Below, piece after piece: positions 1-36,916 of a stretch of 36,916 nucleotides of DNA. How positions within the stretch are numbered: position 1 is the first letter of the stretch; each line of letters starts with the position of its first letter. Source of the stretch: Candidatus Pacearchaeota archaeon (GTDB lineage Archaea > Nanobdellota > Nanobdellia > Pacearchaeales > GW2011-AR1); contig JACPXY010000054.1 in NCBI GenBank assembly GCA_016196285.1, positions 1-36,916 of the forward strand, in the 5' to 3' direction. Both the position numbers and the translations under genes were made by a program. A model generated the notes under the pieces. It did not search any database, was not told the DNA's origin, and saw nothing but the letters and a program-made list of their open reading frames with translations.

Positions 1-5
1 TTCTG

Positions 6-135
6 TGCCCGAGAACTGAAAGTTCTCTCGGCATCCAAACCTCAAGGATTTTCAATCCTTGATGGCAGTCAAGAACTTCGTTCTTGATGGCACGAGTGCC
101 TGTCACAAACCACGCACTAAAGTGCGTGGTGGCAC
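6..135. repeat. Tandem array of perfect hairpins with unrelated stems and shared TGCC/GGCA linkers
   Basis: GAGAACT-gaa-AGTTCTC (11-27, flanked TGCC..GGCA); TCAAGGATT-ttc-AATCCTTGA (42-62) then TGGCA; TCAAGAAC-ttc-GTTCTTGA (69-87) then TGGCA; ACCACGCACT-aa-AGTGCGTGGT (109-130) then GGCAC. Confidence 0.8.
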
Positions 136-154
136 ATCGTGTTTTTGATTATGC

Positions 155-544
155 TTATTGCTCTTCGTTTGTGTTCTGCTCTATCTCTATCTCTTCCTCT
201 TCTTCAACCAGACCGAGCTGTTCTGCATCTTCAACAATCTCCTTCTCTACTTCCTTCTCGCGTGCAGCAAGCTCTGCATCAGAAACCTTTTCTTCTTTGA
301 TGGTTGCTAATTTGTCTTTCCGCTTTTGCGGCATTGGGCGGCTGATAGAAATAGGCAATGCTCCTGCACTCAGTTCCTTATCAGCAATTCTAAGTGAATC
401 ATACTGTATTGCCTTAAGTTCTTCCTCAGACATCTTAACAAGAAGCGGAGCATCCATGGCTATCTGGAGAGCTCGTGCTCCGATAATCCGTGCAACCTCA
501 AACTTAGTGAAGTTCTCTCTTTGTTCTTTCATCATCATAAACAT
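155..544 (-). CDS. rpoK: DNA-directed RNA polymerase subunit K (Rpb6 family)
   Basis: FTKFEVARIIGARALQIAMDAP...ADKELSAGALPISISRPMP matches RpoK/Rpb6 pattern; acidic C-terminal tail. Confidence 0.85.
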   Translation of the reverse strand: MFMMMKEQRENFTKFEVARIIGARALQIAMDAPLLVKMSEEELKAIQYDSLRIADKELSAGALPISISRPMPQKRKDKLATIKEEKVSDAELAAREKEVEKEIVEDAEQLGLVEEEEEIEIEQNTNEEQ

Positions 545-1360
545 CTATAAAAACTTTTTAAGTCTTTCGTTAAGCTCATCGTACTTTTTCGGCAGAAGTT
601 TTGCGATCTCTTCTATCTCTGCGCGCGTCAGGCAGACTGGAGCTGATTTCTGGCATGAGTTAATCATGTATGATCCTTTCCATTTTGACACACCAAACGT
701 TGTACGTGTCTCGGAAGCTTCCTCTTCTTCACGAGTAGGATCAAGAAAGAGCGTATTACCCAGCTTGAAAACAGTAATAGACAGGGGGAGAGTCTCGTCT
801 GATAAAGGCAGTTTCTTTTTTGTCCTGTGTTTGTAATCAGGAGTGCCTGCTTCTGTGATTCCTGGAATTACTGCACTCTTTAGAGCAGCTGCTGCACCGA
901 TAGAAGCAGCGTCTATTAAATTACCGTCTGCATTTATAGGATAAATATCGATGATGACTGTCCAAACCTTCTCACCTGGCGTGACCACCAGCTCCTTTAG
1001 ATTAATCATGCCTGATTCACGGATTGCGCGATCAACAAGACGCGGCAGCTCGATTGCATCAAACTTTGGCGGTCCTGCTTCAAAACGCGGTGATGCTAGC
1101 GGGAGCAAATCTGCAGAGACCATTAAGTTTCCTTTATCAGGTGAATCTGGATACGGCTTGTCGATATTCATCTTGACACCGACTATAACTTCACTTTTTC
1201 CAAGCCTGACGCGTGCCGAGCCTTCTGCACAGTTTGATACTTCGAAGTTTACCTCAAATGGGCGATACTCCATCAGACCTCTGCCATCAAACCGCTTGCC
1301 TGCTGTGAAAAGTTTCTTGAATGTATCTATGGTAATTCCTGCTGATTTCATGCTGCTCAT
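545..1360 (-). CDS. rrp42: Exosome complex subunit Rrp42
   Basis: KRFDGRGLMEYRPFEV...RLGKSEVIVGVKMN, RNase PH fold, adjacent to rrp41/rrp4. Confidence 0.92.
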   Translation of the reverse strand: MSSMKSAGITIDTFKKLFTAGKRFDGRGLMEYRPFEVNFEVSNCAEGSARVRLGKSEVIVGVKMNIDKPYPDSPDKGNLMVSADLLPLASPRFEAGPPKFDAIELPRLVDRAIRESGMINLKELVVTPGEKVWTVIIDIYPINADGNLIDAASIGAAAALKSAVIPGITEAGTPDYKHRTKKKLPLSDETLPLSITVFKLGNTLFLDPTREEEEASETRTTFGVSKWKGSYMINSCQKSAPVCLTRAEIEEIAKLLPKKYDELNERLKKFL

Positions 1361-2052
1361 GAGAACTCCTCCTTCAATGCTTTCTTCTGCGCCTCATAAA
1401 TATTGGCGAATGCCTGATCAGCTATGGTAAGCACTTCTGAGACACGTTCAGCAGGTATCTTTCCATCAAGCTGAAGAAGCGTGTACTGGTCTGTATTCGC
1501 AATTTTGGCAAGAGGAAAATCTGTTGGTCCCTCGCCGCCATCGAAATCTTCCTCGGCCTTTGTCAAATCTACTACTATCTCTTTATCCTGCTTGCCGACA
1601 GCCACTGAACAGACAAGGTTGCGCATAGGAATTCCTGCGTGAGCCAAAGCCATTGATGCTGCATTAATGCCTGCTGTTCGTGTTCCTGCATCAGCTTGAA
1701 TGATATATATCTGTACATCGATGACTGTGTTCGGAAATTCTTTAAGGTCAAGAACCGGCGAGAGCGCCCATTCAGTAACTTTTGAAATCTCCTGCGAACG
1801 GCGTGACGGCCCTGGCTTCTTTCTGTCATTGACTGAGAAGCTCAGAAGATCGTAATTAACACGGAGTATGCCTGTTTCAGGATCCTGCATATGCTGTGGA
1901 TGCAGCAGCCTCGGACCATACACTGCTGCGATGGCAATAGTGTTGCCGAATGCGAAGAGAGCTGAACCATCTGCATTTGGAATAACGCCTATTTTTGCGG
2001 TAATTGGTCTTAAGTCGCTGTTCTTTCTGCCATCGATACGCTTGAATGCCAT
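1357..2052 (-). CDS. rrp41: Exosome complex exonuclease Rrp41
   Basis: RIDGRKNSDLRPITAKIGVIPNADGSALFAFGNT; RNase PH family; 4-nt overlap with rrp42. Confidence 0.93.
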   Translation of the reverse strand: MAFKRIDGRKNSDLRPITAKIGVIPNADGSALFAFGNTIAIAAVYGPRLLHPQHMQDPETGILRVNYDLLSFSVNDRKKPGPSRRSQEISKVTEWALSPVLDLKEFPNTVIDVQIYIIQADAGTRTAGINAASMALAHAGIPMRNLVCSVAVGKQDKEIVVDLTKAEEDFDGGEGPTDFPLAKIANTDQYTLLQLDGKIPAERVSEVLTIADQAFANIYEAQKKALKEEFS

Positions 2053-2053
2053 G

Positions 2054-2767
2054 TTACTTGTTCAACAGCCCCTCCACTTTCTCTGTTAGACCATCAACAT
2101 GCACATTTTCTGATACAAACTCTATAGCTTTACGCGCCTGAATCTGTGAGTCGAGATTATCGCTCTGTACCCAGACCCATCCATTCTGGCCTGCCCCTAT
2201 ATCGCATCCTGTGCGTTCCTTAATCAAGGAAATCATGGACCCTTCGCGCCCAATAATGCGTGGAACAGAATTTGGACTGACTCGGAAGATGAATCCTCCT
2301 TCAAGCTTGCCTAGCCCTTTGCCTTTGAGCGTTAAATCGATGCCACGAACATTGATAGACCATATCTTTGCTGCGACTACATCGCCAATGGCGAGAAACT
2401 GATCCATCTCGTTCTTGTTTATGAAACGAGGAGATTCATCAATCGGCAGAAAACCTGAGGAAGCGGCATCGATATCAATAACCCATCCGTTTAGAGTAAT
2501 TTGTGTAACTCTCCCAAGAACTACACTGTTCCTTCGAGGTATAAATGCGCCTGTTATTGGTATGACTTTTATTACTCGTCCTGCCTCTTCTGCCAGGCCG
2601 AATCGCGATGCAAGAATATCCTGCCCTTCACGACGAGCACCTTCGCTCGGCAGAAAATCTTCTCCAGAAACAATGACTTCTCCTGGAACTACAACTCTGC
2701 GCTTCTTCGTTGATTGTTCGGTTTCCATCGGTTCGGCTTCTTGTGCCTCATCTATTTGTTGATTCAT
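2054..2767 (-). CDS. rrp4: Exosome RNA-binding subunit Rrp4 (S1 and KH domains)
   Basis: VVPGEVIVSGEDFLPSEGARREGQDILASRFGLAE; KH-type GREGSMISLIKERTGCDI. Confidence 0.92.
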   Translation of the reverse strand: MNQQIDEAQEAEPMETEQSTKKRRVVVPGEVIVSGEDFLPSEGARREGQDILASRFGLAEEAGRVIKVIPITGAFIPRRNSVVLGRVTQITLNGWVIDIDAASSGFLPIDESPRFINKNEMDQFLAIGDVVAAKIWSINVRGIDLTLKGKGLGKLEGGFIFRVSPNSVPRIIGREGSMISLIKERTGCDIGAGQNGWVWVQSDNLDSQIQARKAIEFVSENVHVDGLTEKVEGLLNK

Positions 2768-2860
2768 ATGTTAATGTGATAGACAGAGAACAGAGTATTC
2801 CTAGTCCTAATCCTTTATAGGGAAGCGACTTTTCTGTGCTTTAAAAACATTTCTATTGCT

Positions 2861-3538
2861 TTAGGATTTCTCAGGAAGCTCTTCTGACTGAACTGCGCCA
2901 TGCGTTATGCTGTTAAGTTTATCATAAAAATCTAGCTGCATTCCTGCTGGAATTGCGATGACTGCCTGCAAAGAACCGTTGGCAAGCCATTCTTCACTCT
3001 CTTTATATTCTTTAAGAAGACCGTATGCCTGTCCTGAGTACTGCGCGGGGATAATCAGCTTAATACGTTTTGTCTCGAGCTTGATAGGGATGACTGTCTT
3101 GAGCTTCTCGATAATACTGGTAATCTGCTGCTCAGCTGGCCGCATATCAATGAATGCGTGTGCTTCTTCCATTGCCCTCTTGATTCTCTCTTCTGTATAC
3201 GGCCTCCCATGCTGGTCAACGGCATTCTTAATAATAAGGGCGGTAACTTGTTTAATTCGTGCATCTCTTTCTGCGTCACGAAATTCCTGGGTTTTTTGAA
3301 CTTCTCCCTTTGTAATAATTTGTTGTGCAATCAAGTATGCATCAGTAGTTCCGAATGCTTCAACTAAGTCATTCTGCGGAGCAATATGCCCTTTTTTTAT
3401 ATCAACATATACCTTCGGCACATCAAGGGCAGCCATAATATCTCCTTTGCCTGCCTTGACTTTTAGTGCTTCATCCAAGTCAACATGAATCTCGAACTCC
3501 TTGCCTTTAACCTTTAATCTTGCTGTTACTTTTGCCAT
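2861..3538 (-). CDS. Ribosome maturation factor SBDS (SDO1 family)
   Basis: MAKVTARLKVKGKEFEIHVDLDEALKVKAG; upstream of rrp4 as in many archaea; start trimmed to MAKV. Confidence 0.85.
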   Translation of the reverse strand: MAKVTARLKVKGKEFEIHVDLDEALKVKAGKGDIMAALDVPKVYVDIKKGHIAPQNDLVEAFGTTDAYLIAQQIITKGEVQKTQEFRDAERDARIKQVTALIIKNAVDQHGRPYTEERIKRAMEEAHAFIDMRPAEQQITSIIEKLKTVIPIKLETKRIKLIIPAQYSGQAYGLLKEYKESEEWLANGSLQAVIAIPAGMQLDFYDKLNSITHGAVQSEELPEKS

Positions 3539-3644
3539 GGTGTTACTATTAAGCATTCTTATTTAAAGATTGTTATGTGCGTCTGAGTAGATTCAGTAAA
3601 GCTTAAATAGCAACACCTTTTCAAGAAATGAGAGAGATTTTTTT

Positions 3645-4370
3645 ATGGACCTACCAACTGAAATGCAGCATCAAGCAATGGGCTATGACCGAGCAGCGAC
3701 TATGTTCTCGCCGGATGGGCATCTCCTTCAGGTTGAGTATGCTGAGAAGACCGTTAGACTTGGCAGTGCAAGCATCGGCATGGTATGCAAAGACGGGGTG
3801 GTCATTATTGCAGATCGGCGCATCAGAGACAAATTAGTTGCGCCTGAGTCTATGAATAAAGTATACGAGATTGATGAGCATGTTGTCGCAAGTGCTGCAG
3901 GTATCCTAAGCGATGCACGAGTATTGATTGAGCAAGCACAGGTACTGGCACAACAAAATAGAGTCACCTATGATTCACCTATCGAGCCTATCTCAGTCAT
4001 TAAACTAATTGCAGACCGAAAGCAATTATTCACCCAGTATGGCGGCGCAAGGCCGTATGGTGTTGCTTTCATCATTGGTGGCGTGCATAAGGGAAAAGCT
4101 TCACTCTATACTTCAGACATGACTGGCAACTTCCTCTCCTATCGTGCAAATGCTATTGGAGAGAATGATGAGAAAATTAAGGAAATGCTCAGAAAGGACT
4201 TCAGAGATGATATGAGTATTGAAGAAGGTATTAGGTTTGCCATGAAGATATTCAAAGATATTCTTGAGAAGAATTTTGATATCAGCAGGTTCGATGTAGG
4301 TTACGTGAAAATCGAAGAGGGAAAACTAATCAGATTACACGGCGATGAACTGAAGAAATTTGTCAAGTAA
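3645..4370 (+). CDS. psmA: Proteasome subunit alpha
   Basis: QAMGYDRAATMFSPDGHLLQVEYAEKTVRLGSASIG; TATA-like AAGCTTAAATAG about 35-45 nt upstream. Confidence 0.95.
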   Translation: MDLPTEMQHQAMGYDRAATMFSPDGHLLQVEYAEKTVRLGSASIGMVCKDGVVIIADRRIRDKLVAPESMNKVYEIDEHVVASAAGILSDARVLIEQAQVLAQQNRVTYDSPIEPISVIKLIADRKQLFTQYGGARPYGVAFIIGGVHKGKASLYTSDMTGNFLSYRANAIGENDEKIKEMLRKDFRDDMSIEEGIRFAMKIFKDILEKNFDISRFDVGYVKIEEGKLIRLHGDELKKFVK

Positions 4371-4422
4371 CGGCTGCTTGTTTGTCCACTCCTTCGAAAT
4401 TGGAAGATTCGTCTATTAACGA

Positions 4423-4620
4423 TTAATTTTTATTCTTAAACCAGATTATAGATTGCATTATATCTATAAATTGAATTATCAGAAATATAGTTAAAGAGAT
4501 TATTCCCATAGTCATTAAAATCTTGTTATCTTCAGATGGAGAAACGTAGAATCCTAAAAGGAATAAGACTATTGCTAATCCTCCTAAAAGATATCCTATA
4601 AGAGAAACTATCTTGCCCAT
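4423..4620 (-). CDS. Small two-helix membrane protein, unknown
   Basis: MGKIVSLIGYLLGGLAIVLFLLGFYV...ILMTMGIISLTIFLIIQFI; start trimmed to follow the DUF106 stop. Confidence 0.55.
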   Translation of the reverse strand: MGKIVSLIGYLLGGLAIVLFLLGFYVSPSEDNKILMTMGIISLTIFLIIQFIDIMQSIIWFKNKN

Positions 4621-4625
4621 GTTAC

Positions 4626-5027
4626 TTAAGGCAGCTTGAACATCTTCCTGAAAATAATACTTCCGAAGATTGATGCACCAATGTACCACCATATCCAGCT
4701 CTTTGCGAGAGCAGTAGTTGCATACTGGTTCTTCAGATAACCGAATAAGAGGATAATGGGGATGAAGGTAATCAGCATCGGCTTGAACGAGTGCCTAAGC
4801 ATCTCAGTTGTGTGGGTAAGCAGCTCCTTATTCAATTCGGTGAGCTTCTGAGGGTTATCTTTATGTTTCTTCATCTCCTCTTGTAATGTCTTTTGCCTGG
4901 CTTTTATGGAATGCATCTTCTCCTTATCGAGAACGAAGTAGTTCACTAAGGAGATGAAGAAGGATACCAGCAGCGCAAATACAATAATGCTTGCCTGCGG
5001 GTAATTCTGTATTAATTCCACTGCCAT
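4626..5027 (-). CDS. DUF106/EMC3-like (YidC/Oxa1 superfamily) membrane protein
   Basis: Hydrophobic N-terminus, coiled coil KARQKTLQEEMKKHKDNPQKLTELNKELL, C-terminal TMs; near secY. Confidence 0.8.
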   Translation of the reverse strand: MAVELIQNYPQASIIVFALLVSFFISLVNYFVLDKEKMHSIKARQKTLQEEMKKHKDNPQKLTELNKELLTHTTEMLRHSFKPMLITFIPIILLFGYLKNQYATTALAKSWIWWYIGASIFGSIIFRKMFKLP

Positions 5028-5245
5028 GTGTATTAGAATGAGAGGTAGTTTTTAAAGTATGGCATCATTAGTAGTAAGTAGTGAAAATCTAAATATCATC
5101 CTTAGATGCATTAGTGGTTATTTCCCCTCTCTTCTTTGTGTTTCTTATCGCAATGTCACATTTGTTCTTTAATATTCTTAATTTTATTTGGATTGAAAGA
5201 ATGATTTACATATCTCTCTGGAATTGAATAGAGATAAATATCTTT

Positions 5246-5264
5246 ATGTCAAGTTCCTTGACAT
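5246..5264. terminator. Perfect hairpin ATGTCAAG-TTC-CTTGACAT just downstream of secY
   Basis: 8-bp perfect stem, 3-nt TTC loop (same loop as two hairpins of the left-edge array); 8 nt past the secY stop. Confidence 0.6.
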
Positions 5265-5272
5265 GAGAAAAT

Positions 5273-6658
5273 TTATCCCATAAACTTCCGCATAGCTGGA
5301 TGCATGTCAACTGCATGCTGCTGCGCGATGTTCTGATAGAGCTGATAGCTGATCATGACTGCGAGAAGGATTGCAGTGCCTGAAGTCAGTGCACCGAGCA
5401 AATCTGAGACTGCTGCTAATGCTCCTATAGCAAGGCCGCCCATGATAGTGAGCGGCATGATGTACCTGCTGAGAATTGACTCGAGAACTCGCTCATCTTT
5501 CCTGAATCCTGGAATCTGCAGACCTGAAGCAAGAATCTTCTTCGCTTGGCTTGCTTCATCCATGCCTGCAGTCTTCACCCAAAAGACTGCGAATAAGGCG
5601 GATGCTGCCATGAAAAATATGAGATGTGTAAATGCCTGGATGATTTGCTGAGTCTGTATATTGCCTCGCACCAAAGCCTCAATCACATTCGAGCTGCCAA
5701 GCCAGTAGGAGATGCCCGATACTGGAACTCCATTGGAGAAGCTGCCTAGGAATGTCGGATGCCCAAGCCAATTCTCAAGAAGGCCGCCGAAGAGCTGAAC
5801 ATTTGCAACGAGTGCTGCAACCAAGATGACTGGAAGCACGGATGCATAGAAGAAAGCGAGCGGCCACTTGACTGTGTATCCACGCAAGCGGTCAAAGCTT
5901 AGAGGAATCTCTACCTTCAGATTCTGCGCCCAGACAACAAGGAGGAAGATGCCTGCAGTAAGGAGAATTGTTGTAACTGCCAGCGTTAATTCAGTTGGTG
6001 CGCCATTGATGACTGATTGGAGAATGACTAGTATCTTTCCTGCACAAGGTGTGTTTGAAAAGTCTGCCAGACAATTCTCTCCTGTGGGGCCGATAAATTG
6101 GAAGAGTCGCGCGAACAAACGCCATGCAACACCTGCTAGGATGAACAATGAAACTCCTGAACCGAAGCCCCACTTCTGTGTCACCTCATCCATGAACATT
6201 ATTGCGAGACCTCCTAGAATCAGCTGAAAGATCATGATGCCTGTAAGACCCGGTACTGCCTGCAGACCGCCCATGACTACATAGACTACTGCTTCAAATA
6301 AAATAAAGACCAATACTCCGAGCTTCTGCAGGCCTTGGAATTTCTTCTTACCTTCCTGTGTTGAGGTGTCAATTCCTAAAATGCCTGAGCCAACGAGAAG
6401 CTGAAGAATAATGGATGCCATGACAATAGGACCCATACCTAAGCTGATGATACTGCCGAAGTCTGTTCCGAGAATCAATGCAAGATACTCGAACCGTTGG
6501 AGTGAGTTCTCTGCAAGACCAAAAAGAGGAATATTAGCAAGGATAAAGAATGCACCTAGGATAATAAGCGTCCACTTTAATTTCACATTGAAGCTCAGCT
6601 TCTTTTCTGTTGGATGAATAACTTCCGGCAGATTATACAGCAAGGTCTGAAGGTTCAT
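5273..6658 (-). CDS. secY: Protein translocase subunit SecY
   Basis: Multi-TM; FGSIISLGMGPIVMASIILQLLVGSGIL...SLFILAGV; end of spc cluster. Confidence 0.95.
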   Translation of the reverse strand: MNLQTLLYNLPEVIHPTEKKLSFNVKLKWTLIILGAFFILANIPLFGLAENSLQRFEYLALILGTDFGSIISLGMGPIVMASIILQLLVGSGILGIDTSTQEGKKKFQGLQKLGVLVFILFEAVVYVVMGGLQAVPGLTGIMIFQLILGGLAIMFMDEVTQKWGFGSGVSLFILAGVAWRLFARLFQFIGPTGENCLADFSNTPCAGKILVILQSVINGAPTELTLAVTTILLTAGIFLLVVWAQNLKVEIPLSFDRLRGYTVKWPLAFFYASVLPVILVAALVANVQLFGGLLENWLGHPTFLGSFSNGVPVSGISYWLGSSNVIEALVRGNIQTQQIIQAFTHLIFFMAASALFAVFWVKTAGMDEASQAKKILASGLQIPGFRKDERVLESILSRYIMPLTIMGGLAIGALAAVSDLLGALTSGTAILLAVMISYQLYQNIAQQHAVDMHPAMRKFMG

Positions 6659-6750
6659 CCTGATGCATACGAAAAGCAGTTTTTAAAGGTTTAGAAGAGT
6701 GCGGTTTGGGATTGTAAACATATCTCTCTTAGATTATAACTCGGAGAAAA

Positions 6751-6782
6751 AGAATCTTATATCCTGAAAGGTTAACTTCTTT
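6751..6782 (-). pseudogene. Decayed fragment resembling the L15 gene C-terminal region
   Basis: 32 bp, 5 mismatches to 6997-7028 in the L15 CDS; minus-strand translation KEVNLSGYKI vs L15 KEVSLSGYKI. Confidence 0.55.
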
Positions 6783-6799
6783 ATTACATTTTGAGTTGA

Positions 6800-6849
6800 A
6801 AACATTATTATCTCCTGCAACTACTCATCTTTATCGGACACAATATAAT
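6800..6849 (+). repeat. Partial copy (50-bp core) of dispersed hairpin-bounded element
   Basis: AAACATTATTATCTCCTGCAACTACTCATCTTTATCGGACACAAtATAAT; one mismatch to the copy at 24757-24900. Confidence 0.85.
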
Positions 6850-6881
6850 GAACAGTAGAATGTTAGATTATATACGATTAA

Positions 6882-7301
6882 TTAAGCTGCTTTCTCGAGG
6901 ATGAGCTCGCTGCCTGATTTCTTTATTTTTTCTTGTGCTGAGACAGAAGCGGCAGAGGCATGTATCTTTGCCTTGATGGTTAGGTCTCCAGAACCGAGAA
7001 TTTTGTAGCCTGAAAGGCTAACTTCCTTTGCATCTGCGTAGTTTCGTGAAAGATTGTCAAGATTGATAACCTTCAGCTTCTGCGGAACAGGCCCTCTGCG
7101 CAGCGTCCTGGACTTGCCGAAATAATTATTTCCGCCTGTCTGATTAATCACTAATGTTTTCTTCTGGTCACCACGTTTGCCAGTGCCTGCCATGCCATAC
7201 CCGCCGCGATTTCCTGAGTGGCGTGTGCGTTCCTTTGCACCGCGAAATGCTGTCTGATGAGCGTGCCTGCGGGAGGATTTAGTGCGTTTTTTTACTCTCA
7301 T
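6882..7301 (-). CDS. rpl15: Ribosomal protein uL15
   Basis: RRHAHQTAFRGAKERTRHSGNRGGYGMAGTGKRGDQKK. Confidence 0.92.
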   Translation of the reverse strand: MRVKKRTKSSRRHAHQTAFRGAKERTRHSGNRGGYGMAGTGKRGDQKKTLVINQTGGNNYFGKSRTLRRGPVPQKLKVINLDNLSRNYADAKEVSLSGYKILGSGDLTIKAKIHASAASVSAQEKIKKSGSELILEKAA

Positions 7302-7714
7302 AACATCCTCCTTAGTAATTCTCCGATTTTTTCCTTATGATCTCCTAGAACTCCCTTGCCTATAGGATAATGTATGCGCGCTTCAATGCCTCCGCGCGGC
7401 GGGTGCAGTCTGAAGAATGGTTTGATGCCAAGCTCCTCAAGAGATTTCTTATCAAGCTGATCTGCAATCTTTTTTGCGTCAAATGGTTTCTTGTTGCTTG
7501 CGCGCCCTCGCTGTTCCAATAATAGAATAGTATCTTCTTTGTTCAGCTTTCCGAATGCTACTGTATTTCTGACATGAGCAAGCAGCTTTCTCGTCTCAGA
7601 AGTATCTTTAATAAGCACTGCTGAGTACTTTCTTCGCAGGCGCATTCGAAAGAGCGCATCCTGCACATCATATGGAATCTTTACTAAGCCTGCAATTCTA
7701 ATTACTAGTATCAT
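7298..7714 (-). CDS. rpl30: Ribosomal protein uL30
   Basis: MILVIRIAGLVKIPYDVQDALFRMRLRRKYSAVLI; cluster position. Confidence 0.92.
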   Translation of the reverse strand: MILVIRIAGLVKIPYDVQDALFRMRLRRKYSAVLIKDTSETRKLLAHVRNTVAFGKLNKEDTILLLEQRGRASNKKPFDAKKIADQLDKKSLEELGIKPFFRLHPPRGGIEARIHYPIGKGVLGDHKEKIGELLRRML

Positions 7715-8496
7715 AAGATCATCCTGCTAGTCTTTTGCAATGCATCAATGCACGCTTTTGCGACATTAAAAGTTGTCCGTGTCTGGCCTTTGGTGACTGC
7801 ATAAACGTCCTGAATGCCTGCAAGCTTGAGAATCTTCTTGCCCTGATCGCCGATTACCAATCCAGTACCTCTTGGAGCAGGTATAAGCTTAATCCTGACT
7901 GACCCGCACTTGCCCTCCACGACAAACGGCACTGTATGCGGCTCCCTGATTGTATCGTTCGGCGATTCGAACCCTCGAGTTATCTTAATAACATTGAGCT
8001 TTGCTTTCCTGACTGCTTTTGCACGAGAAGGCAAAGTTTCCTTTGATCTGCCGTATCCTATTCCGACATGGCCTTTTTTATCGCCGACCACTGCCATGCA
8101 TGAAAAAGTAAGTACATTGCCTTCCATCGTCTTCTTCTGTGTCTGACGCCATGCACGCCGCTTTCCGCCGCCGAATTTTCCCTTTGCCTGGCCAATAGCG
8201 AGCAGGTCGTAGTCTACTGACAACAGTGAGTCAACAATCTCTGGCTCGAGAATCTTCTTGCCTGAGACAAGCAGCTTGTCAATATCTTTTTCTTTTCCTG
8301 CTTTCACTAACCTACCAAGCTCTGTCTTTGGCGCCCAGGAATCAAGTGAGGCGCGCATATCTTCCTTGTCCCGAGAATACGGCCTTGATCTTGCAGGAGC
8401 AAGAATCGCCTCTGGAATAGGCTTGAGCTTTGACAACTCTTCAGGTGTTGCTTCAATCAAGTCTTTAGGATTATTCTTTGTCTCTCGTTCAGCCAT
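7711..8496 (-). CDS. rps5: Ribosomal protein uS5
   Basis: GDKKGHVGIGYGRSKETLPSRAKAVRKAKLNVI; APRGTGLVIGDQGKKILKLAGI. Confidence 0.95.
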   Translation of the reverse strand: MAERETKNNPKDLIEATPEELSKLKPIPEAILAPARSRPYSRDKEDMRASLDSWAPKTELGRLVKAGKEKDIDKLLVSGKKILEPEIVDSLLSVDYDLLAIGQAKGKFGGGKRRAWRQTQKKTMEGNVLTFSCMAVVGDKKGHVGIGYGRSKETLPSRAKAVRKAKLNVIKITRGFESPNDTIREPHTVPFVVEGKCGSVRIKLIPAPRGTGLVIGDQGKKILKLAGIQDVYAVTKGQTRTTFNVAKACIDALQKTSRMIL

Positions 8497-8974
8497 GGGA
8501 TAGTTTCTGCTTTAACTGTATAGCAAGCGTGCCTCCTTTTCCATTTTTAGATACTTCTTCATCTGTAGGAAGGATTTCCTCACTGTGAGGAATATGCATC
8601 CCTGCATCAAGAGCTCCCTTGAGAAGAGCATATATTCTTGATTTCGCTACGTTTCGGTGCATTCCTACATCTAGGAGTGCCTCCTTAATCTTGCCTTTCA
8701 CTTTTATACCGAGCAAGAACCCAGTTAGATATGCTGCTGCACGGCTCTTAAGGCTTCCGCTTAGCTCAGGCGGCCAGCCCTTTTCCAAAAGCTCTTTTGA
8801 AGTAACGCTTGTAACGATAGTATCCTGAGCTCTTGTGCTGGTAATGACTTGAGCAATTATGTATCGATTAGTCTTCCGTACAACTAGCCTAGGTTTATCT
8901 GCCTTGAGCATTGCCAGGCGTGCACGATAATCAGTGCGTGCTTCCAGTCTTCTTCTTTTTAATGTTCGTCCCAT
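8489..8974 (-). CDS. rpl18: Ribosomal protein uL18
   Basis: RRLEARTDYRARLAMLKADKPRLVVRKTNRYIIAQVI. Confidence 0.93.
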   Translation of the reverse strand: MGRTLKRRRLEARTDYRARLAMLKADKPRLVVRKTNRYIIAQVITSTRAQDTIVTSVTSKELLEKGWPPELSGSLKSRAAAYLTGFLLGIKVKGKIKEALLDVGMHRNVAKSRIYALLKGALDAGMHIPHSEEILPTDEEVSKNGKGGTLAIQLKQKLSHG

Positions 8975-8975
8975 A

Positions 8976-9380
8976 TTATTCCGTATGCGTAATGTGCTCC
9001 TTTAAATGTGCTTTGCTTTTGAATGTATGCATGCGAATCTGCTTTCTAAGAGTTACATAGTTCTCTTTAGTAAGCTTATTCTGGTCCAGCAGCTCACGAA
9101 TGAAACGGCGGAGTTTTCTGGTCAGAATAACGTATGCGCGCTTGCCTTTTCGTGCTGGCTTTCTGATGCTGCCTGCACGGCGCCGATTCTTTCTTCTAAC
9201 AACTGTGCGTCTGCCATTGATCTCACGAAGAGTAATGGCTCCGGCTGTTACTAGATCCCTAATATCCTGCTTAGTGATTGCTTCTTTTATCTCATTTAAC
9301 CGCTGTGTGTTAAAGACAATTCTCTCCTTGCCGACAGAAAGAGTGCGTGCTGCAAGATTCTTCTTTTTATCAAGCTTCAT
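8976..9380 (-). CDS. rpl19e: Ribosomal protein eL19
   Basis: RRTVVRRKNRRRAGSIRKPARKGKRAYVILTRKLRRFIRELL; cluster position. Confidence 0.92.
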   Translation of the reverse strand: MKLDKKKNLAARTLSVGKERIVFNTQRLNEIKEAITKQDIRDLVTAGAITLREINGRRTVVRRKNRRRAGSIRKPARKGKRAYVILTRKLRRFIRELLDQNKLTKENYVTLRKQIRMHTFKSKAHLKEHITHTE

Positions 9381-9721
9381 GCAGTTCCTCCGAGATTTGC
9401 TATTTTAATCTTGAGTTCGGCGGCACGCTTCAATACTTCAAGTTTTTTCCGTGCGCCGATACGCGCCATGATTGCGATAGCTCCTTTCTGCAGCTGCTCT
9501 AACTCGCGAATATTGTGCACTAGCTTAGGCTTCAATCCTTGAATCAAGCCTACCTCTTTTCGAGGTGTGCCGAAACCGATACCTGGAAGACGCGGATAAC
9601 CAAAACGCTTTCGTCTAATCTTGCTATGCCTTCCGCGCGGCGCCCGCCATTTCTGCAGTTTACGCCTGTTCTTACCAAGCCGTGAGTGCCTTGCTGTATC
9701 AGAACGGAGAAAACGCACCAT
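9377..9721 (-). CDS. rpl32e: Ribosomal protein eL32
   Basis: KWRAPRGRHSKIRRKRFGYPRLPGIGFGTPRKEVGLIQGLKP. Confidence 0.92.
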   Translation of the reverse strand: MVRFLRSDTARHSRLGKNRRKLQKWRAPRGRHSKIRRKRFGYPRLPGIGFGTPRKEVGLIQGLKPKLVHNIRELEQLQKGAIAIMARIGARKKLEVLKRAAELKIKIANLGGTA

Positions 9722-10263
9722 CAGACAGTCCTCCCGGGACGCTCAATAAGATAAATTCCGTCCTGGAATATACGGCGGTCTCTATTCCTAATCTTAGTTG
9801 CCTTCTCAATATTTGCAGCTGTCTGGCCTGCTGCTTCCTTGTTATACGATGAAAGCGTGATTTTCTGCCCTTTAATTTCTGCTTTCACTGTAGGAAGAAT
9901 CTTTGCTTTGCGCGGTGTCTTCTCACCTAGGAAATTGTTTATGACTAGTGTGTCTTTGTCTACTTTAAGAGTCATTGGGAAATGAACATTGCATGCCTCA
10001 AGCGTGTAGATAAATTCTGTTTTAAGACCATGAAACATATTAGCGAGATGAGCACCGTAGCTCTTTATAACTTTCAAATCTTTCTTGCTGCCACGTTTTG
10101 AGGCAAAGATTATCTCATCTCCTGAGAGTTCAACTGTTATTCCTGGAAAAACGACTGAACGTGAAATTGAGTTCCCATCTTTAGTGCATGAAAGAACACC
10201 TCCTGAGAGAGTACATGAGACTCCTGAAGGGATCTTAATCTTCTCTAAAAGCTTTTTTTTCAT
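9721..10263 (-). CDS. rpl6: Ribosomal protein uL6
   Basis: IKIPSGVSCTLSGGVLSCTKDG; GEKTPRKAKILPTVKAEIKGQKITL. Confidence 0.92.
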   Translation of the reverse strand: MKKKLLEKIKIPSGVSCTLSGGVLSCTKDGNSISRSVVFPGITVELSGDEIIFASKRGSKKDLKVIKSYGAHLANMFHGLKTEFIYTLEACNVHFPMTLKVDKDTLVINNFLGEKTPRKAKILPTVKAEIKGQKITLSSYNKEAAGQTAANIEKATKIRNRDRRIFQDGIYLIERPGRTV

Positions 10264-10637
10264 TAGTAGAAATACGCCATAAGGCTTCCTCCTTTCTTCT
10301 TTTCCTGAGCAGTCTGATGCGTCATTAGACCATTCGAAGTTGAAACAATTATTATCCCGAGATCTCGCGCAGGAAGATAGCGCTTTGCATACTTCTCATA
10401 TTCCTCATACGTTACCATGAAGCGCGGCTTAATCGCATTGCACCCATTTAGCTTCCCGAAGTGAATCGTCAGAAGTCCATTCTCAAGTGCATAGCTTGCC
10501 ACATACCCTTTGAGCTTTGCGAGCGCGAGAACTGAGGACAAAAGCTTTGAGTGGTGCTTGAGCATCACGCTAGTCTTCCCTGCCCTTTTGGCATTCATCA
10601 TCTGGTTCAACGCATCTGCGACAATATCTTGTGACAT
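10263..10637 (-). CDS. rps8: Ribosomal protein uS8
   Basis: MSQDIVADALNQMMNAKRAGKTSVMLKHHSKLL; ARDLGIIIVSTSNGLMTHQTAQ; start trimmed to follow uS14 stop. Confidence 0.92.
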   Translation of the reverse strand: MSQDIVADALNQMMNAKRAGKTSVMLKHHSKLLSSVLALAKLKGYVASYALENGLLTIHFGKLNGCNAIKPRFMVTYEEYEKYAKRYLPARDLGIIIVSTSNGLMTHQTAQEKKKGGSLMAYFY

Positions 10638-10638
10638 G

Positions 10639-10869
10639 TTAGTTGTATTTATGGAATCCGATTTCCTCCGCAATCTCCCTGAAACAATGCCGGCATAAGT
10701 TTAAATTATACTGACTGAGATGTGCGCCAAAGCGCCCGCAGCGCTCGCACTTCTTTGAAGCAATGCCTGTCTTACGCTCCTTGGGCTTGCAATTTCTGAT
10801 GAATTTCTGCATAACTGCTGGCTTGGTGCGCAGTTGCTTCAGAATCTTGCTCCAATCACTTGCAGTCAT
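10639..10869 (-). CDS. rps14: Ribosomal protein uS14, zinc type
   Basis: CERCGRFGAHLSQYNLNLCRHCFREIAEEIGFHKYN. Confidence 0.93.
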   Translation of the reverse strand: MTASDWSKILKQLRTKPAVMQKFIRNCKPKERKTGIASKKCERCGRFGAHLSQYNLNLCRHCFREIAEEIGFHKYN

Positions 10870-11372
10870 TCTATCTTTGTCTTAAAGACATCCTCCATGA
10901 ATTTGATAATCTCTTCCTGAGTTGCATGCTGCCGATGAGGTACATGGCCTGACTTTATCTTTTTACGCTGTATTCTGAGACCTTTTCTGGCAAAGACGAC
11001 ACTCACATTAAAACCGCGAATGCCTATATCTCGCTGATACTCTATACCTGGAATTTCGATGTACTCTTCAATGCCGAACGAGAAGTGAGTATCTGCAATC
11101 TGCTTTCTCTTGAGTTGGTTGTCGATAGCACCGAGGAGCCTCTTGAGCATTTCTATTCCTGATTTTCCTCTCAGTGTGACTCGTGTCCCTACCTCTAAGC
11201 CTGGCCTGACGCCGAAGTCTGGAATACGTTTTCTAGAAGCAATAATCTGCGCCTTGCGCTTGGTAAGAATCTCCAGGAGTTTTCTTTCCTTCTGCAAACT
11301 GTCTGCAGTTGCGCCACCACTCAGCACTACTTTCTCAATCTTAATTGCCTGCATAGGATTTTCTAAGTTCAT
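10866..11372 (-). CDS. rpl5: Ribosomal protein uL5
   Basis: EKVVLSGGATADSLQKERKLLEILTKRKAQ; IPDFGVRPGLEVGTRVTLRG. Confidence 0.92.
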   Translation of the reverse strand: MNLENPMQAIKIEKVVLSGGATADSLQKERKLLEILTKRKAQIIASRKRIPDFGVRPGLEVGTRVTLRGKSGIEMLKRLLGAIDNQLKRKQIADTHFSFGIEEYIEIPGIEYQRDIGIRGFNVSVVFARKGLRIQRKKIKSGHVPHRQHATQEEIIKFMEDVFKTKIE

Positions 11373-11989
11373 ATGACTACTACATTGTCTCTTGGCAACG
11401 CAACGACCTCCTTTCCAAAAGTAATCTTGATCTCTGTTCCCTCATGTGAACTTATGGTTCCATCCCTGCCGATATATGATCCTTTGATGATGAATGCCTT
11501 CGCTCCTTTCTCAAAAAGTTTGTGCTTGAGCACTTTGCCTGAAACGTCAAGATATACTGAATCTCCGATAGCAAGTGGAGACGAAGAGATGAGATTCGTG
11601 CCGTCGTGTAAATGGTACTGTGTTACTGCTTTCCTTCCTAATGTTTTGCCGACTACCTTGCAGAGACGCCCTTCTTTCGTGTTTGCTTCCTTGAATATGA
11701 ACTTGCCTGTCTGGAGCAATGTCAGAACATAGGTCTTTCCTGCACTAAATAGATTGAACAGTTTGATGCTCTCACGAAAATCCTTGACATGTTTACCATT
11801 GATGCTGACTGCTTTCTGCCTGATAAGTTCTTTTACCTCTCGTGCAGTACGTGCAAGCTGCAGCATATCCCTCAAGGCAATGAGAGTTGGTACAGCATTC
11901 AAGCGGTGGCTTGAAGCTCTGACTATGTATTTCGTCCCTTTCCTTGGGAGTGGCAATCGTTTTGTTATTTCTTGTCGTGTTTGATGCAT
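11369..11989 (-). CDS. rps4e: Ribosomal protein eS4
   Basis: ITKRLPLPRKGTKYIVRASSH...VPTLIALRDMLQLARTAREVKELI. Confidence 0.92.
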   Translation of the reverse strand: MHQTRQEITKRLPLPRKGTKYIVRASSHRLNAVPTLIALRDMLQLARTAREVKELIRQKAVSINGKHVKDFRESIKLFNLFSAGKTYVLTLLQTGKFIFKEANTKEGRLCKVVGKTLGRKAVTQYHLHDGTNLISSSPLAIGDSVYLDVSGKVLKHKLFEKGAKAFIIKGSYIGRDGTISSHEGTEIKITFGKEVVALPRDNVVVI

Positions 11990-11991
11990 GA

Positions 11992-12411
11992 TTATGATTT
12001 TTGTTTAGGTGAAGAAATCTTTTTTGCTGGCGCTGTTCGCTGAAGAGCAGCAAGGCGCTCCTTGTCATCCTGATGAAGAGATTGAATGAGCAGTGCACGT
12101 GGATTAAAAGGAATGGATACTTTTGAACCATCGCGTTTCGAGCGCTGTATTCCTTCCAGGAAGACTGTTCCTTTCTTCAGATTAACAGAAGTGATCTTGG
12201 CACGCTTCTTCTTGAAGCTGCCGCGCATGACAAGCACCTCATCCCCTACCCTGAGAGGAAGACTTCTCTTGCCATACTTAGCACGTAAATCCTTAGGCAA
12301 GTGTGCACTTAAAAACTTATGCTTTACATGCAAGGGCGCGGCGTAACGGAACTTGCGCTGCTTTCTTTTCTGTATACTCGAGATCCACGAGGGTGAAAAT
12401 TGTGATTTCAT
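11992..12411 (-). CDS. rpl24: Ribosomal protein uL24
   Basis: HVKHKFLSAHLPKDLRAKYGKRSLPLRVGDEVLVMRGSFKKKRAKITSVN. Confidence 0.93.
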   Translation of the reverse strand: MKSQFSPSWISSIQKRKQRKFRYAAPLHVKHKFLSAHLPKDLRAKYGKRSLPLRVGDEVLVMRGSFKKKRAKITSVNLKKGTVFLEGIQRSKRDGSKVSIPFNPRALLIQSLHQDDKERLAALQRTAPAKKISSPKQKS

Positions 12412-12659
12412 GCTGTGAATGACCTGCCTCTGAGATTCTTTGGTAACATTGAAACATTGATTCCAGCCTTTAATGCATCATCCCTGGAGAGATTATATCT
12501 TCTTTCTTGCTCTTCCCTAACTTCTGAAGGAGAAAATCGAGATAAAGATAGTATATCTTTTACTGAGGTATGCATGGCTTTGAGTGCATCAAGACCCTTT
12601 GTATTATCTCTTGCATCGTGCATCGCTGTATCAAAAGCATTTAGTATATTATACTTCAT
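12408..12659 (-). CDS. Orphan 83-aa protein inserted between uL14 and uL24, unknown
   Basis: MKYNILNAFDTAMHDARDNTKGLDALKAMHTSVKDILSLSRF...; 4-nt overlap with both neighbours. Confidence 0.65.
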   Translation of the reverse strand: MKYNILNAFDTAMHDARDNTKGLDALKAMHTSVKDILSLSRFSPSEVREEQERRYNLSRDDALKAGINVSMLPKNLRGRSFTA

Positions 12660-13057
12660 AGCACGTATTGCGCGAGCTTCGCGACCTCCTTCCAGCGTTC
12701 AAATATCTCTCTGGCAACCGGCCCCTTAATCTGTGTGCCTTTCGGGTTTCCTTTTTCATCCTTCAATAAGGCGACTGCATTGTCCTCGAAGCAGACATGC
12801 TCTCCAGTATTTCTCCGATACGGCATGCGCTGGCGGATGATGACTGCATCGAATACCTGGCCTTTCATGTCGGGCTTGCCTGCTCTGACAGAAACTTTAA
12901 CCCAGTCACCGACTTTTGCAAACTGCTGTCTTCCTTTTCTTGACTTACCGTGAACCACTCCTGTAATTCTGACAATTCTCGCTCCTGAATTGTCTGCTGC
13001 AAGAAGATTGCTTCCTATATTCAGTCCGCGTGTTACTCGGGCAGTTACTGCTTTCAT
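12656..13057 (-). CDS. rpl14: Ribosomal protein uL14
   Basis: MKAVTARVTRGLNIGSNLLAADNSGARIVRITGV; start trimmed; minus-strand AGGAGGT Shine-Dalgarno upstream of this ATG. Confidence 0.95.
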   Translation of the reverse strand: MKAVTARVTRGLNIGSNLLAADNSGARIVRITGVVHGKSRKGRQQFAKVGDWVKVSVRAGKPDMKGQVFDAVIIRQRMPYRRNTGEHVCFEDNAVALLKDEKGNPKGTQIKGPVAREIFERWKEVAKLAQYVL

Positions 13058-13063
13058 AGTAAG

Positions 13064-13129
13064 AACCTCCTGCGGTTTCTTACCATCTCCAGCAACCGAA
13101 CCTGCGTACTTCTTACCATCTCCGGCAGC
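13064..13129. repeat. Imperfect 33-bp tandem duplication in the uL14 leader
   Basis: aacctcctgcggtttcttaccatctccagcaac / cgaacctgcgtacttcttaccatctccggcagc. Confidence 0.6.
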
Positions 13130-13139
13130 CCTGTGATTC

Positions 13140-13538
13140 TCATGTTGATGCCCTCCGACCATTAAACCCACCCCAACTTTGAAACCTTGCTAATCTTTCT
13201 GCAAAATTTAGCCGTTGAGGTTTTTGTGTTAATGTAATCACTACCAATCTTCGCGATAATTCTTTTTGCTTAGACTCATAAGCAAAACTATTTTCTGCCA
13301 CTAACTTATCAAAAATTCTACTTAGATATTTGTTAGCGCCTTTGCCTTCCTCAGATTCCCTCTCGTCAATTTCAGACAGAAAATCCTGGAAGGCATTATA
13401 CTTTCTAAAAAGTACAGAATTAGTTCCGTATGGAGTTAAATTATAGCTCCTTTGCGATAATATCTTTCTGTATTGCAAGCTTTCAGCTAATCCTTCTCTT
13501 AATAATCTTCTTAGGGTTTGATAAATTTCTCTGTTCAT
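13140..13538 (-). CDS. Orphan 132-aa protein inserted between uS17 and uL14, unknown
   Basis: MNREIYQTLRRLLREGLAESLQYRKILSQRSYNLTPYGTNS...; start overlaps uS17 stop by 4 nt. Confidence 0.65.
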   Translation of the reverse strand: MNREIYQTLRRLLREGLAESLQYRKILSQRSYNLTPYGTNSVLFRKYNAFQDFLSEIDERESEEGKGANKYLSRIFDKLVAENSFAYESKQKELSRRLVVITLTQKPQRLNFAERLARFQSWGGFNGRRAST

Positions 13539-13873
13539 TTCTTCTCCTCCGGCTTCTTATCGCCATTCTCTGCTAAGCGCACCTTCTCTATGACTACATG
13601 ATGAATGATCTTGCTGAGCGGTCTGGATTCCTGAACGCGCACATAATCTCCTACTTCAACCTGTATGCCTTTAGGAAGGCGCGCATGCAAACGCGTCTTC
13701 TTCTTATAGAATCTTTCATATTTGGGGACATACGCTGTTCTTTCAAATTCTATGACTACGCGTGTTGTGAACTTTTTTGTAACTGTACCTTCAAAGGTTC
13801 TCCCTCTGGTTGGCACTGAGCTCTGCTGCATTTGTGCTTGTTCTTTCTTCTTGGCTTTCTTTTGTGTTTTCAT
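13535..13873 (-). CDS. rps17: Ribosomal protein uS17
   Basis: GRTFEGTVTKKFTTRVVIEFERTAYVPKYERFYKKKTRLHARLPKGIQVEVGDYVRV. Confidence 0.93.
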   Translation of the reverse strand: MKTQKKAKKKEQAQMQQSSVPTRGRTFEGTVTKKFTTRVVIEFERTAYVPKYERFYKKKTRLHARLPKGIQVEVGDYVRVQESRPLSKIIHHVVIEKVRLAENGDKKPEEKK

Positions 13874-13877
13874 AGTA

Positions 13878-14180
13878 TTAATCGAATATTGATTCCTCTG
13901 CAAACCCTAGCTTGACCAGGATAGGCTTAACCTGCTTCTTGTGATTTCCTTGAAGCTCGATCACGCCGTCCTTAACTGTCCCGCCGCACGCAAGCTTCTC
14001 TTTGAGGCTCTTTGCAGTTGCCTTGATGTCGACAGTCTTATCGAAGCCTGAGACAAGAGTAATAATCTTGCCGTATCTTCGTGCAACTGTTGACACAGTA
14101 ATCTTCTGATCGCTCTTCGCAATCTCTTCGAAGACGCCGCTATTAGTTGGTAGGCCGAAACGTGGGTCGTTCTCAGTCAT
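13878..14180 (-). CDS. Translation initiation factor SUI1/aIF1
   Basis: KITVSTVARRYGKIITLVSGFDKTVDIKATAKSLKEKLACGGTVKDGVIELQGNHK. Confidence 0.93.
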   Translation of the reverse strand: MTENDPRFGLPTNSGVFEEIAKSDQKITVSTVARRYGKIITLVSGFDKTVDIKATAKSLKEKLACGGTVKDGVIELQGNHKKQVKPILVKLGFAEESIFD

Positions 14181-14389
14181 CAGTTCTTCTTCGCCACCTC
14201 CTGTGCGATTTTATTGAGCCTGTGGATTGTATGAATGCGTGCAAGCGCCCTTTTAATCTCTTTGGTCTTTGCATTCGTCTTATGTGCAGTAACCTGTGCC
14301 TTAATCAGTTCAAGCTGCAGCTCCTTGCGCTTTGATTCACGTTCCTGTGCATTCATCTTTGCAATCTCCTTGGCGCGAAGAAGTGCCAT
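14180..14389 (-). CDS. rpl29: Ribosomal protein uL29
   Basis: MALLRAKEIAKMNAQERESKRKELQLELIKAQ; cluster position. Confidence 0.9.
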   Translation of the reverse strand: MALLRAKEIAKMNAQERESKRKELQLELIKAQVTAHKTNAKTKEIKRALARIHTIHRLNKIAQEVAKKN

Positions 14390-15066
14390 TATACTGCACC
14401 TCTCTTACGTTTCTTCTTTGTAGGCTTAGAAATCTCAACAGGAGCTTCTGGAGTTTTAAGCTTTGCAAGAAATGCCTGGTCTATGACAATACGATCGTGA
14501 ATTGGAGCATTAGGCGGCAAGATACTAACCTTGATTCCTGATACGCCTGCAATGTTTACTGCCTGAGCCATCGCGCGATCAACTACTTTTGCAGGATGAC
14601 CTGTCTTTTTCAGATACCCTTGTGCGAATCTCCATGACTTTGCGCGCTCGCTTGGCAAGCGACCTGCAAGAACTATCTCTGCACCGAGCGCGCCTGCACG
14701 CATTATCTCCTGGAGCATCTTATAAGCTACTACTTTAAACTTAAGCGAGCCCTGCCGTTCAAGAGAGAGTGCAATCTCGTCAGCAACAAGCTGTGCATCG
14801 AGGCGCGGATCAAGAATCTCTTGAATCTCTATATGCGGATTATCGAGCTTAAAGCGCTTTTTTAAGACGCGAGTAAGCTCTTCTATCTTCTCGCCTTTCC
14901 TGCCGATAACCATTCCAGGTCTGCTTGTTGCAATGACAATCTTCTCGCCGATTGGCGTATACTCCACTGATACTGAAGAGATGCGCCCTTTGCCCAGCTC
15001 ATGCTTAACATACTCCTTCACGCCCAGCTCTTCCTTCTTGAAATTGACAAATCTTTTCTCTTCCAT
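14389..15066 (-). CDS. rps3: Ribosomal protein uS3
   Basis: RPGMVIGRKGEKIEELTRVLKKRF; GLPSERAK-type region AGRLPSERAKSWRFAQGYLKKTG. Confidence 0.95.
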   Translation of the reverse strand: MEEKRFVNFKKEELGVKEYVKHELGKGRISSVSVEYTPIGEKIVIATSRPGMVIGRKGEKIEELTRVLKKRFKLDNPHIEIQEILDPRLDAQLVADEIALSLERQGSLKFKVVAYKMLQEIMRAGALGAEIVLAGRLPSERAKSWRFAQGYLKKTGHPAKVVDRAMAQAVNIAGVSGIKVSILPPNAPIHDRIVIDQAFLAKLKTPEAPVEISKPTKKKRKRGAV

Positions 15067-15689
15067 TATTTCTTTGCCTCCATGATCTCTCTTGCTTTAA
15101 GCACCACGTTTGACCTTTTAAACCGTGTGCCTCCGCGTCGTGCAGGACGTGAAGCCCAGGAAGCTGAAGCCCAAGTAATGCGTGTCTTATCTAGGTCAAG
15201 ACCGTTTACGACTACATTGCCTTTTAGACCCTTTAAGATAGTTATGAATAAGCGTGCAGCGGTAATAGGATATCTGCCTGACATCATGTCTCCTTTTCTA
15301 TGCGGGATCTCTCCCTTGAAGGGAATGGCGCGCTTAAAAAGAGTGACTTCTTCTAACTCTTTAATTGCAAGGTCAATAGGTTTGTTCTTAATGAATGTGC
15401 AGATATACATGCAGTGCTTCTTTGACGCATGCAAACTAACTCCGTTGGCAATTGCCTCTTCCTTCTTTATCCTCTTATTTTCTGGTTTTAGTTCTTTCTT
15501 AGTCTCGGAAGGGGCAGCAGGTTCAGGCTGTGGAACAGCAGATGGTTGAACTGGCTGGGTTGTTGGAGTTGTCTGGACAGCGATTGGTTTCTCTTCTTTC
15601 TTCTGCTGAGCTGGTGCTGTGGGTTTCTGCTTAGGCTCTTTATGAGCTTGTTTCTTCTCTGATAATTGGACTGATTTAAGTTCTGCCAT
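15066..15689 (-). CDS. rpl22: Ribosomal protein uL22 with long Lys/Pro/Gln-rich N-terminal extension
   Basis: Core KGEIPHRKGDMMSGRYPITAARLFITILKGLKGNV; low-complexity N-terminus; start trimmed to MAELKS after uS19 stop. Confidence 0.88.
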   Translation of the reverse strand: MAELKSVQLSEKKQAHKEPKQKPTAPAQQKKEEKPIAVQTTPTTQPVQPSAVPQPEPAAPSETKKELKPENKRIKKEEAIANGVSLHASKKHCMYICTFIKNKPIDLAIKELEEVTLFKRAIPFKGEIPHRKGDMMSGRYPITAARLFITILKGLKGNVVVNGLDLDKTRITWASASWASRPARRGGTRFKRSNVVLKAREIMEAKK

Positions 15690-15690
15690 G

Positions 15691-16098
15691 TTACTTCTTC
15701 GCAGCTGCAGAGCTCTTGGTTGCCCCAATGCCTGCAGTTCCGTGCGCGACTTTAACTCGTGTCAATGAAAACTCACCGAGACGATGACCTATCATCGTAT
15801 GTTTTATGAGTACGTCATTGAATGTTTTGCCATTATAAATTCCGATGTTCATGCCAACGAGACGAGGCACAACGACGATGTCCCTTAGATGGGTTCTAAT
15901 TTTCTTGCTGTTTGCGACCGCAGTCTCGCATCGTCTTACAAAATTCTCAATTGTCTGGAAGTTCCGCAATACAGAACGGCGTGAGCGTGAAGAGAGGTAT
16001 TTTGCGCACTCCCTCACATCAAGCTTCTTTAATTCCTCGAGATTCTTGCCTCGATAAAAGACTTCCTTAGACTTAATGAATACTTCCTCAGATGCCAT
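15691..16098 (-). CDS. rps19: Ribosomal protein uS19
   Basis: VVPRLVGMNIGIYNGKTFNDVLIKHTMIGHRLGEFSLTRVKVAHG. Confidence 0.95.
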   Translation of the reverse strand: MASEEVFIKSKEVFYRGKNLEELKKLDVRECAKYLSSRSRRSVLRNFQTIENFVRRCETAVANSKKIRTHLRDIVVVPRLVGMNIGIYNGKTFNDVLIKHTMIGHRLGEFSLTRVKVAHGTAGIGATKSSAAAKK

Positions 16099-16348
16099 TA
16101 GTTAATGCCTCCAATTTCTTATTAGCTATTCGCAATCTCTTCGATAATTCTTCTGCCGACTTGTTAAATTCTCTTATTATGTCTGCCCTCTTATCTTTAA
16201 AGTGCCCATTTACTAGGAGTCCAGCAGCCATAATAACTTCTAAAGCAGATAAAGAATAACTTGTACCTCCAGTCGTACCTTCCTGATAAGCAGTTAGTAA
16301 AGCAGAACTGTATAATGCTCCGGCTACGATATATCGCGCTATCTTCAT
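16088..16348 (-). CDS. Orphan 86-aa protein between uL2 and uS19, probable membrane segment(s) plus helical tail
   Basis: MKIARYIVAGALYSSALLTAYQEG...ALEVIMAAGLLVNG; starts at the uL2 stop, overlaps uS19 start by 11 nt. Confidence 0.6.
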   Translation of the reverse strand: MKIARYIVAGALYSSALLTAYQEGTTGGTSYSLSALEVIMAAGLLVNGHFKDKRADIIREFNKSAEELSKRLRIANKKLEALTNGI

Positions 16349-17046
16349 TATCGAGTCCTCCCTGTTCTTCTTGGCCTGATATGACCGACACGCGTTCCTG
16401 GCGGCGCATTGCGCTTCGCAATCTTTGACTTAATGCGTTTGCCTCTTCCTGAGCCAAATGGATGGTCTATCGCATTCATCTTAACTGCAGATGTTCTCGG
16501 CCAGAGCTTATTTCGCGCCTTCATCTTATACCACTTCGGACCTGCCTTTATAAATGGTTTCAAGTTTCGTCCAGATCCGGCGATAACACCTATTGTCGCT
16601 CGGCAATCTCCTGAGAGCATAATCTCTTTCTTGTTCGGCATGAGGAGTGCAATTTTATTGTGCTCGTGCTGTTTTACAACTTGTGCGCTTGAACCAGCTG
16701 ACCTAATCATTTTCCCTCCATCTCCTGGATTGTTCTCAATATTGTATACTGCTGAACCTGGAGGAATTAATTTTAGGGGGAGAATATTCCCGATAAGAGG
16801 CTGAGTAGCGTTGACACTTATCTTCTGACCAGCTACTGCGCCATTGAATGCAGGAATGTAAAATAGCTCTGCTCCTGCTCGCACCTTTAAGAGCGGGGCT
16901 GAATGCGCTGCAGAATGAATGATAGAAAGTATCTCTGCTTCTCCTTCGTGCATTGGATACTTAATCTTGTAGATGTATGCTCTCTTCCTGGCTTGATAGG
17001 TGAGCGAACCGTGTCCTCTTGCTTGTGAGATAATGCGCTTGCCCAT
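16348..17046 (-). CDS. rpl2: Ribosomal protein uL2
   Basis: MGKRIISQARGHGSLTYQARKRAYIYKIKYP; NAIDHPFGSGRGKRI. Confidence 0.95.
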   Translation of the reverse strand: MGKRIISQARGHGSLTYQARKRAYIYKIKYPMHEGEAEILSIIHSAAHSAPLLKVRAGAELFYIPAFNGAVAGQKISVNATQPLIGNILPLKLIPPGSAVYNIENNPGDGGKMIRSAGSSAQVVKQHEHNKIALLMPNKKEIMLSGDCRATIGVIAGSGRNLKPFIKAGPKWYKMKARNKLWPRTSAVKMNAIDHPFGSGRGKRIKSKIAKRNAPPGTRVGHIRPRRTGRTR

Positions 17047-17047
17047 G

Positions 17048-17383
17048 TTATATTCCCCTGCTCCTTAGATATTCCTCTGATTCTGAAGGTGTTCCTTGAG
17101 ACAAGATTATCTGATTATATACTACTAAGTTATCTACGAGCACGAATTCATGCAAGCCGACAACGACTGCTTTACTTCCTGCAAATGGCCTATAAGCAAA
17201 GAAATGAAGCGTTGTCTCGCCTCCAGGCAGTCTCCCGCTCCCGAGATATAGTGCTTGTGCCTTTGAAGGAGAAAGAAAGTCAGTTCCTTCCTCTATTGCT
17301 TTAAGTCTTTGCTTATCTGCAGTCAGGATACATACTTGAGTATGATTGAACATCTCTCTGAGGGATTTTAATTCTAAATTCAT
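17048..17383 (-). CDS. Orphan 111-aa protein between uL23 and uL2, unknown
   Basis: MNLELKSLREMFNHTQVCILTADKQRLKAIEEGTDF...; 1-nt gap to both neighbours. Confidence 0.65.
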   Translation of the reverse strand: MNLELKSLREMFNHTQVCILTADKQRLKAIEEGTDFLSPSKAQALYLGSGRLPGGETTLHFFAYRPFAGSKAVVVGLHEFVLVDNLVVYNQIILSQGTPSESEEYLRSRGI

Positions 17384-17384
17384 A

Positions 17385-17627
17385 TTAGATAACTCCTATC
17401 TTCGTCGCAACATCAATTGCAGGATTTGTTTTGACGAGCTTGACATATGCAAATTTTCTGTTGCCGCGAGTATGTGTGCGCACTGCACTGACTTTGACGC
17501 TGAACAATGATTCAACCTCTCTTTTAATCTCATCTTTCTTAATCTGACGCTCAACTTGGAATAGCAAGGTGTTCTCCATATCAATCAGCTTTACAGCCTT
17601 CTCCGAGGTAATTGGCTTGAGAATCAT
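17385..17627 (-). CDS. rpl23: Ribosomal protein uL23
   Basis: MILKPITSEKAVKLIDMENTLLFQVERQIKKDEIKREVESLFSVKVSAVRT. Confidence 0.93.
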   Translation of the reverse strand: MILKPITSEKAVKLIDMENTLLFQVERQIKKDEIKREVESLFSVKVSAVRTHTRGNRKFAYVKLVKTNPAIDVATKIGVI

Positions 17628-18385
17628 GCGAGCTCCTCCAATGCCTGCTTGGTATAGAGAGTGAGTCTGCCTAGAGGATAGAGGTCATGAATGCGTATCT
17701 CTTTTGTGCTCTTAACCTCTATTCCTTTGAATACTGCAGTTTCTTTGGTGCTCTTGATTACCAACAGGCCTGCATTTGATTTATACTTTCTGCCGCGGCG
17801 TTTGCCTTTGCCTGCACGCACTGCTTTCTGCTTCATTACTAATGCTGCTGCTTCTCCGAAGATGGCATGGAGTGCTGCCGACAATTCTTTGGTTTTCTTC
17901 GGCAAGGATTCAATGACTGCTGAAGAGTTCTGCTTTGAGAGAGAGGTGTAGCGCTGTGCTATGCATGCTGCACTGAAAGTTGCCGCAAGTGCTGCATGCA
18001 TTGCCAGTACTTGCTCTTTTTTATTTATTTTACGATAGGCAAAAGCAGGTTTAGGAGGGTGTGCTGCGCGGCCTCCACGCGACTGTGCAGTCTCTGCACC
18101 AACCCAGTAAAATTGTGTGCCTCTCCGCCACATTACCTTGCGCGGAGCACGCGAGATACCTTTCCCATAGTGGCCTTTCCACTCATGTCTGCGATGGCTG
18201 ATCGTGCCTGATGCTGAATGGCGCTTGCCTGCCTCTGGATAGGAACCATATGGCTGCATGAATGCAAACTTTTCTGCCTCGAAGTATTTTGCAACCATGT
18301 CTTCTCGGATTGGTGTCATGAATAACGCAGGCATTTCTATTTCTGATTTATTTTTTCCCGTTATGTCGTATATTGCTGTTTTCAT
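17624..18385 (-). CDS. rpl4: Ribosomal protein uL4
   Basis: YGSYPEAGKRHSASGTISHRRHEWKGHYGKGISRAPRKVMWRRGTQFYWVG. Confidence 0.93.
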   Translation of the reverse strand: MKTAIYDITGKNKSEIEMPALFMTPIREDMVAKYFEAEKFAFMQPYGSYPEAGKRHSASGTISHRRHEWKGHYGKGISRAPRKVMWRRGTQFYWVGAETAQSRGGRAAHPPKPAFAYRKINKKEQVLAMHAALAATFSAACIAQRYTSLSKQNSSAVIESLPKKTKELSAALHAIFGEAAALVMKQKAVRAGKGKRRGRKYKSNAGLLVIKSTKETAVFKGIEVKSTKEIRIHDLYPLGRLTLYTKQALEELA

Positions 18386-18630
18386 AAGTTATTCTCCCTT
18401 AACATGATATGATGAGCTCTAAATTCTTTGTCTGTATCATTGAGAGAATATGGCCTACTAGCGTGATAAAGTACTGATCTTATAATGCTCCAAGATATAC
18501 CAGAGATTTCTGCTGGTGAATCTCTTTCCATAGTTGCGCCTCTTTCGCACTTTCCCTCTTTACGAAAAACATAAAGCATTCTTCCTTCAACACGGCAGTC
18601 TATGAAATTTCTTGCATTTTTGCTATTCAT
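18382..18630 (-). CDS. Orphan 82-aa protein between uL3 and uL4, unknown
   Basis: MNSKNARNFIDCRVEGRMLYVFRKEGKCERGATMERDSPAEISGIS...; 4-nt overlap with both neighbours. Confidence 0.65.
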   Translation of the reverse strand: MNSKNARNFIDCRVEGRMLYVFRKEGKCERGATMERDSPAEISGISWSIIRSVLYHASRPYSLNDTDKEFRAHHIMLRENNL

Positions 18631-19571
18631 ACAATCAGCTCCTGAAATTCATACTTCTTCTTTGCCTGCGTCTTTGTTGGACGCAGTGCTGGAGTGAGCA
18701 AGATCTGGCGCTTTGCCGGCCCCTGGACACTGCCGTGTAAAATAATATATGAGGTCTTGACCTGTCCGTAATTCTTGAAGCCAGTGCCTGGGTTGATATT
18801 CTTTTCAGCAATGCTATTTGAGGTGATGACATTCAGGTTATAATGGACTCTGGAGAACATGCCCAGCTGGCCTGCCATTGGTGTCCTGAAGGTGACTCGC
18901 GCAGGGTGCCATGGACCGAGCGACCCGGGCCTGCGCCTGCCTTTCTCGGACTTATGCTGCTTCAATGAAATGCCGAAGCGCTTGACAGCGCCTGAGAATC
19001 CTTTGCCTGTTGTCAATCCGCGGACATCGACGAGTGGATAGACTGCAAGTTCTTTCAGTGCAAGGTCCCTGCCGATCAACCCTTTCACATACTCGAGCTT
19101 ATTCGCTGCATTAACTGCCACCTCAGCAATATCCGGCGTCTTCTTGAGGTCTGACTGTTTAACCAAGGAATAAATAAGAACCCTCACATCATCAAATTGC
19201 GCAGGCGGCTCAATCTTCTGCGGCTCAGCAGGCAGCTTCACCAGCTTCTTCAGCTCTTTATCTATTGCAACAACCACATCTTTTACAACAAGTCCTTGAT
19301 GATAAAACCGGACTGCATATACTTTGAGTGCAGGAACCTCAAGAATCGTGACTGGAATGGTAATCTTCTTTCCAGATGTCATTGACTTATCGGTGCTGTC
19401 CTTCACGAGCGCAGTAGCCATGCCTACCTTGTACCCGATGAACCCGAGCAATCCCTCTTTCTTAGAATCTGCTTTGACCACGCTCCAGTTCACTCTAGGC
19501 AACGCCTTGGTTGCGCGGACGCGCGGCCAGAACTGCAGACTTCCTTCACGTGGTTTTGATAGTTTTGCCAT
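18627..19571 (-). CDS. rpl3: Ribosomal protein uL3
   Basis: SLQFWPRVRATKALPRVNW; LGFIGYKVGMATALVKD; PGSLGPWHPARVTFRTPMAGQLGMFSRVHYN. Confidence 0.95.
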   Translation of the reverse strand: MAKLSKPREGSLQFWPRVRATKALPRVNWSVVKADSKKEGLLGFIGYKVGMATALVKDSTDKSMTSGKKITIPVTILEVPALKVYAVRFYHQGLVVKDVVVAIDKELKKLVKLPAEPQKIEPPAQFDDVRVLIYSLVKQSDLKKTPDIAEVAVNAANKLEYVKGLIGRDLALKELAVYPLVDVRGLTTGKGFSGAVKRFGISLKQHKSEKGRRRPGSLGPWHPARVTFRTPMAGQLGMFSRVHYNLNVITSNSIAEKNINPGTGFKNYGQVKTSYIILHGSVQGPAKRQILLTPALRPTKTQAKKKYEFQELIV

Positions 19572-19689
19572 AGTATGGGTGTACTAACTACTCTGTAAAA
19601 TGAGACAACTCCCTCAGGTGGGACCTCGAAAGCTGGCGTTATCAGCACCGTGCGTTCAATTAAATTCTGGTATTCCTGCGCAGAGAGGG

Positions 19690-19706
19690 TATTTAAAGCT
19701 TTTTGT
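19690..19706 (-). promoter_or_regulatory. Putative TATA/BRE promoter of the ribosomal protein cluster
   Basis: minus-strand AAAAAGCTTTAAATACC about 120 nt upstream of the rpl3 ATG, implying a ~100-nt leader. Confidence 0.55.
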
Positions 19707-19844
19707 GGGTGAGAGTGTTAAGTTTTCGTGGCTTGAATAAGGGTGTTAAGAGGCGTGGCTTTTGGTATGCAAAATCCTAAATCTTTAACATTTCATTAAG
19801 TTTAGAAAAAATATCATTCATTTTAATTTCATATTGTCTTTTTT

Positions 19845-19880
19845 CAATAATAGATTAAGGTCTTGCCTTGAGGATAAAGC
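19845..19880 (-). repeat. Decayed copy of the right end of the hairpin-bounded element
   Basis: minus-strand GCTTTATCCTCAAGGCAAGACCTTAATCTATTATTG vs GCTTTATCCCCAAGACAAGACCTTGGGGTATTGG at 30138. Confidence 0.6.
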
Positions 19881-20031
19881 AATACAATTAGACAATAAAT
19901 ATTGTTAGATGATGTCTGTAAATATTATCGTATTATGGATAACTATATTCTTCTTTTTCTCTTCTGATGCACTATTGTCTTGTCATAGGTTCTTCACTGA
20001 AGAATCAAAAATTTGAAGCATAATGGTTATG

Positions 20032-20080
20032 TAAAGTCCTTTAAAAGTGGTAACAGGGTAAAGATTTATAAAGGACTTTA
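20032..20080. promoter_or_regulatory. 12-bp inverted repeat TAAAGTCCTTTA...TAAAGGACTTTA flanking/overlapping a TATA box
   Basis: Perfect arms 20032-20043 and 20069-20080; TTTATAAA in between; ATG of next ORF at 20094. Confidence 0.6.
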
Positions 20081-20093
20081 AGGGTGGAATGCT

Positions 20094-20456
20094 ATGGAAT
20101 ACAAGCAAGCAAATCTGGCTAGTTTACTCGGAAAACACTTCCGTGATGAGCCGGTGGAGATTGATGTAAAAGTCAGAGGCGTTGCTCTAGATGGTGATTC
20201 GTTTATAGCAATAATCGGTATGCAAGGACAGACTCCTTCTATTGTCGCTCGTGGAAGACCTATCTCACGAGTTGCTGATGCCTTGGCGCTTCTTAATTCC
20301 GGAGTTCAAACACAATGGGATATGAAGATGCGTGGAAGCTATACCACTCGCTCTTACCGCGGTGATGATAACTCTTCAGGAGAACTTACTGTGCACTATA
20401 TCGGGTTCTATAACCTTGGCTTTGCATGCCACGAAGAAGAGCAGGCTCGCCAGTAA
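20094..20456 (+). CDS. Hypothetical protein, 120 aa
   Basis: Open frame with own promoter-like TATA and palindromic operator-like site. Confidence 0.65.
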   Translation: MEYKQANLASLLGKHFRDEPVEIDVKVRGVALDGDSFIAIIGMQGQTPSIVARGRPISRVADALALLNSGVQTQWDMKMRGSYTTRSYRGDDNSSGELTVHYIGFYNLGFACHEEEQARQ

Positions 20457-20457
20457 G

Positions 20458-21375
20458 CTATTGCTGCTCTGAGGTGAGATGCCACATGAGAATGAGATGA
20501 TTCAGGTCTGCTGCATCTTCCGCGATTTTGACAAGGTGCCTGACAAATCGCGCGTTTTTTGCATTCGTATTAACAAGTTCTGTTGCCTTCTTTCTTACCT
20601 CGTCCCTGAGCGGATAGATCTCATCGACTAGCAAGGGCTTGAACTGATAGAAGAGGTCAAATGACTTCTCCAAGGTTTCCTTTGAAAGAAGGCACACTTC
20701 ATGCAACTGTTTGCTCGGGCGCATGTCGTGCTTGATGGTGCCGCGCCATGAACGCTCAACCTCATCGCTGAGTTTCTCGAGGGCGAAGGAGAGTGCAAAG
20801 AGTATTCTACCCTTGACTGCATCTGCATAGGACATTTTATTGATGGCGCGCTGCAGATAGAGGCAGAATTTATTGACCTCTATATCGCGCATCTTTAAAT
20901 CCTCCATTTGTGCCTGCTGCTTGCCACAGATGTCTTGGATTGCTGCATCATAGAAGAGCAGGATCATTTGAAAGACACGCTTGAAGATATCATCGAGATG
21001 TGGATATTCTCCTGCACTCATGTCTTTAATCATATAAAGATTTTTCTCATGAGAGACTAATGCAAAGCCCAGAATACTGTTCAGGTACCTTACAAGTTCC
21101 CGTGAGATATCTTTCTTTGCAGTGATGTGAATCTCGTCAATGCCTCGGGCGTACAATGCGTTGATGTGGATAAACATATTACGTTCACTCATTCCATCGA
21201 CTATGAGTCTCGCAGTGCCGCCAGGCACAAGGTTGCTTGAGTTGATGATAAGCGTTCTTCCTGCATCGAGCAGGTCGAGCTCTGACTTTTCAGTTATGCT
21301 GTTTTTCCGCACCCACTCGATAGGTAGGGTGATAGTATATGCCTGGCCTGCCTGTTTGATAACCTTGCGTTTCAT
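20458..21375 (-). CDS. Regulator with AbrB-type N-terminus and PhoU-like domain
   Basis: MKRKVIKQAGQAYTITLPIEWVRKNSITEKSELDLL (swapped-hairpin AbrB) plus helical PhoU-like C-terminus. Confidence 0.8.
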   Translation of the reverse strand: MKRKVIKQAGQAYTITLPIEWVRKNSITEKSELDLLDAGRTLIINSSNLVPGGTARLIVDGMSERNMFIHINALYARGIDEIHITAKKDISRELVRYLNSILGFALVSHEKNLYMIKDMSAGEYPHLDDIFKRVFQMILLFYDAAIQDICGKQQAQMEDLKMRDIEVNKFCLYLQRAINKMSYADAVKGRILFALSFALEKLSDEVERSWRGTIKHDMRPSKQLHEVCLLSKETLEKSFDLFYQFKPLLVDEIYPLRDEVRKKATELVNTNAKNARFVRHLVKIAEDAADLNHLILMWHLTSEQQ

Positions 21376-21437
21376 TTTATATTAATAATATAAATTATAT
21401 AAGAAATATATAAATGTATTGATGCCTCTAAATAGGT

Positions 21438-22283
21438 ATGAAGTTCGTAGACCTCCATAATCACTCCATTTATTCTGATGGAAGCGATACTCCCGAGACA
21501 GTTACGCGTGCAGCAGTGCTCAAGGGAACACAGGTATTCGCACTGAGCGACCATGATACTATTGCTGGATGTGAAGCATCACGGAGAGAAGCAGAACGCT
21601 GGGGGATGCTATGGATTCCTGCTGTAGAGGTGAGCACTACCAAATATCATATCTTAGGGTATGGATTTGACCCTGCTAATGAAGAGTTTACTGCTTTCTT
21701 GAAACATTCGCAGCATTTACAGGAAGAAACCTGTATTAAGCGGCTTGACTTGCTCCAGCAGCATGGTGTGCCTATTACCTTCGAGAAACTGAGAACTGCT
21801 TTCCCTGAATCGCGTCTGGGCAAGTACAATCTCTTGATGACCTTGCTACTTGACCCTGAGTGCAGAGCATATGCTAGACAGCATCACGGAGAAGCGTCAC
21901 CTGATGAACTCATGGGAATCTATCTTAGAAAAGGAAGCATTGCAGGAACTGTTAAGAAAGGCGAGACAATTAGCTCAAAAGAAGCTATTTATCAAATCCA
22001 TCAGGCAGGAGGCATTGCGATTCTCGCTCATCCGTTCAAGCAAGTCACTGACATGCATGAGCTTGATGTGCTACTGGAGAAAGGCATTGATGGGCTTGAA
22101 ATCCAGCCGAACTATGGAGCGAAGAACAATCCGTTCAGAGCGTATGCTGAAGCACATGGCATGAAGATGACGTACGGCTCTGACTTCCACGGCCCGAGCA
22201 TTAATCGTCCGCTTCTTGGAAGAGAGCACAACAATCTCATTAATCTTGATGCATTGCTTGCAGGCACGAGGTGGATGAGATGA
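21438..22283 (+). CDS. PHP-domain phosphoesterase
   Basis: DLHNHSIYSDGSDTPETV; ALSDHDTIAGCEA; GSDFHGPS metal-binding motifs. Confidence 0.88.
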   Translation: MKFVDLHNHSIYSDGSDTPETVTRAAVLKGTQVFALSDHDTIAGCEASRREAERWGMLWIPAVEVSTTKYHILGYGFDPANEEFTAFLKHSQHLQEETCIKRLDLLQQHGVPITFEKLRTAFPESRLGKYNLLMTLLLDPECRAYARQHHGEASPDELMGIYLRKGSIAGTVKKGETISSKEAIYQIHQAGGIAILAHPFKQVTDMHELDVLLEKGIDGLEIQPNYGAKNNPFRAYAEAHGMKMTYGSDFHGPSINRPLLGREHNNLINLDALLAGTRWMR

Positions 22284-22561
22284 AGACCTTCGCACACTCT
22301 GTACTCAAGGCGGTGTCAGTAGGCACGCTTGCTGAGGAGATTAAGCAGAAGCTGAGAACTTGGTTCGCCTCTGGCATGACAGTCCTGATGCATGATTCTT
22401 CATGGCAGATTGATGAGCAATGGCAGATTACCTTGATGGAGCGGATGCACCTGCTTGACTACATTCCTCCGATTGATGCAGGAGATCTTGCACGCTACAG
22501 ACTGACGAAGAAAGCAGAGAGAGTGTACAAGCAGATACTTCTAAGAGAGCAGCCGGTATGA
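22271..22561 (+). CDS. Hypothetical protein, 96 aa
   Basis: Overlaps PHP gene end and histidine phosphatase start; operon-like. Confidence 0.55.
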   Translation: MDEMKTFAHSVLKAVSVGTLAEEIKQKLRTWFASGMTVLMHDSSWQIDEQWQITLMERMHLLDYIPPIDAGDLARYRLTKKAERVYKQILLREQPV

Positions 22562-23184
22562 TTCAGGTATACTGGATTAGACATGCTGAAAGCTTTGCAA
22601 ATACGCGGCCTGACATCATCAGCGGCAGAAGCAATGAGACGCCGTTGACTACTCTCGGCGAACTGCAGGCAATGAAGCTGAAAAGGAGACTGGACTTAGA
22701 AGCTCTTCACTTTGATGAAATTTATGTCTCTCCAGCAGTTCGCACCCAGGAAACTGCACGGCGTGTTCTTTCAGAGAGCGATTTTTCTAGGATAAAGTAT
22801 GATGAACAGCTTCAAGAGCTTGATCAAGGCAGCTTGACTGGATTGCGGAAAATTGAAGTCTATACTCCTGAATGGTATGCTCGCGTGAATGGAGACTACT
22901 GGCATGAAAAAGCAATTGATGGAGAATCACAGGCAGAAGTTGCTGCACGAGGAGTCTCATGGCTGAAGGAGATTGTAAAATGCAGCATAGGATCAAAGAA
23001 AATAGGAGTCTTTGGGCATGGAGGCATGATAAAGTACACTCTTGTTGAGCTGCTTGACATGCGTAGAGACCTTGCATGGCGGATTCCAATTGACAATACT
23101 AGCATCACCTGTCTTGAATACCATGAAGATGTCTGGCTGCCCCTCTGTGTTAATGATTCGGCGCACCTCCGTCTTGCGTTCTAG
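22558..23184 (+). CDS. Histidine phosphatase (phosphoglycerate mutase-like) family protein
   Basis: YWIRHAESFANTRPDIISGRSNETPLTTLGELQA; GVFGHGGMIKYTL. Confidence 0.9.
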   Translation: MIQVYWIRHAESFANTRPDIISGRSNETPLTTLGELQAMKLKRRLDLEALHFDEIYVSPAVRTQETARRVLSESDFSRIKYDEQLQELDQGSLTGLRKIEVYTPEWYARVNGDYWHEKAIDGESQAEVAARGVSWLKEIVKCSIGSKKIGVFGHGGMIKYTLVELLDMRRDLAWRIPIDNTSITCLEYHEDVWLPLCVNDSAHLRLAF

Positions 23185-23272
23185 ATCAAAAGCACGATGT
23201 GCAGGGCATCTATAAAGAAGATAATTACTACAGTTGGCTTATTGACCTGAGCTAACAACAGAATATTTTATC

Positions 23273-24001
23273 TCAATCTTCCTGCTCTATCCTCGGAGCC
23301 AGAACAAATGAAAGCATGACATTTCCTGTTGGGAAATCAATCCGCATTGGATGGTTATCAGAGAAACTGATAGTCACCCTGTTCGATACTTTAGTTCCTT
23401 TGATGAACTTATTCAGATATTCTAAAGAGAATCTAGCTTTGCTTGCATCAGAATAAATCTCAATCTCTTCAGATGAAAATTCTGCACGAGCTGAGTTAAG
23501 GCCAGATGCCTCTACTACAAACCGATTGGGCTCTGCATAGAACGTGCACGCATCCGAAACAATAAGACAATCCTCGACGACTTCTGCAAATGCCTCTGAA
23601 TCAAGCTTGATTACTGACTTGAACTGCCACTCAGGCATATTCTTTTCTTCTGTATCAATGTCCAGAAGAGAGAGCACGAAATCCCGCTTAACCTTATCAT
23701 GAATTCCTAGCTTCAGAAGGTTCCCTTCTGCAGTGATGGTGAGCGCACTTCCTGGCTTGCATCTGCGCAGAACTGCTTTCAAGTTCTCAAGATTGACGCC
23801 GAGCACATACTCCTTCTCGAGCTCGAATTGGCTGAACAGGTCGGCAGGCATCTTGAAATAAACCATGGCAACGTTTGCCGGGTCAATAGCTGTCAGACTA
23901 AGCCCTTCTTTTGTAACTTTCAGTTTCACCTCGATAACAAGTTCTGAGATTATGCTAATTATGTCAGAGAGAATCTTGGGGTTGTCCAGTTTCAAATTCA
24001 T
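23273..24001 (-). CDS. pcn: DNA polymerase sliding clamp (PCNA)
   Basis: LSDIISIISELVIEVKLKVTKEGLSLTAIDPANVAMVYFKMPADLF. Confidence 0.93.
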   Translation of the reverse strand: MNLKLDNPKILSDIISIISELVIEVKLKVTKEGLSLTAIDPANVAMVYFKMPADLFSQFELEKEYVLGVNLENLKAVLRRCKPGSALTITAEGNLLKLGIHDKVKRDFVLSLLDIDTEEKNMPEWQFKSVIKLDSEAFAEVVEDCLIVSDACTFYAEPNRFVVEASGLNSARAEFSSEEIEIYSDASKARFSLEYLNKFIKGTKVSNRVTISFSDNHPMRIDFPTGNVMLSFVLAPRIEQED

Positions 24002-24064
24002 GTTGTTACAGACCGAGCAAGGCTTTTAAGTTTTGTTATACTTGAGATACTGTAAATTCAAGAT

Positions 24065-24709
24065 TTATTGTTCAGAAAAGGTCTTCACTTTCTCAACGAG
24101 GCCTTTTCCCTGAAGATGTGCATAATAGGGGTGTGTCTCCAAGAGATCTTCCATAATCGCGATGTGGTCTCCTGGTTTGGTCCTCTGGCCAATGTTCGCA
24201 AGAAAAAAGGCTAGACTTTCCTGCTCGTGGTCTCTTGTCTTGTGATTATGTATGCTGTCTTTAATTGATTTTTCTGTGCTTGCGCCGATGTACCCTAAAT
24301 GGTATTCTGGACCGAGAATATGATTAAAGATATATTGGACTCTCCGCATGTGATAGTCAGATGAAACAATCAGTGCGCTCTTCCATTGATTTGGAGCAAG
24401 AATCTCACTATGTAGAAAAACAGCTTCTCCGACTGTATCTCGCGAGAGCTCTTCTGTGATGATAGCATCTCTGGGCACGCCTCGCTGCAATGCCCAGCGT
24501 TTCTGCGCTTCAGCTAATGTATTTACATAGCCTATATTTAGTCCATAGCATTCCCCATGCATTACTATCTTTGATGCAAACCCTGCCCAGTACAATCGCA
24601 GCGCCTGCTCGAGCCGGATTCTGCCTTCCCATGAGGGCCGGTCTCCGTCATTCTCATCTGCAAGAGGAATAATGACGTCATAAAGCTGTGTGTTCATGAG
24701 AAACTGCAA
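24065..24709 (-). CDS. DUF218/YdcF-like protein
   Basis: DVIIPLADENDGDRPSWEGRIRLEQALRLY...SSDYHMRRVQYIF. Confidence 0.8.
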   Translation of the reverse strand: MQFLMNTQLYDVIIPLADENDGDRPSWEGRIRLEQALRLYWAGFASKIVMHGECYGLNIGYVNTLAEAQKRWALQRGVPRDAIITEELSRDTVGEAVFLHSEILAPNQWKSALIVSSDYHMRRVQYIFNHILGPEYHLGYIGASTEKSIKDSIHNHKTRDHEQESLAFFLANIGQRTKPGDHIAIMEDLLETHPYYAHLQGKGLVEKVKTFSEQ

Positions 24710-24756
24710 AATGGATTCTATTTAAATCTTCTGAAGCAATCTGTAGAGCAAGAACA

Positions 24757-24900
24757 GTGAAGAACCCTATGGCAAGACCATAGGGCATCAGAAAGAAGAA
24801 ACATTATTATCTCCTGCAACTACTCATCTTTATCGGACACAAGATAATTATACTTGTTAAACTATTTTAGGTTTATATTGTAATCCTGCCTTGCTTTATC
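24757..24900 (+). repeat. 144-bp dispersed element, copy B (left hairpin plus body)
   Basis: 2 mismatches, no indels vs 30001-30144; starts with CCCTATGG-CAAGA-CCATAGGG at 24765-24785. Confidence 0.95.
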
Positions 24901-26372
24901 TCTCCAGCAACCGTGAGGTCGTGCCGCGCTACTTCGAAGGATTTGGCAGACGGCCTGATACGCTTCAGTATGTATCAGATATCATGGGTTTAGTCAATAA
25001 AGGCGCGACAAGTTTTCATGCTTCGGAAGAGCTCTGGACTGATCCGTTAGCATTAATGAGCGAAATGAACCAAGAACAGATGAACTCCTTGCGTGCTTCA
25101 TGGGACCTTTTAATTGATATAGACTCTCCGTTTCTTGACTGCTCAAAAATTGCAGCTGACCTTATCATAAAAGCACTTGAGCAACATGGAGTCAAGCATT
25201 ACGGATTAAAATTCTCAGGCAGTAAAGGATTTCATATTATTGTCTCGGGAAAAGCGTTCCCTGCTGAATATAGTGGTTCGGAGATGAGAAAAATGTTTCC
25301 TGAATGGCCTAGAGCTATTGCGGAGTACCTTATGCAGTACATCCAAGGAGATTATAACCGCAAGGCAGCGGAGATATTGACGAATTTTGAGGCTATTGAG
25401 CGAAGGACTAATGTATCAAAGGAGGAATTGCTTGAGGTATTCTGCCTGCAATGCAACAGGCCTGCAAAGAAAGGAGTGTTGGTGAAGTTACAGTGCCCTA
25501 TCTGCACCACCACTATCTCGCGAAGAGATGTTGTATTGACGAAGCGCAAGCTCCGCTGTGTCAACACCGGCTGTCCAGGCATTCTTGAGACAGTAGATAT
25601 TGCTGAATACCAGTATTGCGAGCAGTGCAAAGATCCTGATAACGAGAAGCTGCCTCTTGCTTCTGATAAATACCCTTCCTTGTTTGAACAAGTAAAAGGG
25701 GTAAGTGCTGCAAAGGTTGCTGCGCTTGACTTAGTTCTTGTGGCGCCGAGACATTTATTCAGAATGCCCTACTCGCTTCATGAGAAAACCGCTCTGGCAA
25801 GTGTGGTGCTCAAGAAAGAAGAGCTTCACGAGTTCACTCCACAACAGGCTAATCCCTTGTCGGTCTCTATACAGCCCTATCTCCCTTTGAATGAACCTGA
25901 AGAAGCACGACGCTTGTTGGCAGCTGCGCTTGATTGGAAGAGAACGAAACAGGCAGCCGATGAAGTGTATGAAAAGAAGAAGTATGCTGGTGCTTATGAA
26001 CCAATAGATACTACCGGCATCAGTGAGACTATGTTTCCCAGCCCTATTAAGAAGCTGCTTGCAGGCTTGAAGGAAGGCAAAAAACGCGGGCTCTTCATAT
26101 TAATTACCTTCTTGAGATCCCTAAACTTTACTCCTGAATATATCGCCGGTACTGTCTCTGATTGGAACAAGAAGAATGAGCCACCATTGCGGGAAGGGTA
26201 TATCAAGAGCCAACTTGAGTGGCACTTCCGGCAGAAACGCAAGATCCTGCCCCCGAACTATGATAACCAGAGCTTCTATCTTGATCTTAACTTACTGGAT
26301 AAGAAACCTGACGTTAAGAATCCAATTGTGGATGTCATGCGCACGCTACGCAAAAAACGCAGTAATGTGTAG
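24891..26372 (+). CDS. priS: Archaeal DNA primase, catalytic PriS-type subunit with multi-Cys zinc-ribbon-like insertion
   Basis: REVVPRYFEGFGRRPDTLQY...TSFHASEELW...WDLLIDIDSPF...KFSGSKGFHIIV; CxxC pairs CLQC, CPIC, CVNTGC, CEQC; TTG start lies inside the repeat. Confidence 0.82.
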   Translation: MLYLSSNREVVPRYFEGFGRRPDTLQYVSDIMGLVNKGATSFHASEELWTDPLALMSEMNQEQMNSLRASWDLLIDIDSPFLDCSKIAADLIIKALEQHGVKHYGLKFSGSKGFHIIVSGKAFPAEYSGSEMRKMFPEWPRAIAEYLMQYIQGDYNRKAAEILTNFEAIERRTNVSKEELLEVFCLQCNRPAKKGVLVKLQCPICTTTISRRDVVLTKRKLRCVNTGCPGILETVDIAEYQYCEQCKDPDNEKLPLASDKYPSLFEQVKGVSAAKVAALDLVLVAPRHLFRMPYSLHEKTALASVVLKKEELHEFTPQQANPLSVSIQPYLPLNEPEEARRLLAAALDWKRTKQAADEVYEKKKYAGAYEPIDTTGISETMFPSPIKKLLAGLKEGKKRGLFILITFLRSLNFTPEYIAGTVSDWNKKNEPPLREGYIKSQLEWHFRQKRKILPPNYDNQSFYLDLNLLDKKPDVKNPIVDVMRTLRKKRSNV

Positions 26373-26407
26373 AGAACATTTTTAAAGAAGTAATACATCC
26401 TTTTCGC

Positions 26408-28228
26408 ATGAAGAAAGAGGGGCTATTGTTTGCTTTTTTTCTTGTGCTGACCGGATGTATTGCACTGGCCAGTGCACAAACAAATGGAACAAGTACCGAC
26501 GAGATTGCTAAATCTTATCAATGCCTGGAGAAACAAATTGCAGGACGGTCAAGTCTTTCGCTGCAGGAAGCTACATTCGGTGTGCTTGCCTTAGGCAATG
26601 CTAAGAATGCAAGCGAAACTATCGGTAGAGAGAAGCATACTACGAATGCCTGCTGGCCGAAAGCAGGATGTACTCTTAGAGAAACTGCACAGGTTGCGCT
26701 CGCGAAACAACGCCTTGGAGAGAATACTGATGCGATTGAAGCATGGTTGCGCTCGCGAAACGGCACTGCTACAGATCTTGCGTGGTTCATTGAAATTGAT
26801 ACCGAGAACCAGCAGCCCTCAGCATGTACTATAAAGTATGACGGAAAGAGCCATACACTTCAGATGCAGGAAGACATGCGAATCACTGGAAATCCTGGCG
26901 CTTGTTTAACTATCTCAAGTTCAGACTACCTCTTAAAGATCCGCGAGACATGCCTGGAAAAGACGTTTGACATCAGCTGTAACCAGAGCTTCATCTCAAC
27001 TGTTGTGTATCAGAAAAATAAAGGAGATGGGAGTGACTGCCTTGATCAGAACAATGCAACTTGTTTTGTCTCAAGCGAGACTCATGCAGCTTCCTCGCTC
27101 GGCACTACTCAAGAGCGCGTGAATGCGTATTGTTTCAAGACAGGAACTACGTGCGACTATGAAGGGAGTTTGTGGGCGACGCTTGCCTTAGCCAGAACTG
27201 GCAATAGTATTAGTACATTTGTACCGTATGTACTTGCCTTGGCAGAAGATAACCAGCGCTACTTCCCTGAAGCATTCTTGTCAATCTTCCTGGCTGATGA
27301 TGTATCCTACTCGCAAGTCATTGAGAGCAGGAAACAAGGAGTATACTGGGAACTTGTGAACAGCCCCTATAACCGCTTCTATGATACTGCTCTAGGTTTG
27401 CTTGCGCTGAGTAGTTCATCGGCAAATGCTGCTGAAGTGGATGCGACACAAGAGTATTTGCTTAGTATACGAACTCGTGAAGGATGCTGGAATAATAACA
27501 ATATTCGAGATACTGCGTTCCTTCTTTATGCAGGCTGGGCGCGAGGGGTTGTTCCTTCTGGAGGTGGAACGAGCAGCAGTGCCTTCTGTGAAGATGCAGG
27601 CTTCTCTTGTGAGCGGGCAAATTCATGCTTGGATTCTGGTGGGACAGTCAAGCAAGGATTTGAATGCACTGGTGTAGGTGTTTGCTGTTCAATCTCTCTT
27701 GCACGCGAGACATGCAAGAGCCAGAATGGCGTGCTCTGCTCTGCACAGCAAGAATGCGACGGTAGCAGCTTTGAGTCATCTGAAGGCGCGTGCTGCCTTG
27801 GTGCGTGCTTGCCAATCACCCTTGATAATGTATGTGAACAACAAAGTGGTGGAACCTGCAAAGCCTCCTGCAATTCTGATGAAGAACCGACAAGTGATAG
27901 TTGCGGCAGAACAAGCGGGAGCATCTGCTGCATACAGAAAGAAGATGATGGCTCTTCTGTTGGCTTGATTATTGCACTGATTATCCTTATTATATTAGTA
28001 GCGCTCGCTATCTTCTATCGTCATAAAATACAAATGTGGTGGTTCTCACGCAAGAGCGGAATTAAATCAACACCTGTAACGAAGCCTGGACCTCCTCCAA
28101 GTAGACCACTTCCTGCTTCTCGTGCACCTCTCCCTAGATTCGGAGCAGCACGACAACCTCTCCGGGCAAGCCCTCGTGACAGAGAACTTGAAGATACTCT
28201 CGCAAAACTCAGAGAGATGAGCAAATGA
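26408..28228 (+). CDS. Secreted, membrane-anchored protein: alpha/alpha-toroid-like region plus Cys-rich modules
   Basis: Signal peptide; YDTALGLLAL, REGCWNNNNIRDTAFLLYAGW toroid-like repeats; modules ending in CC; C-terminal TM. Confidence 0.7.
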   Translation: MKKEGLLFAFFLVLTGCIALASAQTNGTSTDEIAKSYQCLEKQIAGRSSLSLQEATFGVLALGNAKNASETIGREKHTTNACWPKAGCTLRETAQVALAKQRLGENTDAIEAWLRSRNGTATDLAWFIEIDTENQQPSACTIKYDGKSHTLQMQEDMRITGNPGACLTISSSDYLLKIRETCLEKTFDISCNQSFISTVVYQKNKGDGSDCLDQNNATCFVSSETHAASSLGTTQERVNAYCFKTGTTCDYEGSLWATLALARTGNSISTFVPYVLALAEDNQRYFPEAFLSIFLADDVSYSQVIESRKQGVYWELVNSPYNRFYDTALGLLALSSSSANAAEVDATQEYLLSIRTREGCWNNNNIRDTAFLLYAGWARGVVPSGGGTSSSAFCEDAGFSCERANSCLDSGGTVKQGFECTGVGVCCSISLARETCKSQNGVLCSAQQECDGSSFESSEGACCLGACLPITLDNVCEQQSGGTCKASCNSDEEPTSDSCGRTSGSICCIQKEDDGSSVGLIIALIILIILVALAIFYRHKIQMWWFSRKSGIKSTPVTKPGPPPSRPLPASRAPLPRFGAARQPLRASPRDRELEDTLAKLREMSK

Positions 28229-29415
28229 AATGGATGCTATTAATCCCTCTGTTTCTTCTGCTGACTGGAACACATGCACTCTCAACAAACCTTAAGCAGG
28301 TATACGATTCTCAAGAGACTATCAGCATAAAAATCTCTGGGCAGGTGCTTGAACCGCTTGCCTCTGGGCAGATTGAATTCAGAAGAGGCCATGTGCTTAT
28401 TCCTTTTGAGTATGGACTTGAACTGTTCAATGATGAGTACTATCTCTGGGCTGTTGCACCAATCAATGCCAGCAATTATACTCTTGTTATTAAGAATATT
28501 GCAACTAGTGTAAATGGAATGCAGAAAACAATTACATATAGCCAAAATTTCTCTATTACTGGAAACCTGACTGCCTTCACAGTCAAGCCAGGAGTCATCC
28601 GCGCGCAAGAGAAATTTACGCTCGAGATAATATCTCACCGTGATGAACCATTCTCCCTTCTGATAACATATCCTGAAGAGCAAACTGTTACGATTAAGCC
28701 TGGGAAGAATCTTATCACTATATCTGCAGGAGATACATCTGGAATCTCGAGCATCTCACTTGGACCATACACCTTTCCTGTCTACTCCAGCGGTTTATCT
28801 GTATCTGCAAATCGTCTGGTTTTCTTCCCGGAATACCTTGAAGACATCTATCTGCCTGACAGAGCATCGCCAAGCTATAGCATTATCTTACGCAACACAC
28901 ACAATCGTTCAATAGAAGATATTGAGCTTGTATATACAAGGGATATCTTCGTTATTTCTCCTGATAAGCCATTTACACTTGAGTCTGATGAGCAGCAGAC
29001 CTTAAACATTAGCCTGCGGCGTGGATTTAATGGAAGCATTAATGAGGTGATTTATGCACGTTCTGCAGACAGCTCGTACAGCTCAAGCTTGCTTGTGCGG
29101 CTTGAATTAGAGAACGGTATTCCATTCAACAGAACGAGCAATCAAACGCTATTTTATTGTGAGGAGCTTGGCGGGAGCATATGTGGTGCAAATACTATAT
29201 GCAGCAGCAATCCTGTTTCATCGCTCCAAGGTGCGTGCTGCCTTGATGTATGCACAGAACTAGGAGATTCTGATGAAGGAATAAATTGGACTGGCTACCT
29301 TGTTGCTGCAATTGCCCTTGTACTTGTCATTATCATTTATCTTCGCTACCGAAAGACCTCTGTGAAAAGCGGTGAAGGAATGCTGAAAGAAACCAATCAG
29401 GGAGCATTACCTTGA
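28225..29415 (+). CDS. Membrane-anchored surface protein with one Cys-rich module
   Basis: Signal peptide MKWMLLIPLFLLLTGTHA; beta-rich ectodomain; CEELGGSICGANTICSSNPVSSLQGACCLDVC; C-terminal TM; 4-nt overlap with upstream gene. Confidence 0.7.
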   Translation: MKWMLLIPLFLLLTGTHALSTNLKQVYDSQETISIKISGQVLEPLASGQIEFRRGHVLIPFEYGLELFNDEYYLWAVAPINASNYTLVIKNIATSVNGMQKTITYSQNFSITGNLTAFTVKPGVIRAQEKFTLEIISHRDEPFSLLITYPEEQTVTIKPGKNLITISAGDTSGISSISLGPYTFPVYSSGLSVSANRLVFFPEYLEDIYLPDRASPSYSIILRNTHNRSIEDIELVYTRDIFVISPDKPFTLESDEQQTLNISLRRGFNGSINEVIYARSADSSYSSSLLVRLELENGIPFNRTSNQTLFYCEELGGSICGANTICSSNPVSSLQGACCLDVCTELGDSDEGINWTGYLVAAIALVLVIIIYLRYRKTSVKSGEGMLKETNQGALP

Positions 29416-29910
29416 TGTTCTTTTCTTTTTCTTTGTTCTCTTCTGTATCTTAGGCTTCTCTGCTGCAGGCTCGATACTTGGCTGCTTTTTAAAGAGATGA
29501 GGTGCGATTTCCTGCAGCTTCTTTATCGCGATATCTCTCTCAGCAATCACATTCTTGGTGATTGCATCATAGTCATGAAGGCGATGCACAAGCTGGTTCG
29601 CTGCATGATTTAACTCATCATTGCGGAGCATTAATCTTTCCGGGCTGATAATCTCTATATTTGCAGGCATATAGTTGAAGAGAATCCCCCATAGCCTGTG
29701 CATCGAATCCAGCTCTACTGTGAGATCGACAAATGATGTGAATAGATTCTGTGCATCCTTTGCTAAACGAGGCTCATGAAAGTGTATGTCTTTAAAAGTT
29801 ACTCCCTGCTCCTTCTCTAGTCGTGCAACAATCATCTTAAGAGCTTGAGAGATATGCTCTGGAGGTCTGCCAAGAATCTCGAGCACCATCCGCACCAACA
29901 AATGTTCCAT
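29407..29910 (-). CDS. Hypothetical helical protein with basic C-terminus, 167 aa
   Basis: Long open frame; promoter-like palindrome directly upstream. Confidence 0.65.
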   Translation of the reverse strand: MEHLLVRMVLEILGRPPEHISQALKMIVARLEKEQGVTFKDIHFHEPRLAKDAQNLFTSFVDLTVELDSMHRLWGILFNYMPANIEIISPERLMLRNDELNHAANQLVHRLHDYDAITKNVIAERDIAIKKLQEIAPHLFKKQPSIEPAAEKPKIQKRTKKKKRTSR

Positions 29911-29931
29911 GAGCGTAGATTATCAGGACGT

Positions 29932-29960
29932 ATTTAAAGATTCGTATCGAATCTTTAAAT
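29932..29960. promoter_or_regulatory. 13-bp perfect inverted repeat overlapping the promoter of the 29407-29910 gene
   Basis: ATTTAAAGATTCG-TAT-CGAATCTTTAAAT; TATA-like TTTAAATA within the arm, about 22 nt from ATG. Confidence 0.7.
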
Positions 29961-30000
29961 GAGTATTAAATGAGCAAGGTCACTGCCGAGCTACTTGGAG

Positions 30001-30164
30001 GTGAAGAACCCTATGGCAAGACCATAGGGCATCAGAAAGAAGAAACATTATTATCTCCTGCAACTACTCGTCTTTATCTGACACAAGATAATTATACTTG
30101 TTAAACTATTTTAGGTTTATATTGTAATCCTGCCTTGCTTTATCCCCAAGACAAGACCTTGGGG
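30001..30164 (+). repeat. Dispersed hairpin-bounded element, most complete copy (C)
   Basis: Left hairpin CCCTATGG-CAAGA-CCATAGGG 30009-30029; right hairpin CCCCAAGA-CAAGA-CCTTGGGG 30144-30164; body as copy B. Confidence 0.92.
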
Positions 30165-30189
30165 TATTGGAAAACAATAAATATTTACC

Positions 30190-30900
30190 CTACAGTTTGC
30201 GCAATAAAAGAAGGAATATAACTAAAAGGCTGAAGAAAGTGAATGAAATAATTAGCCAGAAACGAGATTTTGCATCTTTGGAGAGCACTGTCTCAGGTAC
30301 GGGCGCATTGAGCACGATTCTTGTTGTCTCCTCTACCTGCTCTGTTGTTCCTGCTGCTTCTGCTGATGAAGAGATAGCTGAAGTATTAGTTTGATTAGAA
30401 GCTGAGGTGGTTATCTCCTGCTCTTCCTCATCCAATTCCGGCTCTGGTTCTTGTTCAGGCTCAGATAGCATCTCCTCTTCGATAGGCAGAACTTCCGCAG
30501 CAATCAGAAGAGGCAAGCAGGATTTTGCATCATAGGAATTCTTGCCTGCTTTTCGCGCTTGGGCACATAGCTCATGATTGCCTGGCTGTTCAGTAACTTT
30601 GATAAGGAAAGAAGTTTGCTGGGGATATGCAGCAAGTACGTAATTCCAGGAGTCCTTCCATGCGTCATTTGAATAGATAGAAGAGATAAGCTCTCCTCGC
30701 GTGATTCGGGCATCTGACGAATTATGCACGAAAATCTTTATATCGTGCACCTCGGTGCTGTCGAGACTAACATTGACTGAGAATGAAGCGTTGAGCCCTG
30801 TTTGATCAGGTGCCTGTAAGGTAATCTCTAAAGCAGACGAAGGCAATGCACTAAAGCTAATAACCGTAAGCATGATGCAGAGCAAGATTCCCTTGTTCAT
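30190..30900 (-). CDS. Secreted/membrane-anchored protein of unknown function
   Basis: MNKGILLCIMLTVISFSALPSSA signal peptide; Glu-rich and Ser/Thr-rich stalk; C-terminal TM FWLIISFTFFSLLVIFLLLLRKL. Confidence 0.65.
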   Translation of the reverse strand: MNKGILLCIMLTVISFSALPSSALEITLQAPDQTGLNASFSVNVSLDSTEVHDIKIFVHNSSDARITRGELISSIYSNDAWKDSWNYVLAAYPQQTSFLIKVTEQPGNHELCAQARKAGKNSYDAKSCLPLLIAAEVLPIEEEMLSEPEQEPEPELDEEEQEITTSASNQTNTSAISSSAEAAGTTEQVEETTRIVLNAPVPETVLSKDAKSRFWLIISFTFFSLLVIFLLLLRKL

Positions 30901-31630
30901 CGAAAAGGTAGAGGGTGTCTTTATCATTGTTCCAAACCGATTCTGCATTGAGGAACAGTATTGTTTCATTAGTAATTCCTTGCCCTGATTTAATTATCAG
31001 GTCTTTAGTAAGAGTGCTCTCGAGCTTAAATGTTTTGCGACTCTCGTCCTTGAGAAGCCAGCCCTCTAGAGATATTAAATCACAGGCATTCTTAAGCAAG
31101 ACTATCTCTTCTTCTGCATTTATCTTTGCTGAAAGACAGGGAGCATAAGATGATCTTTTCCATATGCCTTTTTCTCCTTGGACAGCTGCTGATTCCGCGC
31201 TTGCAAAAAGTTCGCTCTCTTCCTTCTGCACTAGGAACTTTGAGGCCAGTCCTAGCTCTACGAGCCTTAGATTGACATAATCTGGAGCATAAATTCTTGC
31301 AAGAAGACGACCATACTTCTCTGTGCCTGTAATCTCGATATCTATAGAACTATTGATGAATTGTCTGAGAAATAGCGTCGCCTGGGATGAGAGAGGAGAT
31401 GTTTTCTCTGGAGCATTAATATTCAATAAGCGAATTACTCTGCCGTCTGCTATTTCTAAAGTGTCTCCGTCAATCACTCTCGTAATAATTACTGACTCTC
31501 GTTCAGGCTCCATGAATACTTTGGGCAGAGAGATTAGATTGAATATGACTGCTGTGAATGCCAATGCAAGCAGCACTGCATGAATCTTACGCAAGAGTAA
31601 GCACCTCTCTCTTTGCTGCAAGCGAATCAT
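30857..31630 (-). CDS. Secreted thermonuclease (SNase-like) with C-terminal lamin-tail-like (LTD) domain
   Basis: VIDGDTLEIADGRVIRLLNINAPEK; EKYGRLLARIY; LRLVELGLASKF; C-terminal LISLEGWLLKDESRKTFKLES. Confidence 0.8.
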   Translation of the reverse strand: MIRLQQRERCLLLRKIHAVLLALAFTAVIFNLISLPKVFMEPERESVIITRVIDGDTLEIADGRVIRLLNINAPEKTSPLSSQATLFLRQFINSSIDIEITGTEKYGRLLARIYAPDYVNLRLVELGLASKFLVQKEESELFASAESAAVQGEKGIWKRSSYAPCLSAKINAEEEIVLLKNACDLISLEGWLLKDESRKTFKLESTLTKDLIIKSGQGITNETILFLNAESVWNNDKDTLYLFDEQGNLALHHAYGY

Positions 31631-32069
31631 AAAACCGCTTGAGATTGATGTGATTTAAGACTATAGTTGTTGTATTGATGTTTGGATGAAATCCTGCCTC
31701 CTCTGCATCCCAGACTTCTTTATCAATCAAAAGAACAGTGTTTTTTGCATGAATCATGCAGAAAAGAGAAACTGAACCAGGAGCTACGTGCAGTTCCTGC
31801 TTTAGCTCTTCTGGAGATGCAAAGTGCAACTTACCTGTATTAGTCTGTTTCTTTAAAGCACTTATATTTAGCCGTTTATTTCCAGGCATGCATACTAAAT
31901 AGAATCTGCCTGCAGTGTCTTTCAAGAAGAGGCTCTTTGTTCTAAGACCTGGCAGTGTCTCACGCAAATGATTTGATTCTGCAACAGTGTATACTGGCTT
32001 ATGCTGGTATAAATCATAAGCAATGGCATGCTTGGCGAGATATTCTTCTAGTAGTTTATCCATTGACAA
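31587..32069 (-). CDS. YbaK/ProX-type aminoacyl-tRNA deacylase
   Basis: HKPVYTVAESNHLRETLPGLRTKSLFLKDTAGRFYLVCMPGNKRLNISALKK; ASPEELKQELHVAPGSVSLF. Confidence 0.88.
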   Translation of the reverse strand: MSMDKLLEEYLAKHAIAYDLYQHKPVYTVAESNHLRETLPGLRTKSLFLKDTAGRFYLVCMPGNKRLNISALKKQTNTGKLHFASPEELKQELHVAPGSVSLFCMIHAKNTVLLIDKEVWDAEEAGFHPNINTTTIVLNHINLKRFYDSLAAKREVLTLA

Positions 32070-32109
32070 ACCAACCTGTGGATGTTAAATACTTTTAGGA
32101 TGATGCAAA

Positions 32110-32502
32110 CTAGCCTAGGACATATGCTCTTACTTCTAAAGAATGGAGGAATTGCTCTCTAGCTCTCTTTAGTATACCAGTATCTGATGTTTCGTTCGCA
32201 GAGTCCAGTGCTGCACTTAACTTTCTCTCTGCATAGAGCAGGAAATCTCTTCTTAATTCGTATGGTAGCCTCTTTAAATTTGATACTGTCTTTCTCAGCT
32301 GCCTGCGTGTGAGAGGCTTATTGGTCAGCACTCCTCCAACTAAATCTCTCAATAACAAAACTCTCTCTATATTCAAATCACTATCATAGATTCCTGACGC
32401 GATTCTGAATTCTTCTTCGCTTTTCTTTTTCTCTCTTTTATGCTCATGAACAAAATAGCCTGTTATTATACTTATATCCTGTATTAATCCCGAGATGTCC
32501 AT
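32110..32502 (-). CDS. Hypothetical helical protein, 130 aa
   Basis: Open frame divergent from the thioredoxin reductase gene. Confidence 0.55.
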   Translation of the reverse strand: MDISGLIQDISIITGYFVHEHKREKKKSEEEFRIASGIYDSDLNIERVLLLRDLVGGVLTNKPLTRRQLRKTVSNLKRLPYELRRDFLLYAERKLSAALDSANETSDTGILKRAREQFLHSLEVRAYVLG

Positions 32503-32564
32503 GTGCCAGGATAAACTTCCTGTTTATAAATTTACCTGCAAGCTCTCAACAGGATTTAAGAAAG

Positions 32565-32573
32565 TTTATATAA
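32565..32573 (+). promoter_or_regulatory. TATA box of thioredoxin reductase gene
   Basis: TTTATATAA ending about 20 nt before ATG 32594, suggesting a leaderless transcript. Confidence 0.6.
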
Positions 32574-32593
32574 CAACACACTTAAGAGAAAAG

Positions 32594-33607
32594 ATGGATG
32601 AGAGATTTGACTTTATTATAATTGGGGCTGGATGCACAGGTCTTGCTGCTGCGATGTATGGTGCGCGGCTTGGGATGAAGACACTCTGCCTTGGTGCGAT
32701 GCACGGGACCGAGCTGCCTGTCGGAGGAGTTATAACTACTACTAATATTGTAGAGAATTATCCGGGATTTATCCGGTTGAGCGGGAGTGAACTTGCGGAA
32801 GCGCTTGAAAAGCATGCGCGAAGCTATGATTTGGTGGATATTAGAGAGGAGAAAGCTGAGAAGATTGAAAAAGCCGGCAAAGGATTCTTTGTCAAGACAA
32901 AAAAGAATAATTATCATGGAAAGGCGATATTATTCGCCACAGGGACTAAATGGAGAAAGCTTGAAGTACCTGGAAGTGCAGAACTTGAGAATAAAGGCGT
33001 GGCATATTGTGCTTTATGCCTACATCCTGATGAAGAAATAATATCTAACAGCAATATTATGAAGATAAAAGAAGTTACTCCTGGCACTAGGGTCCTAACA
33101 AAAGAGGGAAGATATCAAAATATTGCAGGATTTACAAGAATTGATTATGAAGGCAAAATAATTAAGATAAGACCACGTTTATTTAATGAATCTGTAAGCA
33201 TAACTGCCGAACATCCTGTTCTCACACTTAAGGTCAATAGGGGAATAGGAAATAACTATTGGAGAGATTTTAAATTCGAAGAACCAGAATGGAAAAAAGC
33301 TGAAGAACTCACTACTGATGATTGTGTTCTATATCCAATAATAAAAGAGGTAGAAGACAAAGAATTTATCAAATTAAGTGATTTTCTTGAATTAAGAAAA
33401 CAAAATGATAGTGTTATCCCCCATAAGAAAACACATACTGCAAAGGTATTAAATGATAAGATTTATCTTACGAAAGATTTAATGAGATTGTTTGGGTATT
33501 ATCTTGCTGAAGGTTCTGCATCTGGACATCAGCTCAATTTTTATTTTAAAGAGAATTCCTCACTTTTTGACTATCCTTCCTGTCGAAAAACAAAAAGAGT
33601 TAATTAA
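32594..33607 (+). CDS. trxB: Thioredoxin reductase N-extein + intein N-terminal part (first ORF of interrupted gene)
   Basis: FDFIIIGAGCTGLAAAMYGARLGMKTLCLG; GVAYCAL then intein CLHPDEEI...; stop at 33605-33607 inside endonuclease region. Confidence 0.9.
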   Translation: MDERFDFIIIGAGCTGLAAAMYGARLGMKTLCLGAMHGTELPVGGVITTTNIVENYPGFIRLSGSELAEALEKHARSYDLVDIREEKAEKIEKAGKGFFVKTKKNNYHGKAILFATGTKWRKLEVPGSAELENKGVAYCALCLHPDEEIISNSNIMKIKEVTPGTRVLTKEGRYQNIAGFTRIDYEGKIIKIRPRLFNESVSITAEHPVLTLKVNRGIGNNYWRDFKFEEPEWKKAEELTTDDCVLYPIIKEVEDKEFIKLSDFLELRKQNDSVIPHKKTHTAKVLNDKIYLTKDLMRLFGYYLAEGSASGHQLNFYFKENSSLFDYPSCRKTKRVN

Positions 33608-34037
33608 AGGATGGTGGAGGGGGGATGGTTGCATGAGAGAGAAAGATTTTTGTATAGTAACAAGTTCAAGAAAACTTGCGTACCAGATGAGAGATATCTT
33701 TCTAAGAACGGGAATTATTCCTTCTTTGCAAAAAAGAGATAAAGACAAACTAAACGCAATTCCACATAAAATTGAAGGAAGAGATGTTTCGTTTACACAT
33801 GACAAATATCATATTCTTGTCGGAGGGCAGTTCTTGGAAAAAATGAACGATATTTTAGAAATAAAGCATCCCCTGATTGATAAAAGAAAAAGCACTCTCC
33901 AGCATGCTTGGATAAAAGGTAACTATGCCATATTGCCTATAAGAAGTATAGAGAAGATAGATTATAAGGGGAAAGTTTTAAGCATCGCAGTTGAAAATGA
34001 CGGAAGTTTTGTGGCTAAGAACTTTATAGTCCACAAT
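33017..34037 (+). mobile_element. Intein in thioredoxin reductase, endonuclease internally deleted and frameshifted
   Basis: Block A CLHPDEEI, block B SITAEHPVLTL, motif LFGYYLAEGSASG, motif LIKGWWRGDG, C-terminal block GKVLSIAVENDGSFVAKNFIVHN followed by C+1; 1021 nt (not a multiple of 3). Confidence 0.92.
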
Positions 34038-34577
34038 TGCGATGCGCCTCTGTTTAAGAATAAGATTGTCGGACTAATTGGCGGCTCAGATTCTGCTGCA
34101 AAGGATGCATTAGTCCTAGCGGAACATGCAAAGAAAGTGTATATCTTCTATCGAGGAGAAAAGATACATCCAGAACCGGTTAACCTTCTGCGAGTAGAGG
34201 AGAAGATGAAACAAGGCAAGATTGAGATAATTAACAAAACAAATATACTGGAGATAAAGGGAAGAGATTTTGTTGAGAGTGTGATTCTTGACAGAGATTA
34301 TAACGGAAGCAAGGAATTCAAGCTCCAGGGAGTTTTTGTAGCAATAGGCCATGTTGCCTTGACTGACCTGGCAAAAAAACTTGGAGTAGACCTTGACAAG
34401 AAAGGAGAGATTATCATCGACCACAAGACTAGTGAGACGAATATTCCTGGAGTATATGCTGCTGGAGACTGCGCAGACAAGCCGTTCAAGCAGGTGATTA
34501 CTGGTGTTGCTGAAGGCTGTACAGCTGCATATTCTGCATATGAATTTATTACTAAAGAGTATGTTGAGACTAGTTGA
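33633..34577 (+). CDS. trxB: Intein C-terminal part + thioredoxin reductase C-extein (second ORF; open frame extends up to 33492)
   Basis: HN|CDAPLFKNKIVGLIGGSDSAAKDALVLAEHAKKVYIFYRG...GVYAAGDCADKPFKQVITGVAEGC; ATG 33633 preceded by GGAGG with about 8-12 nt spacing. Confidence 0.85.
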   Translation: MREKDFCIVTSSRKLAYQMRDIFLRTGIIPSLQKRDKDKLNAIPHKIEGRDVSFTHDKYHILVGGQFLEKMNDILEIKHPLIDKRKSTLQHAWIKGNYAILPIRSIEKIDYKGKVLSIAVENDGSFVAKNFIVHNCDAPLFKNKIVGLIGGSDSAAKDALVLAEHAKKVYIFYRGEKIHPEPVNLLRVEEKMKQGKIEIINKTNILEIKGRDFVESVILDRDYNGSKEFKLQGVFVAIGHVALTDLAKKLGVDLDKKGEIIIDHKTSETNIPGVYAAGDCADKPFKQVITGVAEGCTAAYSAYEFITKEYVETS

Positions 34578-34624
34578 ACGTGAAAGCTAATTAAGTTTTT
34601 AAAGGACAGATGTGTGTGTCCTCT

Positions 34625-35092
34625 ATGCATAAAAGAGGGCTTTCTCCAGTTATTGCGACAGTCCTGCTAATTTCTATTGCGCTGTTGCTTGCAGCAATCA
34701 TCTTCTTGTGGGCGAGAGGATTTCTAATAGAGAGAAACATAAAATTTGACCAACCTATTGAGGATGCGTGCGGAGATATCTCTTTTGATGCTGAAGCATT
34801 TGCTGAAGCTGGCGAGACAAGATTAGCAATTGTCAATCGCGGTAATGTGCCTATCTATGGTGTTGAGCTACAAGAAAGCTCAGAGGGGGATATTAGCAAT
34901 TTGGGTGTCGCGAGATGTGGTGAGATAGGCTCTGAGAGGACAATTAGAAATGGAGAGACTTGCTCTATGATTATCTCTGCGACAACTGGTCAGGAGCTGT
35001 ATATTGTACCAATGATATTAGGAGAGCAAGGAATAGCGAAAGCGCCTTACACTTGTCTGCGAGAACAGGGACAGCGAATAACGGTTCAGTAA
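34625..35092 (+). CDS. Archaeal type IV pilin-like protein
   Basis: MHKRGLSPVIATVLLISIALLLAAIIFLW class III signal peptide. Confidence 0.85.
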   Translation: MHKRGLSPVIATVLLISIALLLAAIIFLWARGFLIERNIKFDQPIEDACGDISFDAEAFAEAGETRLAIVNRGNVPIYGVELQESSEGDISNLGVARCGEIGSERTIRNGETCSMIISATTGQELYIVPMILGEQGIAKAPYTCLREQGQRITVQ

Positions 35093-35093
35093 T

Positions 35094-35612
35094 ATGATGA
35101 AAAAGCGAGGACTCTCTACCATCGTGGCTACGGTGCTTATTATTATGATTACTGTGGTAAGCGCTGCAGTGATTGCTACGTTTGTTGTGCCATTTGTCAG
35201 AGATGGACTGCAAAAGAGTACGGAGTGTGTTGACTACGATTCATATTTTATGTTTGATGAGAGCTTGAGATACAATTGCTATGCCGGCACTGGCTACAAT
35301 ATATCAGTTCGAGCAGCAAACCTTCAAAGTGCTTCTGAGAAAGTTAAGGGTTTTAATCTGGTCCTCTATGCTGAAGGATACTCGATAGCTGTGCCTGTGC
35401 TTGCTGGAGAGCCGGTTAATGCAATGCGCATGTTTGATATAACCGCTCCCGCACTGGCCGTGCCTCGTGCAGGAGAAACGAGGACATACTATTACGATGA
35501 TGGTGCTGTATATACCAGTGGAGAGCTTTATCCTATTCTCGCTTCTGGAAAAGTATGCAAGCAGAGAAATGACCGGATTGCTTTTGTCCGGTGCAGTGGA
35601 CGGCGCTCATGA
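35094..35612 (+). CDS. Archaeal type IV pilin-like protein
   Basis: MMKKRGLSTIVATVLIIMITVVSAAVIATFV. Confidence 0.82.
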   Translation: MMKKRGLSTIVATVLIIMITVVSAAVIATFVVPFVRDGLQKSTECVDYDSYFMFDESLRYNCYAGTGYNISVRAANLQSASEKVKGFNLVLYAEGYSIAVPVLAGEPVNAMRMFDITAPALAVPRAGETRTYYYDDGAVYTSGELYPILASGKVCKQRNDRIAFVRCSGRRS

Positions 35613-36142
35613 GAGGGCAAGTTTGGATAGAGACAGTATTGTATACTCTCATTGGACTTGCTTTAATAGGTATGGTACTTGGCTTCGCCTATCCTAAAAT
35701 AAGTGCTGCCCAGGAAAAGGTGCTTGTTGAACAGACCTTGAACTCTCTGCGAGACCTCAATACAGTTATCAATACAGTTATTGAACAAGGTCCTGGAAAC
35801 CGCCGGAGCTATGAATTTGGGTTCAAGCGCGGTGAGTTTATTATTAATGCAAGCAATGATGCTCTCGAATTTATTCTAAGCGACCTGAAAAGCTTCTATT
35901 CAGAGCCTGATGCACTTATCACCGAGGGCCCTTTAACTTTTGTCTCATTTGAAGGTCCGCGCGCAAAGGGAATTCATATACGATTACTTTATACAGGTTA
36001 CGCAAATATCACTTATGGACCGGCAGATACACTCAAGCTCTTTACTCCTGCACCTACTAGCTACCGCTTCTCCATTACCAATGAAGGTCTTGAATCATCT
36101 GGAGTTGCCCGTGTTTCCTTTGAAGAATCATCTGGAAAGTAG
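35609..36142 (+). CDS. Pilin-like / pilus-associated membrane protein
   Basis: MRGQVWIETVLYTLIGLALIGMVLGFAYPKI; 4-nt overlap with preceding pilin gene. Confidence 0.7.
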   Translation: MRGQVWIETVLYTLIGLALIGMVLGFAYPKISAAQEKVLVEQTLNSLRDLNTVINTVIEQGPGNRRSYEFGFKRGEFIINASNDALEFILSDLKSFYSEPDALITEGPLTFVSFEGPRAKGIHIRLLYTGYANITYGPADTLKLFTPAPTSYRFSITNEGLESSGVARVSFEESSGK

Positions 36143-36188
36143 CTATCTATCGCATAGTTTTAAATAGATATTTTGCATCAGAACGACG

Positions 36189-36916
36189 ATGGATGTTCCA
36201 ATCAATCTTACACCTACTGTTCCTGCGCTGCCGAAATTTGAAGACAAGATGAAGATAGATATAAGGTATACTTTGATAGCCCCTTATGCGAGTGCGCATA
36301 TCTACTGGGATAAAGATCTCGGAGAGCTGGTCTATGCTCTTGAGGAGCCTTTGCTCTCTACTGAAGAGAAGAATATTCTTGAGAAAATTGAGGAAGCGAT
36401 GGTGGATGTCATAAATGTTAATGTAGCTGTCGAGAAGACGCTTGAAGCAACTACCGCCTATATAGACAAGACTGCGCGACTTCTTCTAGAGGAATTTAAC
36501 ATCAATCTGAGCGAAGACTCCTATCAGCGGCTTTTTTACTATCTCTTCCGCGACTTCATCGGCTTGAATGCAATTGAACCGCTGCTTCGCGACTACTATA
36601 TTGAAGATATTGAATGCAACGGCATTGATACTCCTATTTATATCATCCATCGTATGTATCGAAACCTGCGGACAAACATCTCCTTTACTGATGTGGATCA
36701 CCTAGCCAATTTTGTTGAGAAACTTGCACAGCGAACCGGCAGGTACATCTCTTATGCACAGCCTCTTCTTGATGGAAGCTTGCCTGATGGAAGCAGAGTC
36801 AATGCATCATATACCAAAGATGTTACCTCAAAAGGACCGACATTCACTATTCGTAAGTTTACCAAAGTTCCGTGGACTCCTACGCAATTGATTGCTTATG
36901 AAACGGTCAGCCCTGA
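36189..36916 (+). CDS. Type II/IV secretion (pilus assembly) ATPase, N-terminal part, truncated by window end
   Basis: RLFYYLFRDFIGLNAIEPLLRDYYIEDIECNGIDTPIYIIHRMYRNLRTNI...LAQRTGRYISYAQPLLDGSLPDGSRVNASY. Confidence 0.88.
   Translation, partial: MDVPINLTPTVPALPKFEDKMKIDIRYTLIAPYASAHIYWDKDLGELVYALEEPLLSTEEKNILEKIEEAMVDVINVNVAVEKTLEATTAYIDKTARLLLEEFNINLSEDSYQRLFYYLFRDFIGLNAIEPLLRDYYIEDIECNGIDTPIYIIHRMYRNLRTNISFTDVDHLANFVEKLAQRTGRYISYAQPLLDGSLPDGSRVNASYTKDVTSKGPTFTIRKFTKVPWTPTQLIAYETVSP

What the first reader, a model, noticed from the sequence alone, without database searches (positions are those of the whole stretch)
33008..34043. Intein inserted between the two catalytic cysteines of thioredoxin reductase (CAL|intein|C)
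Seen directly: the host reads ...GVAYCAL | CLHPDEEI...FIVHN | CDAPLFKNK..., so removing the intein restores YCALCDAPLF, the TrxR CxxC redox motif. The second redox Cys is also the C+1 splicing nucleophile. No functional TrxR active site exists until splicing is complete, and the splicing cysteines sit at a redox centre, so splicing could respond to cellular redox state. Inteins favour active-site motifs, but this placement couples the splicing nucleophile to the host catalytic residue.
Basis: partly seen in the sequence, partly recalled or inferred. Interest (0 to 1): 0.85.

Follow-up and report, generated by a model that had tools for sequence, protein, structure and literature searches.

The report
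Frame-broken intein in archaeal thioredoxin reductase
A self-splicing protein insert (an intein) does sit between the two active-site cysteines of this archaeon's thioredoxin reductase, as in at least four other archaea, but this copy has lost part of its homing enzyme and its reading frame is broken there, so it cannot be made and spliced as one chain exactly as written.

Summary
The intein is real. The host matches thioredoxin reductase (TrxR, TIGR01292) on both sides. The insert has Cys1, block B TAEH, LAGLIDADG motifs and a C-terminal HN|C. Removing it gives YCALCDAPLF, as in intein-free relatives.

ORF1 (32594-33607) ends at TAA; the second half (to 34577) is in another frame. Compared with intact inteins at the same TrxR site in a Pacearchaeon, a Woesearchaeon and a nanoarchaeote, about 55 residues of the endonuclease domain are missing at the break (33548-33554). 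A Micrarchaeon also has an intact one.

The window has the only TrxR intein among 206 genomes of its order, and its host gene sits in an intein-free clade, so the intein was probably acquired horizontally.

The redox idea is plausible but untested. In all five TrxR inteins the other redox Cys is at -3, giving Cys-x-x-Cys1, and an extein-Cys to Cys1 disulfide that blocks splicing is reported for the MoaA intein. Here the host motif dictates that geometry.

For this copy an assembly or population artefact, a recent real lesion, and a naturally split intein remain open. Raw reads would decide.

The parts
32594..33016 (+). N-terminal half of thioredoxin reductase (N-extein), ending YCAL; first redox Cys (33008-33010) is at position -3
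   Evidence: TIGR01292 match to residues 6-142 of ORF1, E 6.8e-34; sequence
33017..33553 (+). N-terminal part of the intein: Cys1 at 33017-33019, block B TAEH at 33203-33214, LAGLIDADG motif 1 (LFGYYLAEG) at 33488-33514
   Evidence: TIGR01445 24.1 bits; alignment with intact homologues
33548..33554 (+). AAAGAGA at the break: frame changes by +1 and about 55 codons of the endonuclease domain are missing relative to intact homologues
   Evidence: three-frame translation; alignment; profile split into two matches, 1-186 and 190-403
33605..33607 (+). TAA stop that ends ORF1 (32594-33607)
33552..34037 (+). C-terminal part of the intein in the other frame: LAGLIDADG motif 2 (LIKGWWRGDG) at 33600-33629, C-terminal splice motif FIVHN ending at 34037
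   Evidence: LAGLIDADG_3 32.1 bits, Intein_splicing 22.7 bits; alignment
33633..33635 (+). ATG in the C-terminal frame, 25 nt after the ORF1 stop, with GGAGG at 33616-33620; a possible restart site only (the GGAGG is part of the codons for WRGDG)
   Evidence: function not shown
34038..34577 (+). C-terminal half of thioredoxin reductase (C-extein), beginning with Cys+1, the second redox Cys
   Evidence: TIGR01292 match E 4.4e-45; 66-76% identical to intein-free relatives over this half

Best explanation
This is a LAGLIDADG-bearing intein that moved horizontally into the codon of the second redox cysteine of an archaeal thioredoxin reductase. In intact relatives it should splice by the standard class 1 route: N-S shift at Cys1, transfer to Cys+1 (the second CxxC cysteine), then Asn cyclisation, leaving an intact CxxC centre. 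In the precursor the first redox cysteine stands at -3, so Cys(-3)-x-x-Cys1 could form a disulfide that stalls splicing under oxidation. In the window the core of the endonuclease is missing (about 55 codons) and the frame breaks at that point, so the sequence as assembled encodes two reading frames and not one precursor. Shown: intein identity, site, frame break, missing segment, homologues, no second TrxR found in the bin. Inferred: splicing chemistry, horizontal homing, redox response, recency of the break. Not known: whether the break exists in the living cell and, if so, whether the halves still work together.
For: Host and intein profile matches; intact inteins at the same TrxR codon in G336, G378, G443 and a Micrarchaeon, with LAGLIDADG_3 above cut-off in the three tested and Intein_splicing above cut-off in one; none in the rest of the 206 genomes of the order; window TrxR nested in an intein-free clade with support 100/99; frame break and 55-residue gap; no departure at 80 positions otherwise invariant in the family, and end branch equal to the median, so damage is recent; MoaA precedent for a Cys(extein)-Cys1 trap (PMC10663303).
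Against: Splicing and redox response were not tested by experiment. Window halves alone score just below the curated intein cut-offs. Host and intein identity are equal for the nearest pair (59/59), so horizontal transfer rests mainly on the patchy distribution and on the Micrarchaeon. The break could be an assembly artefact.
Confidence: 0.85

Rival explanations
1. The frame break is an artefact of assembly or of mixed strains; the living population carries an intact or in-frame shortened intein and TrxR is made as one chain in the ordinary way.
For: TrxR halves show no decay; splice motifs intact on both sides; the bin is a 72-contig assembly, 81% complete; no other TrxR found in it.
Against: A missing stretch of about 160 nt is not a simple base-call error; the long conserved genes elsewhere in the window look uninterrupted; no second allele was found in the bin.
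Confidence: 0.45
2. A real, recent deletion destroyed the endonuclease core and, being out of frame, inactivated TrxR in this lineage or in part of the population.
For: Sequence taken at face value; other interrupted inteins exist in the class: G474 in SufB and G411 in an IscU-like gene.
Against: No sign of relaxed constraint in TrxR; it is the only TrxR found in the bin.
Confidence: 0.33
3. A naturally split intein: ORF1 gives TrxR-N plus N-intein, translation restarts downstream (for example ATG 33633) to give C-intein plus TrxR-C, and the two join by trans-splicing.
For: Both splice halves are conserved and the break lies in the endonuclease, a dispensable part; stop and ATG are 25 nt apart with GGAGG between them, and GGAGG-like sites precede several operon-internal genes in this window; TrxR halves undamaged.
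Against: The GGAGG is simply the codons of the conserved WRGDG motif; the stretch before the ATG is still conserved (LPVEKQKELIKG identical to G336), as expected for a very recent or absent break; no relative is split.
Confidence: 0.12
4. Ribosomal frameshifting (+1 at AAA-GAG, 33548-33553) restores one chain with a shortened intein.
For: A +1 shift there would give FYFKRIPHF, which fits the family on both sides.
Against: No recognised shift signal, no relative with a shift there, and the missing 55 residues need a deletion anyway.
Confidence: 0.04

Closest known systems
TrxR inteins of Candidatus Pacearchaeota Meg22_810_Bin_147 (L092/G378), Woesearchaeota NC_groundwater_440 (L093/G336), Nanoarchaeota UBA10136 (L095/G443) and Micrarchaeota DBS1-1.bin129 (L094), found here
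   Same: Same host, same codon, same splice motifs, Cys at -3; 42-59% intein identity to the window
   Different: One open frame with a 392-395 aa intein and complete LAGLIDADG domain; the window lacks about 55 aa and is frame-broken
Pyrococcus abyssi MoaA intein (Callahan 2011, as described in PMC10663303)
   Same: Oxidoreductase host with an extein Cys that can pair with Cys1
   Different: The disulfide trap is documented there and only inferred here; the host is unrelated; I did not compare the sequences
Inteins at WCPG|C of proteins that look like 2-oxoacid:ferredoxin oxidoreductase beta (for example L098-L102, L123-L126)
   Same: Inserted at the second Cys of a CxxC motif with Cys at -3 and HN|C+1; about 26-33% identical by tblastn
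   Different: Different host; host named here from its sequence and not by a model
Natural split inteins and fractured genes (cited in PMC6801210: Wu 1998, Dassa 2009)
   Same: Break lies inside the intein; trans-splicing would be needed
   Different: No evidence of trans-splicing here; known split inteins are mini-inteins, while this one keeps both LAGLIDADG motifs

Membership tests
Class 1 intein | Cys, Ser or Thr at position 1 and block A-like start | tested here: met
   Cys at 33017; TIGR01445 24.1 bits, just under its 24.5 cut-off
Class 1 intein | Block B TxxH | tested here: met
   TAEH at 33203-33214; TPNH or TPQH in homologues
Class 1 intein | C-terminal His-Asn followed by Cys, Ser or Thr | tested here: met
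   VHN|C at 34029-34040; same in all homologues
Class 1 intein | Precise absence from homologous hosts, with a seamless junction | tested here: met
   32 same-group family TrxR genes lack it
Class 1 intein | In-frame fusion with both exteins | tested here: not met
   Frame break at 33548-33554 in the window; met in the four homologues
Class 1 intein | Self-splicing | not testable with these tools
   Needs expression
LAGLIDADG homing endonuclease | Two LAGLIDADG motifs in a continuous domain | tested here: not met
   Both motifs present, but about 55 residues between them are missing and they lie in different frames
Thioredoxin reductase host | TIGR01292 match and CxxC centre | tested here: met
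   Partial matches by both halves (each below the whole-protein cut-off of 343 bits); CALC after joining
Redox-trapped intein | Extein Cys that forms a disulfide with Cys1 and blocks splicing | tested here: inconclusive
   Cys(-3) present in all five TrxR inteins; disulfide not tested
Natural split intein | Two separately translated halves that trans-splice | not testable with these tools
   Two ORFs exist; translation start and trans-splicing unknown

The most novel reading that the evidence does not exclude
A deletion in the endonuclease has recently turned a TrxR intein into a natural split intein, so that the CxxC redox centre is assembled by joining two separately translated proteins, one redox cysteine from each, with the Cys(-3)-Cys1 pair acting as a redox gate.
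Probability: 0.1. Interest if true: 0.75.

Novelty: new member of a known kind. Interest (0 to 1): 0.42.

Why it matters
Thioredoxin reductase keeps cellular thiols reduced. An intein placed so that its Cys1 recreates the host's Cys-x-x-Cys motif in the precursor is a natural counterpart of the redox traps studied by experiment, and the four intact homologues found here make the question 'does redox state gate splicing of a redox enzyme?' directly testable. I found no report of TrxR inteins in the open papers held, but that library lacks most intein papers of subscription journals and the intein databases. The window copy, if reads confirm the break, would be a snapshot of an intein losing its endonuclease or of a split intein being born.

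Tried and rejected
A conserved extra domain of TrxR instead of an intein: rejected, because 32 same-group relatives in the family, including two of the same genus, lack it. A single-sequence scan of named genomes found nothing; an alignment query worked. Scans of viral contigs failed three times for technical reasons, so a viral carrier was not tested. The GGAGG before ATG 33633 looked like a ribosome-binding site but is the codon sequence of the WRGDG motif. Matches in G158 and G076 that ran into the intein part of the query proved to be intein-free TrxR genes. A second TrxR or second intein allele in the bin was looked for and not found. Structure prediction was not run: it returns no coordinates, so it could not measure the Cys(-3)-Cys1 distance.

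Full report
Observation. The coordinates hold. TrxR reads NKGVAYCAL up to 33016, an insert begins with Cys at 33017 and ends NFIVHN at 34037, and TrxR resumes with CDAPLFKNK at 34038. Both flanks are thioredoxin-disulfide reductase (TIGR01292, 6.8e-34 and 4.4e-45). Joining the flanks gives YCALCDAPLF, and intein-free TrxR genes of the same family read CALCD (one CAICD) at that place. The insert carries intein and LAGLIDADG signatures: TIGR01445 at 24.1 bits against a cut-off of 24.5, Pfam Intein_splicing below its gathering score in each half, LAGLIDADG_3 above its cut-off.

The insert is not one frame. ORF1 from ATG 32594 ends at TAA 33605-33607, and the C-terminal part runs in the next frame to 34577. 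The change lies at 33548-33554: the first frame reads NFYFKE, the next reads KRIPHFLTILPVEKQKELIKGWWRGDG. Alignment with intact homologues shows that 55 residues of the endonuclease between these points are absent. The missing length must be 2 modulo 3, so about 164 or 167 nt if the original matched its relatives.

Relatives. A search of the phylum sample found three genomes of other families with the same intein at the same TrxR codon, in open frames of 724, 703 and 737 codons (G336, G378, G443). A scan of named genomes gave their identities (Woesearchaeota NC_groundwater_440, Candidatus Pacearchaeota Meg22_810_Bin_147, Nanoarchaeota UBA10136) and a fourth example in Micrarchaeota DBS1-1.bin129. 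The matching of G and L handles rests on equal contig lengths and sequences. G336's intein passes the Pfam splicing cut-off and all three tested pass the LAGLIDADG cut-off. The closest solved chains by sequence are V-ATPase inteins, PI-PkoII and MJ0781.

Spread. All 206 genomes held for the order were searched; only the window has the TrxR intein. In the host tree the window TrxR lies inside a clade of intein-free family enzymes (support 100/99), nearest G112 at 76% identity, while the other intein bearers lie outside; the label needs at least three changes on the best tree. Intein identity exceeds host identity for the distant Micrarchaeon (46 against 37% with G378, 42 against 35% with the window) but equals it for the nearest pair (59/59). 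The simplest reading is horizontal arrival in the window lineage from an unsampled donor; many losses are not excluded.

State of the gene. The window TrxR departs from its relatives at none of 80 otherwise invariant positions, its end branch of 0.25 equals the median, and the stretch just after the break still matches G336 closely. So the lesion, if real, is recent. No other TrxR was found in the bin, which is 81% complete. Among the intein matches listed across 377 genomes, only the window, G411 (one TGA, IscU-like host) and G474 (SufB, break in the endonuclease) are interrupted.

Mechanism. For intact members the standard class 1 path is inferred from Cys1, TxxH and HN|C. The special point is Cys(-3): all five TrxR inteins have it, because the host motif supplies it. 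A review (PMC10663303) describes an extein-Cys to Cys1 disulfide in the P. abyssi MoaA intein that blocks the first step under oxidation, and PMC6195587 shows a catalytic-Cys disulfide in mycobacterial DnaBi1. A redox gate is therefore plausible for TrxR inteins. It is not shown, and conservation of Cys(-3) cannot count as evidence, since the enzyme needs that residue. Of 62 related inteins from the scan, 34 have Cys at -3, mostly at WCPG|C of what looks like the 2-oxoacid:ferredoxin oxidoreductase beta subunit; that sample is biased by the search patterns.

The window copy. Its status in the cell is undecided. An artefact or mixed population fits the undamaged host best. A real inactivating deletion fits the assembly at face value. 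A split intein with restart at ATG 33633 would reconcile both, but its apparent ribosome site is just the codons for WRGDG and the segment before the ATG is still conserved, so it has no positive support.

Known or new. TrxR as an intein host was not found in the open papers searched, which is weak evidence because most intein papers are not held. I file it as a new member of a known kind, here in damaged form.

Noticed in passing
L175 (G474:C8:78000-82500, - strand): The SufB intein of another genome in the class is also frame-broken inside its endonuclease domain (KNGVSLKIF stop, then ASRFFKNEF in another frame).
   Followed up: partly
L174 (G411:C7:14000-17500, + strand): An intein in an IscU-like gene is interrupted by one TGA between block B and the endonuclease.
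   Followed up: partly
L048 / L170 (G081:C2:6891-7019, - strand): A 43-residue fragment 79% identical to the window C-intein lies in unrelated surroundings in a family member; it is the closest relative of the window intein seen, and looks like a remnant or an assembly chimera.
   Followed up: partly
L098-L102, L106-L111, L113, L114, L116, L118, L121-L126, L128, L130-L132, L136, L141, L149: Related inteins sit at WC[PA][GA]|C...HN|CG in what looks like 2-oxoacid:ferredoxin oxidoreductase beta subunits of Nitrososphaera-type archaea, Aenigmatarchaeota, Bipolaricaulota and Levybacteria, again with Cys at -3.
   Followed up: partly
L031, L039, L044: Related inteins in a PHP-domain protein (endonuclease Q-like) at IPAHC | C(M/W)TP.FG in several family members.
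   Followed up: no
window gene starts, for example 5027(-), 26408(+), 32594(+) against 7301(-), 9380(-), 16098(-): Several isolated genes have a TATA-like box about 25 nt before the ATG and look leaderless, while several genes inside operons have GGAGG-type ribosome sites.
   Followed up: no
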